Source: Arthrobacter sp. zg-Y1110
GTDB taxonomy: Bacteria > Actinomycetota > Actinomycetes > Actinomycetales > Micrococcaceae
Direction of reading: 5' to 3'
DNA: 64,000 bases
Assembly (NCBI RefSeq): GCF_025244865.1
Contig: NZ_CP104272.1
Coordinates: 310,001 to 374,000 of the forward strand
Below, piece after piece: positions 1 through 64,000 of the stretch (positions are counted from its first letter, which is position 1; the number at the start of each line of letters is the position of its first letter). Under the pieces are notes generated by a model. It searched no databases, had not been told where the DNA came from, and saw nothing but the letters and a program-made list of their open reading frames with translations. Position numbers and translations under genes: made by a program.

Positions 1-1
1 C

Positions 2-2734
2 CGGCGGGTTGAGCTCGGCGAGATTGACGATGCCCTAAGCCGGCTGCCGGGCGTGGCCGTAGCTTCAGCCGCCGTCCATTCCACCCAGTCCGGAAACCAG
101 GTGCTGGCCGGATATCTGGTCCCGGCGGCCGGCGCCACCCTGGACCTTGGCGCCGCACGGGCCCAGCTGGCCCAGAACCTGCCGGCATCCATCGTCCCGT
201 CGCTGGGGATCGTCGATGAGCTGCCGATGAAGGCCTCGGGGAAAGTTGACCGCAAGGCCCTGCCCTGGCCCCTGCCTGTTATGGAAACCCCAACCGACGT
301 CCGGGTGGAGCTCAACGCCGATCTGCGTTGGCTGGGCCAGCGGTGGACCGATCTGCTGGGACCGCTGCCGCTGACCGAGGAAAGCGATTTCTTTGCCCTG
401 GGCGGAGCCAGCCTGGCTGCCGCCCAATTGGTCTCTGCGCTGCGGGAACGTTACCCCAAGGTCTCGGTCGCCGATATCTACGAGCATCCGACGCTGATCA
501 CGATGTCCGAGCACTTGGCGTCACTGCGCGATTCAACCCTGGACGTCCGCGAAACCCCCGAATCGCCCTGGTGGCTGGGGCTGGTCCAGGCGCCGCTGAT
601 CGTGGCGCTCTACGGGATCACGGGCCTGCGGTACGTCACCGGCATCGCCGTCGTGTGCATGGTGATGTTCCATGTAGTGGGCAGCCCCTGGACTCCGGAT
701 CCACCGGTGGTTCCCACCCTTGCGGCCTGGCTGGCCTTGTACAGCCTGCCGGCACGGATGATCGCCGCGGTGGTCTCGTCCAGGTTGCTGCTCCTGGGAA
801 TCGGTCCCGGCATTTATCGGCGCGGCGGCAGCACCCACCTGAGGCTGTGGGCTGCTGAGCGGATAGTGACGTACTGCAAGCTCGAGCCCATCATGGGATC
901 CCCGCTGGGCACCTGGTATGCGCGGCAGTTGGGCTGCAACATCGGTGAAGGCGTGCACCTTGACGCCATGCCGCCCGTTACCGGTTTTGCGTCGATAGGT
1001 GACGGGTCCTCCATCGAATACGAAGTAGACCTGGCAGGCCACTGGGTTGAAGGCGGGCAGCTCCACATCGGCAGGATCCAGATCGGTGAAGACGTACGGA
1101 TCGGTGCACGGTCCACGCTGATGGGCGGGGCGAAGGTAGGCCGCGGAGCGGAAACGGAACCGGGCACCCTGGTCTCCGGCGAAATCCCCGCCTTTGAGCT
1201 TTGGGCGGGATCCCAGATGCGGAAGACCGGTAGTGCCGGGGCGGGATGGCCAGAGGAAGCAGCGCCTGCCGCTGAATCCCGAAGAGTACGGTTGCTCTAC
1301 CCGGCATCCCTGGGCGGCATCGCCTTGTTGAATCTCCTTTCCATAGCGCCCGGATCCGCCCTGATGCTGTGGTTGCTGAACGGTGTTTCCTCTTTCACCG
1401 ACGCGTTGTGGATCCTGGCCGTCTGGGCACCTGTCTTCGTGGTGATTTCCATGCTGATGTTCCTCGTGCTCACCGCCGCCGTGGTCCGCGGTACAGCTCA
1501 CCTGATGCCGCCGGGCATGCACCCGGCGGACGGTATAACGGGCTGGGCGTCCTGGTTGAGCAACCTGATGCTGAGCCGGTCGCTGATTACGATGTATCCG
1601 ATCTACGCCAGCGTGCTCACGCCGGTGTGGATGCGGATCCTGGGTGCGAAGGTCGGCCGGCACGTGGAAATCTCCACTATGGAAACCGTGCCGCACCTGA
1701 CGCGGCTGGAGGACCGGACCTTCCTGGCGGACCATTCCATGATGTCGGCGCGGCGGGTGCGCCAGGGATGGCTGCACCTCGGTCCCGCGAGTGTCGCGGA
1801 ACAGTCCTTCGTCGGGAACTCGGCGATCGTGGGGCCGGACACACACGTTCCGGGGAACTCCCTGATCGCGGTACTTTCTTCGGCTCCCAGGAATATGCCG
1901 GCGGGCACTTCCTGGTTCGGGCGTCCGGCGGTGGAGCTTCCGAGGCCGGTGCAGGTGGGGGACACCGCACGGACCTACGATCCTCCCCGACGCCTGCTGG
2001 TTGCCCGAAGCGCGGTTGAAGCCTGCAGGATCCTGCCTGCGGTGATCACGGCCTGGCTGGCCCTGCTGACAGTGTGGGCGCTGGCCGGACTGTATGACGC
2101 CTTCGGGTTCCTCACGGCCGTCCTGTGGTCCGGTCCGGTCCTCCTGCTGAGCGGGATCGCCGCAGCGCTCATCGCCGTAATGGCGAAGTGGCTGCTGGTG
2201 GGCCGTTTCGAAACTTCGGAGCACCCGCTGTGGAGTTCGTTTGTCTGGCGGAACGAGCTGGCGGACGTGTTTTCCGAAGCCCTGGCCGTTCCCGGATTGG
2301 TGCGGATGAGTCTGGGCACCCCGATGCTCAACGCCTGGCTGCGCTGGATGGGTGCGCGGATCGGCCGCAGTGTTTGGTGCGAAACCTGGTGGCTGCCGGA
2401 ATTCGACCTGATACAGGTGGGCGACGGAGCGAGCATCAACCGCGGCACGGTACTGCAGACCCATCTTTTCCATGACCGGATCATGCGCCTGGACGAAGTA
2501 ACGCTGGGCGACGGTTCCACGCTGGGACCCAACAGCATCGTGCTGCCGGGCAGCGCCATCGAAGTGGGCGGCACCGTTGGTGGCTGCTCGTTGGTGATGC
2601 GCGGGGAAAGCGTCCCCACGAACAGCGCCTGGTGCGGGAACCCGTTGGCACATTGGGGCCAGAGCCGCCCCACGGAACGCCGTGCCCGTCACCGTAAATC
2701 GATCGAGTACAAAACTGTAGGAGCAGGATTATGA
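2..2734 (+). CDS. Pls-type single-module NRPS (poly-lysine-synthetase-like), 5'-truncated by window edge
   Basis: The reading frame is open from base 2, so the N-terminal part of the adenylation domain lies outside the window. What is seen: the end of an A domain (RRVELGEID, then LPMKASGKVDRKAL, the A10 motif), followed by a carrier domain with the phosphopantetheine serine in LGGASL (near base 412). The rest is a membrane region with three left-handed beta-helix/hexapeptide blocks (about 930-1215, 1640-1945 and 2350-2660) separated by hydrophobic helices (near 575-800, 1290-1500 and 2030-2200). This A-T-TM-C1-TM-C2-TM-C3 layout is that of epsilon-poly-L-lysine synthetase and the related NRPS terminal domain family. 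The substrate cannot be read because the A-domain specificity pocket is missing. The last bases overlap dapA by ATGA, which implies coupled translation. A lysine or other diamino acid substrate is an inference from dapA. Confidence 0.85.
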   Translation, partial: RRVELGEIDDALSRLPGVAVASAAVHSTQSGNQVLAGYLVPAAGATLDLGAARAQLAQNLPASIVPSLGIVDELPMKASGKVDRKALPWPLPVMETPTDVRVELNADLRWLGQRWTDLLGPLPLTEESDFFALGGASLAAAQLVSALRERYPKVSVADIYEHPTLITMSEHLASLRDSTLDVRETPESPWWLGLVQAPLIVALYGITGLRYVTGIAVVCMVMFHVVGSPWTPDPPVVPTLAAWLALYSLPARMIAAVVSSRLLLLGIGPGIYRRGGSTHLRLWAAERIVTYCKLEPIMGSPLGTWYARQLGCNIGEGVHLDAMPPVTGFASIGDGSSIEYEVDLAGHWVEGGQLHIGRIQIGEDVRIGARSTLMGGAKVGRGAETEPGTLVSGEIPAFELWAGSQMRKTGSAGAGWPEEAAPAAESRRVRLLYPASLGGIALLNLLSIAPGSALMLWLLNGVSSFTDALWILAVWAPVFVVISMLMFLVLTAAVVRGTAHLMPPGMHPADGITGWASWLSNLMLSRSLITMYPIYASVLTPVWMRILGAKVGRHVEISTMETVPHLTRLEDRTFLADHSMMSARRVRQGWLHLGPASVAEQSFVGNSAIVGPDTHVPGNSLIAVLSSAPRNMPAGTSWFGRPAVELPRPVQVGDTARTYDPPRRLLVARSAVEACRILPAVITAWLALLTVWALAGLYDAFGFLTAVLWSGPVLLLSGIAAALIAVMAKWLLVGRFETSEHPLWSSFVWRNELADVFSEALAVPGLVRMSLGTPMLNAWLRWMGARIGRSVWCETWWLPEFDLIQVGDGASINRGTVLQTHLFHDRIMRLDEVTLGDGSTLGPNSIVLPGSAIEVGGTVGGCSLVMRGESVPTNSAWCGNPLAHWGQSRPTERRARHRKSIEYKTVGAGL

Positions 2735-3699
2735 GTACATCTACGGACAACACAGGGACAACCGTCTCCCGACGGTTCGGCACCGTGCTTACCGCAATGG
2801 TCACGCCCATGGACGAGCGCGGCCAACTGGACCAGACCGGCGCCGAGGAGCTGGCCCGATGGCTGCTGCGGACCGGCTGGAATGACGGCGTGGTGGTCAA
2901 CGGCACCACCGGGGAGTCCTTCGCTACCTCGGACTGGGAAAAAGCGTCAATGATCCACTCGGCCAAGCGGGTCACCGCGGGCACCGAGCGGAGGGTTATC
3001 GCCGGAGTGGGCTCCACCGACACACGGCACAGCATCGAGCTGGCCCGGGCTGCGGCGGAACAGAAGGCGGACGGGCTGCTGGTGGTTGCCCCCTACTATT
3101 CACGCCCCACGCAAAAAGGCCTGCTGCGCCACTTCGAAGCCATTGCCGACAGCACCGACCTGCCGGTGATGCTTTACGACATCCCCGCCCGCACCGGCGT
3201 CGCAATTGCCCCCGAAACCTTGGTGGCGGCCGGCCGCCACCCGAACATCGTTGCGGTGAAGGACGCCAAGGGGGATCTCGTATCCTCCTCCTGGGTCATG
3301 AAGCACAGCGAGCTGGTCTATTACTCGGGTGATGACGCACTGAACCTGCCCCTGATGTCCGTTGGCGCTGTCGGTGTCGTCTCGGTGGTCGGCCATGTCG
3401 CCGCTGACCGGCTGCGTGCCCTGACGGTCGCGTACCGGCAGGGCCGGGTGGACGACGCGCTGCGGATTCACCGTGACCTGCTGCCGATCTACACCGGTAT
3501 GTTCCGGTGCCCCGGCGCGGCATCGGCCAAGGCGGCGCTTCGGAAACTGGGGCTGCCCGCCGGCCCCGTCAGGGGACCGCTGACCGACCTGAGCGAAGAG
3601 GAGACTGAACTGCTTGTGGCTGACCTCGCCGCCGCGGGATTGCCGACTACGCTTGCGTCCGGCCCCACACTCCCCGAAACTCTGGCACGGGCGCATTGA
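2731..3699 (+). CDS. dapA: 4-hydroxy-tetrahydrodipicolinate synthase
   Basis: Cytosolic enzyme condensing aspartate semialdehyde with pyruvate, the committed step to diaminopimelate and lysine. The 322-residue protein has the family hallmarks: GTTGES (residues 58-63), the tyrosine in YDIPARTG (149-156) and the Schiff-base lysine in VAVKDAKGD (about Lys177). Length and order fit DapA rather than N-acetylneuraminate lyase or a KDG aldolase, although the N-acetylneuraminate lyase superfamily is broad. It starts inside the stop codon of the Pls-like gene (ATGA overlap), so it is almost certainly co-translated with it. Such a position suggests a dedicated copy supplying precursor for the polymer rather than the housekeeping dapA; whether a second dapA exists elsewhere cannot be seen here. 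Confidence 0.93.
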   Translation: MSTSTDNTGTTVSRRFGTVLTAMVTPMDERGQLDQTGAEELARWLLRTGWNDGVVVNGTTGESFATSDWEKASMIHSAKRVTAGTERRVIAGVGSTDTRHSIELARAAAEQKADGLLVVAPYYSRPTQKGLLRHFEAIADSTDLPVMLYDIPARTGVAIAPETLVAAGRHPNIVAVKDAKGDLVSSSWVMKHSELVYYSGDDALNLPLMSVGAVGVVSVVGHVAADRLRALTVAYRQGRVDDALRIHRDLLPIYTGMFRCPGAASAKAALRKLGLPAGPVRGPLTDLSEEETELLVADLAAAGLPTTLASGPTLPETLARAH

Positions 3700-3713
3700 G
3701 CAAAGGGGGAAGC

Positions 3714-5078
3714 ATGAGCGGGTCGGCTCAAGCAGGGGTGGGCAAACGGCGAGTCACCGGTGTCGATGCTGCCCGGGGCGCGGCGTTGATTGCCATGATG
3801 GCGATCCACATCCTGCCCGCCTGGAACGAGGAGTTCGCACCCACGCTCACCTGGCTTCTGTTCGCCGGCCGAGGAGCCGCCCTTTTTGCATTGCTTGCCG
3901 GGATATCGCTGGCCTTTATGTCAGGCGGCAAGCACCCGCCGCGGGGACGGGAGATGGCTGCCGTCCGATACGGACTTGCGGTGCGCGCTGGCCTCATCAC
4001 CGTGATCGGGCTGTTGCTCGGCTACCTCGCCATCAACGCCCAGGTGATCCTCGTCTATTACGGCGTGATGTTCCTGCTCGCCCTTCCACTGCTCGGGCTG
4101 CGCGTGCGGACCCTGCTGGTTCTTGCTGCAGGTATCGCTGCCGCCGGCCCCGTCCTGATGCACGCCACCAGGGATCTGCTGCCGGATATGAACGGTGTGG
4201 AACCCAGCTTCTCCACGCTCGTCGAAGCCCCCGGCGGTGTCCTTGGCCAGGTCCTTCTCTCCGGCACGTATCCCGCACTGCCGTGGATGGCGTACGTCTG
4301 CGTCGGTTTGGCTATCGGTCGGCTGGACCTGGCCGAGCGGGGGGTGCAGATTCGGCTGCTGGTGGCCGGCATCGGCCTTGCCCTTGCAACAGCAGTCCTT
4401 TCCGCCCTCATCCTCGGCCCCTTCGGCGGGCGGCAACAACTGATCGACGCGACGTCGGTATGGTCTTCGGCCCCCGAGGGCACCGTTGAGGAGATACTGA
4501 TCTGGGGGCCGGACCCGGTGATGCCGACAGATTCGTGGTGGTGGCTTTCCTCCTTGGCCCCCTATTCCAGTACGCCGTTGGTGCTGGCCAACACCATCGG
4601 CATCTCGGCGGCGTTCCTGGCGGGGCTGCTGCTGCTGGGGCGGGCCAGCGGGCGGCTCCTGCAGCCCTTGGCTCTGTTGGGAAAGATGACCCTGACCCTG
4701 TACTCCCTGCACCTGATACTCCTGGCCACCGGGCTGCTCGCGGACCAGCCAGTGCCGGCAATGATTCTCCAGTTGGTCATCCTCTCGGCCTTCGCCGCCA
4801 TCTGGCTGCGGTACGCCGCCCAGGGGCCGCTGGAAAAGGGTGTTGCCGAAGCCTCGAAGTGGGCGCGGAACAAATACCTGGAGCGCACCGGAGGTCAGCG
4901 GAAGAGCCTGACGTCGCCGACAAGGCCGGATCCAGCGGCTGCGGGAACCCAGGCTGAGCCGCTTGCACCGTCGTCGTCGGCACCGCGCGCGGTGGCCTAC
5001 CCACCCGCCCCGCCCTATCCGCCGGCTCCGCCGGAGCCGGAAGGCCGGGCCCGTCACCGGGCCCGTCAGCGCAGTTGA
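3714..5078 (+). CDS. Multi-pass membrane acyltransferase-like protein (DUF1624/DUF418)
   Basis: Integral membrane protein of about 454 residues with roughly ten hydrophobic segments. The N terminus (RVTGVDAARGAALIAMMAIH) matches the heparan-alpha-glucosaminide N-acetyltransferase-like DUF1624 family, and the C-terminal membrane half (LLGKMTLTLYSLHLILLA) matches DUF418/YeiB proteins. Members are thought to move acyl groups across the membrane onto extracytoplasmic acceptors; the acceptor here is unknown. The tail after about residue 395 is Pro/Ala rich and probably disordered. The frame is open from a TTG at 3696, but ATG 3714 is preceded by AAGGGGGA at good spacing, so it is preferred. It begins 14 bases after dapA, and its stop overlaps the next start by one base (TGATG). 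Confidence 0.85.
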   Translation: MSGSAQAGVGKRRVTGVDAARGAALIAMMAIHILPAWNEEFAPTLTWLLFAGRGAALFALLAGISLAFMSGGKHPPRGREMAAVRYGLAVRAGLITVIGLLLGYLAINAQVILVYYGVMFLLALPLLGLRVRTLLVLAAGIAAAGPVLMHATRDLLPDMNGVEPSFSTLVEAPGGVLGQVLLSGTYPALPWMAYVCVGLAIGRLDLAERGVQIRLLVAGIGLALATAVLSALILGPFGGRQQLIDATSVWSSAPEGTVEEILIWGPDPVMPTDSWWWLSSLAPYSSTPLVLANTIGISAAFLAGLLLLGRASGRLLQPLALLGKMTLTLYSLHLILLATGLLADQPVPAMILQLVILSAFAAIWLRYAAQGPLEKGVAEASKWARNKYLERTGGQRKSLTSPTRPDPAAAGTQAEPLAPSSSAPRAVAYPPAPPYPPAPPEPEGRARHRARQRS

Positions 5079-6208
5079 TGCTGTTGAGTCGTGCACGCCG
5101 TCTCGGGCTTGCGGCAGCTTCGGTGCTGCTTGCTGCCCTTTTGCTGCATCCTCTCCCGGCCGCCGGCGCGGAGCAGGAGCACGACCCGTGTGCGAGGCTC
5201 AACGCGGGCGAAGTCCGCTACTCCGTCCATAAAGCCAAGCGCGTCACTTTCGCGACGGCTGAAAAGTACGGAGCTGCGGAAACCCGCCTCACCGGCTGTG
5301 TTTTCGAGGACGGGGGCTATGTGCAGGAATGGCAGTCCTGGGGCTTCAGCGGCCGCAACGGCTTTGCACCCCCGGGCAGCATGTGGGAAAACACCTTGTA
5401 TTCACCGACCGGGTCCTTCAGCTTCACCGAGGCGCTCGGACGCAGCAACCCGGGCACTGAACTGGAATATCACGAGCTGAATCCCTCCTCCCGGTGGGGC
5501 GGGCAGCACGGGGAGACCTATAACCAGTACTTCGAAGGGGAAGGCGCAGGAGCAGACGAGAATCTTTGGCGGTACATGGAGCAGGGCCTCTATGAGCAGG
5601 CAGCAGTGATCAATTGGAACCGCCCGCCGGATATGCCGACCCGGCAGGGTGCCTCCTTCGCGATTTTCTTCCATGCCGGGTACGCACCAACGTGGGGATG
5701 CATTTCCACGGACCTGGCCACGGTCACACGCTTGCTGCGCAGGGCCGTCCCGGGCGACCGCATCGTTATGGGGACCGTGGAAGACGTTTTCACGGCGTCC
5801 ACTGCCGCCTCCGAAGCTGCCGCCGCTGCGGCCCGTGCAGAAGAGAAGGCAGCGGCAGTCGAGCACAGGCTGGAGACGCTGACCGGCACGCTGACGACCC
5901 TCGGCGTACTGGCGGCGCTGGGGCTGCTGATCCGGCTGGCGCTCAAAAGGGCCGGGCGTCGGCGGAAGCCGCCGGGCTCTCCGCCCAGCGCCGGCACATT
6001 CGCCAAGACGGCGGCGTCGGACCGCCAGAGTGCGGCAAGACCACGGACCCATACGGGGTGGTCCCCGCCGGCGGAAGCCCCTCCGGCAGGCGCGTCCCGG
6101 CAGCTGGAGCGGACACGGGACCGGCCGCTCGACCGGCCGGTGGACAGGCCGGTGGACAGTGAGCGCGAAGGGAAACCGCGGGAGGACGTTTCTTCACACA
6201 ATCCCTGA
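5078..6208 (+). CDS. Secreted, membrane-anchored L,D-transpeptidase-like (YkuD) protein
   Basis: The 376-residue protein has an N-terminal signal sequence (Arg-rich start, LAAASVLLAALLL, cleavage near AAGA). Next comes an extracytoplasmic domain with the YkuD-type active-site pattern FFHAGYAPTWGCIST, giving a candidate catalytic His at about 199 and Cys at about 208. An Ala/Glu-rich helix (about 240-268), one transmembrane helix (about 272-290) and a charged Pro-rich C-terminal tail follow. L,D-transpeptidases form 3-3 crosslinks or attach amines to peptidoglycan stem peptides. The catalytic motif is somewhat divergent (WGC rather than HGC), so activity is inferred. It starts on the A of the preceding TGA stop and belongs to the same operon as the Pls-like enzyme and dapA, suggesting a role in placing or tolerating the polymer at the wall. 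Confidence 0.8.
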   Translation: MLLSRARRLGLAAASVLLAALLLHPLPAAGAEQEHDPCARLNAGEVRYSVHKAKRVTFATAEKYGAAETRLTGCVFEDGGYVQEWQSWGFSGRNGFAPPGSMWENTLYSPTGSFSFTEALGRSNPGTELEYHELNPSSRWGGQHGETYNQYFEGEGAGADENLWRYMEQGLYEQAAVINWNRPPDMPTRQGASFAIFFHAGYAPTWGCISTDLATVTRLLRRAVPGDRIVMGTVEDVFTASTAASEAAAAAARAEEKAAAVEHRLETLTGTLTTLGVLAALGLLIRLALKRAGRRRKPPGSPPSAGTFAKTAASDRQSAARPRTHTGWSPPAEAPPAGASRQLERTRDRPLDRPVDRPVDSEREGKPREDVSSHNP

Positions 6209-6238
6209 TGCGTTTGCGGTGTCGCTTAGAGTTTAAGC

Positions 6239-6430
6239 GTGAACGAAACACCTGCCGGCGACGGGACGGCCTGGACGGACCCCGACGCAGCCGACGAGGG
6301 CAGGTTGCTGTACGAGGAACGGGCGGCCCTGCTCCCCGGGTTGTGGATGCCCCCGGCACCCGATTGGGAGGACCTGCCCGAAGCGGACCGGCAGCGGTGG
6401 CGCCAATACGCCCGGGACGCTGAAAACTAA
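6239..6430 (+). CDS. Small hypothetical protein (63 aa)
   Basis: Short acidic open frame starting with GTG, 30 bases after the L,D-transpeptidase gene. The product is Asp/Glu/Trp rich (for example LWMPPAPDWEDLPEADRQRW) and looks soluble. There is no clear Shine-Dalgarno sequence. A small stem (CGCTTA at 6223-6228 with TAAGCG at 6234-6239) overlaps the proposed start. I do not recognise the family. It may be the last gene of the upstream operon or a spurious frame. Confidence 0.5.
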   Translation: MNETPAGDGTAWTDPDAADEGRLLYEERAALLPGLWMPPAPDWEDLPEADRQRWRQYARDAEN

Positions 6431-6451
6431 GGCCGGTTCCCGGAGCTACCC

Positions 6452-7840
6452 GTGGCGAAAACGCCGCACCGTGTCAGGATGTCCGCCATGCGGCAGACCG
6501 GATCCCACCATCAACACCCGCACCACGCGCCCGACCCCTACACTCCCGCGTCAGGCTCCACGGACCTGAGCATCAGCGAGTATGACCTGACACTGGATTA
6601 CGACGTCGGCCTCAACCGGCTGAAGGGGCAGGCGCGCCTCGCCGGCTCGGCCCTGGTCGACATTGAACAGCTCACCCTGGACCTGGACCGGCCGATGCGG
6701 GTGGAAGAAGTCCTGCTTTGGTGCGCCGGAACTCCGGTGGACGTCCGTTCCTTCCGCCAGCGACGCGGCAAACTGGCGATAACGCCCAGTCGGGAGCTGA
6801 AGGCCGGTGACAGCTTTCGGCTGGGCATCCGGTACCGGGGCAAACCGCGTGCGGGCAACGGCCTGTGGGGGGACATCGGCTGGGAGGAATTGACCGACGG
6901 CGCCCTCGTTGCCGGACAGCCGACCGGGGCTCCGTCCTGGTTTCCCTGCAACGACCTGCCTGCGGACAAAGCACGGTATCGGATCAGCGTGACGGTGGAG
7001 TCCGGCTACCGGGTGACGTGCAACGGAGAGCTGGTCTCCCACGAAGACCGCCGCGGCCGGGAGACCTGGGTCTTCGAACAACCCGAACCCATGTCCAGCT
7101 ACTTGGCGACGGTCCAGATTGGGCGGTACGAGTGCCTGGACCTGCCCGGCGCGGTACCGCAGTCCGTCGTCGTGCCCCCGTCCCTGACCGACCGCGCGAG
7201 TGCCGCGCTGTCCCGGCAGGATTCCATGATGACCCTGTTTACCTCCCGGTTCGGGCCCTACCCCTTCGGCCGGTACACGGTGGTGGTGACCGACGACGAG
7301 TTGGAGATCCCTTTGGAGGCGCAGTCGGTGTCGGTCTTCGGATGCAACCACCTGGGTTCGGGTTCGGCGTCTTTGGTGGCCCACGAACTTGCGCATCAGT
7401 GGTTCGGCAATTCGGTCACGGCGGGCAGTTGGCGGGATATCTGGCTGCACGAGGGTTTCGCAACCTACGCGGAGTGGCTGTGGGCGGAGGCGGCCGACGG
7501 CGCCCGCAGCGACCAGCGGGCCGCGGCGGACCTGGAGTGGCTGCAGCACCAGCGGCAGGACCTGCAGCTGGCAGATCCCGGGCCGGCAGCCATGTTCGAT
7601 GAACGGGTTTACCGGCGCGGAGCGTTGACGCTGCACGTCCTGCGGCGCAGCGCCGGTGACGGGATCTTCTTCGCGCTGCTGCAGGAGTGGACGCAGAAGT
7701 ACCGGCACGCTTGTGCCGGTACTTCTGACTTTTTGGACCTTGCCGACAAGGCATATGCCGCCGCCGGTGTCTCGGCCAACGGACTGCTGGGGCCGTGGCT
7801 GTTCGACCCCACGGTCCCGGCAGCCGTCTTCAGGGCCTAG
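6452..7840 (+). CDS. M1 family zinc metallopeptidase (aminopeptidase N-like, short form)
   Basis: A protein of about 462 residues with the zinc motif HELAH (about 311-315) and the third zinc ligand Glu in LHEGFATYAEWLW (about 334), the gluzincin M1 signature. It is the short form with beta-domain plus catalytic domain, lacking the long C-terminal helical domain of E. coli PepN. The substrate-binding GxMEN motif is replaced by IPLEAQ, as in other actinobacterial short members. No signal peptide is seen, so it is probably cytosolic. The start is uncertain: GTG 6452 gives the longest frame; ATG 6479 or 6488 would remove a His-rich leader. Its TAG stop overlaps the stop codon of the convergent FrnE-like gene. 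Confidence 0.9.
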   Translation: MAKTPHRVRMSAMRQTGSHHQHPHHAPDPYTPASGSTDLSISEYDLTLDYDVGLNRLKGQARLAGSALVDIEQLTLDLDRPMRVEEVLLWCAGTPVDVRSFRQRRGKLAITPSRELKAGDSFRLGIRYRGKPRAGNGLWGDIGWEELTDGALVAGQPTGAPSWFPCNDLPADKARYRISVTVESGYRVTCNGELVSHEDRRGRETWVFEQPEPMSSYLATVQIGRYECLDLPGAVPQSVVVPPSLTDRASAALSRQDSMMTLFTSRFGPYPFGRYTVVVTDDELEIPLEAQSVSVFGCNHLGSGSASLVAHELAHQWFGNSVTAGSWRDIWLHEGFATYAEWLWAEAADGARSDQRAAADLEWLQHQRQDLQLADPGPAAMFDERVYRRGALTLHVLRRSAGDGIFFALLQEWTQKYRHACAGTSDFLDLADKAYAAAGVSANGLLGPWLFDPTVPAAVFRA

Positions 7841-8544
7841 CAGCCGTCAGGTCCGCAGGCAGGTCCATCCGCGGATTTCGGCGTCAGGTGAACCAGCGGG
7901 TGCGATTCCTGCCAGGCCTGTTCCAGGGCGGAGGCAAACAAATCGGCAGGCTGCGCACCGGAAATGCCGTATTTGTCATCGAGCACGAAGAACGGGACTC
8001 CGCTGATCCCCAGGGAGCGTGCCTGGGCAATGTCGGCGCGAACGGCATCGGCGTATTCGTCACTGGCCAGCACGGCCTTCACCCGGTCCGCGGGCAGTCC
8101 GATGCCGGTGCCGATTTCCAGCAGGTCGTCAGCGGAGCCGATGTTCATGCCCTTTTCGAAGTGGGCCGAAAGCAGTGCTTCCTTGGCGGCGTCGGCGGCC
8201 TTGAGCCCGCCTTCCGCCTTGGCCAGGTGGATCAGGCGGTGGGCGGAGAAGCTGTTGGCCACCACGAGGGAGTCGTAGTCATAGGACAGTCCCTCGCCGG
8301 CGGCCTGGACGGTTACCTGGTCCAGCATTCCGGCGAGCTGTTCGGGGTCGATGCCCTTGCGCTCGCTGAGGTACTCGACTTCGGTGCCGTCAAAGTGGTC
8401 CGGCAGGGACGGGTCGAGCTGGAAACTGTGCCAGTGGACTTCCACCTCGTCCCGATGCGGGAAACGGGCGAGGGCTGTCTCGAAGCGGCGCTTGCCGATG
8501 TAGCACCACGGGCAGGCAATGTCGAACCAGATATCAATCTTCAT
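7837..8544 (-). CDS. DsbA-family oxidoreductase, FrnE-like
   Basis: Cytosolic thioredoxin-fold protein of about 235 residues opening MKIDIWFDIACPWCYIGKRR, with a CPWC redox motif, followed by the all-helical insertion of the FrnE/2-hydroxychromene-isomerase-like branch and the cis-Pro region SGVPFFVLDDKYGISGAQ. Members act as dithiol-disulfide isomerases, or in polyketide or stress metabolism; the substrate is unknown. The frame is open up to 8604 but the family start is the Met at 8544, which sits directly before the first beta strand. It converges on the M1 peptidase gene, with the two TAG stops overlapping in CTAG. Confidence 0.88.
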   Translation of the reverse strand: MKIDIWFDIACPWCYIGKRRFETALARFPHRDEVEVHWHSFQLDPSLPDHFDGTEVEYLSERKGIDPEQLAGMLDQVTVQAAGEGLSYDYDSLVVANSFSAHRLIHLAKAEGGLKAADAAKEALLSAHFEKGMNIGSADDLLEIGTGIGLPADRVKAVLASDEYADAVRADIAQARSLGISGVPFFVLDDKYGISGAQPADLFASALEQAWQESHPLVHLTPKSADGPACGPDGC

Positions 8545-8634
8545 ATCGGGTGCAACGCGCCAAGGGCCGGGAGCCATTCCCGCAGTGCTCAACGAATCGA
8601 ACATCTGCGGTAATGATTCCCGGCCCTTGCTGAA

Positions 8635-8657
8635 GCGGATACTGAAGCGGTATCCGC
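8635..8657 (-). terminator. Hairpin after aceB, possible terminator
   Basis: GCGGATAC (8635-8642) pairs perfectly with GTATCCGC (8650-8657) across a 7-base loop, just downstream of the aceB stop. There is no T-run, so it may be a weak terminator or an mRNA 3'-end stabiliser. Confidence 0.4.
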
Positions 8658-8675
8658 CTCGCCGCCCCCAAGCGG

Positions 8676-10307
<1,632 letters not shown>

Positions 10308-10347
10308 GGCGTTCTCCTTGTGGTCTTTCAAAACTGTGGCGGTGTTG

Positions 10348-10388
10348 CCGCGGGGGCGCCGCTGCGGATGCAGCCGGCGCCCCCGCGG
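10348..10388 (-). promoter_or_regulatory. Strong hairpin between aceA and aceB
   Basis: CCGCGGGGGCGCC (10348-10360) pairs perfectly with GGCGCCCCCGCGG (10376-10388), a 13-bp all-GC stem with a 15-base loop. There is no U-tract on the minus-strand side. It could partly terminate transcription, or protect the aceA message so that aceA is expressed more than aceB. Confidence 0.6.
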
Positions 10389-10397
10389 TACCGGGGT

Positions 10398-11696
<1,299 letters not shown>

Positions 11697-11721
11697 GCTT
11701 GTATCTCCTTGAATTCATTCA

Positions 11722-11746
11722 TTCAAACCGGTCCGCTTCAAACCGG
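11722..11746. promoter_or_regulatory. Direct repeats TTCAAACCGG in aceA leader
   Basis: TTCAAACCGG occurs at 11722-11731 and again at 11737-11746 (15-base period), 25-50 bases upstream of the aceA start. The spacing of about 1.5 helical turns suggests a protein-binding site, RamB or another carbon regulator. Binding is inferred. Confidence 0.5.
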
Positions 11747-11781
11747 AATTTCCTGCTGTGAACTAAGCCTGTGCCAACAAC

Positions 11782-11800
11782 AACCCCTCTTCTAGGGGTT
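11782..11800. promoter_or_regulatory. Inverted repeat in aceA-ramB intergenic region
   Basis: AACCCCT (11782-11788) and AGGGGTT (11794-11800) form perfect 7-bp arms around CTTCT, midway between the two divergent genes. It could be an operator for autoregulation or a small hairpin in the aceA leader. It does not resemble the RamB motif I know from Corynebacterium (TTTGCAAA-like). Confidence 0.45.
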
Positions 11801-11841
11801 TTCTATGGAAAGAAATGCGATTCTTCGCGTAATCTGAAAAT

Positions 11842-13341
11842 GTGACGCCTACTACATGGAACAGACCCGCTCCAGACTCTCCGAAGGGCGGATTGGGGCC
11901 CGACGCCGAGCGCACGCTGGACGTGATTAGCCTCGGCCGCCGCGTGCGGCACCTGCGCAAGGCCAAGGGCATGACGCTCGATGACCTGGGTGCCGCCGTC
12001 GGAACCGTGGCGTCCCAGCTGTCCCTGATCGAGAACGGCAAGCGGGAGCCGAAGCTCGGCATGATGCAGGCGCTGGCCGCTGCGCTGGATGTCAGCATCG
12101 ATTCCCTGCTGGGCTCGGAGCCGCCCAGCCGGCGTGCCGCGCTCGAAATCGAACTCGAGCGGGCGCAGCGCGGCCCGCTCTATGCTTCCCTGGGCCTGCC
12201 GAAGGTGCGGATCGGTTCGCGGCTGCCCATCGACGTCCTGGAATCCCTGGTGGGGCTGCAGGCCGAGCTCGAGCGCCGGCTCAACGAGCAGGTAGCCACC
12301 CCCGAGGAAGCGCGCCGGGCCAACGGTGAACTGCGGGCCATGATGCGCGAGCGCAACAACTACTTCCCCGAATACGAGGCCGAGGCGCAGAAGGTGCTGG
12401 ATTCGGTGGGGCACACGTCCGGTCCGCTGTCCCAGCATGTGATCGCCGATATTGCGGCTCATCTGGGTTTCAGCCTGCACCACGTCAACGACCTGCCGCA
12501 CTCCACGCGCTCCGTCACCGACCTGAAGAACCGGCGCATCTACCTGACCCAGTCCCAGCGATCGGACCACGATCCGCGGTCGGTGCTGCTGCAGGCGCTG
12601 GGGCACTACGTGCTTCAGCACCAGACGCCCAGCAGCTACGGGGAATTCCTGGGCCAGCGGGTGGCCACGAACTACTTCGCCGCCGCGTTGCTGCTGCCGG
12701 AGAAAGCCACGGTGGAGTTCCTGCAGCGGGCCAAGGCTGCCAAGGAGATTGCCGTGGAGGACATCCGTGATGCCTTCGCGGTGTCCTATGAAACTGCTGC
12801 GCACCGGTTCACCAATCTCGCCACCGAGCATTTGGGGATTCCCACCCATTTCCAGAAGGTGCACGAGAGCGGCATTGTCTACAAGGCATATGAGAACGAC
12901 GGCGTGACGTTCCCTGCGGACCACACGGGCGCCATTGAGGGCCAGCCGATCTGCCGGTACTGGACCTCCCGGGAGGTCTTTTCCGTGCCGGACCAGTTCA
13001 GTGCGTTCAACCAGTACACCGACACTCCGGCCGGCACCTACTGGTGCACGGCACGTACGGAACGGGGTTCGGCCGGGAAGTTTTCGCTCAGCATCGGTGT
13101 GCCGTACCAGCACGTGAAGTGGTTCCGGGGCCGGGACACCACCGAACGTTCCAAATCCCGCTGTCCCGATCCGGACTGCTGCCGCACCCCGCCGGGGGAG
13201 CTGGCGTCCGAGTGGTCCGGCTTTGCCTGGCCCAGCGCACGGGCACATTCGCACCTGTTGGCTGCCCTGCCGCCCGGCGCGTTCCCCGGCGTGGACGAGA
13301 CCGAGGTGTATTCCTTCCTGCAGGCGCATTCGGAGGGGTAG
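11842..13341 (+). CDS. ramB: RamB-type XRE regulator of acetate/glyoxylate metabolism
   Basis: The 499-residue protein has an N-terminal HTH-XRE domain (about residues 30-92, LRKAKGMTLDDLGAAVGT...LSLIENGKREPKL). A central IrrE/DUF955-like domain follows (about 195-300) with a degenerate metallopeptidase motif (ALGHYVLQHQ). The C-terminal domain is the DUF2083/short-chain-fatty-acyl-regulator type and has a Cys cluster (CPDPDCCRTP). This architecture is that of RamB, the repressor of aceA/aceB in Corynebacterium and mycobacteria. The divergent position next to aceA strongly supports the same role. The start is a GTG at 11842 without a strong Shine-Dalgarno sequence; an internal start close to the HTH is possible. 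Confidence 0.9.
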   Translation: MTPTTWNRPAPDSPKGGLGPDAERTLDVISLGRRVRHLRKAKGMTLDDLGAAVGTVASQLSLIENGKREPKLGMMQALAAALDVSIDSLLGSEPPSRRAALEIELERAQRGPLYASLGLPKVRIGSRLPIDVLESLVGLQAELERRLNEQVATPEEARRANGELRAMMRERNNYFPEYEAEAQKVLDSVGHTSGPLSQHVIADIAAHLGFSLHHVNDLPHSTRSVTDLKNRRIYLTQSQRSDHDPRSVLLQALGHYVLQHQTPSSYGEFLGQRVATNYFAAALLLPEKATVEFLQRAKAAKEIAVEDIRDAFAVSYETAAHRFTNLATEHLGIPTHFQKVHESGIVYKAYENDGVTFPADHTGAIEGQPICRYWTSREVFSVPDQFSAFNQYTDTPAGTYWCTARTERGSAGKFSLSIGVPYQHVKWFRGRDTTERSKSRCPDPDCCRTPPGELASEWSGFAWPSARAHSHLLAALPPGAFPGVDETEVYSFLQAHSEG

Positions 13342-13357
13342 CGCCACCACGGGGGCA

Positions 13358-13384
13358 TGTCACAGACGCAGCGGCTGTTTCGTC
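13358..13384 (+). promoter_or_regulatory. ECF41-type promoter for doxX-sigJ
   Basis: TGTCACA (13358-13364) is followed after exactly 16 bases by CGTC (13381-13384), the -35/-10 pair described for ECF41 sigma factors. It lies about 40 bases upstream of the doxX start, and the ECF41 sigma gene itself is the next gene but one. This indicates autoregulation. The only other TGTCACA I noticed (40810) has no CGTC at that spacing. Confidence 0.8.
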
Positions 13385-13422
13385 ATCTCTGATGTAGGTA
13401 TTTCCTCATCAAGGAGCAGACG

Positions 13423-13806
13423 ATGAACCTCATACTGTGGATTGCCGCCGGGATGCTGGCGGCTGTAGCCCTGGCCAGCGGACTGCTCAAGCTATGCGTT
13501 CCAAAGGCCAAACTCGCTGCGGCCAAGGGAGGGGGATGGGCTGCCGATGTCAGTGGCGGATTCGTCAAGACCCTTGGTGTCCTCGAAGTCATGGCTGCGG
13601 CGGGCCTGATCCTGCCTGCTGTCTCCGGGGTTGCACCCTTTCTGGTGCCGGTGACCGCTATCTGCTGGGTCCTGCTGATGATCGGCGCGATGATCACGCA
13701 CGGCCGGCGCAGCGAGGCCCCGTTGATGCTGGTCAACCTGGTGTATTTGGCACTGGCCGCCTTCATCGCGTGGGGCAGGCTGGGTCCCGAGCGTTTTGTT
13801 GCGTGA
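13423..13806 (+). CDS. DoxX-like small membrane protein
   Basis: The 127-residue protein has four predicted transmembrane helices (near 5-22, 50-66, 73-90 and 100-118), typical of DoxX/DUF4870-like proteins, which are often tied to redox or thiol stress. ATG 13423 has AAGGAG 6-7 bases upstream. It is the first gene behind the ECF41 promoter, in the place where ECF41 loci usually carry a COE-type (carboxymuconolactone decarboxylase, oxidoreductase or epimerase) or DoxX partner. It is therefore the likely main output of the sigma factor. Confidence 0.85.
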   Translation: MNLILWIAAGMLAAVALASGLLKLCVPKAKLAAAKGGGWAADVSGGFVKTLGVLEVMAAAGLILPAVSGVAPFLVPVTAICWVLLMIGAMITHGRRSEAPLMLVNLVYLALAAFIAWGRLGPERFVA

Positions 13807-13871
13807 GCGGTCCCGGGACTCCTGCGGGGCTTGAAACTCGTTGACCCATCGCGGAGGGTGGTGGTCACACC

Positions 13872-13903
13872 AGCGATGCCGCCCGGCTGCGGGCGGCATC
13901 GCT
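13872..13903 (+). promoter_or_regulatory. 14-bp perfect hairpin between doxX and sigJ
   Basis: AGCGATGCCGCCCG (13872-13885) pairs without a mismatch with CGGGCGGCATCGCT (13890-13903) around the loop GCTG. It ends two bases before an in-frame ATG (13905) and has no T-run. It probably tempers read-through from doxX into the sigma gene or protects the doxX message, and it argues for the GTG at 13923 as the sigJ start. Confidence 0.75.
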
Positions 13904-13922
13904 CATGGAAAGAGGTACCCCG

Positions 13923-14837
13923 GTGGGCCGGACCGAAGAGTTCGTGGCGTTGCGGCCGCTGCTGTTTTCGATCGCCTATCGCATTCTGGGCAGCGTGAGC
14001 GAGGCAGAGGACGTGCTGCAGAATACCTGGCTGCGGTTCGAGGCTTACCCCGGGGAGCCCCGCTCTCCGAAGTCCTTCCTCTCCACCGCGGTGACCCGGA
14101 GCTCGATCGACGTGCTGCGTTCGGCGCGGGTCCAGCGGGAGGAATACGTCGGCACCTGGTTCCCCGAACCGCTGGTCGACGATCCGTATGAGGATCCGGC
14201 CCGGGCCGCTGAGCTTGCCGATTCGGTGTCACTGGCGGCGCTGCTGTTGCTGGAACGCCTCAGCCCGCTGGAACGGGCGGTCTTCGTCCTGCGGGAGGTC
14301 TTCGACTTCGGCTACCCGGAGGTCGCCTCCGCGGTCGGGCGGTCGGAGGCCGCCTGCCGCCAGCTGGCGGTGCGGGCACGGGACCACATGGCAGCAGGCA
14401 GGACACGTTTCGCGGCGGACCGAACCGAGCATTCCGAACTGGCGGCGAGGTTCTTCGACGCCCTCCGTGACGGTGACATCGCCGGCCTGCAGAAAGTGCT
14501 CGCCGCTGACGTGTCGATGGTCGGCGACGGCGGCGGCAACGCCCCGCAGTTGGCTCGCCCGATTATCGGCGCCGCAAACGTGGCCCGTCTGCTGGCCGCA
14601 GTTTTCCCCCGCATGGTCCGGCTGGATATCACCATCGAGCAGCACGAAATCAATCGGCAGCCCGGCGCGATAGTCCGTGACCGGGACGGGCGGGTGCTGA
14701 CCACGGTGGTGCTTGACATGCTCGATGGGCGGATCCAGGCGATTCGCTCGGTCATCAATCCCGACAAGCTACGGCATCTGGGAGCAGTAGCGGACGCCTG
14801 GGAACTCAACCGTGAAGTAAGAGCACTGGGGAACTGA
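13923..14837 (+). CDS. sigJ: ECF41-family RNA polymerase sigma factor with fused SnoaL-like domain
   Basis: A protein of about 304 residues with sigma region 2 (LLFSIAYRILGSVSEAEDVLQNTWLRF), the WLPEP-like linker motif as WFPEP, sigma region 4 (LSPLERAVFVLREVFDFGYPEVASAVGRSEAACRQLAVRAR) and a C-terminal NTF2/SnoaL-like domain. The latter contains a DGGG motif and ends with NPDKL, all hallmarks of ECF41. In this group the fused domain takes the place of an anti-sigma factor. GTG 13923 has AGAGG at 7 bases spacing; the alternative ATG 13905 abuts a strong hairpin and has no Shine-Dalgarno sequence. The gene follows doxX behind an ECF41 promoter. The signal that activates it is unknown. Confidence 0.9.
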   Translation: MGRTEEFVALRPLLFSIAYRILGSVSEAEDVLQNTWLRFEAYPGEPRSPKSFLSTAVTRSSIDVLRSARVQREEYVGTWFPEPLVDDPYEDPARAAELADSVSLAALLLLERLSPLERAVFVLREVFDFGYPEVASAVGRSEAACRQLAVRARDHMAAGRTRFAADRTEHSELAARFFDALRDGDIAGLQKVLAADVSMVGDGGGNAPQLARPIIGAANVARLLAAVFPRMVRLDITIEQHEINRQPGAIVRDRDGRVLTTVVLDMLDGRIQAIRSVINPDKLRHLGAVADAWELNREVRALGN

Positions 14838-14916
14838 GCCAGCAGCGGGGTTGGACTGCCGGCCCGGTACGGGATAAGCGCTGGTTCAGGGTTTTGGTTT
14901 CGCCTAGGGTGTTGGC

Positions 14917-15801
14917 ATGCCCGAGATGCCTGAAGTGCAGGGACTGGTTGATTACCTGCGGTCAAAGCTGCTCCCGCCCGATGCCCCCGCACTGGTGATC
15001 GCCGACGTCGAAGTGCTGTCTATCCCCGTGCTGAAAACCGCTGCGGTGCCGCTGGAGGAGCTCTACGCAGGCCCGGTGTCCGACGTCGAACGCCGGGGAA
15101 AGTTCCTGGTGGTCACCGCCGGGGGAGTGCATTTGGTGATGCACCTGGCCAAGGCGGGCTGGCTGCGCTGGTCCGATGCGTTGAAGCCGGGACGGCTGCG
15201 ACCGGGCCGGGGAGCGATGGCGCTGCGGGTGCGTTTCGCAACGGAGGACGGCTCGGCGCAACCGGGCTTTGACCTCACGGAAGCGGGGACTCGGAAGTCG
15301 CTGGCGGTCTACGTTGTCCGGGACGTCGCGGACGTCCCTGGGATTGCCCGGCTGGGGCCGGAAGCGCTCGACGTCGGCCCGGCGGCTTTCGAGGAGCTGG
15401 TCGGCTCCCATCACGGCCAGATCAAGGGTCTGCTGCGGGACCAATCAGCCATCGCGGGGATCGGCAATGCCTACAGCGACGAGATTCTGCATGCAGCACA
15501 TCTGTCTCCGTTTGCCATCGGCGCCAAGCTCGGACCGGGCGAGGTCCAACGGTTGTTCGAAGCGATGGGTGCCGTCCTGGAATCTGCAATCGAGAATGCG
15601 TCCGGGCGTCCCGCCGCGGAATTAAAGGACTCCAAGCGGCAGGCCATGCGGGTGCATGCGCGGACCGGTGAGCCCTGCCCGGTGTGCGGGGACACCGTCC
15701 GGGAGGTGGCCTTCGCGGATTCCTCCCTGCAGTACTGCCCCACCTGCCAGACCGGCGGCAAGCTGCTGGCGGACCGGAGGATGTCCCGGCTGCTGAAGTA
15801 G
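14917..15801 (+). CDS. Fpg/Nei-family DNA glycosylase
   Basis: The 294-residue base-excision repair enzyme begins MPEMPEVQ; after Met removal Pro2 and Glu3 are the catalytic residues of the family. The helix-two-turn-helix region (LLRDQSAIAGIGNAYSDEILHAA) and a C-terminal zinc finger of four Cys (CPVCG...YCPTC) are present. It is closer to the Fpg-like proteins of unknown lesion preference than to canonical MutM, whose start is usually MPELPEVE. A separate Nei2-type paralogue lies at 53091-53885. It is monocistronic and ends before a strong bidirectional terminator. Confidence 0.92.
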   Translation: MPEMPEVQGLVDYLRSKLLPPDAPALVIADVEVLSIPVLKTAAVPLEELYAGPVSDVERRGKFLVVTAGGVHLVMHLAKAGWLRWSDALKPGRLRPGRGAMALRVRFATEDGSAQPGFDLTEAGTRKSLAVYVVRDVADVPGIARLGPEALDVGPAAFEELVGSHHGQIKGLLRDQSAIAGIGNAYSDEILHAAHLSPFAIGAKLGPGEVQRLFEAMGAVLESAIENASGRPAAELKDSKRQAMRVHARTGEPCPVCGDTVREVAFADSSLQYCPTCQTGGKLLADRRMSRLLK

Positions 15802-15824
15802 CTTCGCGGCCGGGCTTCCGGCAG

Positions 15825-15866
15825 AAAAACAGCGGGCCCCGGATTTCTCCGGGGCCCGCTGTTTTT
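15825..15866. terminator. Bidirectional rho-independent terminator
   Basis: An 18-bp stem pairs 15825-15842 with 15849-15866 (AAAAACAGCGGGCCCCGG with CCGGGGCCCGCTGTTTTT), flanked by A5/T5 so that it has a U-tract in both directions. It serves the convergent glycosylase and subtilase genes. Confidence 0.93.
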
Positions 15867-15918
15867 ATGTTGTGCTGTTTATCTTGCCGGTGTGTTTCGG
15901 TGCCAGGCCCCTACGGGC

Positions 15919-18900
15919 TTAGCGGCAACCACCGTTGTTTTCCGTGTAGGTGTCCAGGCGGTGAATGAACGCCGCCATGGCCTCGCGGGAAACGTTCTCA
16001 CCCGGGTGGTAGCTGCTGTCCGGGTAACCGGTAGACACTCCGGATGCCTTCATCCAGGAGATCTCCCGGTGGAACTGGTCGTTGGTCGGAACGTCCGTGA
16101 AGGAAGCCGTGCCCGGAGCCTGGTAGCCCTCGGCGGCGTCGATCCCGCACTTCTCCCCGGCAAACCGGTTCATGAAGGCAGCCATCGCGTCACGCTTGAC
16201 CGGTGCCACCGGGCGGAAGGTGCCGTCCGGATAACCGGTAGTGATGCCCGATTCGGCCAGCCACGAGATCTCCTTGTAGAACTGCGTGCTCGGCGTGACG
16301 TCCGTGAACGGCGACACGTCCGGCGCGTCGTAGTTCGGCGAACCCGCGAGACGGTACAGGAACGCCGCCATTGCATCGCGGTTGATGGAACCGGCCGGAC
16401 GGTAGGTGCCGTCCTCGTAGCCGGTGGTCAGCCCCTGGTCAGCCATCCAGTTGATGTCCGATTCGAACATGGTGCCCGGAACATCCGGGAACCGCAGCGG
16501 AGCAACTTCCACCTGAGTGACCTGGTCCTTGACGCCCTCGGCGTTGTGGTGGTGCAGGAACAGTGCCTTGGCGCCCGTGGTGCTGGCCTGACGGTTGACC
16601 GTAAGGGTTGCGCCGTCCTCTTCCGCGTAGACGAAGGCAGCAGGGCTGTTGCTCTGGAACCAAACGGCCGGCTGGCTGAGGTTGAACGGAATCCATGCGG
16701 TGGTGTCAACCGGAACCCGCTCGCCGGACTCATCCACGTTGATGGCGTTGGTGGTGGAGATGCGGTACTGGATCGGTTGTGACTTCGTGAGATCCAGGCC
16801 AAGGGAACCGGCCGGAATCGGCAGGGTCATCACGTTGGTGTCGAAGACATTGCTGTCGACGTTGCCCACGGTACCGTTCACCGGGTAGGAACCCGGGAGC
16901 GGGGTGCCCAGCACGAGCCCTCCGTCCGCATCGACGCCCGTCACCGGAGCAATGCGGAAGACGCTCTGGTCAAGACCCGTGATCCGGGTGGTGACGGCCA
17001 CGAAGTTGGGTACACCGTCGGAGTTGGTATCCAGCTCGACCAGGATCGTGCTGTTACCGCTGATCGTGGCCCAGTTTTCCCAGGTGCTCAATCCGATGTT
17101 CAGGACAGCCGCGTTCAGGTTGGTGCTCCCTGCAGCAGTCAGTGCCGGAACGTTGGACGAAGCACCGACGTTGCGCAGGTCCAGGCCGTAGAGGGAATCC
17201 AGCGCAAGATCGCTCCTGCGCGGGCTTTCCTCGCCCAGCACCAGCGGCGTCATCATCGAAACATAAGCCTCGGTGCCTTCGCCCTGGGCCAGTCCGCGAC
17301 CGGTGAAGGTGACGGACGTAGCCAGGTCTGCCGCGCCGGCAAACGAGATCTTGGAGCTTGCCTGCATGTCGGACGTCGGCTTCGGTGCGGAGTAGACCGG
17401 CACCCGCAGGGCCGGCGATCCTTCGCTCGTCAGTTGGATGCGGCCCGATTCTTCGGCGATGTACTGGCGCGCGGTGGCGCCAGTGCCCTGGGTCCGCTCG
17501 GCCGCCGGGTCGATCCGCTTTGCCAGCGCGGTGGGATCCGCAATGCTCAGCGTGACCGGGATGGTGGCAGTAGCGTTGGCGGGAACCTGCACGGGTGCAG
17601 TGCTGACGCTGATGCTGACGCCGGGCATGTCGGTTGCGGGCAGGTACTCGGGCGTGTACGTCTTCGGTGAATCGCCCTTGTTCTCGACCGTGATGGTGCG
17701 CGTGATCTCGACCGGCTCGGCTCCGACTTCCAGGACGCCGAAGTTCATGGACGTCAGGCGCGGGTTGTCTGCGTCGTAGGCCAGGACCTTCGTATTCAGG
17801 GCGTCCAGGGCGTCAACGCGTCCGGATCCAACGCGGTTCGGCGCATGGACTACGCCTTCACCGGCGAATACGTCGTGGGTCGCCGTGTTCATGATGATCG
17901 ACTTGACCTCGTACGGGTTGTAATCCGTCGCGCCCACAACGAGTGCGGCAATACCCGCTACGTTCGGGGCAGCCATCGAGGTGCCGGACTTGATGGAGGC
18001 GCCGGTGCCGGTGCCAACCTGGGCGGACTTGATCTGCGTTCCCGGGGCGGCGACGTCGGGCTTGATCACGCCGTTGGAGCCGTGGACGCCGCGCGAGGAG
18101 CTGGCGTTCAGGGTGTCCAGCGCGCCGGACTGTCCGGTCACGCTGCCCACCAGCTCGGGAGCGAGCTGAATCTGCAGGGTCCCGGCCTCGGCGGCCGGCC
18201 GCAGCTGCTCGCTGGATTCGCGGGTGAACTGGAAGCCGGGGATCGTAGCGTTTCCGGCAATACCGGCCGAGAAGCCGTTCAGGGTGGAGTCAAGGACGAC
18301 GCCGGCGTAGCCGGCGGCTGCGGCGTTGTTCCAGCGGACGGCCGAACCGCATTCGCGCGTGGCGGAGTTGTCATCCCAGGTCAGCCAGACCCATTTGCCC
18401 GCATTGGCGCCCGCGGGTTCCAGTGCGGCGCAGCCGTCGGAGTTGCCGCCCTGCGGCGCCATCACCACGGTGCCCGTCCGAGCGGCCTCGGAAGCGGAGG
18501 CGTAGTCGAAGCTGGAGGTGTACTGGCCCTTGCCGGTTCCGGCAGTCGGAGCCAGGACGCGTGCAGCGTCCAGGGTGGTCTGGGACCCGACGCTGTTTGC
18601 CACGGTCAGTGCAGTCTCGGCGCTGCCGGGGGAGCCGCCGATATCGTAGATGTCGCCGGAGTTGCCCGAGGACACGACCGAGAGGATGCCCTGGGCCGTG
18701 AGCGCATTGACAATGTCGTTTTCGGGATCGTCATAGGCGGGGAAAGCGGAACCCAGGGACATGTTCACAACCTGGGCGCGGTCGCTGAAGTCGCCGTCGT
18801 CGTTCGGGTCCAGGACGTAGTCCAGGGCCTGGCCGACAACCTCGGAGGAGCCGACGCAGCCGAAGACACGGACGCTGACGAGCTTGGCGTTCGGTGCGGT

Positions 18901-19833
18901 GCCCGGGCCGATGCCCATGGCGTTCACCTGGTTGCCGGTGAGCGTGGAGTAGTCCCCGCTGAACGTGGTTCCGTCAGCGTTGGTGCCGTAACCCGCTGCC
19001 GTTCCCGCAACGTGGGTGCCGTGGCTCCCGCAGTCCAGGGGGTTGGCGTCCGGGACAGGGATGGGGCTGTACGTGGCGGGGTCGGTGGGATCCGCGTTGT
19101 AGGCGTCACCGACGAGGTCCCAGCCGCCGGCGAACTTGGCCGGATCGTAAAGGCCCAAGTTTGCTGCCGGGATAGTGGGCGAAGCCTGCGCCGCCGCAAA
19201 CGCTTCGGGGGTGCCCGGGCCGCCGAAGTCCGAGTGCGTGTAGTCCAGGCCGGTGTCGAGGACGGCAATGGTGACGCCCTCACCGGTCTGGGACCGCTGC
19301 ACCCAGGAATCCACGGCACGGACGTCAATATCCCCGCCCTTGTTGTCAAAGGTCTTGGGAACGATGCCGGTGATCTTGACGACGTCGCCGCGTGCTGCCA
19401 GCGCCCTGATTGCCTCAGCGTCGCCGTTGATGGCAACACCCGGGATGGTGTTGGTGGTGGTGTAAAGAATGGACGAGGAAGCGGCCTGGGCAACTTCTTC
19501 GGCCTTCGTCTCGATGCCGCTGCGGATTTCCTGCACCTGGCCGGACTTGTTCAGCGGTTCGGCGAGTCCTTCGAGTACTTCGACGGGCTGGGTCTGTTCA
19601 TAGGCGCCTTTGCCGCTGAACTGTACGAAAACCGAGACCGGGCCCTGCTTGGTTTCGAGATCCGGTGAAACCTTGAAATCAGGCGTAACCGTTTCGATTC
19701 CCCGAATGGTCGGTTCCTCGTTTGCGGTCCCCTCAGTGGCCGCAGCCGGTGCCCACATGCTGGAGGCGAGGGCAAAGCCTGCGACTGTTGCCAGCGCTGC
19801 CTTTCCTGCTCTCCGGTGGTTTGGATTGTTCAT
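15919..19833 (-). CDS. Secreted subtilisin-like (S8) protease with PA domain and three SLH repeats
   Basis: The 1304-residue exported protein has an N-terminal signal peptide (about 1-32), an inhibitor-like prodomain, and a subtilase domain with Asp193 (VLDTGLDY), His271 (HGTHVAG) and Ser619 (SGTSMAAP). A protease-associated insert lies at about 440-560, and Fn3-like/beta-rich regions follow. Three C-terminal SLH repeats sit at about 1115-1164, 1176-1226 and 1245-1294, each ending in an RDAMA/REAMA motif like the TRAE motif that binds pyruvylated wall polymer. It is therefore likely a wall-bound extracellular protease. The start at ATG 19833 has GGGAG upstream. It is divergent from a glycosyltransferase-pyruvyltransferase operon. 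Confidence 0.95.
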   Translation of the reverse strand: MNNPNHRRAGKAALATVAGFALASSMWAPAAATEGTANEEPTIRGIETVTPDFKVSPDLETKQGPVSVFVQFSGKGAYEQTQPVEVLEGLAEPLNKSGQVQEIRSGIETKAEEVAQAASSSILYTTTNTIPGVAINGDAEAIRALAARGDVVKITGIVPKTFDNKGGDIDVRAVDSWVQRSQTGEGVTIAVLDTGLDYTHSDFGGPGTPEAFAAAQASPTIPAANLGLYDPAKFAGGWDLVGDAYNADPTDPATYSPIPVPDANPLDCGSHGTHVAGTAAGYGTNADGTTFSGDYSTLTGNQVNAMGIGPGTAPNAKLVSVRVFGCVGSSEVVGQALDYVLDPNDDGDFSDRAQVVNMSLGSAFPAYDDPENDIVNALTAQGILSVVSSGNSGDIYDIGGSPGSAETALTVANSVGSQTTLDAARVLAPTAGTGKGQYTSSFDYASASEAARTGTVVMAPQGGNSDGCAALEPAGANAGKWVWLTWDDNSATRECGSAVRWNNAAAAGYAGVVLDSTLNGFSAGIAGNATIPGFQFTRESSEQLRPAAEAGTLQIQLAPELVGSVTGQSGALDTLNASSSRGVHGSNGVIKPDVAAPGTQIKSAQVGTGTGASIKSGTSMAAPNVAGIAALVVGATDYNPYEVKSIIMNTATHDVFAGEGVVHAPNRVGSGRVDALDALNTKVLAYDADNPRLTSMNFGVLEVGAEPVEITRTITVENKGDSPKTYTPEYLPATDMPGVSISVSTAPVQVPANATATIPVTLSIADPTALAKRIDPAAERTQGTGATARQYIAEESGRIQLTSEGSPALRVPVYSAPKPTSDMQASSKISFAGAADLATSVTFTGRGLAQGEGTEAYVSMMTPLVLGEESPRRSDLALDSLYGLDLRNVGASSNVPALTAAGSTNLNAAVLNIGLSTWENWATISGNSTILVELDTNSDGVPNFVAVTTRITGLDQSVFRIAPVTGVDADGGLVLGTPLPGSYPVNGTVGNVDSNVFDTNVMTLPIPAGSLGLDLTKSQPIQYRISTTNAINVDESGERVPVDTTAWIPFNLSQPAVWFQSNSPAAFVYAEEDGATLTVNRQASTTGAKALFLHHHNAEGVKDQVTQVEVAPLRFPDVPGTMFESDINWMADQGLTTGYEDGTYRPAGSINRDAMAAFLYRLAGSPNYDAPDVSPFTDVTPSTQFYKEISWLAESGITTGYPDGTFRPVAPVKRDAMAAFMNRFAGEKCGIDAAEGYQAPGTASFTDVPTNDQFHREISWMKASGVSTGYPDSSYHPGENVSREAMAAFIHRLDTYTENNGGCR

Positions 19834-20002
19834 ACTTCTCCCTCAAAAGAGGCCGCCGGGGCCAGGGACAAGTACGGCAGTGAGTTCCGCAGAGTGACCG
19901 AGACCGGCGAACCTGGCAAAATGGATAGGCAGATCCGGTGCCTCAGAATGCAGTGACCCCCAAAGAAGCGACCCCGAACGCTGCAGCACTGCTAGTAGAG
20001 TC

Positions 20003-20046
20003 ATCCCTCCGGGGAGGGATGTCAACGGTGTTACCAGTGTTACTGG
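20003..20046. promoter_or_regulatory. Two palindromes in the protease/GT2 divergent promoter
   Basis: ATCCCTCC-GG-GGAGGGAT (20003-20020) has perfect 8-bp arms. CCAGT-GTT-ACTGG (20034-20046) follows and overlaps a repeated GTGTTAC (20027-20033 and 20037-20043 region). They lie in the roughly 290-base gap between two divergent genes and could hold one or two operators controlling both. No known regulator motif was recognised. Confidence 0.45.
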
Positions 20047-20124
20047 CGGGTGATTTGTGACGGGTCGGGTGCTTACGCCTTCTTGGTAAGGTGAGCTGAA
20101 CGTTCGTCCAAAGCTGGGAGCCAC

Positions 20125-21108
20125 GTGGTTTTAGATTCTGCCTCCGTCGGGATTGTTGTCAGGACGCGGAATCGGCCGCTGTTTCTGGCCCGGGCCCTGG
20201 AGAATATCTTCGGCCAGAACTTCAGTGATTTCACTGTGGTCGTGGTTAACGACGGCGGCGCCCCGGCCGACGTCGAGCAAGTAGTTTCCGCTGTCCCGGG
20301 TGAGTACCGGGAACGTATTACCGTGCTTCACCGGCCTGAGAGCCGAGGCATGGAAGCTGCCTCCAACGCGGGTATCCGGGCCTGCTCAAGTACCTACATT
20401 GCCATCCACGACGATGATGACCTGTGGCATCCCGATTTCCTCAAGCGGACCGTGGATTGCCTGGAAAGCACTGCTGCCGCAGGCGTGATGGTCCGGACAA
20501 ACATCCGCTATGAACAGATGGCCGGCGGAGATATCCGGGAAATCGACTCGGTTCCCTTCTGGCCCGACATGACGCAGGTTTCCCTTGGCGCCATGCTGCG
20601 GATCAACCAGGCCGTGCCCATTTCCTTTCTTTACCGGCGGTCCCTGCACGAGGAGCTCGGGTATTACGACGAGAGCCTCGAAGCGGTGGGCGACTGGGAA
20701 TTCCATCTCCGGGTACTGTCCCGGCACACCCTGGAATTCCTCGACGACGAACCGCTGGCGTTTTGGTGCCAGCGTCCCGATGCATCCGGCGACAGTGCAA
20801 ACAGCGTAAACAACAAGGCCGACGCGCATCGCCGTTTTGATGCCAAGGTCCGTGACGCCTATCTTCGCGATGATATTTCCCGGCACGGTATGGGAACCCT
20901 GCTGCACCTGACCAAGCTGCTGGCCCGGCAGGAAGAACTCCTGGAGGAAAACCGCCGGCGGATGGAGGAGATGGAACACAGATTGAATGAGTCCCTCCTC
21001 CGGCTGGAAGATACGGTGGTGCGGCGGACCAGTCTCAGCAGATCGGTCGACCGGATACATTCAGTGGCCGGGCGGATCCGTTCCCTGACCGGCAGGGCGG
21101 CGAAGTGA
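20125..21108 (+). CDS. Family 2 glycosyltransferase
   Basis: The 327-residue cytosolic GT-A fold enzyme has the GT2 N-terminal pattern VGIVVRTRNRPLFLARALENI, the nucleotide-binding region VVVNDGG and a DxD-type metal motif HDDDDLW (about 95-101). A possible catalytic Asp lies in GDWEFHLR. The C-terminal stretch (about 265-305, ARQEELLEENRRRMEEMEHRL) is a coiled coil, probably for oligomerisation or for binding the partner. It starts with GTG 20125, preceded by GGGAG. It overlaps the next gene by GTGA, so the two act as a unit. Donor and acceptor are unknown; a wall polysaccharide is likely given the partner. Confidence 0.9.
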   Translation: MVLDSASVGIVVRTRNRPLFLARALENIFGQNFSDFTVVVVNDGGAPADVEQVVSAVPGEYRERITVLHRPESRGMEAASNAGIRACSSTYIAIHDDDDLWHPDFLKRTVDCLESTAAAGVMVRTNIRYEQMAGGDIREIDSVPFWPDMTQVSLGAMLRINQAVPISFLYRRSLHEELGYYDESLEAVGDWEFHLRVLSRHTLEFLDDEPLAFWCQRPDASGDSANSVNNKADAHRRFDAKVRDAYLRDDISRHGMGTLLHLTKLLARQEELLEENRRRMEEMEHRLNESLLRLEDTVVRRTSLSRSVDRIHSVAGRIRSLTGRAAK

Positions 21109-22622
21109 CGCGCGTTGCGGTGCTGGCCGACGTCGGACAGCACGTGTACCACGTGGGAGACGAAGCCATGGGGCTCGCGGCTGCTGACGAGCTGACCAGG
21201 CGCGGGTTCGACGTCGTCCTGCTGTCCCGGGACCCCGACCAGACGCAGGACGGCTACGGGCATCCCGCCGTATCGACTCTGGAGTTCCCCTGGAGTCCTG
21301 CCGAACGTGAGGACTACCTGCGCCGCATCCAGGCGCATCTTGCCGGGGCGTCCTCCTTGCCGGAGTCGGATCCGGCCCTGGCGCTGAGGGAACAGCTGGC
21401 GTCAGTGGATGCGGTGCTGATTGCCGGCGGAGGGAACCTGAACTCGCGCTTCGGATGGCTCCTGTACGAGCGTGCCGCGGTGGCAGCGATTGCCCGTAGC
21501 CTCGGCAAACCCGTAGTGGTGTCCGGCCAGACACTCGGGCCGGTGCTGACAGCCCGGGATGCCCAGGTCCTGGCCGAAATGCTTCAGGGCGCCCAACTGG
21601 TTGGCGTCCGCGAATCCACATCTGCCGGGATCGCCCGGGAACTGGGTGTGGACGCAGTGCAGGGGTTGGATGATGCCTCGTTCCTCGCTGACCCGGCGCT
21701 GCCCGACGGCGGCGCCGCCGTCCAGCAGGACGCCGCTCGGCCCGTGCCGCGCTATGAAGCTCCGGCGGGGGACTATGTGGCAGTTACGTTTGCCCCCGGA
21801 GGGGATGAAGACTTCCGGAGCGGGCTGGCGGCAGCACTGGATCAGCTGCATGCCAAGACGCAGCTGCCCGCCGTGTTCATCCCGCACATGGGTGTCCCCG
21901 GAAACATCGACGCCGACGCCGGCATGCACGCGGAGATCGCGGCCCTGATGGACACGCCTGCAGTCCTGGTGCCGGTCGTGGAGGCCCGTGAGGCTGCCCG
22001 GCTGACACGCGGGGCGTCCCTCGTGGTGACCACCCGCTACCACCCGGCGGTGTTTGCGCTTTCTGCCGGTGTTGCCGCCGTGGCGTTGTCCGTGGAGGCC
22101 TACTCCGATGCCCGCCTGAGGGGCGCCATGGAGAACTGGGGGATGGACGATTTTGTGCTGTCGCGTCCCGCTCTGCAGGAGGACCTGTTGGATGAGGCGC
22201 TGCTGGAAGCATGGGAACGGCGTGCCGAAACAGCGAGCCACCTGAAGGCAGTGCTGGAATTCCGTACCCGCGATGCCGGCATCTGGTGGGACCGGGTGGC
22301 TGCCGTCCTGCAGGCCGATACTTCCGCGGCGGCCGTTTCTGCGGCGCCAGGGGCAACCGGCCTGTCGCCGAGTGCCCGGCTGGAGGGCCGCGGGGAGTGG
22401 GCGGCCGCGGAGACTGAGCTGCGCCGGCGGTTCTACCCGCAGTCCCTCCTGGCAGCACGCCTGGCGGCAGAGGACGAACGGGTGCAGTCCTTCACTGCTC
22501 CTATCTACCGTGCCCTGGAGGAGGAGCGGACAGCGCACCAGCGGCTGGCCGGCAGCAGGACCGTGCAGACCGCTTTGGGGTTGCACAGTTCCTTGTCGAA
22601 GTTCCGCCGACACCGCGCCTAA
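21105..22622 (+). CDS. Polysaccharide pyruvyl transferase family protein (CsaB-related)
   Basis: The 505-residue protein has a polysaccharide pyruvyl transferase domain: N-terminal LADVGQHVYHVGDEAMGLAAADEL, then the middle VLIAGGGNLNSRFG and VVSGQTLGPVL, and a C-terminal half with the TTRYHPAVFALSAGVAAVALSVEAY motif. The family transfers pyruvate from PEP to make ketal-pyruvylated sugars; CsaB members pyruvylate the wall polymer that SLH domains bind. The last 80 residues (about 425-505) are an extra helical extension. GTG 21105 overlaps the GT2 stop. It lies next to an SLH-bearing protease, which suggests it makes the anchor. Confidence 0.88.
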   Translation: MTRVAVLADVGQHVYHVGDEAMGLAAADELTRRGFDVVLLSRDPDQTQDGYGHPAVSTLEFPWSPAEREDYLRRIQAHLAGASSLPESDPALALREQLASVDAVLIAGGGNLNSRFGWLLYERAAVAAIARSLGKPVVVSGQTLGPVLTARDAQVLAEMLQGAQLVGVRESTSAGIARELGVDAVQGLDDASFLADPALPDGGAAVQQDAARPVPRYEAPAGDYVAVTFAPGGDEDFRSGLAAALDQLHAKTQLPAVFIPHMGVPGNIDADAGMHAEIAALMDTPAVLVPVVEAREAARLTRGASLVVTTRYHPAVFALSAGVAAVALSVEAYSDARLRGAMENWGMDDFVLSRPALQEDLLDEALLEAWERRAETASHLKAVLEFRTRDAGIWWDRVAAVLQADTSAAAVSAAPGATGLSPSARLEGRGEWAAAETELRRRFYPQSLLAARLAAEDERVQSFTAPIYRALEEERTAHQRLAGSRTVQTALGLHSSLSKFRRHRA

Positions 22623-22642
22623 GCCGCAGCCGGTTGCATAGA

Positions 22643-22702
22643 AAGCGCCGCGCACCTCCGGCTGCCGTCGTGAACGACGGAGGCGGAAGGTGCGCGGCGC
22701 TT
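22643..22702. terminator. Double hairpin terminator
   Basis: An outer 15-bp perfect stem pairs 22643-22657 with 22688-22702 (AAGCGCCGCGCACCT / AGGTGCGCGGCGCTT) and encloses a second stem CCGTCG-TGAA-CGACGG. It sits between the convergent pyruvyltransferase and kinase genes. There is only a short T tail. Confidence 0.8.
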
Positions 22703-22712
22703 AGGCCGGAAC

Positions 22713-23558
22713 CTAGAGGGCCGGGCCCTGGCCGGCGTTGCCCTGCCACAGCGCATCAAACGGTGCGTTGGAGGAAACGCGGTTGCGGATACCTTCCGTG
22801 ACGAAGGCCTTCGCCGTCTTGGCCGCTTCCAGAGGCGTGGCCCCCTTGCCCAGTTCAGCAGTGATGGCCGCAGCGAGGGTGCAACCGGCACCGCTGACAG
22901 CTACCTCGCCTACCTTGGGTGCCCGCAGGACCTCCATGGTTTCGCCGTCGTAGAAGACGTCGACGGCGTCGTCGCCTTCCAGTCGGACACCGCCCTTGGC
23001 CAGCACTACGGCTCCGCTGGCTTCATGGATGCGGCGGGCTGCTTCCTGCAGGTCTTCCACGGTCTCAATGGAGTCCATGCCGGACAGGGACATCGACTCG
23101 AAGTGGTTGGGGGTCACGAAGGTTGCCAGGGGGAGGATCTGGGCCTTGAGCGCCTTGTCGGTATCCAGTGCCGCGCCGGGCTCCTGGCCCTTGCAGATGA
23201 GCACCGGGTCCAGCACGAGGTTCTTCCAGTCCTGGGCCTGCAGCGCCTTGGCAACGACGTCGATGGTTGCCGGGGTGCCGAGCATGCCGATCTTAACCGT
23301 GTCGAGGTCGTAGGCGGTCGTGATGGCTTCGAGCTGGTCGGTGATGACCTGCGGGTCCACCGGGACAAACCGGTGGTTCCACGAATTGTTGGGATCGAAG
23401 GACACAATGCAGGTCAGGGCGGTGATGCCGTAGACGCCGAGTTCCTGGAAGGTCTTCAGGTCGGCCTGGGCGCCGGCGCCGCCGGTGGCTTCGGAACCTG
23501 CGATGGTGAGCGTGACGGCCGGAGCTGAGGCCGCAGAAGTGGGTGTGTTTGCAGACAT
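22713..23558 (-). CDS. pdxK: ThiD-fold pyridoxal/HMP kinase, dual-cysteine (CC-PLK) type
   Basis: Ribokinase-family enzyme of about 281 residues opening TIAGSEATGGAGAQADLKTF, the HMP/pyridoxine kinase signature. Two features favour the Gram-positive dual-cysteine pyridoxal kinase class over true ThiD: a lid cysteine in ICKGQEPG (Cys122) and a GAGC anion-hole cysteine (Cys226) instead of GTGC. Such enzymes phosphorylate pyridoxal to PLP in vitamin B6 salvage; an HMP-P kinase activity cannot be excluded. Automatic annotation would probably read thiD. The Met at 23558 is preferred over the one at 23573. No thiamine gene or TPP riboswitch is nearby, which supports B6 salvage. Confidence 0.85.
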   Translation of the reverse strand: MSANTPTSAASAPAVTLTIAGSEATGGAGAQADLKTFQELGVYGITALTCIVSFDPNNSWNHRFVPVDPQVITDQLEAITTAYDLDTVKIGMLGTPATIDVVAKALQAQDWKNLVLDPVLICKGQEPGAALDTDKALKAQILPLATFVTPNHFESMSLSGMDSIETVEDLQEAARRIHEASGAVVLAKGGVRLEGDDAVDVFYDGETMEVLRAPKVGEVAVSGAGCTLAAAITAELGKGATPLEAAKTAKAFVTEGIRNRVSSNAPFDALWQGNAGQGPAL

Positions 23559-23687
23559 GGGTCCATCTTCCACCCAAAACGGCGGAACCGGCCACCCTTG
23601 TAAGACGCGCTGTTACGGCGCGCCGCCGTCGTGCCCCGCCGCCGTCGTGTCCCGGCGCGTTACCGTGCCGGCTCCCGCCGCTGCGGG

Positions 23688-24341
23688 CTAACCGTCCCGG
23701 CGGACGCCTCGGAGCAGGCGGACTACGTCCTCGAGGATGTTCCGGACCACCGGGAGCCGGGACAGGATCACGAGTTTGGCCACCAGCGGGGCCAGATTCG
23801 CGGCCAGCCGGTGGGACCTGCGCTGACCGGGGGAGCGGTCATACACCCAGAAGAAGGTGATCCCCATATGCATCAGCCAGAGCAGTTCGGGCAGGTCGCC
23901 GCGGATAGCCACGGGCGGCTGCGGCCGGGCGGTCGACACCGCCTGACGGAACATTGCGATGGATTTCCCCCGCCCGACGGCGTCGTCCTCCCTGCGGTTC
24001 GGCGACATGGCGTCGCGCAGGAAATGCGTGCCGAAGGCGTGGTACGGCTCCATGGTTGTCAGGCCGGTGGACAGAATAACCGCCAGGTTTTCCCCCAGAT
24101 TGTGGCCCTCGCGGATCTGCGGCAGCGCAATTGAACGGTGTTCGTCCTGGAGGGACCGGTAAAGCTCGTGGAGGAGGTCATCCTTGGAACGGAAATAGTA
24201 GTAGGCGTTGCCTACCGAAACGTTTGCCTCCTGCGCGACGGCGCGCATGGTGGTCTTTTCGTAGCCCTGTGCGGCGAAGAGGCGCAGCGCGGTGTCGATG
24301 AGGAGCCGGCGCGTCTGTTCGCTCTTGGCGGTGACGGCCAA
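23688..24341 (-). CDS. TetR family transcriptional regulator
   Basis: The 217-residue protein has an N-terminal TetR HTH (about 8-55, TRRLLIDTALRLFAAQGYEKTTMRAVAQEANVSVGNAYYYFRSKDDLL) and a helical ligand domain of unknown specificity. A perfect-armed operator-like palindrome lies 44-61 bases upstream of its start (24385-24402), so it is probably autoregulated. The divergent neighbour is a queuosine-precursor transporter whose start is about 130 bases from the palindrome; control of that gene is possible but not shown. Confidence 0.9.
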   Translation of the reverse strand: MAVTAKSEQTRRLLIDTALRLFAAQGYEKTTMRAVAQEANVSVGNAYYYFRSKDDLLHELYRSLQDEHRSIALPQIREGHNLGENLAVILSTGLTTMEPYHAFGTHFLRDAMSPNRREDDAVGRGKSIAMFRQAVSTARPQPPVAIRGDLPELLWLMHMGITFFWVYDRSPGQRRSHRLAANLAPLVAKLVILSRLPVVRNILEDVVRLLRGVRRDG

Positions 24342-24384
24342 TGATGCTCCCTTTGCAGTATTTTCAGCGTTTAGTAGACCATTC

Positions 24385-24402
24385 TTTTGAACGTGTTCAA
24401 AA
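24385..24402. promoter_or_regulatory. TetR operator TTTTGAAC-GT-GTTCAAAA
   Basis: An 18-base sequence with perfect 8-bp arms, in the divergent promoter directly upstream of tetR. It matches the TTGAAC-N2-GTTCAA type bound by many TetR proteins. It is AT-rich against a GC-rich background, as expected for a promoter-operator. Confidence 0.75.
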
Positions 24403-24532
24403 TTGGGTGCGCGGCAGGAGCGGACCGGGCATGGCAGAATGGAGGCGGTCCAATAGGGCCGCCCGGGGCAGCGGGCACAGTGCTAATACAGCCGGCGAAA
24501 GCCAGGCGAACCACTACCGGAACGGAATTGCC

Positions 24533-25267
24533 ATGGATGCACAGCCACGGGCAGCTGTGAAAACTTCTGCAACTTACGCCTCCCGCGGGAGCTCGCAGTA
24601 CGACCTGATCCTCACCCTGATGTGCGTGGTCATCGTCATTTCGAATATCGGCGCCACCAAGGGAGTGCAGTTTTCCCTTCCCGGCGGCTGGGAAATCGTC
24701 ACCGACGGCGGTTTCTTCCTCTTTCCACTCGCGTACATCCTCGGCGATGTGGTCAGCGAGGTTTACGGTTTCAAAGCCGCCCGCCGGGCCATCTTTACCG
24801 GCTTTGCGATGGCACTCCTCGCCGTCGCCAGCTTCGCCGTGATCATTGCCCTGCCCGGGTTCACTGATGCCTACGGGCTGGAGAAGCAGGCTGCACTGGA
24901 AGTGGCGCTCGGGCCGGTCTGGCAGATTGTCCTTGCGAGCCTGCTGGGGTTCCTGGCCGGCCAGCTGCTGAACTCAATGGTGCTGGTGCGGATGAAGGAG
25001 CGGTTCCGCGAGAAGGCACTGGCCGGACGGTTGATGCTATCCACCGGTGTGGGGGAGTTTGCGGACACCCTGATTTTCTGTGCCATTGCGGCACCAGTCA
25101 TCGGGATTACCGACGCCGGCGGGTTCTTCAATTACGTCCTGTTCGGCTTCCTCTACAAAACGCTCATCGAGTACCTTTTTGTGCCGGTCACCGCCCTGGT
25201 CATCCGGGTCATCAAGAAGCGCGAACCCAGCTATGTACCGACTGAGTTGGAGCCCGTGGCGGCGTAG
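24533..25267 (+). CDS. yhhQ: Queuosine precursor transporter (VUT/YhhQ family)
   Basis: Integral membrane protein of about 244 residues with six or seven helices. It contains family patterns DLILTLMCVVIVISNIGATKG, FPLAYILGDVVSEVYGFK and GEFADTLIFCAIA. The family imports queuosine precursors such as preQ0 or preQ1. The frame runs back to 24341, but the ATG at 24533 has a GGAACGGA sequence upstream and fits family length. A tgt gene lies 0.6 kb downstream on the other strand and none of the de novo queuosine genes is in the window, consistent with salvage. Confidence 0.88.
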   Translation: MDAQPRAAVKTSATYASRGSSQYDLILTLMCVVIVISNIGATKGVQFSLPGGWEIVTDGGFFLFPLAYILGDVVSEVYGFKAARRAIFTGFAMALLAVASFAVIIALPGFTDAYGLEKQAALEVALGPVWQIVLASLLGFLAGQLLNSMVLVRMKERFREKALAGRLMLSTGVGEFADTLIFCAIAAPVIGITDAGGFFNYVLFGFLYKTLIEYLFVPVTALVIRVIKKREPSYVPTELEPVAA

Positions 25268-25363
25268 GGCCCGGGGCCGGAGCTGACACGGGCCGGTTAG
25301 TACGCGCTTGGGTCAGGCGCCTGCCGCTGCCTGCGCCGCTGGGCAGGCTATTCGCCGGGGTTT

Positions 25364-25446
25364 CTGCTGCCGGTTTGTACATCCGCTGCCATCTCGGGAT
25401 TCTGCTGCCGCGCAGAACGGCAGCAAAAGCCACAAACTGGCAGCAG
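25364..25446. repeat. Palindromic intergenic element with CGGTTTGT/ACAAACYG ends
   Basis: Within the gap 25268-25592, CTGCTGCCGGTTTGT (25364-25378) is mirrored by ACAAACTGGCAGCAG (25432-25446) with one G:U pair, enclosing an 8-bp perfect hairpin (25403-25410 with 25418-25425). A further small palindrome AAACCG-GG-CGGTTT follows (25453-25466). The same CGGTTTGT/ACAAACYG motif recurs in the tandem repeats at 34943-35373. No gene is seen in the gap. Confidence 0.6.
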
Positions 25447-25592
25447 TTTCTCAAACCGGGCGGTTTTGCGGGAGTGTCGGGGATTTTGAGGTGCGGTGAT
25501 GCTCGTCAGGTCACCGGGCGCAATCCCTGCCCAGGTGTGCAAAGGTGGGGGAACGCCAGCGTTTCACTTCCCCAGTACGGCAGGAGACAAAC

Positions 25593-25796
25593 ATGAGCAA
25601 TCCAGTCCCGAACCCCGGTGCCAAGGCAGTAGATGAAAATCTTGCCGGCACCGCGGAGGAATTCAACGATGAAGTCACCCAGGCGATGATCGACGACGCC
25701 CAGGAGAAGGATTCGAGCCCCGGAGACGAAGAACGGGATGCCCAGCCCGCCTTGGAAGAGGATGAATCGACCCAGGCCAAGCCGGACAATTCCTAA
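25593..25796 (+). CDS. Small acidic hypothetical protein (67 aa)
   Basis: ATG 25593 is preceded by CAGGAGA at 5-6 bases. The product is very rich in Asp, Glu, Ala and Pro, lacks hydrophobic stretches and is probably disordered. Similar short acidic proteins are common in Micrococcaceae, but I cannot assign a function. It is a single gene between the yhhQ and tgt genes. Confidence 0.72.
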   Translation: MSNPVPNPGAKAVDENLAGTAEEFNDEVTQAMIDDAQEKDSSPGDEERDAQPALEEDESTQAKPDNS

Positions 25797-25866
25797 CAGC
25801 CCGGCTCTGCAGAATCCCTGGAGCTCGGCACGTCGCACGCAAGGATTGCTGCGGTAGGTAGAACAA

Positions 25867-27207
<1,341 letters not shown>

Positions 27208-27335
27208 TTATGTCTGCCGGCGCTTTGGCGGGGATAGGTTGGATTGGCGGAATTCCACCGGCCATGCAACCGGCCGCCGGAATATCCCCCGCACCCCTCC
27301 GATGCCTACGGCACGAAAGGCAGAGGCCACCCGCG

Positions 27336-28370
27336 TTGACGCACCTGCAGGAAATGTTTCGGATCGCTCCGGCACACAACGACCACCACGCGGCCGTCCG
27401 CTGCGCCATTGGAGTGGGAGTGCCGCTTGTCCTGCTGCTTTTCCTGGGGCGGATTGACCTGGCCATTTTCGCCACGTTCGGTGCCTTCACCGGGATCTAC
27501 GGCCGGAATGAACCGCACCGCCAGCGACTGGGCCATCAGGGCCGCGCCGGGACACTTATGCTGGCCGTCATCCTGGCGGCAGCGCTGTGTGCCCGCCTGG
27601 ACCTGGATGACTGGGGAATCGTCATCGGCACCACGGCAGTAGCCGGGCTCGGCACCATTGCCACGGGCTTTTGGCGGCTACGCCCAGTCGGCTCGCTGTT
27701 CCATATCTTCGCCTTCGCCGCCATATCCTCCGTCCCGAACCATCCTCCGCTCTGGCAGGGGATGCTCACCGCGGTCCTCACGGTGGCCTTCTCCATCCTG
27801 CTGGGCCTGTCCGGGATGCTCGTGCAGAAGTACCGCACGGAATGGAAACGACCGGAACGCCTGCCCTTTCCGCCGGCCCGGCGCCGCCTCATCTACATTG
27901 ACGGGCTGCAGTATGCGGTGGCCGCAGTGGTGGCAGGATCCATCGCGACCCTGCTGGGAATCGGCCACAACTACTGGGCGATGGTCGCGGCGACCGTTCC
28001 ACTGATCGGCGCGACAGTACGCCACCGGGTCCACCGCGGCCTGCAGCGCATCCTGGGCACGTTCGGCGGCCTGTTGCTGACGGCGCTGATCCTGCTTCCG
28101 GGACTGGAGCCCTGGCAGATGGTCCTGGTCATTGCCGTTTGCCAGTTCGGGGCCGAGATGTTCATAGCGCGGCAATACGCGCTGGCGCAGGTGGTGGTCA
28201 CGCCGCTGGCGCTGGTCAGCACGGAGCTGGCCCACCAGAGCAACCCGATGGAGCTGCTTCGGGACCGCGGCATTGAAACGCTGATCGGCGCCGTCGTCGG
28301 CATGGCCGTGGTGCTGGCCGTCCATGTCCGGCAAAAGCAGCTGCAGCAAAAGCAGCGGAAGTCCGCTTAG
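27336..28370 (+). CDS. FUSC-family membrane protein (aromatic-acid-exporter-like)
   Basis: Protein of about 344 residues with two membrane blocks of about five helices each (about 20-175 and 195-330) separated by a short basic loop (EWKRPERLPFPPARRR), the FUSC-type duplicated layout. Members are proposed efflux components for aromatic carboxylates; no partner genes are adjacent. The start is uncertain: TTG 27336 has AGAGG upstream, while ATG 27354 and an upstream ATG at 27210 are alternatives. Its TAG stop overlaps the stop of the convergent gene. Confidence 0.82.
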   Translation: MTHLQEMFRIAPAHNDHHAAVRCAIGVGVPLVLLLFLGRIDLAIFATFGAFTGIYGRNEPHRQRLGHQGRAGTLMLAVILAAALCARLDLDDWGIVIGTTAVAGLGTIATGFWRLRPVGSLFHIFAFAAISSVPNHPPLWQGMLTAVLTVAFSILLGLSGMLVQKYRTEWKRPERLPFPPARRRLIYIDGLQYAVAAVVAGSIATLLGIGHNYWAMVAATVPLIGATVRHRVHRGLQRILGTFGGLLLTALILLPGLEPWQMVLVIAVCQFGAEMFIARQYALAQVVVTPLALVSTELAHQSNPMELLRDRGIETLIGAVVGMAVVLAVHVRQKQLQQKQRKSA

Positions 28371-29233
28371 CCGCGTACGGCAATCAGCTCGGTGCGGATG
28401 CGCCGGTCCAGCTCCGCGTCGGACAGCGTCTGCGAACCGCCGTGGGAGCGCAGGTAGAGCAGGGCGTTCAGGCGCAGGATCCGCCATTCCCGTTCGCTGG
28501 CCTCCTTACCGGCCTCGGCAGCCCGGTGGATTTCGCGGTCGTACAGGTTGGGTTCGTTCAGCTGGCGCTGCAGCAGCTCGGCAGCGAGCTTGGCCTTCAT
28601 CGGGTCCGTCTCGGACGTGTCCGCAGCACGCACGGCATGGCTGTACGCTGCCGCGCTCTCGGCGTCGCCCGCCTCATGGGTGATGTGCGCCGCCAGGGCC
28701 AAAGCGCCCTGGATCCAGTTCCAACGGCCAAAGTTCCCGTCAAAGGGGAGCCCCGTGATGACGTTGCAGACCTTCAGGGCGTTTTCGGCATCACCGAGAT
28801 CGATATAGAGAATGTGGGCCAAATCTCGGACATCCTGCAGGTGGCTGCCGGATTTCACGTTCAAACCACGCTCCAGGCGCGCTGCAATCTCCTGGACGGC
28901 GGAGTTTTCCGGGTGGGCGGCCGCGGCGTCGGCAATGATTTCGGCCGCGTTGTCTTCCTCCGAAGGCACCTGCCGAACAGCGTCCGACGGCGCGCCTTCG
29001 GGAGCCGGAGCCTGTACCCGGACGGCGGATCCGTAGGCCAACCGGAGCGAAGTTCCGTCATCCAATTTAGCGAGCACCAGCGCGGGAACACCGAAATCAT
29101 CGGCCTCCACCCTGGTTCCGGCTACCGGAGCCAGGGGTTCTGCAGCACCCTCACCCGGGACAAGGATCTGTCCGGGGGCAAGCAGTTCCGCGTTGACCCG
29201 GAACGCGTACGTTTCCGGCAGGCTCTCAGACAT
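28367..29233 (-). CDS. Conserved hypothetical cytosolic protein, TPR-like C-terminal half
   Basis: The 288-residue soluble protein has a beta-rich N-terminal third (residues 1-80) and an acidic linker. Its alpha-helical C-terminal two thirds are Ala/Leu rich and repetitive (for example AHILYIDLGDAENALKVCNVI, ALALAAHITHEAGDAESAAAY), resembling tetratricopeptide-type scaffolds. I do not recognise a named family. ATG 29233 has GAAGGA at good spacing, and a TATACT-like -10 box lies about 45 bases upstream on the minus strand. It probably forms its own transcription unit. Confidence 0.8.
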   Translation of the reverse strand: MSESLPETYAFRVNAELLAPGQILVPGEGAAEPLAPVAGTRVEADDFGVPALVLAKLDDGTSLRLAYGSAVRVQAPAPEGAPSDAVRQVPSEEDNAAEIIADAAAAHPENSAVQEIAARLERGLNVKSGSHLQDVRDLAHILYIDLGDAENALKVCNVITGLPFDGNFGRWNWIQGALALAAHITHEAGDAESAAAYSHAVRAADTSETDPMKAKLAAELLQRQLNEPNLYDREIHRAAEAGKEASEREWRILRLNALLYLRSHGGSQTLSDAELDRRIRTELIAVRG

Positions 29234-29305
29234 GGCGATTCCTTCGTGGTTGGACCTCGGCTCCCCAGAACCTCCAGTATATAAAGCTTGTCAGCGGCGC
29301 CTTTT

Positions 29306-29845
29306 TCAGCGACCCCAGCCGGCCGAGGCCAGTGCCTGGCGCAGCAGGTCTCCGCGGCCGCCGGAAAATTCGGCGTAGATCGCGGGGCTGAGTGCTTCGT
29401 CCGGAGTCAGCCAGGACAGTTCCAATGCATCCTGGCGGGGATTGCACTCACCGGTCACGGGAATCAGATAGGCAAGCGCCACGGCGTGCTGGCGTTCATC
29501 CGTCAGTCCGCTCTGGGAGGGGGAGGGGAAGTACTCGGCGACGGCGAACGGCACCAGGGTTGGCGGCAGCTGCGGCAGCGCCATCGGCCCAAGATCCTTC
29601 TCCAGGTTGCGCAGCAGGGCGCCGCGGATGGTTTCGCGGTACAGCACCCGGCCCGAAACGAAGGAACGCACCATCTGTCCTTCCGGCGTCGCCTGCAGCA
29701 GCAGTCCAACCTCGGTGACATAGCCCAGCGGGTCACACCGCACGGGCACGGCCTCGACGTAAACCATGGGCAGGCGCTGCCGGGCCTCGTAGAGATCTTC
29801 CTCGGAGAGCCAGCCTGGATACGGGTCAGGAGTACGAACGTTCAT
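29306..29845 (-). CDS. NUDIX-fold family protein (DUF4916)
   Basis: The 179-residue protein opens MNVRTPDPYPGWLSEEDLYEARQRLPMVYVEAVPVR. It has a degenerate Nudix box (GRVLYRETIRGALLRNLEKDLG): the glycine and RE are kept, but the REUxEE core is altered. It matches the DUF4916 group found across actinobacteria. Catalysis is doubtful because the metal-binding glutamates are incomplete. The substrate is unknown. Single gene, co-oriented with the upstream hypothetical. Confidence 0.85.
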   Translation of the reverse strand: MNVRTPDPYPGWLSEEDLYEARQRLPMVYVEAVPVRCDPLGYVTEVGLLLQATPEGQMVRSFVSGRVLYRETIRGALLRNLEKDLGPMALPQLPPTLVPFAVAEYFPSPSQSGLTDERQHAVALAYLIPVTGECNPRQDALELSWLTPDEALSPAIYAEFSGGRGDLLRQALASAGWGR

Positions 29846-29960
29846 AGCAGTGTTCTACATCAAAGGTGCCGTGCCAGTCACACGGCACGCTACGCTTCGG
29901 CCATCGGCTGAACCGGCCCGGACCCTTTCAGCCCGCCAGATGCATCCCTAGACTTGGGCT

Positions 29961-30587
29961 ATGACACGGGACCTCCCGGAGCTTCTCCTGCCGGATGCCG
30001 GGGCTTGGCGGGAGTGGCTGGAGCACAATTACGGGTTATCCGCCGGCGTCCGCCTGGTGCTGGGGAAGAAGGGCGGAAGCGTCACCCGGTTGACGTATCG
30101 CGAGGCCCTTGACGAGGCGCTCTGCTTCGGCTGGATCGATGCGCAGGCCGATCGGCGCGACGAGCAAAGCTACCTGCAGCGGTTCCAGCCGCGCGGTCCG
30201 CGCAGTAACTGGTCGCTGCGGAACGTCGGCTACATCAACCGGCTGGAAGCGGCAGGCAGAATGCATCCGGCCGGCCGGGACGCCGTTCTCAGCGCCAAGG
30301 TGGACGGCCGCTGGGATGCCGCCTACGCCGGATCGGCAACAGCGGAAATCCCGGAGGACCTTCGGGCGGCCATCGCCGCGGTTCCCGCAGCCCAGGAAAT
30401 GTTCGACGTGCTGACGTCGCAGAACCGCTTCGCCATGTACATCCGGCTCAAAGGCCTCAAGACGCAGGCGGCCCGCGAGCGCTGGATCACGGACTATGTG
30501 CAGATGCTCAGCGAACACCGCGCCCCCTATCCGCAGAAACGGAAGCCGTCCCCTCCGCCAGCGGTGGAGCAGGCGCCTAACCCCTAG
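29961..30587 (+). CDS. YdeI/OmpD-associated family protein
   Basis: The 208-residue soluble protein has the family N terminus (WREWLEHNYG, then LTYREALDEALCFGWIDAQ, FQPRGPRSNWS) and a helical C-terminal domain (AAQEMFDVLTSQNRFAMYIRLKGLKTQAARERWITDYVQML). Function in the family is poorly defined; some members are linked to peptide resistance. The ATG start has no strong Shine-Dalgarno sequence (a weak GGAG lies inside the frame). Followed by a class II amidotransferase on the same strand. Confidence 0.88.
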   Translation: MTRDLPELLLPDAGAWREWLEHNYGLSAGVRLVLGKKGGSVTRLTYREALDEALCFGWIDAQADRRDEQSYLQRFQPRGPRSNWSLRNVGYINRLEAAGRMHPAGRDAVLSAKVDGRWDAAYAGSATAEIPEDLRAAIAAVPAAQEMFDVLTSQNRFAMYIRLKGLKTQAARERWITDYVQMLSEHRAPYPQKRKPSPPPAVEQAPNP

Positions 30588-30660
30588 CCGCCGCGGCTTG
30601 GCTGCCTCGGTTCACCCGGAAACCCCGCCCGTCCACCAGAACGGCCCCCAGGAGGTCCAC

Positions 30661-31533
30661 ATGTGCCGACTCTTTGGTATGCATGCCGGGAAGGATCCGG
30701 TCCGGGCAACGTTCTGGCTGCTCACGGCCCCGGACAGCCTGGCCCAGCAGAGCCGTAAGGAAGCGGACGGCTTCGGGATCGGCACCTTCACCCCCGACGG
30801 CAGGCCGGTGGTCGACAAAGCGCCCATCGCTGCGTATGAGGATGTCCAGTACGCCCAGGAGGCCCGGGAGCTGGAGAGCACCACGTTCCTGGCGCACGTG
30901 CGTTACGCCAGCACCGGCGGGGACACGGACGTCAACACGCACCCCTTTGAGCAGGACAACCGCCTCCTGGCCCACAACGGGGTGGTGGAGGACCTGGACA
31001 AGCTCGATGACCGGCTGCGCCAGTTGGAGATGTACCACCTGGTCCAGGGCCAGACGGACAGTGAGCGGGTCTTCGCGCTTATCACCGGCGCAGCCAGGGT
31101 GAACGGCGGAGACGTTTCCGCTGCCATTGCGTCAACGCTGACCTGGATTGCGCAGAACCTGCGGCTGTACGCGGTGAACATCATCCTCACCACCGCCACC
31201 GAGCTGTGGGCCGTGCGGTACCCGGACACCCATCCGCTGTACGTCCTGCAGCAGGGAGCGCGGGGTCCGGTGGGGGAGAAGCGGAGCAGTCGGATCAGCG
31301 TCCACAGTGACCAGATACGCGAGGAGAACCGGCCGGAAGTACTGGTGGCTACCGAAAAGATGGATGCCAACCCGAATTGGCGCCTGCTGGACTCCGGCGA
31401 AATGCTGCATGTGGACAGCGACCTCAATGTCCTGCGCACGTTCCCGCTCCCGCAGCACCCGCAGCACCTGATCACGCTGGCGGATTTGGACCCGGCAGCG
31501 GCGGCGTCGCAGCACCCGCTCAAGACCGGCTGA
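30661..31533 (+). CDS. Class II glutamine amidotransferase (YafJ/EgtC-like)
   Basis: The 290-residue protein begins MCRLFGMHAG with the nucleophilic Cys2. It keeps the glutaminase motifs FLAHVRYASTGG, NTHPFEQDN and LAHNGVV, the Ntn-hydrolase arrangement. It is a stand-alone glutaminase-type domain without a synthase partner. In other actinobacteria this type is sometimes called EgtC, but no egtB or egtD is here, so a role in ergothioneine is not supported. ATG 30661 has a strong GGAGG. Acceptor or substrate is unknown. Confidence 0.88.
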   Translation: MCRLFGMHAGKDPVRATFWLLTAPDSLAQQSRKEADGFGIGTFTPDGRPVVDKAPIAAYEDVQYAQEARELESTTFLAHVRYASTGGDTDVNTHPFEQDNRLLAHNGVVEDLDKLDDRLRQLEMYHLVQGQTDSERVFALITGAARVNGGDVSAAIASTLTWIAQNLRLYAVNIILTTATELWAVRYPDTHPLYVLQQGARGPVGEKRSSRISVHSDQIREENRPEVLVATEKMDANPNWRLLDSGEMLHVDSDLNVLRTFPLPQHPQHLITLADLDPAAAASQHPLKTG

Positions 31534-31542
31534 CGATGTTCC

Positions 31543-32661
31543 TTAGGTGAGGCCCGCCCCGGCCCGCTGCACCCGTGCCGACGCTTCCAAGACCATCCAG
31601 GCCTGAAGCTGGGTGGAAAGCCCGACGGCGGAGCCGCCCGGGTAGGACACGGCGGCCGGTACCAGCGGCTTGGCGGAGAAGAGGATCCAGTCCGCCCGTT
31701 TGCTCCGGCCCTCCCAGAGTGCCGTGGCGGTGGCTTCCACCAGTGCGGCCGCCGTCCGGCGGGACGGTTCCGGCAGGGCGGGGGACACTGCGGCCTGAGC
31801 CAGGTACCGCGCCAGGATGCCGGTGAAAAGACCGCCGTCGCCGGTGCCGTGGGTGCGCAGCACGCGCGAGGTGCCGTCGTCGTCGGTCAGGTGGGCGTCG
31901 ACGGCGCGCACCAGTTCCGCAGCGCGGGTGAGGTTGGCGCTGCCGCCGAGCTCGAGCAGGGCACCCAGGACAGGTCCCTGGTTGTAAGTGAAGACGGTGC
32001 TCTCCAGCTGCGGACGGCCCCGGACCACCTTGACCCCGTCCAGATACAGTCCGGTTTCCGGATCCAGCACGGTGGCGTTAAGCCAATCCACCAGCTCCTG
32101 TGCCCGGTCCCGTGATCCGGTGCGGACAAAATGCAGGGCAGCCGGAGCGGTGGCAGGGGTGTTCTTGAAGTTACGGTCCTTGTTCCAGTAGATGCCGCCG
32201 CCCAGTTCCGGGGTGTGGGCGGACTCCAGTGCCGTATTCAGGGTGGAGAGGATTTTCCGGTACGGGCCCTGCCGGTCCCGCGCTCCCGACAAAGAGTTCA
32301 GGCGGCCTACGGCAAGGGCCAGCCACGCCATGTCGTCGTAGAACCGGTTGGTGTAGTGCATCCGGTTCCGCAGTCCGATGGTCCGCACCAGCGCCGGTGC
32401 CAGGTCCGCAGCCGAGGGATGCTCCGGTCCGCGGAACGGCGTGCCGGTGCGGCGTTCGCGCAGGCCGGCGTCGATCAGGGCATCGAGATAGTGTGCCTGC
32501 CACCAGTAATGCCAGGGCTGGCGCAGCTGCTGCAGCCGCGAAACCGGACGGCTGGTGGCAGCCAGATGCGTCCCGGGCAACCCGGCAAGCGAACGGCCAA
32601 ACGCGGCGCTCACGGTGCGGGCGGCGGTCTCGGCGCGGTCGTCGGAATCCTCAAAGAGCAT
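31543..32661 (-). CDS. Glycoside hydrolase family 76-like protein
   Basis: The 372-residue alpha/alpha-toroid protein has the paired aspartates in [16 protein letters not shown] typical of GH76 alpha-1,6-mannanases, plus [26 protein letters not shown] and a [14 protein letters not shown] motif. No signal peptide is present, so it acts in the cytosol or is exported by a non-classical route. That is unusual for enzymes that attack mannan. The substrate may be an imported mannoside or an internal lipid-linked glycan. Ends 10 bases from the convergent amidotransferase gene. Confidence 0.88.
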
Positions 32662-32722
32662 GCGCCAACCCTATGCCAGCCGCCGAAGATGCGGCACCGG
32701 CCACCGCACAGTAGGCTCGGAT

Positions 32723-32755
32723 ACTGCCGGTGTGACATAGACGACACTGCCGGTG
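32723..32755 (+). promoter_or_regulatory. Direct repeats ACTGCCGGTG upstream of the SDR gene
   Basis: ACTGCCGGTG occurs at 32723-32732 and 32746-32755 (23-base period), 25-55 bases upstream of the SDR start, in the promoter of the SDR/acyl-CoA dehydrogenase pair. Possible regulator site; no known motif recognised. Confidence 0.35.
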
Positions 32756-32778
32756 AGCAAATCTGCCAGGAGGAACGC

Positions 32779-33552
32779 ATGGACATCGCAGGCGCATCGG
32801 CCATAGTCACAGGGGGAGCGTCCGGACTCGGGCGGGCGACGGCGCGGAGGCTGTACGACGCCGGCGCCTCCGTGGTGTTGGTGGACCTGCCGCAGTCCGA
32901 GGGCCTTGCCTATGCAGCGGAACTGGGGGACAACGCCCGGTTCGTGCCCGGCGACGTCACTAACCCGGAACAGATGCAGGCCGCCGTCGAAGCAGCCATG
33001 GCTGCAGGACCGCTCCGGGTGGCCGTGAACTGCGCGGGCATCGCAACACCGGGCAAGGTGCTGGGCCGCGACGGCGTCCTACCGCTGGAGGACTTTGCCC
33101 GCGTGGTCAGCGTGAACCTGATCGGCACCTTCAACGTCACCCGGCTCGCCGCCGCCGCCATGGCCGAAACCGATCCGGTCACCGCCAACGGCACCGAGGA
33201 ACGCGGCGTCATCATCAACACGGCCTCCGTTGCCGCCTTTGACGGCCAGATCGGCCAGCCCGCCTACTCCGCGTCCAAGGGCGGCGTTGCAGCGATGACG
33301 CTCCCGCTGGCACGTGAGCTGGCCCGCCACCTGATCCGGGTGGTCACCATCGCGCCGGGGATCTTCGAAACACCCATGATGGCGGGACTGCCGCAGGCCG
33401 CCCAGGATTCCCTGGCCGCACAGGTGCCGCACCCTTCGCGCCTGGGCCGGGCCACGGAATACGCCTCGCTGGCGGCTCACATCATTGAAAACCAGATGCT
33501 CAACGGCGAGACAATCCGCTTGGACGGCGCCATCCGGATGGGACCGCGCTGA
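32779..33552 (+). CDS. Short-chain dehydrogenase/reductase (3-hydroxyacyl-CoA dehydrogenase type II-like)
   Basis: The 257-residue Rossmann enzyme has the NAD site [10 protein letters not shown] (about 11-20), Asp37-type specificity (VVLVDLP, favouring NAD), the NAG motif VNCAG and the catalytic Ser/YxxxK (NTASVAAF, then YSASKGG). It resembles the 17-beta-HSD10/3-hydroxy-2-methylbutyryl-CoA dehydrogenase group. ATG 32779 has AGGAGGA upstream; the longer open frame to 32131 is a shadow across the GH76 gene. An acyl-CoA dehydrogenase starts 5 bases after the stop, so this is probably a beta-oxidation or branched-chain/aromatic acyl-CoA breakdown pair. Confidence 0.9.
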
Positions 33553-33557
33553 CCTTG

Positions 33558-34778
33558 ATGAGCTCCTCCGCACCACTGCACCAACTGCCCGACGCCGATT
33601 TCTACGGTTTCGAAGACCTGCTCAGCGACACCGAGAAAGCCAAGCTTGCCGAACTGCGGCGTTTCCTCGCCGAGGAAGTGCTGCCGCACGCCGTGGACTG
33701 GTGGAACGAGGCGCGTTTCCCCTCCGACCTCCTGCCGAAGCTGGCACAGCTGGAACTTTCCACGCCTGTCCAGCAGGGCTACTCGCCGCTGTTCGCCGGT
33801 CTGGTGATCGCGGAAATGACGCGCGCCGACACCTCGCTCGCCACGTTCTTCATGGTCCACCATGACCTGTTTGTCGAAGCCCTGCATGTCTTTGGCTCCG
33901 AGGAGCAGAAAGCCCGGCTGCTCGACGACGCCCGTGCGCTGCGGATCACCGGTGCCTTCGCACTGACCGAGCCGGAACACGGCTCCGATGTTGCCGGCGG
34001 CATGTCCACCACCGCAGTGCGCGACGGCGACACCTGGGTGCTGAACGGTGCCAAACGCTGGATCGGCAACGGCACGTTCTGCGACTACATGGTCCTGTGG
34101 GCGCGGGAGCCGGAAACCGGATACACCCGCGGTTTCCTGCTCGACGCGAACCTGCCAGGGGTAACCCGGACCCGGATCGAGAACAAGACCGCGCTGCGCA
34201 CCGTGCAGAACGCGGACATTGTGCTGACTGACGTCCGGGTGCCCGCCGCGGACCTGCTCGCCGGAGTGGAGAGCTTCGACGACACCAAGCAGCTGCTGCA
34301 GGGCTCCCGGATCATGGTCGGCTGGCAGGCGGTGGGAGCCCAGCTGGCCACGTTCGACGTTGCCCGCGCCTACGCCGTCGAACGCCAGCAGTTCGGCCGC
34401 CCGCTGGCAGCCTTCCAGCTGATCCAGCAGCAGCTGGTGCAGATCCTCGGCAATGCGGTGGCCAGCACCGGAATGCTGGCCCGGGTCACCGAACTCGAAC
34501 ACGGGGGCTACCCCGTACCCGGTAACGAAGCGCCCGTTGCCGGCGCAGCTCCCGGAGACATGGCGCGGGCCGCCCTGGCGAAGTCCTACGCCAGCGCCAG
34601 GATGCGCGAAAGCGTGGCGCTGGGCCGCAGCATCCTCGGCGGCAACGGGATTGTCACCGACTACCGGATGGCCAAGATCTTCGCCGACGCCGAGGCCATC
34701 TACACGTATGAAGGCACCTATGAGATCAACACGCTGATTGTCGGGCGGGACATCACCGGGGTGTCGGCTCTGCGCTAG
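33558..34778 (+). CDS. Acyl-CoA dehydrogenase, glutaryl-CoA dehydrogenase-like
   Basis: The 406-residue flavoenzyme has the acyl-CoA dehydrogenase signatures GAFALTEPEHGSD, TWVLNGAKRWIGNG and the C-terminal catalytic Glu in YTYEGTYEINTLIVGR. The YEGTYEIN form and overall length resemble glutaryl-CoA dehydrogenase-type members. It is co-transcribed with the SDR (gap 5 bases, ATG 33558). Together they would oxidise a short or aromatic acyl-CoA. Followed by a non-coding repeat block. Confidence 0.92.
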   Translation: MSSSAPLHQLPDADFYGFEDLLSDTEKAKLAELRRFLAEEVLPHAVDWWNEARFPSDLLPKLAQLELSTPVQQGYSPLFAGLVIAEMTRADTSLATFFMVHHDLFVEALHVFGSEEQKARLLDDARALRITGAFALTEPEHGSDVAGGMSTTAVRDGDTWVLNGAKRWIGNGTFCDYMVLWAREPETGYTRGFLLDANLPGVTRTRIENKTALRTVQNADIVLTDVRVPAADLLAGVESFDDTKQLLQGSRIMVGWQAVGAQLATFDVARAYAVERQQFGRPLAAFQLIQQQLVQILGNAVASTGMLARVTELEHGGYPVPGNEAPVAGAAPGDMARAALAKSYASARMRESVALGRSILGGNGIVTDYRMAKIFADAEAIYTYEGTYEINTLIVGRDITGVSALR

Positions 34779-34782
34779 GGCT

Positions 34783-34885
34783 GCTGGCCCCTGCGGGGTG
34801 GGGCCTGCGGGGCCTGGAACGGCGGGGCGGGCCCCTGCGGGGCGGGCCCCTGCGGGGCGGGCCCCTGCGGGGCCTGGAACGGCGG
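34783..34885. repeat. G/C-rich 15-bp tandem repeat
   Basis: Three perfect copies of GGCGGGCCCCTGCGG (34826-34840, 34841-34855, 34856-34870) are flanked by a 22-bp direct repeat (34804-34825 and 34864-34885), exactly 60 bases apart, so the whole block is built on a 15-bp unit. It lies just after the acyl-CoA dehydrogenase stop and is non-coding. Confidence 0.85.
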
Positions 34886-34942
34886 CAACGAAATTTCCGC
34901 GCTCGCAGAGCTCGCGGGAAATATTGATGCCGCCTTATTCAG

Positions 34943-35373
34943 GCCCCTCCGGTTTGTGCAGATCCCTTCGGTTTGTCGGGATCCCCGCGTTGCGCGGTGC
35001 AGGGATTGCCACAAACCGCAGGGTTTCCGCCTGCGGGGTGCGCTCCTGCGTAGCCCCGGCGTGCCGCCGTCCGGCGCGAGCGTTCCGGAGGCCCGCGTGC
35101 CGCCTGCCTCCGGGCCCCTCCGGTTTGTGCAGATCCCTTCGGTTTGTCGGGATCCCCGCGTTGCGCGGTGCAGGGATTGCCACAAACCGCAGGGTTTCCG
35201 CCTGCGGGGTGCGCTCCTGCGTAGCCCCGGCGTGCCGCCGACCGGCGCGAGCGTTCCGGAGGCCCGCGTGCCGCCTGCCTCCGGGCCCCTGCGGTTTGTG
35301 CAGATCCCTTCGGTTTGTCGGGATTCCCGCGTTGCGCGGTGAAGGGGTTGCCACAAACTGCAGGGTTTTCCCA
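34943..35373. repeat. 171-bp tandem repeat, 2.5 copies, with internal palindromes
   Basis: Copies begin at 34943, 35114 and 35285 (period 171). The first two differ at about one base; the third is cut off after about 90 bases and has several changes. Each unit carries CGGTTTGTGCAGATCCC and CGGTTTGTCGGGATCCC in direct orientation and one GGGATTGCCACAAACCG inverted. Either 5' arm can therefore pair with the same 3' arm. The block (34779-35403) has no convincing gene; repetitive frames on both strands merely translate the repeat. Confidence 0.88.
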
Positions 35374-35403
35374 CACCCCGCCGGCCCGGCCCGGTGCAGC
35401 CAG

Positions 35404-37275
35404 CTAGCTGGCCGGACGGAACCGGGCCAGAGGGTTGGCGATCCGTCCCGAGAACTGCAGGCCGCCGGACGGGTCGCTGAGGTCCAGCATCTGCTGGTTG
35501 TTGCGCAGCTGCAGCCGGTTCAAGCATGACAGCGCGAAATCCTCGGCGAAGAGGTCCGACGCGGCGAACTCGACCGCGAACTCCGGATGGCCGGCCTGGT
35601 ACCGCCGCACGGTGTCCGCCACTTCCGCCCAGAATTCGTCCTGGGGCAGTACGCCGTCCTCGTGCAGGATGGCCGAGAGGAAGCGGAAGAAGCAGTCGAA
35701 GACGTCGGTGAAGAGGGACAGGACCTTTTCATCGGCAGGAATCTGCACCCGCACCCGGGCGGCTGCTTCCGGCAGATCCACCTTGTCTCCCATCACCACG
35801 ATTTCCTCGGCAATGTCCTTCATGAAGACCCGGTGCGGCACACCGTCCCGGAGTACCAGGATCAGGTTTTCTCCGTGCGGCATGTACGCGAGGTCGTATG
35901 CGTAGAAGCAGTGCAGCAGGGGGACCAGATAGGCGTCCAGGTAACGGCGAAGCCATTCCCGGGCGGGCAGCCCTGAGCGCCGGACCAGTGCGGACGTGAA
36001 CGGCGTTCCGGAGGCATCCGTATGCAGCAGGGACGCCATGGTGGCCAGCTGCTCTCCGTCATCAAGCTGGTCCACCGGGCTTTCCCGCCACAAGGCCGCC
36101 AGCATCTTCCGGTAGGCGGAACCCTTGGGGGCCGCGGCGTCGTAATACCTGTTGGTGTACCCGACGGCGGCCACCTCGCGCAGGAGACGGAAACCGGCGG
36201 CCTGCAGCGTTGCATCGGCGCGGACCAGCCCGTCCAGCCAGTCGTTGATGGACGGGGTGGCGACCATGTATTCGGGGGAGAGACCGCGCATAAAGCCCAT
36301 ATTGACCACGGAGAGGGCCGTCTTTACGTAGCAGCGGGACGGCGCATCGCGGTTGAAGAAGGTGCGGATGGACTGCTGGGCCTGATAGGTGTCCTGCCCG
36401 GTACCCAGATGCACGATGTGCTGCTGGGCAATATCGGCCGCAAAGGTCACGCTGAGTTTGTTCTGCCATTGCCAGGGATGCACCGGCATAAACAGGTAGT
36501 CGCCGGCTTCGAGCCCGGCTGAACGAAGCGTGGATTCGAACCCTGCCAGCGCCGCCGGTCCCAGCTCCTGTTCCAGATGGCTGCGGTAGTCCAGTCCCGC
36601 CGCCGCAGTGAACCGGGTACGGTCTGCACGGACGGCGATCCACTCCAACCGGATCGGCGCGCCCGCTTCAGGGGCGTAGGCCAGATAGTCGCCGGAACCG
36701 AACCCGAGCCGGCCGTTGTTCGCCACGAAGCAGGGATGGCCTTCGGTCATGGAACGTTCCACGGCCTGGAAATCCTCGGCCGGATCGTGCCCGGCGGTGA
36801 TCCCGGCAGCCAGGAGTTCCGAACCCGCCGCGTCCGCGACGTCCTTGAAGGCAGCGGAAGCGAGCGTGGAGGAGATCTCCTCCAGATAGACGGGAAGCAT
36901 CTGCTCGTTGATGCCGAGGGTTGCGGCGAACTCGGTAATGAAGTCCAAGGCATCGAGGCTGGTTTCGGTGCCTTCCAGTTCACGGCGGATGCTGTCGGCC
37001 GGGATGCTCCAGTGCTCCAGCACCAACTGCGTGGCACGGAACCGATAGACGGCCCGGCCGTCGTCCGAGGCAAGGCGGAACAGTCCTTCCCGTCCTGGTT
37101 CCGGCACGGGACGGAGGATGCGTTCATGGGAAAACTCCGAGATCGCCTTGCGGATCAGATGCCGGTTCGCGCGTTCCCAGCGGCTGGGCGTGAGGTGGGC
37201 GGTGGTTGACGGCGTCGGCTCGGGCGGGGCTCCGGCCGGATCAGCAACAGCGATCGGTTCAGCAGCGGTGGTCAC
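35404..37275 (-). CDS. desD: NRPS-independent siderophore synthetase, DesD-like
   Basis: The 623-residue IucA/IucC-family enzyme has an N-terminal IucA/IucC domain (EGHPCFVANNGRLGFG, then FMPVHPWQWQNKL, SRCYVKTALSVVNMGFMRGL) and a C-terminal FhuF-like/ferric reductase-type half (YMPHGENLILVL, VFMKDIAEE). These are the ATP- and substrate-binding motifs of the type C family that oligomerises and cyclises N-hydroxy-N-succinyl- or acetyl-cadaverine into desferrioxamine. Last gene of the desABCD operon; starts with GTG 37275 overlapping desC by GTGA. Cytosolic. Product identity (DFO-E or DFO-B) cannot be told from sequence. Confidence 0.95.
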   Translation of the reverse strand: MTTAAEPIAVADPAGAPPEPTPSTTAHLTPSRWERANRHLIRKAISEFSHERILRPVPEPGREGLFRLASDDGRAVYRFRATQLVLEHWSIPADSIRRELEGTETSLDALDFITEFAATLGINEQMLPVYLEEISSTLASAAFKDVADAAGSELLAAGITAGHDPAEDFQAVERSMTEGHPCFVANNGRLGFGSGDYLAYAPEAGAPIRLEWIAVRADRTRFTAAAGLDYRSHLEQELGPAALAGFESTLRSAGLEAGDYLFMPVHPWQWQNKLSVTFAADIAQQHIVHLGTGQDTYQAQQSIRTFFNRDAPSRCYVKTALSVVNMGFMRGLSPEYMVATPSINDWLDGLVRADATLQAAGFRLLREVAAVGYTNRYYDAAAPKGSAYRKMLAALWRESPVDQLDDGEQLATMASLLHTDASGTPFTSALVRRSGLPAREWLRRYLDAYLVPLLHCFYAYDLAYMPHGENLILVLRDGVPHRVFMKDIAEEIVVMGDKVDLPEAAARVRVQIPADEKVLSLFTDVFDCFFRFLSAILHEDGVLPQDEFWAEVADTVRRYQAGHPEFAVEFAASDLFAEDFALSCLNRLQLRNNQQMLDLSDPSGGLQFSGRIANPLARFRPAS

Positions 37276-37811
37276 GGGGTAACTCCTTCAAGTGCGGCTG
37301 CAAACCCGGCACGGGTGCAGAAACTGAGGCGGGCATCCTTGTCGGGCAGGGATACGGTGCGGTCCGGTACGAATCCGAACCTGGCGTTGAGGGCGGCAAT
37401 CTTGGTGTTGCGGATGTCCGGTTCCACGACTATCCGGATGGCGGCGGGATCGCTGAACAGGAACTCCAGAACCGCGCGGAACACCGCCGAGGTGAAGCCG
37501 GGGCGGGGCTGGTCCGGCGGCCCCACGAGCAGATGCATTCCTACGTCACCTGCTGCCACCGGATAGGCGCCGGCGAGGGGCGAATGGGCCGGATCGTAGC
37601 TTTCCATCAGGAAAGCCGGGACCTCCGACCCGGTCTCGAATCCGAGCCAGGCCCAATGGTGCGGGTTCGCTGCAATGCCGGCATATTCGCGTTCGACGTC
37701 GGCCGGCGAGGCGTTGAGCATGCCCCAGAAGCGGGCGTAATCCCGGGTCATCCAGCTATGCAGCACCGGGGTGTGCCGAGCCGGGTCCACGGGGGTAAAC
37801 GTGAAGTTCAC
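37272..37811 (-). CDS. desC: Acyl-CoA N-acyltransferase of siderophore pathway, DesC-like
   Basis: The 179-residue GNAT-fold (AlcB/IucB-type) enzyme has [42 protein letters not shown] and [21 protein letters not shown], the conserved siderophore acyltransferase core. It would acylate N-hydroxycadaverine with succinyl-CoA or acetyl-CoA. GTG start overlaps the end of desB, and its stop overlaps the start of desD, so translation is coupled. Confidence 0.92.
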
Positions 37812-39154
37812 GCGGGGACCTCCCCGGCATCAGGTGTGCTTGGCCCGGGCACTCCGAAGTCCTGGAATGCGATGCCGGTTTCGACGGGATAGACCTCCCG
37901 GCCGAGGATTTCCCGAATAATGGCCGAATTGCGGTATGCCGCCATGCCGAGGTCCGGAGTGACGAAACCGTGGGTGTGGAGCTCGGCGTTTTGGACGAAG
38001 ATCTCACCCGGTTCGGCGCCCACCCCGTACCAGCGGTCGACGTCGAACCGGCCGGCGTCGTCGCGCCGGATCCGGTCGGTGATGCCGGCGAGGAACTCCG
38101 GTTCCCGGTAGGCGTAGCCGGTCGCCAGGACCACGGCATCGGTCTCGAGGGCGGACGTGCGCTGCTGTTCCGCATGGTGCAGCTGCAGCGTGGAGCGTCC
38201 GCTGGCGGCATCGAAGGTGCCGCCGCAGAGCTCGGTGTGGGTCAGTAGCCGGGTGCGCGGATCCCCGGTCAGGCTCTTCGCGTAGAGGGTGTCATAAATG
38301 GTGTTGATCAGGTCCGAGTCGATGCCCTTGTAGAGGTTCTTCTGCTCCGCCACGAGCCGGTCCCGCGTAGCGCCGGGCAACGCATGGAAGTAGTCCACAT
38401 AATCCGGAGACGTCATTTCCAGGGTGAGCTTGGTGTATTCCAGCGGGAAGAACCGCCCGGAGCGGGTGACCCAGTTCAGCTCGTAGCCGTGGGCGTCCAT
38501 GCCCTCCAGGAGGTCAAGGTAGATTTCCGCGGCGCTCTGGCCCGAACCCACTACGGTGATGGACCGCTTTTGCTGCAGTTCCTGCCGGCGGGAAAGGTAG
38601 TCGGCGTTGTGCAGGACGGTTGCCCCGCTGCCCTGAAGCGCTGCGGCCGCGGGCGGCAGATACGGCTGGGTTCCGGTGCCAAGCACCAGCCGCCTGGCGC
38701 GGTAGGACCGTGGACCCGCGGAAGTCCGGGCGGTGACCTCGTAGAGTCCGCTGGAGCTGTCGTGCCGGATGCCGGTGACATGTTCGCCGAACCGGACGTG
38801 AGGCAGCTGGTCGGCTACCCAACGGCAGTAGGCGTTGAACTCGGCCCGGAGCGGATAGAAGTTTTCGCGGATATAGAACCGGTACAGCCGGTTGGTCTGT
38901 TTCAGGAAGTTCAGGAACGAGTACCGCGAGCAGGGGTCAGCGAGAGTGACCAGATCCGCCATGAAGGGCACCTGCAGATGGGCGGACTCGAGCATCATTC
39001 CCGGGTGCCAATCAAAACCGCTGCTGCTGTCCAGGAAGAGGGCATCCAGTTCCGGCAACGGATCGGTCAGGGCGGCCAGCCCCAGGTTGAAGGGTCCGAC
39101 GCCGATCCCCAGCAGGTCATGGATCTGTCCCGATTCCGGGATGCCGGCGCTCAT
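37808..39154 (-). CDS. desB: Cadaverine/lysine N-monooxygenase, DesB-like
   Basis: The 448-residue flavin-dependent N-hydroxylase has the FAD motif ([15 protein letters not shown]), the NADPH motif ([15 protein letters not shown], about 205-219) and the C-terminal [12 protein letters not shown] motif, all typical of lysine/ornithine/diamine N-monooxygenases. In the desferrioxamine pathway it hydroxylates cadaverine. ATG 39154 overlaps the desA stop by ATGA. Cytosolic. Confidence 0.95.
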
Positions 39155-40686
39155 GCTGCCGCTCCGGCCAGGTAGTCGGAACCGGTGCGGCGGATCTGCT
39201 CGAGAATGGCCCGCATGTCCGTCAGCGTGGTGTCTGCATTGAGCAGGGTGAACTTCAGGTAATGCCGGCCGGCCACCTTGGTGCCCGCCACGAGTGCTTC
39301 GCCGGAGGCGGAAAGGGCCCGCCGGATGTGCAGGTTCACCGCGTCGAGGCTGTCCTCGTCCGTGCCGCCGGGGTGATAGCGGAAGACCAGGGTGCTCAGT
39401 TGCACAGGTGCCGCCATTTCGAATTCCGGATCCGCCCCGACAACGAGCCCGGTTGCGGAGGCCAGATCGATTGCTGCGTCCAACAGCGACCCAACGCCGT
39501 CGGCCCCCAGCACACGCAGCGTGAGCCAGAGCTTCAGCGCATCGAAGCGCCGGGTGGTCTGGATGCTTTTGTCGACCTGGTTGGGGATGGCAGCCCGGGC
39601 AGCGCTCTCCGGGTTCAGGTAGTCGGCGTAGTAGGTGACGTGGTTGAGCATCGCGCGCTCGCGGACAAGGACGGCACTGGAGCTCACCGGCTGGAAGAAC
39701 GTCTTATGGAAGTCAACGGTGACCGAGTCCGCCGCGCCGATGCCGTCAAGGAGGTGCCGATAGCGCTGCGACGTGATCAACCCGCCGCCATAGGCTGCGT
39801 CCACATGCAGCCAGGCACCGTGTTCCTCCGCCAGCCGGGCCGTCGGAAGCAGCGGGTCGATGCTGCCGAAATCCGTGGTTCCGGCCGTAGCGACCACTGC
39901 CATCGCCTGCTCGCCCCGTGCCGCGCTCGCCGCCAGTGCATCCGCCAGTGCGTCCGGGTCCATCCGCTGATGGTCGTCGCACGGAACCGGGACGACGGCG
40001 TCGTACCCCAGGCCAAGGATGGACGCGGACTTCCGGATGCTGAAGTGGCTCGCCTCGGAAGCGAAAATCCGCAGGCCTGCGAGCAGTTCGGGGAGCCGCT
40101 GTGATTTCCGCTCCGGGTCCTGGCGCAGGGCCGCCACGGTCCGGTTGCGTGCCATCAGCAGTGCCTGCTGGTTGGACGCGCTGCCGCCGCTGGTGAAGAC
40201 ACCATCCGCGTTCTCGCCCAAACCGAGTCGGTTGGCGGTCCAGCGGATGAGCCGTTGTTCGATCAGGGTGGCGCCGGCGCTCTGGTCCCAGGTGTCCAGC
40301 GAGGAATTCACTGTGGAAAGCACTGCTTCTCCCACCAAGGCCGGGATGACCACGGGGCAGTTGAGGTGCGCGGCATATTTCGGGTGATGGAAGTACACCG
40401 CGTCGCGAAGGTACACCGATTCCAATTCAGCCAGCGCTGCGGCGGTATCCGGCAGCGGCGTCTCCAGGTCAACGGCGTCGACCACTGGTTTGAGCTCCGC
40501 CGGAGCGATGCCGGTGAACGGTCCGCCGGCTCCGCTGACCGCGGCGGCGGCAGCGTCGACGCCGAGCCGCATCTCAGCGGCATAGCGGGCGATGTTTGCG
40601 GCATTGAGCAGATGCCCGCCGGCGAACGCCTCATCGACACGGAAACGGACATCGCCGGAAGGTTCGGCGTGGTGCAGCAAGGACAC
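39151..40686 (-). CDS. desA: PLP-dependent lysine decarboxylase, DesA-like
   Basis: The 511-residue group II PLP decarboxylase has the cofactor lysine in [11 protein letters not shown], the upstream motif [18 protein letters not shown] and the Asp-containing [11 protein letters not shown]. It is the first enzyme of the pathway and would turn lysine into cadaverine. GTG 40686 is preceded by GGGAG. The operon leader (40687-41012) holds only a weak iron-box half site (ACCTAA, 40769-40774), so iron control by DtxR/IdeR is likely but not clearly shown at this locus. Confidence 0.93.
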
Positions 40687-41012
40687 TGCTGACTCCCTTG
40701 AATTGCGTTTTCGGAAAGGTAACGAAGAAACAGTGGACCACCCCGGTCAATTACGTCAACATTTCGTGACCTAATTCCAAAAGTGCCGGGAATTCAAGGG
40801 TCCAGAGCTGTCACAGTTATCTGGATAGGCTTTTCGGCGGGCATAATGACGCGCGAGAGGGGCATTTCGGGTGCGCGTTTGGCGCGGCCGGCCAGCCGCC
40901 ATGGCTGCTCGGCGGAACCGGCCGGGTGGCATGCCATCCTCAGGATCAGTAGGCTTACTAAATGGGCCGTAGCAACGGCGGCCCGGTTTACCGGACGTGA
41001 AAGGCATGGTTT
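40687..41012. other. Intergenic region between desA and divergent acidic gene
   Basis: The 326-base gap holds no convincing gene. Visible are an iron-box half site on the minus strand (TTAGGT as ACCTAA at 40769-40774, 11 of 19 consensus positions by my count), a TGTCACA (40810-40816) lacking an ECF41 -10 element, and an AGTA-N4-TACT inverted repeat near 40950, shortly upstream of the acidic gene. Confidence 0.5.
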
Positions 41013-41462
41013 ATGACCGAGCAGAGCATTCCCGATCCCGAGCTGGGCGACGATCCGGTTCTCGCCGACGATGTAGCCGCTGTGGCCACACCGGACGAAC
41101 TTACGGTGGTGTCCGAAGACGAGCTGCTGGAGCAGGACGAGCTGGTGGACGCTGAAGACCTCACGTACCCCGGAGCAGCAGAAGACAACCCGGACAACTG
41201 GCAGGAAGACCCGCTGATCCGCGAAGAAGCACCGTTGAACGAACCCGGTGAACTCTCCGATCAGACCCTCCGCGACGACACCGCCGAAGAGCGCTTCCTG
41301 AACGGCGACACGCAGATTCCGCCGGAAGCGCCAACAATCGGCGAGGCAGCCAACGACGTCGACTTCGGCGACCCGCTGGCAGGCGAAGAAGAAGACGCCA
41401 GCGACGATCCCGCACACCGCGGCGGAGACCCGCTCGCCAATTTCAACCCGGACGACGTCTAG
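41013..41462 (+). CDS. Acidic hypothetical protein (149 aa)
   Basis: The 149-residue, strongly acidic (Asp/Glu about a third) soluble and probably disordered protein runs from ATG 41013. It contains EDLTYPGAAEDNPDNWQEDPL and a C terminus rich in Gly/Asp (RGGDPLANFNPDDV). No family recognised and no hydrophobic segment. It lies divergent from desA. Confidence 0.75.
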   Translation: MTEQSIPDPELGDDPVLADDVAAVATPDELTVVSEDELLEQDELVDAEDLTYPGAAEDNPDNWQEDPLIREEAPLNEPGELSDQTLRDDTAEERFLNGDTQIPPEAPTIGEAANDVDFGDPLAGEEEDASDDPAHRGGDPLANFNPDDV

Positions 41463-41590
41463 TCCGGCAGCACATTTCGCCACGGGGTCCGGCAGTACGG
41501 TCTACGGACGGCTGCCGGGCCCTTTGGCGTGCCCGCCGGGACCCTGAGTGCCGGCACGGGCAACGCACCGATCGGCACTAGGGTTGATTC

Positions 41591-41896
41591 ATGCCTTCTT
41601 TCCGCGTCCAGTTGAATATTCTCGGACTGAAGCCGGGCAACCCGCCGGAGGCGGTCATGGAAACGGCCGTCGCCGCCCTGGGGGCCGCCCACCACGTGGA
41701 GGCAAACCAGCTGGATATCGTCTCCGGCGTTCCGCGGATCACGCTGCGTTTCACCGTCCCGGACGATGAATGGTCCGTGGAAAACTCACGGGCCCGCCGC
41801 GCCGCCATCAACATGCGGGCCGCAGTGGAAGAAGTAGCGAACGGGCAGGACCTGCGTGTGCTCCGGCGGATGCGCGGACGCTGGACCGTGCTGTAA
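41591..41896 (+). CDS. Small hypothetical protein (101 aa)
   Basis: The 101-residue protein from ATG 41591 has alternating beta/alpha character (FRVQLNILGLKPG, MRAAVEEVANGQDLRVLRRMRGRW). It resembles a small ferredoxin-like alpha/beta fold. Function unknown; it ends 20 bases from the convergent pseudouridine synthase gene. Confidence 0.78.
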   Translation: MPSFRVQLNILGLKPGNPPEAVMETAVAALGAAHHVEANQLDIVSGVPRITLRFTVPDDEWSVENSRARRAAINMRAAVEEVANGQDLRVLRRMRGRWTVL

Positions 41897-41916
41897 ATTC
41901 CTAGGCTTGTGAACTC

Positions 41917-42825
41917 CTAGGCGCCGGGAAAAGCATCCAGGGAAAGCCGGCTGCGGTACTCCACCGGCCGGCGGGTCAGCGGATCGGTAAACTGCACGGA
42001 CCGCGCCAGCAGCTGCAGCGGACGGGAATAGTCGTCCGGCGCCTGGGGCAGCAGCTCCGGGTAGAACGAATCATTCAGGATGCCGATGCCCTGCGATGCC
42101 ATGTGCACCCGCAGCTGATGGGTCTTCCCCGTATGCGGCAGCAGCCGGTACCGGCCCAGCCCGCCGCTGCTCTCCATCAGCTCGATCCGGGTCTCCGCAT
42201 TGGGTTCGCCCTCGACTTCCTGGGCCAGCAGGTAGGTGCGGGATTTGATCATTCGGCTGCGGACAATCCGCGGCAGCTCGAGGTCCTCCCGGACCGGAGC
42301 GACGGCTTCGTACTCCTTGCTGATCCGGCGCTTCTCGAAGAGGATCTGGTACTTGCCCCGGGTTTCGGGGTTGGTGGAGAACAGCAGCACTCCGGCGGTC
42401 ATGCGGTCCAGGCGGTGCATGGGAATCAGGTCCGGAATCCCCAATTGGACCCGCAGCCGAACCAGGGCCGACTCGGCCACGTACATGCCGCCCGGCGTCG
42501 TCGGCAGGAAATGCGGCTTGTCCACCACCAGCAGGTCCTCATCCTGGTGCAGGATGCCGATCTCCACCGGGATCCGCTCTTCGGGCGGAAGCTCGCGGTA
42601 GTACCAGATGAAGGTGTGCTCGGTCAGGGGAGTGGCCGCGGTCAGCGGAATGCCGCCCAGGCCCACTACTTCACCGCGTTCGAACCGCTCGATGATTCCG
42701 TCCGGATCCACATGGCCGAACCGCTCAAGCACGTAGTCCATGGCGGTGTCCCAGGGACCTTCACCGGGAAGGCGCAGGCGGGTGGCGTTGACTCCGTTGC
42801 GCACGGGAAGCGGGGACTGCATCAC
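41917..42825 (-). CDS. RluA-family pseudouridine synthase
   Basis: The 302-residue enzyme has the RluA catalytic motif HRLDRMTAGVLLF with the nucleophile Asp, then the LPHTGKTHQLRVHMAS motif. It isomerises uridine in rRNA or tRNA; the target site cannot be assigned. An N-terminal extension (about 1-90, ending in ERIPVEIGILHQDEDLLVVDKP) resembles an S4-like region in degenerate form. Start ATG 42825. Confidence 0.9.
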   Translation of the reverse strand: MMQSPLPVRNGVNATRLRLPGEGPWDTAMDYVLERFGHVDPDGIIERFERGEVVGLGGIPLTAATPLTEHTFIWYYRELPPEERIPVEIGILHQDEDLLVVDKPHFLPTTPGGMYVAESALVRLRVQLGIPDLIPMHRLDRMTAGVLLFSTNPETRGKYQILFEKRRISKEYEAVAPVREDLELPRIVRSRMIKSRTYLLAQEVEGEPNAETRIELMESSGGLGRYRLLPHTGKTHQLRVHMASQGIGILNDSFYPELLPQAPDDYSRPLQLLARSVQFTDPLTRRPVEYRSRLSLDAFPGA

Positions 42826-42947
42826 GGTTTCAGGATATCGCGCGTGCGGGCTTAAATTGGGCTTGGCTGTTCTGGGTAGAAACAGGCCCGCCCTCCTTGA
42901 AATCCAGGCAGATCCTGCCGCAGAAACCCCATCCGAAACGGAGCCCG

Positions 42948-44510
42948 GTGGCCACCGAACCAGTTCTTTCTCCTGCTGACCAGACGGAGCCGACGCGCAC
43001 AGTGCCGCCTAAAACGACGACGCCGGCCCTGACGCCGGAAGAGCGCCAGTCGGTTATGCGTACCCTGCGTTCACCGAAGCTGCTCAAGACGGAGGTCTTG
43101 GCCGGACTGGTGGTGGCCCTTGCGCTCATCCCCGAGGCCCTGGCCTTCTCGGTCATTGCCGGGGTGGACCCGAGGATCGGCCTGTTTTCAGCCTTCACCA
43201 TGGCAGTCTCCATCGCCTTCCTCGGCGGCCGTCCGGCCATGATTTCCGCCGCCACCGGCGCCGTGGCCCTGGTGATTGCACCGCTGGTGGCGTCCCACGG
43301 CGTGGAGTACATGATTGCCGCCGTGCTGCTGGCCGGGGTCTTCCAGGTGCTGCTGGCACTGCTTGGCGTGGCGAAACTCCTGCGCTTCATTCCGCGCCAG
43401 GTCATGGTCGGCTTCGTCAACGCGCTGGCCATCTTGATCTTCATTGCCCAGGTGCCCGAACTGCTGGGGGTGCCCTGGCTTGTCTATCCGCTCGTGGCGC
43501 TTGGGCTGTTGATCGTCTTCGGCCTGCCCCGGCTCACGGTTGCGGTGCCGGCGTCGTTGGTGGCCATCGTTGTCCTCACGGCCATCACGGTGTTCGCCTC
43601 CCTTTCCGTCCCGACGGTCGGGGACAAAGGCGAACTGCCGGACAGCCTGCCGTCGCTGCTGCTGCCCGATGTGCCCGTCAGTCTTGACACCCTGCAGGTG
43701 GTCTTCCCCTACGCCCTGGCGGTCGCGTTTGTGGGGCTGCTGGAATCGCTGATGACGGCCAAGCTGGTGGATGACGTCACCGACACCCGTTCCAACAAGA
43801 CCCGCGAAGCCTGGGGCCAGGGTGCAGCCAACCTCATCACCGGATTCTTCGGCGGCATGGGCGGCTGCGCGATGATCGGCCAGACCATGATCAACGTGAA
43901 GGGCTCCGGTGCCCGAACCCGGATTTCCACGTTCCTGGCCGGGGCTTTCCTGCTCCTTCTGGTGGTTGTCCTCGGAGACGTTGTGGCCCTGATTCCGATG
44001 GCAGCCCTGGTGGCCGTGATGATCTTCGTGGCGGTCACCAGCTTCGACTGGCATAGCATCCGCCCGTCCACGCTGAAGATGATGCCCAAGAGTGAAACCG
44101 CCGTCATGCTGGCCACCGTGGCCGTGACCGTCTGGACCCACAACCTGGCCAGCGGAGTCGGCGTCGGCGTGCTGGTGGTGATGGTGCTGTTTGCGCGCAG
44201 GGTGGCGCACTTCGTCACCGTGGACCGCACGGTCACGGGGAACGACGCCGGTGCCACCGCCGTCTACACGGTGAACGGCGAGCTGTTCTTCGCCTCCTCG
44301 AATGATCTGTATTCCCAGTTCGAATACGTCCTGGATCCGGCGAATGTGGTCATTGACCTGAGCGGCTCCCACGTCTGGGACGCATCAACCGTGGCTGCAC
44401 TCGACGCCGTGACGGAGAAGTACCGGCGGCGCGGAACCGAGGTGCGGATCACCGGACTGAATGAGGCCAGCGGTCTGATGCGCGAACGGATGGCGGGCAA
44501 GCTGCCATAG
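42948..44510 (+). CDS. SulP-family anion transporter with STAS domain
   Basis: Protein of about 520 residues with roughly twelve transmembrane helices containing the SulP signature (VVALALIPEALAFSVIAGVDPRIGLFSAF), followed by a cytosolic STAS domain at the C terminus (VIDLSGSHVWDASTVAALDAV). Members carry sulfate, bicarbonate or other anions; the substrate is not told by sequence. The frame is open from a TTG at 42897, but GTG 42948 has GGAGC at good spacing and is preferred. Convergent with the kinase gene. Confidence 0.92.
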   Translation: MATEPVLSPADQTEPTRTVPPKTTTPALTPEERQSVMRTLRSPKLLKTEVLAGLVVALALIPEALAFSVIAGVDPRIGLFSAFTMAVSIAFLGGRPAMISAATGAVALVIAPLVASHGVEYMIAAVLLAGVFQVLLALLGVAKLLRFIPRQVMVGFVNALAILIFIAQVPELLGVPWLVYPLVALGLLIVFGLPRLTVAVPASLVAIVVLTAITVFASLSVPTVGDKGELPDSLPSLLLPDVPVSLDTLQVVFPYALAVAFVGLLESLMTAKLVDDVTDTRSNKTREAWGQGAANLITGFFGGMGGCAMIGQTMINVKGSGARTRISTFLAGAFLLLLVVVLGDVVALIPMAALVAVMIFVAVTSFDWHSIRPSTLKMMPKSETAVMLATVAVTVWTHNLASGVGVGVLVVMVLFARRVAHFVTVDRTVTGNDAGATAVYTVNGELFFASSNDLYSQFEYVLDPANVVIDLSGSHVWDASTVAALDAVTEKYRRRGTEVRITGLNEASGLMRERMAGKLP

Positions 44511-44527
44511 CTGCCCTAGCTGCCCGG

Positions 44528-44541
44528 CGTCCGTACGGACG
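44528..44541. terminator. Palindrome CGTCCGTACGGACG between SulP and kinase genes
   Basis: A perfect 14-base palindrome in the 34-base gap between two convergent stop codons. It is too short and lacks a T-run to be a strong terminator, but its position fits a bidirectional transcription stop. Confidence 0.4.
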
Positions 44542-44544
44542 TGT

Positions 44545-45432
44545 TCAGGCAGCAGCGGCGTGCGCGTACTGGTGCTGCAGGGAGGCCAGCTCCACCCGGC
44601 ACTGCTCGGCGTTCGGGCGTTCGCGCGGAGAGAGTGAAGTCATGGCGGACAGCAGCGACCGCCAGCGGGCGGGGAGCGTGGGCGGGATTTCCGGTCCGCG
44701 GACCGTCCGGGCCACCGTGGATTCGACCTGCGGCAGGTCGAAGGTGCGGACACCCGTGAGGCATTCGAGCAGGACAAGTCCCAGCGAGTAAATGTCCGTG
44801 GCGGAGGTCAGGGGCGCGCGCCGCACCTGCTCGGGACTCATGTAGGGCAGGCTCCCGTAGGACGGTTCCTTATCCCCGAACCCCTGGGTGCTGACCGCGA
44901 TGCCCAGATCGGTGATCTTGGCGTGGCCGGTTGCCGGATCCACCAGGATGTTCGAGGGTTTCACGTCCCGGTGGATGTACCCCGCAGCATGCACGCCCCC
45001 AAGTCCGGCGGCGAGCTCGACGCCGAGCCGCGCAGCGTCGCTGGGCTGCAGTATGCCGGGGAGGTTCTGCCGAAGGTCGGTGCCCCGCACCAGTTCCAGA
45101 ACCAGGTATGGCGTCTGCACGCCGGTGCCGGGGTGGCTGATGGTGCCCGTGGAAATCATCCGAACCACGTGCGGATTCTCGACAGCCCGCAGCGCGGCCG
45201 CTTCCCGTACGGCTTCATGCCCCTCCGGCCTGTGCCCAAGCGGGGCGGAAAAGATCTTGACGGCCACCTTCTCCAGGGATGCCAGATCCGTAGCCCGCCA
45301 GACGTAGCCAGCGGTGCCCTGCCCGATAGGTTCATCCAGGCAGAATCGACCGCCGATGAGCACGTGGGCACTAAAACCCGAGGCATCGGAGGCAGGGGAT
45401 ACTGCGGTTCTTGGTGCTGGATGCCTGCCCAT
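44545..45432 (-). CDS. Soluble eukaryotic-type Ser/Thr protein kinase
   Basis: The 295-residue kinase domain has the Gly-rich loop GQGTAGYVWRATD, VAVK lysine, catalytic loop HRDVKPSNIL, DLG in place of DFG (TDLGIA) and SPEQV in the activation segment. It has no transmembrane helix and no PASTA domain, unlike PknB. So it is a soluble Hanks-type kinase with a near-minimal C-lobe. ATG 45432 with GGGGGC upstream. Substrate unknown. Convergent with the SulP gene. Confidence 0.9.
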   Translation of the reverse strand: MGRHPAPRTAVSPASDASGFSAHVLIGGRFCLDEPIGQGTAGYVWRATDLASLEKVAVKIFSAPLGHRPEGHEAVREAAALRAVENPHVVRMISTGTISHPGTGVQTPYLVLELVRGTDLRQNLPGILQPSDAARLGVELAAGLGGVHAAGYIHRDVKPSNILVDPATGHAKITDLGIAVSTQGFGDKEPSYGSLPYMSPEQVRRAPLTSATDIYSLGLVLLECLTGVRTFDLPQVESTVARTVRGPEIPPTLPARWRSLLSAMTSLSPRERPNAEQCRVELASLQHQYAHAAAA

Positions 45433-45556
45433 GCCGCCCCCTGGGTTATTCGCTAGCGTGTCTATTTACTAGTCTGGCTAACAATAGGATGGGCGTGCAG
45501 CTGAGTCCAGCTTTCGGGTGTGTGGATTTCCGGTGTGCCGACAAATCCGGGCGGGA

Positions 45557-46081
45557 TCAGTGCTGTGGATTGCCCGGATCCGGCTTCGGTTCCTCCAGTG
45601 CGGAACGCAGTCGGTCCATAAAGGAAATGACAATCTCGGCTTCCTCCGGCGACAGCTCTGCCGCGGCACGCATCATGCGCTGGTGCATATCGCCCACGGT
45701 CTGGCGAACGTCGGCGTCCGATGCGTCGGTGGGGACGATCTCCCAGGCACGGCGGTCATTGGGCCGGGCTCGCCGTCGGACGTATCCGCCGCGTTCCAGC
45801 CGGTCGATAAGTGCAGTGGTGGAGGCGGTGGAGATCCCAAGGAGCCGGCTCAGGTCCTTGGGGCCGAGGCTTCCACCGGCCTGCCGGGCCTGCATAAGGC
45901 AGCGCATGGCCAAAAGGTCGTTTTCGTTCATTCCCATGGCATCCTGGGTGCGTCGGCGGACCAGGGTTTCAGCGGCACGGTAACTGCGCACTGCATCCAG
46001 CACGGCGCGGGCTTTTGGGTGCTCCGGATCGGGGCCGTACCAGTAGCCGTCCTGCTCCGGGAGCTGCTTTGGGATGTCCAT
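45557..46081 (-). CDS. MarR family transcriptional regulator
   Basis: The 174-residue winged-helix repressor has LGPKDLSRLLGISTASTTALIDRLERGGYVRRRARPNDRRAWEI, the MarR wing and DNA-recognition pattern. It is divergent from the iron ABC transporter. A palindrome AATGC-GAT-GCATT (46126-46138) lies 45-57 bases upstream and is a likely operator for autoregulation. Ligand unknown. Confidence 0.88.
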   Translation of the reverse strand: MDIPKQLPEQDGYWYGPDPEHPKARAVLDAVRSYRAAETLVRRRTQDAMGMNENDLLAMRCLMQARQAGGSLGPKDLSRLLGISTASTTALIDRLERGGYVRRRARPNDRRAWEIVPTDASDADVRQTVGDMHQRMMRAAAELSPEEAEIVISFMDRLRSALEEPKPDPGNPQH

Positions 46082-46125
46082 TCGACCAATCCTAGCCTTG
46101 CTGGAAGGTAGGAAGCCTAGGAATT

Positions 46126-46138
46126 AATGCGATGCATT
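46126..46138. promoter_or_regulatory. MarR-type operator candidate
   Basis: AATGC-GAT-GCATT has perfect 5-bp arms around a 3-base centre, in the divergent region between marR and the siderophore-binding protein gene. It is in an AT-rich stretch and close to the MarR start. Binding is inferred from position and symmetry. Confidence 0.5.
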
Positions 46139-46207
46139 TCACACGTCAATTAGGGCATAAAAACGTGCTCTAATATCTTCGGTTGTGGTCAGATGTTAGG
46201 TGTCCGC

Positions 46208-46226
46208 TTAGGTAATCCTTACCTCT
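46208..46226 (+). promoter_or_regulatory. DtxR/IdeR-type iron box
   Basis: TTAGGTAATCCTTACCTCT resembles the DtxR/IdeR consensus TTAGGTTAGGCTAACCTAA, with a perfect inner inverted repeat AGGTAA-TCC-TTACCT (46210-46224). It sits about 20 bases upstream of the proposed start of the iron-siderophore transporter operon and would repress it when iron is plentiful. Confidence 0.82.
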
Positions 46227-46246
46227 CGCCTGTGATAGGAACGTCC

Positions 46247-47395
46247 TTGACTGCACCCGAAATCTCCCCGTCCGGTCCCAAATCCGGACCCTCGCGCCGC
46301 AATATCCTGGGCGGAGCCGGGCTCGGCTTCCTGGCATTGGCGCTGGGGGCCTGCTCCAGTCGTGACACTGTGGCTGCGGCCGGGAATGCAGCAGGATCCG
46401 GCGGTTTCACCGTCACCGACATGCGCGGCGTCGAGGTTTCCTTCGATGCCCCGGTGCAGAAAATCGCCACCACCGTCATCCCCTCGCCATCCATGCTGGC
46501 TGCCGTGGACGGCGGGTACGGCAAGATCGTGGGCATCAATGAATCCACCCTGCAGGCCAACCGGCAGGGCCTCTTCGGGGAGATGTTCCCGGAATCGAAA
46601 ACCACCACCACCATCGCGCCGTCGAGCTTCACCCCCAACATCGAGACCATCACCAAACTGGAGCCCGACGTTGTGTTCCAGTGGGCGGACCAGGGCGACG
46701 GACTTGTGGAGCCGCTGGAAAACGCCGGCTTCAAAACGGTCTGCCTGCTCTACGGAACGCAGGAATACCTGGAAACCTGGGTGTCCCTGTTCTCCACCAT
46801 CCTCGGCAAGCCCGAGCGCGGCACCGAAATCGTGGACTGGATGCATGCCGAAATCGCCCGGCTGGAAGATGAGCTCGCCGCAGTTTCCAAGCCCGTGCGG
46901 GTGGTCCACCTGGGCCAGTCCGGCGACGGCTATTCGGCCTCCAACAAGTCCTCCTACATGCACTACTGGATGGAGCTGGCCGGCGGGCAGAACATGGCGG
47001 CGGAGAACCTTTCCGCGGAGAACGTGGTCAGCGCCGAGCAGCTGATCGAGTGGGATCCCGAAGTCATCACGCTGGGTGGCTTCGATACCCGCACCCCGGC
47101 CGAGGTCTACGCGGACCCGTCCCTCGCCTCCGTGTCCGCCGTCAAAAACCGCCGGGTCTACAAGGCCCCGCTGGGCGGATACCGCTGGGAAGTTCCCTGC
47201 GCCGAATCCCCGCTGATGTGGCGGTGGGCGGCCGAGGTGTTCCATCCCGGCCGCACCAGCAACACCCTGCGCGCCGCCATGAAGGAAAAGATTGCGTACC
47301 TCTACGGGTACGAAGTGAGCGAAGCCCAAATTGATGCCGCCCTGCGGCTGGACCTGAACGGCGCCAGCGTTGGCTACGACGTCTTCCGCGGCTGA
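46247..47395 (+). CDS. Ferri-siderophore ABC transporter, substrate-binding lipoprotein
   Basis: Protein of about 382 residues with a twin-arginine-like signal (SRRNILGGAGLGFLALALGAC) and a lipobox Cys, followed by a FepB/FhuD-type periplasmic-binding fold (VSFDAPVQKIATTVIPSPSMLAAV, IETITKLEPDVVFQW). It would capture ferri-siderophores at the outer membrane-side face of the cell and pass them to the adjacent permease. A longer frame begins at 46193, but an iron box (46208-46226) lies inside it. TTG 46247, with AGGA 7 bases before, is therefore chosen. GTG 46232 is an alternative. The stop overlaps the permease by 26 bases. Confidence 0.9.
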   Translation: MTAPEISPSGPKSGPSRRNILGGAGLGFLALALGACSSRDTVAAAGNAAGSGGFTVTDMRGVEVSFDAPVQKIATTVIPSPSMLAAVDGGYGKIVGINESTLQANRQGLFGEMFPESKTTTTIAPSSFTPNIETITKLEPDVVFQWADQGDGLVEPLENAGFKTVCLLYGTQEYLETWVSLFSTILGKPERGTEIVDWMHAEIARLEDELAAVSKPVRVVHLGQSGDGYSASNKSSYMHYWMELAGGQNMAAENLSAENVVSAEQLIEWDPEVITLGGFDTRTPAEVYADPSLASVSAVKNRRVYKAPLGGYRWEVPCAESPLMWRWAAEVFHPGRTSNTLRAAMKEKIAYLYGYEVSEAQIDAALRLDLNGASVGYDVFRG

Positions 47396-48524
47396 GGTGG
47401 CGGCTCCGCATAGCTCCGGCGCACCTGCACCTGCCCGCGCCGGCTCGACGTCGTCGGCGTCATCGTCGGCCGGTGCCCCGCCGTCGTCGGCCCGCCGCCG
47501 GCTGATCCTGCCGCTCTGTGTCCTGATCCTGTGCACGGTGGCCCTGGTTTCCATGGCCGCCGGCCGGTACTGGGTGCCGCCGAACGAAATCCTGCGCATC
47601 CTGTTCAACGAAGTCACCGCCCTCTTCGGCGGCGAAGGGATGCTCCGCCGGACCTGGACCGACCAGGAAGCCACCGTGGTCCTGGATGTCCGGCTGCCGC
47701 GCGTGCTGCTGGCCTTCCTGGTGGGCGGAGCGCTCTCGCTTGGCGGCGCCTGCCTGCAGGCGCTGTTCCGCAATCCGCTGGTCAGCCCGGACATCATCGG
47801 CGTCACCGCCGGGGCGTCCTTCGGCGGGGTACTGGTGCTGACCCTCGGCCTGTCCGGCGGCTGGATGGTCGGCGGTGCCTTCGGGTTCGGGCTGGCCGCA
47901 CTCGCCGGCGTCCTGCTGCTGGGCCGGCTGGGCGGACGGGACAACGCCATGCTGATGATCGTCCTGGGCGGGATTGTGGTGGCGGCGTTCTTCAACGCGC
48001 TGGTCTCCTTCATGACCTACCTGGCCGACCCGTATTCCGAACTGCCCTCGATTGTGCACTGGCTGCTCGGTTCCATCGCCGCGGCCAGCTATGACAAGGT
48101 GCTCACCGCACTCGTCCCAGTGGCAATCGGCGCCGCGATAGTCCTGGCCCTGCGCTGGCGCCTGAATGTCCTGTCCCTGGGGGACGACGACGCCGCCGCG
48201 CTGGGCGTGAACCCGCAGCGCTCCCGGGTGGTGCTTTTGTGTGCCGTTGCCCTGATGACGGCCGGCACCGTCGCCGTGGCCGGGGCCGTCGGCTGGGTGG
48301 GCCTCGTGGTTCCGCACCTCGCCCGGCTCTGGGTGGGACCGGATCACCGGATCCTGCTGCCGGCGTCGTTGTTGCTGGGCGGTACCTACCTGATGCTCAT
48401 CGACACCCTCAGCCGTTCCATCAGCAGCAGCGAACTTCCGCTCGGCATCCTCACCGCCATCATCGGCGCCCCGGTCTTCGTGGTGCTGCTGGCCCGTTCG
48501 CAGAAGAAAGCCGAGCTCTCATGA
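47370..48524 (+). CDS. FecCD-family iron-siderophore ABC permease
   Basis: The 384-residue protein has about nine to ten transmembrane helices and the BtuC/FecCD patterns LDVRLPRVLLAFLVGGALSLGGACLQALFRNPLVSPDIIGVTAGA (quoted in part) and GAVGWVGLVVPHLARL, the latter being the coupling region to the ATPase. It begins inside the binding-protein gene (TTG 47370) and its last codon overlaps the next gene (ATGA). It carries the siderophore across the membrane. Only one permease gene is seen, so it probably works as a homodimer. Confidence 0.93.
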   Translation: MATTSSAAEVAAPHSSGAPAPARAGSTSSASSSAGAPPSSARRRLILPLCVLILCTVALVSMAAGRYWVPPNEILRILFNEVTALFGGEGMLRRTWTDQEATVVLDVRLPRVLLAFLVGGALSLGGACLQALFRNPLVSPDIIGVTAGASFGGVLVLTLGLSGGWMVGGAFGFGLAALAGVLLLGRLGGRDNAMLMIVLGGIVVAAFFNALVSFMTYLADPYSELPSIVHWLLGSIAAASYDKVLTALVPVAIGAAIVLALRWRLNVLSLGDDDAAALGVNPQRSRVVLLCAVALMTAGTVAVAGAVGWVGLVVPHLARLWVGPDHRILLPASLLLGGTYLMLIDTLSRSISSSELPLGILTAIIGAPVFVVLLARSQKKAELS

Positions 48525-49432
48525 CCGTCGTTTCCCTGCCCCGCCCGGTTCCCGGGGATCCGATGACGGGCAGCCGGGCGGCTGACTCCGCGCCGCTGCT
48601 GCAGGCTACCGACCTCGGTTTCCGTTATTCCCGGCTGCGCCCGTGGCTCTTCCGGAACCTGGAATTTTCCTTGGAGCGCGGGGAGGTCCTGTCCATCCTG
48701 GGGCCCAACGCCCGCGGCAAAACCACGCTGCTCAAGTGCCTCTCCGGGCTGCTTGCCCCGCGTGAGGGAACGGTTCACGGCGCGCCGGGCATCGGATACG
48801 TGCCCCAGGACCACGGTGCAGGTCCGTCCTTCACCGTCGCCGACATGGTGCTGATGGGCTGCACCCGGCACCTGCGTGCGTATCAGACGCCGCGCGCCGA
48901 GGACTACGCCGCCGCCGACGCAGCCATGGAACGGGTAGGCGTGGCCGCCTGGGCCGGACGCGACTATTCCACCCTCTCAGGCGGGCAGCGGCAGCTGGTG
49001 CTGATTGCCCGGGCCGTGGCCTCCGGCTGCGAACTGCTCGTCCTGGACGAACCGGCTTCTGCGCTGGACCTGAACAACCAGTCCCGCGTGCTGAGCGTGC
49101 TCACCGGGCTGGCTGCTGAGGGCATGGGAGTCATCATGACCACTCATCATCCTGACCACGCGCTCCACGTGTCCCGCAACGCGCTGCTGTTTGTCGGCAG
49201 CCATGACGTCCGCTGGGGTCCCACCGAAGAGCTGCTCACCGGTCCGGCCCTCTCCGAGGTCTACGGCCTGCCCATCTGCACCCCCACCGTGGGCACGGTA
49301 TCCGGCGAACGCGTGATCGCCGTTCCGGATTTCGGCCCGTCATGCCGTGCCTGCCCGGTGCCCGGCGCCGTCGGGGCACCGGCACCGACTCCCGTGGAAA
49401 TTCGAACCCCCCTTGTAAAGGAACATCCGTGA
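48521..49432 (+). CDS. ABC transporter ATP-binding protein (iron-siderophore)
   Basis: The 303-residue ATPase has Walker A GPNARGKTT, the signature LSGGQRQ, Walker B LLVLDEP and the H-loop TTHHPDH. In Walker A an Arg sits in a position usually held by Gly or Ser. The C-terminal tail beyond about 250 (GERVIAVPDFGPSCRACPVPG) is unusual and has Cys-Arg-Ala-Cys. ATG 48521 overlaps the permease stop. The longer frame upstream is a shadow. Co-translated with the next gene (GTGA). Confidence 0.93.
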   Translation: MTVVSLPRPVPGDPMTGSRAADSAPLLQATDLGFRYSRLRPWLFRNLEFSLERGEVLSILGPNARGKTTLLKCLSGLLAPREGTVHGAPGIGYVPQDHGAGPSFTVADMVLMGCTRHLRAYQTPRAEDYAAADAAMERVGVAAWAGRDYSTLSGGQRQLVLIARAVASGCELLVLDEPASALDLNNQSRVLSVLTGLAAEGMGVIMTTHHPDHALHVSRNALLFVGSHDVRWGPTEELLTGPALSEVYGLPICTPTVGTVSGERVIAVPDFGPSCRACPVPGAVGAPAPTPVEIRTPLVKEHP

Positions 49433-50787
49433 TTATCCGTTTGATCGGCGGCAAGCCGATGCTTGGCCAGACCGACACCACCTGGCGCGGCGCCTTCGAG
49501 GATGTCGACGCCTACGACCTCGACGACGACGCCGCCCGCGCCCGGATCCTCTCGGCCGACGGGCTGGTGATCGGCGGCGGCGTGGACCATCTCCTGCTGG
49601 GCAAGCACCGCGAAGCACTCACCGGCTTCGTGCGCGCCGGCGGCCGGGTGCTGGTCAACGGCCAGGTGGTTAAGCCCTTCATCGACGGGCTGGCGGTCTG
49701 GCGCAAGCTGGAATTCCGCGGCGCGCAGGACGTCCGGCCGCATCCGGTCTCTCCGCACCCGGTCTGGGCAGGCATTGACTACCGGGACCTGCACTACCGC
49801 ACGGGGGTGCCCGGAACCCACAGCTACGAGCGGTTGGAGGAGATCGGCGTCGCCGGTTTCTACGGCCGCGGCTATCACCTGGACCTGCCCGAGGGTGCGA
49901 CCGTGGTGACCGGCATCGGCCAGTACCGGCTCCCGCTGGACTACAGCTACCGGATCGGCTCCGGCGAAGTGCTGGTGCACGGCGGCAATGACCTGGAGAG
50001 CTTCAGCGACGATCAGTATTCCACCCGCGTGCTGGGCCCGAACCTGGTGCAGTGGCTGGAAAACGGGGAACGCACAGCGGCGGAGCCGGCGTTCGCCCCC
50101 GCTCCTGCCGCCGTCGGACCCCGATCCTCCGCCGTTTCACGCAAGGAGGGATCGGCTGCCCCGCGGATCGGGCTGCTGCACTGCGGCACCTTCCAGCCCC
50201 TGCGTACCCTGGCCGACCCGGCCCTGGCACCGTACCGCCTGGAATCCGTGTATCTGCCGGACGCCGATCCGGCCGTGCTCGCGGACCTGGATGTGGTGAT
50301 TGTGAGCGACCGGCTGCATCAGGGCCAGCTTGCGCGCTTTGTTCCGGCCATCCTTGAGGCCTTGTCCGACCCGGGAAAAACCGTGATCGTGCTTGGTGAG
50401 AACAAGGTTGAACAGTGGCTGCCCGGCGTCGGCTACAGCTTCCGCCCCACGGTGTTCTGGATGTGGCGCACCGGCGAGGACAACGGGACTCGGCTGCGGC
50501 TGCCCGAGGATCCGATGTGGGAACTCCTCACCCCCCGGTCCGTGTCCTGGCACCATCACGGTCTGCTGCATCCGCGCCCCGGTGCCCGCTCGCTGGTGGT
50601 GATGGAAGAGGACGGCGCCGAATCCGGCACGCTGCTGTACGTGGATGAGGTGAACCAGCCTGCCCGCCTGCTGGTGACCACCATGGACCCGGTCTATCAC
50701 CACGGATCCGGCTTTATGCCCGGCGCATCCCAGCTGCTCTACTCGCTGCTGCGCTGGGTCACGGCCACGCACGCCCCGCGGGCCTAG
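49429..50787 (+). CDS. Tandem two-half amidotransferase-like protein in iron-transporter operon
   Basis: The 452-residue soluble protein, with no signal peptide, consists of two similar halves joined by an Ala/Pro-rich linker (about 215-245). Each half looks like a Rossmann-like class I glutamine amidotransferase-type fold (N half: ILSADGLVIGGGVDHLLLGKHREALTGFVRAGGRVLVNG; C half: ADLDVVIVSDRLHQGQLARFVPAILEALSDPGKTVIVLGE). The usual catalytic Cys/His pair is not evident. GTG 49429 overlaps the ATPase stop by GTGA and has AAAGGA upstream. Function unknown; a helper in iron release or siderophore handling is suggested by its place only. Confidence 0.78.
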   Translation: MIIRLIGGKPMLGQTDTTWRGAFEDVDAYDLDDDAARARILSADGLVIGGGVDHLLLGKHREALTGFVRAGGRVLVNGQVVKPFIDGLAVWRKLEFRGAQDVRPHPVSPHPVWAGIDYRDLHYRTGVPGTHSYERLEEIGVAGFYGRGYHLDLPEGATVVTGIGQYRLPLDYSYRIGSGEVLVHGGNDLESFSDDQYSTRVLGPNLVQWLENGERTAAEPAFAPAPAAVGPRSSAVSRKEGSAAPRIGLLHCGTFQPLRTLADPALAPYRLESVYLPDADPAVLADLDVVIVSDRLHQGQLARFVPAILEALSDPGKTVIVLGENKVEQWLPGVGYSFRPTVFWMWRTGEDNGTRLRLPEDPMWELLTPRSVSWHHHGLLHPRPGARSLVVMEEDGAESGTLLYVDEVNQPARLLVTTMDPVYHHGSGFMPGASQLLYSLLRWVTATHAPRA

Positions 50788-50890
50788 CCGGGTCTGAGGG
50801 GAGCCGGCCGGGCGGACATAGGGGAGCGGGCGTACCGGTCCCGGCGCTGCGTTCCTCTCGCTTCCGTTTGCCCGCACGCCTTCCCAAACA

Positions 50891-50945
50891 CTGTTACTGA
50901 TGGTGCTGCTGTGACAACAGGAGGTAACAGCAGCACCATATGGTG
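50891..50945. terminator. Nested hairpins in convergent gap
   Basis: ATGGTGCTGCTGT (50900-50912) pairs with ACAGCAGCACCAT (50927-50939), a 13-bp perfect stem. CTGTTAC (50891-50897) pairs with GTAACAG (50924-50930), which is mutually exclusive with the first. CACCATATGGTG (50934-50945) is a third palindrome. They occupy the gap 50788-50982 between convergent genes. A terminator without a T-run is possible. Confidence 0.6.
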
Positions 50946-50982
50946 GGATGCTGTGTCCGAACCTTCGCTGGGGCTGCGGGTT

Positions 50983-51408
50983 TTACAGCGTCAGGGCCAT
51001 GCCAAGTGAATCCGGAGCCGTTTCCCGGAACCCATGCCGGTTATAGAGACGGCGGCCCGGCGGGTCAGCCATCAGGGTGACCCAGGCGCCTGCCGGAGCA
51101 TGAGACCGGATGCTCTCCAGCAGGTCGGTAAGTATCCGGTCGCCCAGACCCTGCCGCTGATGGTCGGGCAGGACGGCCATGTCCGCGATGTGGAAATACC
51201 AGCCGCCGTCGCCGATCACCCGGCCCATCGCCACGGGACATCCGGTGGCCGTCTCCTGGATGTGGGCCGCCGCCCAGCTGCCGGTCAGGGCCGCTTGTGC
51301 CTGGTCTGCCCGTTTGCGCGTCAGCCCGGACTCGGCGCGCAGCCGCAGGTAAGCCTCCAAGGGAGGGGGAGTGCGAATCAGGAGGTAGCGTTCGTCCGGG
51401 GTAGTCAC
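50983..51408 (-). CDS. GNAT family N-acetyltransferase
   Basis: The 141-residue acetyl-CoA-dependent acetyltransferase has motif A as DMAVLPDHQRQGLGDRILTDLL and the C-terminal YNRHGFRETA. Substrate unknown. ATG 51408 start; monocistronic, next to the lysE gene on the same strand. Confidence 0.88.
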   Translation of the reverse strand: MTTPDERYLLIRTPPPLEAYLRLRAESGLTRKRADQAQAALTGSWAAAHIQETATGCPVAMGRVIGDGGWYFHIADMAVLPDHQRQGLGDRILTDLLESIRSHAPAGAWVTLMADPPGRRLYNRHGFRETAPDSLGMALTL

Positions 51409-51483
51409 GGAACGAATGCTTTCACGCCGCAGACGGACTGCAGCTTTTATTACGGGCCGGCCGGTCGGAGTGCGTCGTCCGGA

Positions 51484-52080
51484 TCAGCCCAAGACCAGCC
51501 GGACGGCGAGGACCAGCATCACGACGCCGATCAGCAGATCGACGATCTGCCAGGTACGCGGCCGGTTCAGCACCGTGGATAAGCTGCGGGCACCGTAGCC
51601 CAGCGCGGTGAACCAGATGAGGCTGCCCACCACGGCGCCGGCTGCGAAAATCCAGCGCGTGTCAGAACCGTACTGGTTCGCCAGGCTGCCCAGCAGCACC
51701 ACGGTGTCCAGATACACGTGCGGGTTCAGGAAGGTCAGGGCAAGGGTCGTCAGGATGACGTTGCCCTTGGCCCTCGGTGCCTGTGCTTCCAGCACCGAGG
51801 GCCTGGCGGCGGAGATCAGCGAGCGGATACCCCACCAGGTGAGGTAGGCGGCGCCGGCCCAGCGCAGGATTTCCAGGACCGCCGGGAAGCGGGATACCAA
51901 TGCGCCGATTCCGGCGGTGCCGCCGAAGATCAGCAGGGCATCGCTGATGATGCACAGGGCCACTACCGCGCCGATGTGTTCCCGCCGCAGCCCCTGCCGC
52001 AGGACGAAGGCATTCTGCGCTCCAATGGCCACAATCAGTCCGAGGCCGGTGACCATTCCAGTGGCCCAAATACTTAGCAT
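51484..52080 (-). CDS. lysE: LysE-family amino acid exporter
   Basis: The 198-residue membrane protein has six predicted helices and the LysE/ArgO pattern GLGLIVAIGAQNAFVLRQGL near the N terminus, with ALTFLNPHVYLDTVVLLG in the middle. It exports lysine and arginine when internal levels rise. It is divergent from a LysR-type regulator of the LysG/ArgP type, the classic lysEG arrangement. Confidence 0.93.
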   Translation of the reverse strand: MLSIWATGMVTGLGLIVAIGAQNAFVLRQGLRREHIGAVVALCIISDALLIFGGTAGIGALVSRFPAVLEILRWAGAAYLTWWGIRSLISAARPSVLEAQAPRAKGNVILTTLALTFLNPHVYLDTVVLLGSLANQYGSDTRWIFAAGAVVGSLIWFTALGYGARSLSTVLNRPRTWQIVDLLIGVVMLVLAVRLVLG

Positions 52081-52149
52081 TCCTCGACGGTAACCAGCGG
52101 CAGCGGTTCAGACAAACGAATGATTTGAAGGATGCATTAGGTTTGCTTC

Positions 52150-53016
52150 ATGAACTTCGAGCATCTCCGCGCACTGTCCGCCGTCGTCGACGAGGGCACG
52201 TTCGAAGCGGCGGCGGATCGGTTGCACATCAGTCCGTCAGCGGTAAGCCAGCGCATCAAGGCACTGGAAAGCTCCGTGGGCCAGGTCGTTGTTCGCCGCG
52301 GGACACCCTGCACGCCGACGGACGCGGGCGTGGTTCTGCTGCGCATGGCACGGCAGGTGCAGCTGCTGGAGGGGGAAACCCGTTCCGCGCTCTCGGGTGG
52401 CACATCACCGCGGACGCCGACGCCGGTGGCCGTCAATGCGGACTCCCTCGCCACATGGTTCGTCCCCGTCCTCTCCGAAGCAGCCGAGTTGACGGACAGC
52501 ACCCTGGACCTGCACGTCGAAGACCAGGACCACAGCGCGCAGCTGTTGCGCCAAGGGGACGTAATCGGCGCGGTCACCGCCGATCCGACACCGGTCAACG
52601 GCTGCAGGGTCGAGGCCTTGGGCGCCATGCGCTACCTCCCGGTGTCGACGCCGGACCTGCAGCAGCGCTTCACGCGTGAGGACGGTGTCGACTGGGCAGC
52701 CCTGCCGGTGGTTCAGTTCAATGCCAAGGACGATCTGCAGCGCCGGTTCCTGCAGGCCCGCGGCGTTGACGGACGACCGCCCCGGCACACTATCCCGTCC
52801 TCTGAGGCATTTGTGGCAGCGGTCCGTGCAGGACTCGGCTGGGGCATGCTGCCGGAACTGCAGTTGGGCAACGGACTCAAGGACGGGACGTTGGTGCTGC
52901 TAGATGAGCGTGCGCACCGGGACGTCCTGCTGTACTGGCAGGCCTGGAAGCTGGACTCGGAAAGGCTGCACCGCATCGGTGACTCAATCCGGCGGGCCGC
53001 CCGGCAGCTCAGGTAA
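52150..53016 (+). CDS. lysG: LysG/ArgP-type LysR regulator
   Basis: The 288-residue LysR regulator has an N-terminal HTH (FEHLRALSAVVDEGTFEAAADRLHISPSAVSQRIKALE) and a periplasmic-binding-like effector domain. The FEAAADRLHISPSAVSQRIKALE form is that of ArgP/LysG. It would activate lysE in response to lysine or arginine. The 69-base divergent gap (52081-52149) probably holds the operator. Confidence 0.92.
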   Translation: MNFEHLRALSAVVDEGTFEAAADRLHISPSAVSQRIKALESSVGQVVVRRGTPCTPTDAGVVLLRMARQVQLLEGETRSALSGGTSPRTPTPVAVNADSLATWFVPVLSEAAELTDSTLDLHVEDQDHSAQLLRQGDVIGAVTADPTPVNGCRVEALGAMRYLPVSTPDLQQRFTREDGVDWAALPVVQFNAKDDLQRRFLQARGVDGRPPRHTIPSSEAFVAAVRAGLGWGMLPELQLGNGLKDGTLVLLDERAHRDVLLYWQAWKLDSERLHRIGDSIRRAARQLR

Positions 53017-53090
53017 GGAGCCCCCCCCGGAGTTGCCGGCCGGAGCTGCCCAGCATTCTGCCATCCGAGGGGCGGGGAGCGGGAAGGTGT

Positions 53091-53885
53091 TTAGGGAAAC
53101 GGCTGGCAGTGCGGGCAGTAGTACAGGTCCCGCATTTCCAACTCGTTGTCGCCGAGCAGCTCATGCGCCACCTTGGTGCCGCAGCGCAGGCAGCCCCGCC
53201 GTTCCCGGCGATAGACCCAGAGCTGGTCCCGGCCCATGGCGCCGGTGGTGATCCGGCGGGAGCGGGCCTTGTTGACCTCCAGGAGCCGCTTGGACAGGTC
53301 CACCAGGCGGGGCAGATCGGGGACGTCGGAGACCGGGGTCAGCGGGTGGATGCCGGCCAGGAAGCACAGCTCGCACCGGTAGATGTTGCCGATCCCGGCG
53401 AGGTTCCGCTGGTCCAGCAGGGCCAGGCCGATGGGCCGGTCCGGCTGGGCGGAGAGGCGGCGCAGCGCTTCTTCGGCGTCCCAGTCGGGTCCCAGCAGGT
53501 CCGGGCCGAGGTAGCCGACGGCGTCGTCCTCGTCCGACCGGGGCAGGACCCGAAGGAACCCGAGGTCGAATCCGACCACCTGGTGGGTGTCCGTTTCGAG
53601 GATGCAGCGGGCCTTGAACGCGGGCCGGCGCCACTTCTCGCCGCGCGCGTAAACGTGCCAAAGCCCCTCCATTTTCAGGTGGGAGTGGAGGATCCAGCCG
53701 TCCACGGGATCGCCGCCGCGGATCAGCAGATGCTTGCCGCGGGACGCAACGTCCTGCACGGCGGAGCCGGTGAAATCGGTGGCGGCGAATTTCGGGACGC
53801 GGATATCGCACCGGGTGAGCTCTTTGCCGGCCAGGACGGCATTGAGGTCCCTCGCCGCCCGCCAGATGGTATCGCCCTCAGGCAC
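53091..53885 (-). CDS. nei: Nei2-type endonuclease VIII DNA glycosylase
   Basis: The 264-residue base-excision repair enzyme begins MPEGDTIWRAARDLNAVLAG with catalytic Pro2 and Glu3 and ends in a zinc finger (CLRCGTKV...YYCPHCQ). This is the actinobacterial Nei2 form, which removes oxidised pyrimidines. It lies 38 bases downstream of lhr on the same strand, as in mycobacteria (Rv3296-Rv3297), so the pair is probably a repair unit. Confidence 0.93.
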   Translation of the reverse strand: MPEGDTIWRAARDLNAVLAGKELTRCDIRVPKFAATDFTGSAVQDVASRGKHLLIRGGDPVDGWILHSHLKMEGLWHVYARGEKWRRPAFKARCILETDTHQVVGFDLGFLRVLPRSDEDDAVGYLGPDLLGPDWDAEEALRRLSAQPDRPIGLALLDQRNLAGIGNIYRCELCFLAGIHPLTPVSDVPDLPRLVDLSKRLLEVNKARSRRITTGAMGRDQLWVYRRERRGCLRCGTKVAHELLGDNELEMRDLYYCPHCQPFP

Positions 53886-53923
53886 GGTTCCTCCCCGGTT
53901 CGACTACGCACGGGGCCAACACA

Positions 53924-56900
53924 TCAGACACGGTAGCGCAGCCCTTTCGGCGTGGTGTAGAAACCGGCAGCGGTCAGTGCCCGCGCAGCGTCCGTATCGA
54001 GGATATCCGTCCCGTTGACCTTCTCGATGGCCATTTTCTCCGCCGCGCCTCGTTGGATAATCCGCACCAGCGCGGCAGCGGAAAGCTCCAAGACAGCCGG
54101 CTCCTCGGTGAAGGTCAGGAGTGTCTTGCCGCCGCGTTCGGCGTATAACGCCAGCTCGCCGTCGACCAGGACCACCAGTGCACCGGCTTTGCGGCCGGGC
54201 CGGTGTCCACCCTCCAGGGTCGGCCAGGGCAGGGCGGCACCGTAGGGGTTCGCCGGATCGGTGGCGGCCAGTGCGACGGCGGACGGTTCGGGCTGCTTCA
54301 ACTGCGCGTCTTCGGAGAAGGAACGCAGCCGGTCCACCGTGGCCGGCACCGCGAACTGGGCGGCGCCGAGCTGCTCAATAAAGTAACCGCGCCGGCACCT
54401 GCCCATCTCCTCCAGCCGGGCCAGCACCCGATAGAGCAGGGCGAAGCCGCCCGGGGTGCCTTCGCTGGCCACGGAACCGCGGGTGACCACGCCGTAGCGG
54501 TCCAGCATCAGCTCGGCCGTGGCGTGGGCATGCAGCGTGGTGTCGGTTTCCACCGCGGGGAGCATGCTCCACCGCCCGGCGACCAGCGGCGGAGCGTTGC
54601 GGAGCGCGGGCGCGGACGCGCCGCCGGCCGCCAGCCGCATGGAGCTGCCCGTCAGAGAGGCCCCGGGTGCCCGGCCCAGCCGTCCCATCCGGGCGGTGCG
54701 GGCACGCGGGGTGGCGGCCCGTTGCTTATGGGCGGTTTTCCCGCCGGAGAGCAGGGACCGCACCGGGGTGAAAGTGTCATTGCTGATCCGCCCGGCCCAG
54801 ACGAGTTCCCAGAGGGCGGAGATGATGTTCGCATCCGTTTCAGCCATGCCGTCTGCCGCTAGACCGTCGCCGAGCTGGCGGAAGAAGTACGCGCCGCCGT
54901 TGCCCAGCAGTTCCAGCAGCCGCTGGTGCAGGCCGCCCGGCTCGAAATCAGGGGAGGGGTTGAGCGTCAGCGGCGCGTTTTCGGCCAGGTGCAGGGCTAT
55001 CCAGCCGTCGTTGCCCGGCAGGGAGCCGCTGCCGGACCACACCACTTCGCCCGTGGCGGTCAGCTCGTCCAGCATGGCCGGGGCGTAGTCGCGCACCCGG
55101 GAGCCCAGGATCAGCGGTTCCCAGGCCGAAGCCGGAATCGGCACGCCGGAAAGCTGGTCGATCACGGTGGCCACGCCGTCGAGCCCGCGCAGTGACGAAC
55201 CCACGTTCTGCCAGACCGGCAGGAACCGCCCGTAGGTGGCCGGGTCCACCGGCTCCACCTCGGAACGCAGGGCCGCCAGCGAACTGCGGCGCAGCCGCCG
55301 CAGCACCTCGACATCGCACCATTCGGTTCCGGCGGGAGAGCCGGGAACGGTGACGGTGGCCGGGGGAGTGGAGTCGACGCCGTCGGCCGCGTCCAGCAGC
55401 AGGGTTTCGGCGGGGCGGAATTCGCCCTCCGCGACGCGTCCCTCGCCGGCCAGGCGCTGCAGGGTGCCGGTGACGACGGCGACGCCGAGGCCCAGCCGGG
55501 CGGCGGCTTCGGCGGCGGTGAAGGGCCCGTGGGTCCGGGCATACCGGCCCACCAGGTCACCGAGCGGATCCGCAACGGGTTCGATAAACGCCAGCGGCAC
55601 GCCCATCGGCAACGGAACACCGAGGGCGTCCCGCAGCCGGGCGGCGTCTTCGATGGCCGCATACCGGGTGCTGCCGGCCATGCCGATTTTCAGGGCCCGG
55701 TTGGCGCGGACCAGCTGCTCCAGCAGCTCTTCGGCATCCTCCGAGGTGGCGGTGGCCGGAGCCGGTTCCACCGCGGTCCCGGTCTCGTCAACGGCAAGCT
55801 CCACCGGCTGCAGGCGGGCGGCGACCTCCGGAACGGAGAGCGGACCGAGCAGCCGCAGCAGGTCCGCCACGCCTTCCAGTCCGCGGGCATGGCGGTCCGG
55901 AGCCAGGCGCTGGAGTTCGCTTTCGATCCGGGCGATGATCCGCGCATCCAGCAGTTCGCGCAGTTCGGCCCGGCCCAGCAGCTCATTGAGCAGCGTGGGA
56001 TCCAGGGACAGGGCGGCGGCCTTGCGTTCGGCCAGCGGCGAATCGCCCTCGTACAGGAAAGCGCCCACGTAGCCGAAGAGCATGGAGCGGGCGAACGGCG
56101 ACGGCGAGGGAGTGGTGGTTTCCACCAAGCGGATCTCGCGCCGCTCAATGCCGGAGGCAATGTCTTTCAGGGCCGGCAGGTCATAGACATCCTGCAGGCA
56201 TTCGCGGACCGTTTCCAGCAGGATCGGGAAGGTCGGGTACTTCTTGGCGACATCCAGCAGCTGCGCCGACCGCTGCCGCTGCTGCCAGAGCGGGGTGCGT
56301 TTGGAGGGGTTCTGCCGCGGCAGCAGCAGCGCGCGTGCCGCGCACTCCCGGAACCGTGAGGCGAACAACGCGGAGCCGCCCACCTCGGCGGTGACAATGG
56401 AATCGAGTTCCTCGGGGTCGAACAGGAACAGCTCGGCGCCGGGCGGTTCGTCCTCCATCAGCGGCACGCGCAGCACAATGCCGTCGTCGGAGGCCATGGC
56501 CGATCCGTCCAGCCCGTACCGGGCGTGCAGCCGCGCCCCGACAGCGAGTGCCCAGGGCGCATGGACCGGCATACCGTACGGGCTGTGCAGGACTACCCGC
56601 CAGTCCCCGAGTTCGTCGTGGAAGCGTTCCACCACCAGCGACCGGTCGTTGGGCACCACATCGGTGGCCTGCTGCTGCTCGCGCAGGTAATTGATCAGGT
56701 TGCCGGCGGCCCAGTCATCCAGCCCGACGGCGGTCAGGCGTTCCCTGGCCGCTGTGTCATCCGCGGCGGCCATCTCGCGGACGAAGGCGCCCAGGGCACG
56801 GCCCAGTTCCACCGGCCGGCCGAGGGTGTCCCCGCGCCAGAACGGCAGTTTGCCGGGCTGGCCGAAGGCGGGGGAGACCAGCACCCGGTCATGGGTGATG

Positions 56901-58813
56901 TCTTCGATCCGCCAGCTCGTGGCACCCAGGGCGAAAATGTCCCCGACCCGGGATTCATAGACCATTTCCTCGTCAAGTTCACCGACCCGGCGGCTGTTCT
57001 TTCCTTCGGAATCGCCGACCAGATAGACGCCGAAGAGGCCGCGGTCCGGGATGGTGCCGCCCGAGGTGACGGCGAGGCGCTGCGCTCCGGGCCTGCCGGT
57101 AATGGTGCCTTCGGTGCGGTCCCAGACAATCCGCGGCCGCAGCTCGGCGAACTCGTCCGAAGGGTAGCGGCCGGAAAGCAGGTCCAGGGTGGCGTCGAAC
57201 GCGGAGCGCGGCAGGCCGGCAAAGGGCGCGGACTGGCGGACGACGTCGAACCATTCCTCCACGTCGATGGATCCCAGTGCGGCGGCGGCCACGGTCTGCT
57301 GGGCGAGGATGTCCAGCGGGTTGGCCGGTATGGCCAGGGGCTCGATCTGCCCGGCGAGCATCCGTTCGGCGGTGACGGCCGAGTTCAGCAGGTCGCCGCG
57401 GTGCTTGGGGAACATCACGCCCTGGGAGATTTCGCCCACCTGGTGCCCGGCCCGGCCCACCCGCTGCAGGCCGCTGGCCACCGACGGCGGCGATTCGACC
57501 TGCACCACCAGATCCACGGCCCCCATGTCGATGCCGAGCTCCAGCGAGCTGGTGGCCACCACGCAGCGCAGCCGGCCGGATTTCAGGTCGTCTTCGATCA
57601 GGGCCCGCTGGTCCCGGGAGACCGAGCCGTGGTGTGCCCGCGCGAGCACGGGGGTGTCGTCTTCGACGGCGAGGTCCTCACGCCGCAGAACGGACACCCC
57701 GGCCTGCGCCATGATCTGGGCCGGTGGACGTGCAGGTGCTGCCGGGGCCGGGATCCCGTCCGTTCCGGTGGCCGCCTGTGCAGCCTCCAGCCGGAAGGCA
57801 TGGATCTCGTTCAGGCGGGCCGTGATGCGCTCGGCCAGGCGCCGGGAGTTGGCGAACACGATGGTGGAGCGGTTGGCCTCGATAAGGTCGACAATCTTCT
57901 CCTCCACATGCGGCCAGATGCTCGCCTGCGGAGCGTAACCACCCTCCACGGTGTCCTCAGTGGTAGGCGCGTTGCCCAGATCCGTCATGTCCTCCACCGG
58001 AACGGTGACGGTGAGGTTCCAGTTCTTCCGGGACTGCGGCGCGACGATCCGCACCGGAGCGTTGCCGCCCAGGAAACGCGCCACGGTTTCGTGCGGCTCC
58101 ACCGTGGCGGAGAGCCCGATCCGCTGCACGGGCTTTTCCAACATGGCGTCCAGCCGCGCCAGCGTCACGGCCAGGTGGGCGCCGCGTTTGGTGCCAGCCA
58201 CGGCGTGCACCTCGTCCACGATCACGGTTTCCACTTCGGCCAGGGTCTCCCTGGCGGAGGATGTGAGCATCAGGAACAGGGATTCGGGCGTGGTGATGAG
58301 GATGTCCGGCGGCCGCGTGAGCAGGGCGCGCCGCTCATTCTGCGGGGTGTCCCCGGACCGGACGCCCACGGTGATGGACGGTGCCGGCAGGCCCAGCCGT
58401 TTGGCCGTCTGGGTAATGCCGATCAACGGCGAGCGGAGGTTACGTTCCACGTCGACGCCGAGGGCCTTCAACGGGGAGATGTACAGGACCTTGGTTTTAC
58501 GTTTGGGTTCCCGGGTGCGCTTCCGCCCCGCCGGTTTGGGAGCGGATGCCGGCAGTTCCGGAAGCGGCAGTTCGGCGGGCGGCAGGCCTTCGGGGCCGGC
58601 AGCGGCGGCCCCGGCAATAAAGCTGTCCAGCGCCCAGAGGAACGCGGCCAGGGTTTTGCCTGACCCGGTGGGAGCGACCACCAGCGCATTGGCCCGCTCG
58701 GAGATCGCATCCCAAGCTCCTACCTGCGCCGGGGTGGGCGCAGTGAAGGCACCCTCGAACCATTCCCGGGTGGCGGGGGTGAACTTGGCTAGCACCGAAG
58801 ATGCCGATGTCAT
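53924..58813 (-). CDS. lhr: Lhr-type large ATP-dependent DNA helicase
   Basis: Superfamily 2 helicase of about 1629 residues with Walker A APTGSGKTLAAF (motif I), DEVH (motif II, VIVDEVHAVAGTKRG), SAT (motif III) and the motif VI QRVGRAGHQ. A winged helix, the Lhr beta-barrel/anchor domain and a long C-terminal region (about 860-1629) follow. Lhr is a 3'-5' ssDNA-dependent ATPase involved in DNA repair; in mycobacteria it is linked to interstrand-crosslink repair. The frame is open to 58831, but the Met at 58813 with GGGGAAG upstream is the start. Followed by nei2. Confidence 0.95.
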   Translation of the reverse strand: MTSASSVLAKFTPATREWFEGAFTAPTPAQVGAWDAISERANALVVAPTGSGKTLAAFLWALDSFIAGAAAAGPEGLPPAELPLPELPASAPKPAGRKRTREPKRKTKVLYISPLKALGVDVERNLRSPLIGITQTAKRLGLPAPSITVGVRSGDTPQNERRALLTRPPDILITTPESLFLMLTSSARETLAEVETVIVDEVHAVAGTKRGAHLAVTLARLDAMLEKPVQRIGLSATVEPHETVARFLGGNAPVRIVAPQSRKNWNLTVTVPVEDMTDLGNAPTTEDTVEGGYAPQASIWPHVEEKIVDLIEANRSTIVFANSRRLAERITARLNEIHAFRLEAAQAATGTDGIPAPAAPARPPAQIMAQAGVSVLRREDLAVEDDTPVLARAHHGSVSRDQRALIEDDLKSGRLRCVVATSSLELGIDMGAVDLVVQVESPPSVASGLQRVGRAGHQVGEISQGVMFPKHRGDLLNSAVTAERMLAGQIEPLAIPANPLDILAQQTVAAAALGSIDVEEWFDVVRQSAPFAGLPRSAFDATLDLLSGRYPSDEFAELRPRIVWDRTEGTITGRPGAQRLAVTSGGTIPDRGLFGVYLVGDSEGKNSRRVGELDEEMVYESRVGDIFALGATSWRIEDITHDRVLVSPAFGQPGKLPFWRGDTLGRPVELGRALGAFVREMAAADDTAARERLTAVGLDDWAAGNLINYLREQQQATDVVPNDRSLVVERFHDELGDWRVVLHSPYGMPVHAPWALAVGARLHARYGLDGSAMASDDGIVLRVPLMEDEPPGAELFLFDPEELDSIVTAEVGGSALFASRFRECAARALLLPRQNPSKRTPLWQQRQRSAQLLDVAKKYPTFPILLETVRECLQDVYDLPALKDIASGIERREIRLVETTTPSPSPFARSMLFGYVGAFLYEGDSPLAERKAAALSLDPTLLNELLGRAELRELLDARIIARIESELQRLAPDRHARGLEGVADLLRLLGPLSVPEVAARLQPVELAVDETGTAVEPAPATATSEDAEELLEQLVRANRALKIGMAGSTRYAAIEDAARLRDALGVPLPMGVPLAFIEPVADPLGDLVGRYARTHGPFTAAEAAARLGLGVAVVTGTLQRLAGEGRVAEGEFRPAETLLLDAADGVDSTPPATVTVPGSPAGTEWCDVEVLRRLRRSSLAALRSEVEPVDPATYGRFLPVWQNVGSSLRGLDGVATVIDQLSGVPIPASAWEPLILGSRVRDYAPAMLDELTATGEVVWSGSGSLPGNDGWIALHLAENAPLTLNPSPDFEPGGLHQRLLELLGNGGAYFFRQLGDGLAADGMAETDANIISALWELVWAGRISNDTFTPVRSLLSGGKTAHKQRAATPRARTARMGRLGRAPGASLTGSSMRLAAGGASAPALRNAPPLVAGRWSMLPAVETDTTLHAHATAELMLDRYGVVTRGSVASEGTPGGFALLYRVLARLEEMGRCRRGYFIEQLGAAQFAVPATVDRLRSFSEDAQLKQPEPSAVALAATDPANPYGAALPWPTLEGGHRPGRKAGALVVLVDGELALYAERGGKTLLTFTEEPAVLELSAAALVRIIQRGAAEKMAIEKVNGTDILDTDAARALTAAGFYTTPKGLRYRV

Positions 58814-58882
58814 GGCACTATTCTTCCCCACCCCGGTGACAGTTTGGCCGCTGCCACCGGGGGTTCGGCTGCAGGCCGAAAA

Positions 58883-59554
58883 TCAGCGAGCCTGCAGGAT
58901 ACCCACTTGCATCAGCTCGATATCCGCGTTGGTGCAACCCGTGGACGGGTAGGGGACAGTCAGGGACGCGGTGTCCTCCGGCGGATAGACCAGCAGGGAC
59001 GCAGTCTCCTGTACCTGGCAGTTTCCGTACTTCTGCGCCACGGTTTCCCGCAGCTCGGCGGCCGCAGCCTGGCCGGGTGCCAGCGTGACGGGGCCGGCGG
59101 CCGCGCCCTCGGTCCGGGCGGCCGGTGCGCCCACCTGCTGTCCGGCGGCGTCGAGGTAAGAGACACCCGGATAGCCGGCCACGGTGCAGGTACCGTCGGC
59201 GGAGACATTGGTCAGCACCAGGACGCGGGAGATACCGTCCGCTCCGGCGCCGCCGGGAACATTCTCCACGGCGCCGGCAAGCATGTCGGCGGTGCAGGGA
59301 ACGGGGCCGGCAGCTGCCCCGCCTCCGGTTGCCGGAGAGGAAGCCGGAGCAGAAGCAGATTCGGTTGATGGGGACGGAGCTGGCGTGGTCTCACTGGCTG
59401 ACGCCGAAGGGGACACCGACGCGTCGCCGTCGTCCCCTGAGCCGCCGCAGCCGGCCAGCGCGGAACCGGAGAGAGTCAGCAAAGCCACCAGGGCTAGTGC
59501 CTTGCGGGACGGGGAGGACTTTTTGACGGGGGAGGCAGGTGCCAAGGTGATCAT
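58883..59554 (-). CDS. DUF4232-domain lipoprotein
   Basis: The 223-residue protein has an N-terminal lipoprotein signal (ALALVALLTLSGSALAGC), a Ser/Ala/Pro/Thr-rich linker (about 40-80) and a DUF4232 domain with paired Cys (about 87, 122 and others, including YGNCQV). The domain is common on secreted actinobacterial proteins; function unknown. Surface-exposed. Monocistronic. Confidence 0.85.
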   Translation of the reverse strand: MITLAPASPVKKSSPSRKALALVALLTLSGSALAGCGGSGDDGDASVSPSASASETTPAPSPSTESASAPASSPATGGGAAAGPVPCTADMLAGAVENVPGGAGADGISRVLVLTNVSADGTCTVAGYPGVSYLDAAGQQVGAPAARTEGAAAGPVTLAPGQAAAAELRETVAQKYGNCQVQETASLLVYPPEDTASLTVPYPSTGCTNADIELMQVGILQAR

Positions 59555-59581
59555 GCTCTCACCTTTCCCGTCGGGCGGGGG

Positions 59582-59660
59582 TGCGTCAATCCGCCCCGCC
59601 CGGCGGGACGGAATGACGCAAAACCGTTACGGGCGCCGGAAGCAGGCTGCCCGGCGCCCG
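59582..59660. terminator. Two strong hairpins between DUF4232 and YcnI genes
   Basis: A 19-bp arm (59582-59600) pairs with 59602-59620 with two mismatches. Separately, CGGGCGCCGG (59630-59639) pairs with CCGGCGCCCG (59651-59660). On the minus strand the second is followed by a short T-containing stretch, fitting a terminator for the YcnI transcript. Confidence 0.65.
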
Positions 59661-59674
59661 CTCAGGTCCGCGGG

Positions 59675-60397
59675 CTAGGCCCGGCTGCGGCCACGCGTGC
59701 GGATCAGGGCGGTGACACCTGCCGCAAGGCCCAGCAGCCCGGCACCCAGGCCAACGTAGCCGGCAACTTCGGCGGCCTCGACGTCGTCATCCCGGTCATC
59801 GGCGCTTTCCGGCGTGGCGCCGTGGGCGCTGCCGTGCTCGTCGCCGGCGTGATCATCGTCGTCGTCCGCTTCGGTGATGGTGACCGTAGGCGCCGGGGAG
59901 TCGAGGTCGTGGCCGGACTGGCCGTCGGCCGGAACCTGGGACCAATCCGTTTCCCCCTTTTCGCAGCTCTGCAGCACGGGGAAGGCCAGAGTGGTGCCTT
60001 CGGCGTCGGGCAGGTCGACGCCGAGGGTGATGGTGTCCCGGACGCCGTCGGCCAACGGTTCCTTGGCCGTGTAGATAATTTCGCTGGTGCGCGAGCTGAC
60101 CTGTGAGCCGTTGGGCAGGGTCCGCGGCTCCGCGAGCTCCTCGGTGACCTTCTTGATGTCCCAGCCGGGGTGGGCCGTGGGGGTGGCCTCCGCCAGTTCG
60201 TCCGGCAAGGTGAAGGTCAGGGCCGTGGTCGGGGAGCCCTCGCAGCCGTGCGAGAGGTCGAAGGTCAGCAGGGCGGACTCGCCCGCGCCGGTGGTGTCGG
60301 GGGTGACATGTACGTGGGCGGCCGCGGGGGCCAGGCCGAGCGCCATCAGGGCGGCGGTGCCGCCGGCGGCAAGGAGGACAGAGGAGGAGGTACGCAT
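59675..60397 (-). CDS. YcnI-like copper-binding protein, exported and membrane-anchored
   Basis: The 240-residue exported protein has a signal peptide (LAAGGTAALMALGLAPAAA) that leaves a mature N terminus HVHVTPDTTGAGES, typical of YcnI, in which the N-terminal His binds copper. The domain includes WDIKK and CEGSPTTALTF. An acidic His-rich linker (DDDDHAGDEHGSAHG) and one C-terminal transmembrane helix follow. The longer frame to 60823 is a shadow; ATG 60397 has AAAGG upstream. The gene upstream is a membrane protein likely to act with it. Confidence 0.88.
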   Translation of the reverse strand: MRTSSSVLLAAGGTAALMALGLAPAAAHVHVTPDTTGAGESALLTFDLSHGCEGSPTTALTFTLPDELAEATPTAHPGWDIKKVTEELAEPRTLPNGSQVSSRTSEIIYTAKEPLADGVRDTITLGVDLPDAEGTTLAFPVLQSCEKGETDWSQVPADGQSGHDLDSPAPTVTITEADDDDDHAGDEHGSAHGATPESADDRDDDVEAAEVAGYVGLGAGLLGLAAGVTALIRTRGRSRA

Positions 60398-60465
60398 GGG
60401 AAGAGCCTTTCGGTGGCGCATTGCCAAAAAAACCGCGCTGGAGGCGGGAAGTAAGAGAAAAGGAA

Positions 60466-61086
60466 TTAGGCCAATGCGTACGACGGCGGCCCGCGCAACG
60501 GGCGCGCGGAGCAGTACCGGGTGCGCGGGGTTCCGGCGGCGGGACCGGAAATCGCCGGCGGCCGGACGGGCCGGAACGTCACCGGGGCCGGCGGCGTGAA
60601 CAGCGGCCGCAGCCAGGCCGCCGTGGCGTGCAGGGCGCCCTCGCCCCGGGCGAGCACCAGCGCGGACAGCGCCACAGCGGCGAGGTGCGCGAGGAACAGC
60701 GCGGGGCCGGCGTCGTGCTGGAGCGCGTGGAGACCGGAGAGGGAGGCCTGGGTCCCGGGCAGCGGCGCCGCCTCCGGACAGACCACGGCAACGCCGTGGT
60801 GGGTGGAAGCACCGGGCAGGCATTGGACGCCGGAGGTCAGGAGGCCAAAGGCTTCATGGAGCCCGAGCTGCGCGGCGCCGAGGACCAGGAAGAGACTGCC
60901 GGGCCGGAACCGTCGCCCGGCGGTAATACTGACTCCGGCGAGGGTGAAGGCCGCCAGGGCAATGAGGAGGACCGGTTCGGGGAGCATCCCGCCGCCGGCC
61001 AGGTGCGCACCTGTGGCCAGCGCGAAAATGACCGCGGTGGCGACTCCGGCGCGGAGCAGCCGGAAGGGATCGGTGCGCTGGGGCAT
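60466..61086 (-). CDS. Membrane protein upstream of YcnI, hypothetical
   Basis: Protein of about 206 residues with four probable transmembrane helices and a His/Cys-containing outer loop (GVQCLPGASTHHGVAVVCPEA, HDAGPALFLAHLAAV), which might bind copper. The true start is ATG 61086 with AAGGGAAGC upstream; the longer frame begins at 61179. Co-oriented with YcnI (68-base gap). No family recognised with confidence; copper homeostasis is inferred from the neighbour. Confidence 0.7.
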   Translation of the reverse strand: MPQRTDPFRLLRAGVATAVIFALATGAHLAGGGMLPEPVLLIALAAFTLAGVSITAGRRFRPGSLFLVLGAAQLGLHEAFGLLTSGVQCLPGASTHHGVAVVCPEAAPLPGTQASLSGLHALQHDAGPALFLAHLAAVALSALVLARGEGALHATAAWLRPLFTPPAPVTFRPVRPPAISGPAAGTPRTRYCSARPLRGPPSYALA

Positions 61087-61215
61087 GCTTCCCTTCCGGT
61101 CCCGCCGGCCGGCTCGGAGCCTGCCGGACTGCTGAAAAACTGCTCCTACTTTACCGTGCAGCCGAAGAACCGGGCGCACGCGGAATTCCGGCGGCAGGCG
61201 CCGTCGTCCCCTGTC

Positions 61216-61671
61216 CTATTCGTGGTGGTAGGGGCGTCCGCCGGCAATCTCCTGGGCCCGGTACACCTGCTCCGCGAGGATCAGCCGGACCAGTTGGTGG
61301 GGGAAAACCAGGGGTGAGAGGGACCAGACAAAGTCGGCGCGGTCGTGGACGCTCTGGTCCACGCCGTAGGCCCCGCCGATGATCAGGGTGACGTTGCGCG
61401 AGGAATCCAGCGGCCTCTGCAACGTCTGGGCCAGCGCCGGCGAGGTGATGGCCTTGCCCCGCTCGTCCAGCAGGATCACGTAGTCGGATCCGACCTTCGC
61501 CAGCAGCCGCTCGGACTCTTCCTTCCGGGCGGCGTCGCCTTCGCGGGCCGAATGCGGAATGGGGACCCAGGTCAGGTCGAAGGGTTTCTTCAACCGCTTT
61601 TCGTACCGGCGGATCCCGTCAACCACCCAGTCCTCGTGCTTGCGGCCCACCATCAGAACTTTTAATGCCAT
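61216..61671 (-). CDS. rlmH: 23S rRNA (pseudouridine1915-N3)-methyltransferase
   Basis: The 151-residue SPOUT methyltransferase has the DERGK motif (ILLDERGKAITS), the SAM-knot region LIIGGAYGVDQSVHDRAD and the C-terminal RLILAEQVYRAQEIAGGRPYHHE, which is invariant in RlmH. It methylates the ribosome at pseudouridine-1915 in helix 69. The Met at 61671 gives the family-like start MALKVLMVGR. Confidence 0.96.
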   Translation of the reverse strand: MALKVLMVGRKHEDWVVDGIRRYEKRLKKPFDLTWVPIPHSAREGDAARKEESERLLAKVGSDYVILLDERGKAITSPALAQTLQRPLDSSRNVTLIIGGAYGVDQSVHDRADFVWSLSPLVFPHQLVRLILAEQVYRAQEIAGGRPYHHE

Positions 61672-61781
61672 GCAACCATTCAAGCCCGGAACCGCCGAGG
61701 TCCGGTAACCGGGCGGGCGCCGGGCTTACACTGCGGGGACATGGAAGGGCACTTCGACGGCGCAGGCCAGGAGGTTACAAC

Positions 61782-62648
61782 GTGTTGGAATCGCGTGCGG
61801 TGGTGTTGGGCGGCGGCGGAGTTGCCGGGATCGCCTGGGAGATCGGGCTCTTGGCGGAACTGCTGGACCAGGGCATCGACCTGAATGAGGCGGACCTCGT
61901 TGTCGGTACATCGGCCGGATCCGTGGTGGGAACGGCGCTTCGCTTCGGGCAGGTGCCGGCCGCGGCGCTCGCCCAGGAGACGGCGGAGGAAGGTGCCAGT
62001 GCTCCGGATTACCAGGAGCCGGACGCATTCGACGGTGAGCGGTTCATGAACCTCATGAGCGCGGCCGGTTTCGGCGGCGGCGGGGAGAAGGCCGCCCGCG
62101 CACGGCTGGGCCAGCTGGCACTGAAAGCGGACACGCAGCTGACCGAGGAAGCGTGGGTGAACAGCATCCGTTCACTGGTTCCCTTCCCGGCCTGGCCGGA
62201 GAAGGCAATGGGCGTCACAGTGGTGGACGCTGAAGACGGCAGCTTCAAGGTGTTCGACGGCGATTCCGGCGTGGACCTTGGCCTGGCGGTTACCGCCAGC
62301 TGCACTGTCCCGACGGTGTGGCCGCCCGTGCACATCAACGGGCGGGTCTACATGGACGGGGGTATGCGTTCGGGTACCAATGCCGACGTCGCCGCCGGCT
62401 TTGGAAAGGTACTCGTGGTTTCCTGCGGCCTCGAGGCACCGCAGAGCCCCTTCGGGCCCGCCCTGCCGCAGGCACTGAAAACGATCCGGAAGGACGGAAA
62501 ACCGCTGTTGATCGAAGCCGACGCGCAGGCTTTGCAGGCCTTCGGCACCAACATGCTGCTGGATTCCACCCGTCGCCCCTCCGTGGCGGCTGGCCGGCGG
62601 CAGGCCAAGGAGATCGCCGACGTCGTCCGGCGCTTCTGGGAGGACTGA
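61782..62648 (+). CDS. Patatin-like phospholipase family protein
   Basis: The 288-residue acyl hydrolase has the oxyanion region VLGGGGVAGIAWEIG, the nucleophile Ser in GTSAGS (about 45-50) and the catalytic Asp in DGGMRSGTNAD. The GTG at 61782 is preceded by CAGGAGG; the longer frame is a shadow. No signal peptide or transmembrane helix. Substrate lipids unknown. Confidence 0.92.
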   Translation: MLESRAVVLGGGGVAGIAWEIGLLAELLDQGIDLNEADLVVGTSAGSVVGTALRFGQVPAAALAQETAEEGASAPDYQEPDAFDGERFMNLMSAAGFGGGGEKAARARLGQLALKADTQLTEEAWVNSIRSLVPFPAWPEKAMGVTVVDAEDGSFKVFDGDSGVDLGLAVTASCTVPTVWPPVHINGRVYMDGGMRSGTNADVAAGFGKVLVVSCGLEAPQSPFGPALPQALKTIRKDGKPLLIEADAQALQAFGTNMLLDSTRRPSVAAGRRQAKEIADVVRRFWED

Positions 62649-62666
62649 GTCCGGATTGGTGCCGGC

Positions 62667-62981
62667 TTAGCGGTTGTCGCGGTCGACGTCGGCCTCCAGA
62701 TCGGAGCCCGGCTCAATCACCACGCCGTCTTCACGCTGCTCGACGCCGTCGGCCCGGGGAGCGGGGTCTCCGGCGGGGGAGGGGGTAGTGCCAGAGGCGG
62801 GCGCGTCCGACGCGGCGGCCTCGGCTTCTTCGCGTTCCTTGATGTACTTCACGAGGAACTCCAGTTCATCGCTGTACTGCTGCAGGCGGTCGGAGCGGGA
62901 CTCAGTCGCCAGGGCGAGCACGAGGTCGGTCTGCCGTGCACGCAGCTGGGCAATTGTGGGCTGGGATTCGTTGGTGTCCAT
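62667..62981 (-). CDS. Hypothetical protein (104 aa)
   Basis: The 104-residue protein has a helical N-terminal half (TIAQLRARQTDLVLALATESRSDRLQQYSDELEFLVKYIKEREE, a probable coiled coil) and an acidic, Pro-rich disordered tail. No family recognised. ATG 62981; it ends 18 bases from the convergent patatin gene. Confidence 0.75.
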   Translation of the reverse strand: MDTNESQPTIAQLRARQTDLVLALATESRSDRLQQYSDELEFLVKYIKEREEAEAAASDAPASGTTPSPAGDPAPRADGVEQREDGVVIEPGSDLEADVDRDNR

Positions 62982-63100
62982 GCTTCATCCTACAAAGGCT
63001 CTCCGGGACACAATTTGCCGGCCAAGTACCCCCGCCGAGGCGGTGCTGGTCCTCGCGACTTGTTCAGTGACGCTGCGCAGGGCACGCCCGGCAAGGGGCC

Positions 63101-63376
63101 TCACGGTTCACCGCGATCCCCCGTTCCGCCGTGGTGGGTCACAGCCTCCGGGCGGACGCCGGACCTCGTCCGCCTCGCCCATTCGCGGGCCAGCGCGCTG
63201 TACCACTCCAGCGCATAGGCGGAAGGATGCTCGGAATCGAGTTGCCGGTAGACCCGGTCTGTCAGGCCTTGCAAAGTCCCCTGGGGCAGAGCGGCCAGCG
63301 CCTGGGTATCCAAGGGATCTGCCGGCAGGTCCAACAGGGAGACGGCAGAAGCGTGCCGGGAGCGGAAGAGAGTCAT
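63101..63376 (-). CDS. Hypothetical protein (91 aa)
   Basis: The 91-residue helical protein has HPSAYALEWYSALAREWARRTRSG near the C terminus. ATG 63376 overlaps the stop of the frame upstream (ATGA), suggesting a two-gene unit. No family recognised. Confidence 0.48.
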   Translation of the reverse strand: MTLFRSRHASAVSLLDLPADPLDTQALAALPQGTLQGLTDRVYRQLDSEHPSAYALEWYSALAREWARRTRSGVRPEAVTHHGGTGDRGEP

Positions 63377-63717
63377 GGCTTCGCCGCTCGGGCGGACGGG
63401 AGGCTGCCCGTTACTTCAAGGACAGCGGAGGAGGGGTCGGCATCGAGCCGAACGAGTAGGCGCAGTTTGTGGTCCACAGGATTCCAAAAAAATAGGAGTT
63501 CCGGGGCGCACTGCTGGGCCTCGGAATTTAGGGTAAACGGCGGATCCGGATGAAGGCAAGTCGGGCAGGCAGGGCTTCGTGGGGACGGGCTCGTGGGAAC
63601 GGGGAAGTCTCCGGAGCTGCGACGGGGGCAGGTCTGGTTTCTTCCAAAAACTCCCTCTGGCTTCGCCTGCACATGACGTCTGAAGTCTTCTCTTTTGAAG
63701 AAATAGACTGAGGACAA
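63373..63717 (-). CDS. Hypothetical protein (114 aa), uncertain start
   Basis: The C-terminal half looks coding (ELLFFWNPVDHKLRLLVRLDADPSSAVLEVTG) and joins the next gene by a 4-base overlap. The start is a TTG at 63717 without a Shine-Dalgarno sequence, so the N terminus is doubtful. Two CxxC-like cysteines lie in the Pro-rich middle (ACPTC). It may be a broken gene. Confidence 0.38.
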   Translation of the reverse strand: MSSVYFFKREDFRRHVQAKPEGVFGRNQTCPRRSSGDFPVPTSPSPRSPACPTCLHPDPPFTLNSEAQQCAPELLFFWNPVDHKLRLLVRLDADPSSAVLEVTGSLPSARAAKP

Positions 63718-63778
63718 AGAAATGAATCACCCGCCCGAGCAAACCGACGGTGGCCCTGCCGAAAGGGATGGACAATAA

Positions 63779-63972
63779 CCGCAGAAAAAGCGGTGTTCCG
63801 CTCGGTTAATATATCCCCGCCATCCTGCTGTTGCTTTTGGCGATTATGGTAGTCCCGCGGATGGTGTCGCTACCGATGTGAAGCTCAAGGGATCCGCCCA
63901 ATATCAAGTAACGGTAAATTGCTGGGCCGAGGTTCGCCCTCGATGGGATTTCAGCGGAATGAAGACCGCGTA
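63779..63972 (+). pseudogene. Possible gene remnant near window end
   Basis: A stretch open in one plus-strand frame from about 63779 to a TAG at 63970-63972. It encodes GDYGSPADGVATDVKLKGSA followed by QYQVTVNCWAEVRPRWDFSG and then MKTA, with no usable start or ribosome binding site. Base composition is less GC-rich than the neighbours. It looks like the 3' part of a decayed secreted-protein gene. The gap 63718-64000 otherwise shows nothing. Confidence 0.22.
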
Positions 63973-64000
63973 GAACGCACTCCAACAGATCCAGAACACG

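Follow-up and report, generated by a model that had tools for sequence, protein, structure and literature searches.

The regulation and natural role of epsilon-poly-L-lysine are described in the text of PMC8117764 as less well understood, and it is an open question why bacteria produce cationic homopolymers and how the producers survive them. In the locus analysed here, the gene of a polymer synthetase is accompanied by those of a wall enzyme, which is conserved, and of an acyltransferase-type protein that spans the membrane; this points to the envelope of the producer itself. The gene block is best explained as a variant epsilon-poly-L-lysine locus with a wall-side module for tolerance or egress, a reading which, judged from sequence, has about an even chance of being correct.

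Organisation of the gene block

The window is the whole stretch of 64,000 nucleotides that was analysed. The features of the block were assigned as follows.

2..2734, + strand: C-terminal part of pls (end of the A domain, T domain and TIGR02353 membrane terminus), from family scores
L002 10625-14734: whole pls, 1369 aa (position 1 of the window is position 12001 of L002)
2731..3699, + strand: dapA, 4-hydroxy-tetrahydrodipicolinate synthase, from the TIGR00674 score
3714..5078, + strand: HGSNAT/DUF418 acyltransferase-type membrane protein, from Pfam scores
5078..6208, + strand: YkuD-fold protein, 376 aa, from predicted fold and relatives
6239..6430, + strand: small open reading frame, 63 aa
6452..7840, + strand: M1-family aminopeptidase

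The pls fragment in the window covers the last two thirds, on the C-terminal side, of a synthetase of the Pls/PosA kind. The close coupling reported in the preliminary description was reproduced: the stop of pls and the start of dapA overlap in ATGA at 2731-2734, 14 bases separate the end of dapA at 3699 from the ATG of the membrane protein at 3714, and the TGA of the latter (5076-5078) has one base in common with the start codon of the ykuD-like gene (5078) in TGATG. The complete block measures 11.5 kb, with a PPTase and a second DUF418 protein added on the left side and, on the right, the small frame and the M1 aminopeptidase. Apart from the small frame, these additions had been omitted earlier as well; PPTase, second DUF418 protein and M1 peptidase are present or absent together with the pls-ykuD block.

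Synthetase, precursor supply and predicted product

The synthetase scored about 575-577 bits against TIGR02353 (576.8 for the part in the window; cut-off 423.1), its A domain 326 bits against TIGR01733 (cut-off 317) and its PP-binding domain 39.3 bits (cut-off 20.8). Recovery of the complete A domain had been proposed as a check, and the recovered domain is predicted to be lysine-specific by both its code and its nearest relative, an epsilon-poly-L-lysine synthase. The predicted specificity code, with positions placed by GrsA numbering, is DAESIGTVIK; its Asp and Glu are conserved, and the chain-length position is occupied by Ala, in keeping with what is stated for lysine enzymes. A non-lysine polymer is unlikely because 73 of the 75 aligned synthetases, that of the window among them, carry a lysine-type code. 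The block very probably makes epsilon-poly-lysine. The gene for precursor supply said to be coupled to pls was borne out by its family score (TIGR00674 equivalog, 251 bits, cut-off 206.15); the genome has a second strong DapA gene besides this one, and dapA is missing from some ykuD-linked pls loci.

Comparison with known loci

The pls-pldII locus of Streptomyces albulus and the pls-peptidase locus of Corynebacterium variabile have the same Pls architecture, a lysine-type A domain and an adjacent peptidase gene. The window block differs from both in the extra dapA, the two HGSNAT/DUF418 proteins and the YkuD-fold wall enzyme, and in that its M1 peptidase lies 3' of ykuD and the small frame. 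The window Pls is 54-55% identical to the Streptomyces silvisoli and Kitasatospora cystarginea rows. PldII of S. albulus is, we presume, of the M1 family; the window peptidase belongs to the family of the gene beside the classic Pls and is related to the peptidase found next to the other Pls clade. It is a candidate epsilon-poly-lysine-degrading enzyme. A Pls gene adjoining a peptidase gene is already known (PMC8117764).

Classic Pls loci of the Micrococcaceae (Pls 46-50% identical), of which 18 were picked by hand and not at random, resemble the window in that all 18 have an M1 peptidase gene no more than 8 kb away, whereas matches to dapA, DUF418 and ykuD are absent save in one, where both Pls types stand side by side. 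Kinds of epsilon-poly-lysine loci that have the wall module or lack it can be told apart in one family, and at least one genome has both. The poly-diaminobutyrate loci (pldA/pddA, with dat and ask named where the context figure is explained) resemble the present one in having a precursor gene beside a Pls-type synthetase, but have a different amino acid and code, and YkuD and DUF418 are not named in the available text of PMC8117764. The preliminary description knew of no system with this gene set, and in the literature search no Pls locus turned up that was described as having DapA, DUF418 and YkuD.

Conservation and linkage across genomes

Among 29 Arthrobacter congeners, Pls and the YkuD-like gene were both present in 12 and both absent in 17, so that the block is all-or-none within the genus; M1 and ykuD occur together in 12/12 loci. 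This pattern may represent one or two gains inherited together, an origin which was counted against the preferred reading. In the family (295 genomes), the YkuD-like gene lies 0.5-2.6 kb from Pls in 22 of the 27 loci of the window Pls type among the matches listed, where loci were paired by hand between two lists and scoring was limited to the best candidates of each genome. The 22 linked loci among these matches span six genera and two layouts (12 codirectional, 10 with ykuD divergent from pls), and the linkage persists down to 61-62% Pls identity. The gene set, for which a survey of the order pls-dapA-DUF418-YkuD had been proposed, does recur in genus and family; the strict order is not universal, given the divergent ykuD in 10 of those 22 and the occasional loss of dapA. 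The specificity of the A domain and the conservation of order had been offered as two sequence-level tests of the earlier idea; both were run, both could have failed and neither refuted it. Chance neighbourhood is ruled out by the recurrence of the gene set in other genomes.

The remaining five of the 27 loci among the matches listed lack ykuD and all belong to one genus. A profile search of all five found no ykuD replacement. YkuD was absent from the DUF418-M1 gap in the four loci inspected, which held a PPTase-like frame in 4/4 and, by eye, a small frame resembling that of the window in two. Loci with Pls of the 50-57% type keep DUF418 and have ykuD in 0/10 and M1 in 0/10. Because ykuD is absent from these five and from all ten inspected loci of the 50-57% type, it is not needed for the polymer there. 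In a group of loci labelled class B, the M1 peptidase is missing within 8 kb in 12/26, all with ykuD; class B includes loci fetched for carrying ykuD, so the presence of ykuD in 26/26 is no test, and linkage is tested by the 22 of 27 given above.

At the order level (396 genomes) a YkuD-like gene was found at E<=1e-20 in 13 genomes, four of them outside the family, with no Pls in the stretch of 17-18 kb around each of those four. One possible exception is a record under the name Microbacterium, because its Pls and YkuD-like proteins (P0142, P0099) lie on contigs of equal length. On the Pls tree the ykuD-linked rows require only 3 changes, with 13 rows of unknown neighbourhood scored as unlinked, 4 of which sit among linked rows. 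Pls and YkuD distances were correlated (Spearman 0.60, 24 pairs, 0/5000 permutations as high), a value given little weight as species descent was uncontrolled.

The YkuD-fold and membrane proteins

The 376 aa protein had been called a secreted YkuD transpeptidase. Its predicted structure is the L,D-transpeptidase (YkuD) catalytic fold and its N terminus, judged by eye, is signal-like; the catalytic domain spans about 40-240, and the C terminus is predicted as a long helix with a hydrophobic stretch and a Pro/charged tail. The score against PF03734 is 15.4 bits, under the cut-off of 23.4, and the naming rests on the predicted fold and on the relatives, 15/19 of which gave a YkuD match at E<=0.1. 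H199, G201 and C208 are invariant in 19 relatives. The fold and the conserved His and Cys are shared with Csd6, Pgp2, Bd1075, LdtMt2, YkuD and DpaA; the window protein differs from these in that its motif, H199-A-G-X6-C208, has a His-Cys spacing far under that of H(S/G/D)X14-19C, the motif which PMC4599014 gives for Csd6 and for transpeptidases, and in the Trp next to the catalytic Cys in most pls-linked copies (this comparison used the 20 unlinked copies less two with short rows). Transpeptidase activity is thus not established, because both the Pfam cut-off and the published motif were missed. The best two Foldseek matches were Csd6 and Bd1075, with one match only reaching E<=0.001; both are carboxypeptidases (PMC10653827). 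The sequence profile found no credible relative in PDB. The protein is, from these features, at least as likely a hydrolase as a transpeptidase.

The acyltransferase-type membrane protein placed after dapA was upheld at 48.7 bits for HGSNAT_cat (cut-off 22) and 24.6 for DUF418 (cut-off 23.6); the second copy scored 52.6 bits for HGSNAT_cat (cut-off 22). His 32 and His 333 are invariant across 30 relatives, and either may correspond to the catalytic His of human HGSNAT; the DUF418 profile, run against the sequences of the PDB, gave no relative at E<=1. HGSNAT-type proteins pass acetyl groups to amines.

Proposed role and alternatives

In the preferred reading, the neighbouring PPTase would activate Pls, which would polymerise L-lysine, and the extra DapA would feed flux toward lysine. 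The YkuD-fold enzyme at the surface and both of the DUF418/HGSNAT proteins would act outside the membrane, so that the polycation is exported and tolerated: the YkuD-fold enzyme would most likely trim or exchange L,D bonds of peptidoglycan stems close to the synthetase, and the HGSNAT-type protein may carry an acyl group, probably acetyl, across the membrane to an amine of polymer or wall. Polymer left on the producer would be broken down by the M1 aminopeptidase. Counted against this reading are the loci that lack ykuD, the class-B loci that lack a nearby M1 peptidase, the single Foldseek match at E<=0.001 and the empty PDB result of the DUF418 profile. The wall enzyme and acyltransferase-type genes are clean knock-out targets, and a polymer fitted to or fixed in the wall of its producer becomes testable.

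It is considered unlikely that the YkuD-fold enzyme serves wall growth or shape in general, as an L,D-carboxypeptidase or amidase merely co-expressed with pls and without a role in polymer or tolerance. Somewhat more doubtful is a covalent attachment, in which the YkuD enzyme forms an acyl-enzyme at stem residue 3 and a polymer amine attacks it, joining epsilon-poly-lysine to peptidoglycan. The chemistry is plausible and lysine is a known acceptor, because the YkuD enzymes LdtA-C attach Braun's lipoprotein to peptidoglycan by its C-terminal lysine (PMC10653827). The tight linkage of ykuD to the window Pls type and the Trp beside the catalytic Cys favour it too, as does Arthrobacter VKM Ac-2550, where the operon of a diaminobutyrate-type synthetase, with genes for a transaminase, an aspartate kinase and a second synthetase, includes a separate DUF418 gene and what is left of a broken ykuD, so that a YkuD partner may follow polycation synthetases generally. 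The short motif and the carboxypeptidase matches argue against it, and the literature search found no paper on wall-bound polylysine. If true, a wall-bound isopeptide polycation would be a positive counterpart of teichoic acids. The wider proposal, that polycation synthetases of the Micrococcaceae have a dedicated YkuD-fold enzyme fixing the homopolymer to peptidoglycan while HGSNAT-type acylation tunes charge, is held to be quite doubtful.

It is improbable that the polymer itself is the substrate of the YkuD-fold enzyme or of the DUF418 protein, either of which would then release, cap, acylate or cleave the chain in place of an absent M1. The acetyl transfer noted above and the class-B loci without M1, partly selected for ykuD, speak for it; the coexistence of M1 and ykuD throughout the window genus, the LGFP repeats common among the YkuD-like relatives and the 50-57% loci that have neither gene speak against it. 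That ykuD, dapA and DUF418 are functionless neighbours in one island by common descent agrees with the all-or-none block and the three tree changes, but is very improbable given a linkage kept across six genera, a change of layout and 61-62% Pls identity.

The small frame at 6239..6430 had no Pfam family at E<=0.01, and tblastn matched it in 8/12 loci of the genus and in one further locus, L088.

Block layout and predicted monomer

The window (G000:C1:310001-374000 in the source genome) begins within a Pls/PosA-type non-ribosomal peptide synthetase gene (pls), which was completed on the longer stretch L002 (window position 1 is L002 12001). The four-gene set of the preliminary description was borne out, with an ATGA overlap of pls and dapA, 14 bases from dapA to the DUF418-type membrane acyltransferase gene, and a TGATG stop/start between that gene and the YkuD-like gene (ykuD). 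The gene unit extends beyond these four genes on both sides.

Features of the block around dapA-DUF418-ykuD
L002:8329-9111, 4'-phosphopantetheinyl transferase (PPTase) gene, left of pls (ACPS 46.7 bits, cut-off 25)
L002:9108-10352, opposite strand, second HGSNAT/DUF418 protein, end to end with the PPTase gene (HGSNAT_cat 52.6 bits)
L002:10625-14734, complete pls, 1369 aa counted from the first start codon; the true start, judged by eye, is probably a Met slightly downstream
Window 6239-6430, 63-aa ORF, right flank, before M1
Window 6452-7840, M1 aminopeptidase, right flank

Within the M1 coding sequence, at window 7694-7727, two perfectly matching 15-bp inverted arms enclose a 4-base loop, a structure terminator-like by score. 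Among related loci, L073 preserves the repeat in full, L074 and L076 have a 10-bp version, and L077 showed none at the equivalent position.

The A domain missing from the window was thus recovered upstream, and its ten code residues were D A E S I G T V I K. Its best solved relative was the epsilon-poly-L-lysine synthase 7wew (615 bits; next 372). The alignment of 75 synthetases comprised 62 from the loci and 13 named proteins; by a hand tally, 73 have DAESIGT and then VIK, VVK or, in a single case, IIK, and the other two belong to a distant 28% type with the code DFECLSVVTK. A passage of PMC10522769 gives Ala at the second code place in lysine enzymes and Phe in the diaminopropionate enzyme. 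Lysine is therefore the predicted monomer. DapA has four matches across the genome, two of them strong, and the block dapA is one of these two. The other, at C1:1238110, has a divergent HGSNAT/DUF418 neighbour (L092, G000:C1:1236778-1238931), so that this genome pairs dapA with the membrane family at two places.

Conservation in the genus and family

In the genus sample (29 genomes, Pls counted above 2000 bits), Pls was found in 12 genomes and a YkuD-like gene in exactly those 12, with neither in the other 17. All 12 loci kept the proposed order pls-dapA-DUF418-ykuD, followed by M1, with the second DUF418 gene and PPTase on the left. The expected site was inspected in eight of these 17 pls-minus genomes, and seven showed HAD, LytR-like (named by eye), FrnE, aceB and aceA in unchanged order. 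The LytR-like and FrnE match ends were 41-100 bp apart at four sites (L174, L175, L176, L180) and separated by 1.7-4.7 kb of other DNA at three (L177, L178, L179); at L181, FrnE and aceB were not found. In these genomes the 11.5-kb PPTase-to-M1 block thus behaves as a single unit, either there in full or missing. Three genus members (L080-L082) carry it on the opposite side of FrnE, so entry or relocation may have happened repeatedly.

In the family, 159 of 295 genomes held Pls at E<=1e-200. Window-type Pls, taken as those scoring over 1700 bits, comprised 27 loci, the weakest at 1740 and the next match down at 1601; they were paired by hand with YkuD-like gene positions. A YkuD-like gene lay 0.5-2.6 kb from pls in 22 of them, across genera g1, g4, g8, g23, g24 and g31; 12 of these pairs were codirectional and 10 divergent, so the strict order is not universal. 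The five loci lacking ykuD all belong to genus g13, which groups with Nesterenkonia on the Pls tree. Explaining ykuD linkage on that tree (27 linked rows among 73) takes 3 changes, compared with 21.8 after shuffling; the rows treated as unlinked include 13 whose gene context is unknown. Among the lower-scoring matches listed, one more Pls lay close to a YkuD-like gene: it is the second one of genome G219, in the same locus as a window-type Pls. YkuD-like genes occurred in 69 of the 295 genomes, and in 47 of those no copy linked to pls was seen. Several family genomes had at least one further TIGR02353 match above cut-off, in frames of about 1040-1160 aa, shorter than Pls.

Partner genes by Pls type, matches within 8 kb of pls (window-type loci partly chosen for ykuD)
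Window type, 26 loci: DUF418 25, dapA 22, PPTase 15, M1 14
Genus g13, 5 loci: dapA 5, DUF418 5, M1 5, ykuD 0
Classic type (46-50% identical), 18 loci: M1 18, PPTase 12, DUF418 1, dapA 1, ykuD 1
50-57% type, 10 loci: DUF418 10, PPTase 2, dapA 0, M1 0, ykuD 0

By these counts DUF418 has the widest partnership with Pls, then dapA, then ykuD. The sole window-type locus without DUF418 is a stretch ending at pls; a longer record of apparently the same contig (L138) has dapA and DUF418. Paeniglutamicibacter antarcticus (L141) has the two family Pls types at the same locus; a single ykuD separates them, and M1 follows the classic pls. Near a 55% Pls locus, L154:15440-16468 resembles by eye an ArsA/GET3-type ATPase; we know of no link between such ATPases and Pls loci.

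Function and relation to known systems

Homology supports a putative chain from lysine supply through polymer to degradation. The novelty of the locus lies in the step that YkuD and DUF418 would carry out. Their place, fold and conservation suggest, with about an even chance, wall-side tolerance or egress, the chemistry being left open. That the YkuD-fold enzyme is a general trimming enzyme is considered unlikely. Covalent attachment of the polymer to the wall is slightly less probable still.

Passages of PMC8117764 place homologues of the epsilon-PL synthetase in several genera, among them Arthrobacter, Micrococcus and Glutamicibacter, and parts of PMC12025171 and PMC11078813 report antiSMASH 'NAPAA' clusters in Micrococcaceae. 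A full-text search for epsilon-poly-L-lysine together with YkuD gave no match, and titles and abstract openings suggested no such pls-dapA-DUF418-ykuD locus; most subscription journals lay outside coverage, and absence is unproven.

The divergent locus of Arthrobacter sp. VKM Ac-2550 extends past ykuD into a second synthetase operon. After ykuD come genes for a diaminobutyrate transaminase (626 bits against TIGR02407, whose cut-off is 552) and for an aspartate kinase, then another Pls-type synthetase with 28% identity and the code DFECLSVVTK, a DUF418 gene belonging to this operon, a gene for an M28 peptidase and two ykuD fragments that are out of frame. Lysine-type and diaminobutyrate-type synthetase operons flank one ykuD (L083:4541-16376 / L138). 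Both dat and ask are among the genes that a context-figure legend in PMC8117764 lists at diaminobutyrate synthetases. Given this operon's DUF418 gene and ykuD remnant, DUF418 and, once, YkuD accompany a polycation synthetase that is not of the lysine type, at one locus with a broken ykuD.
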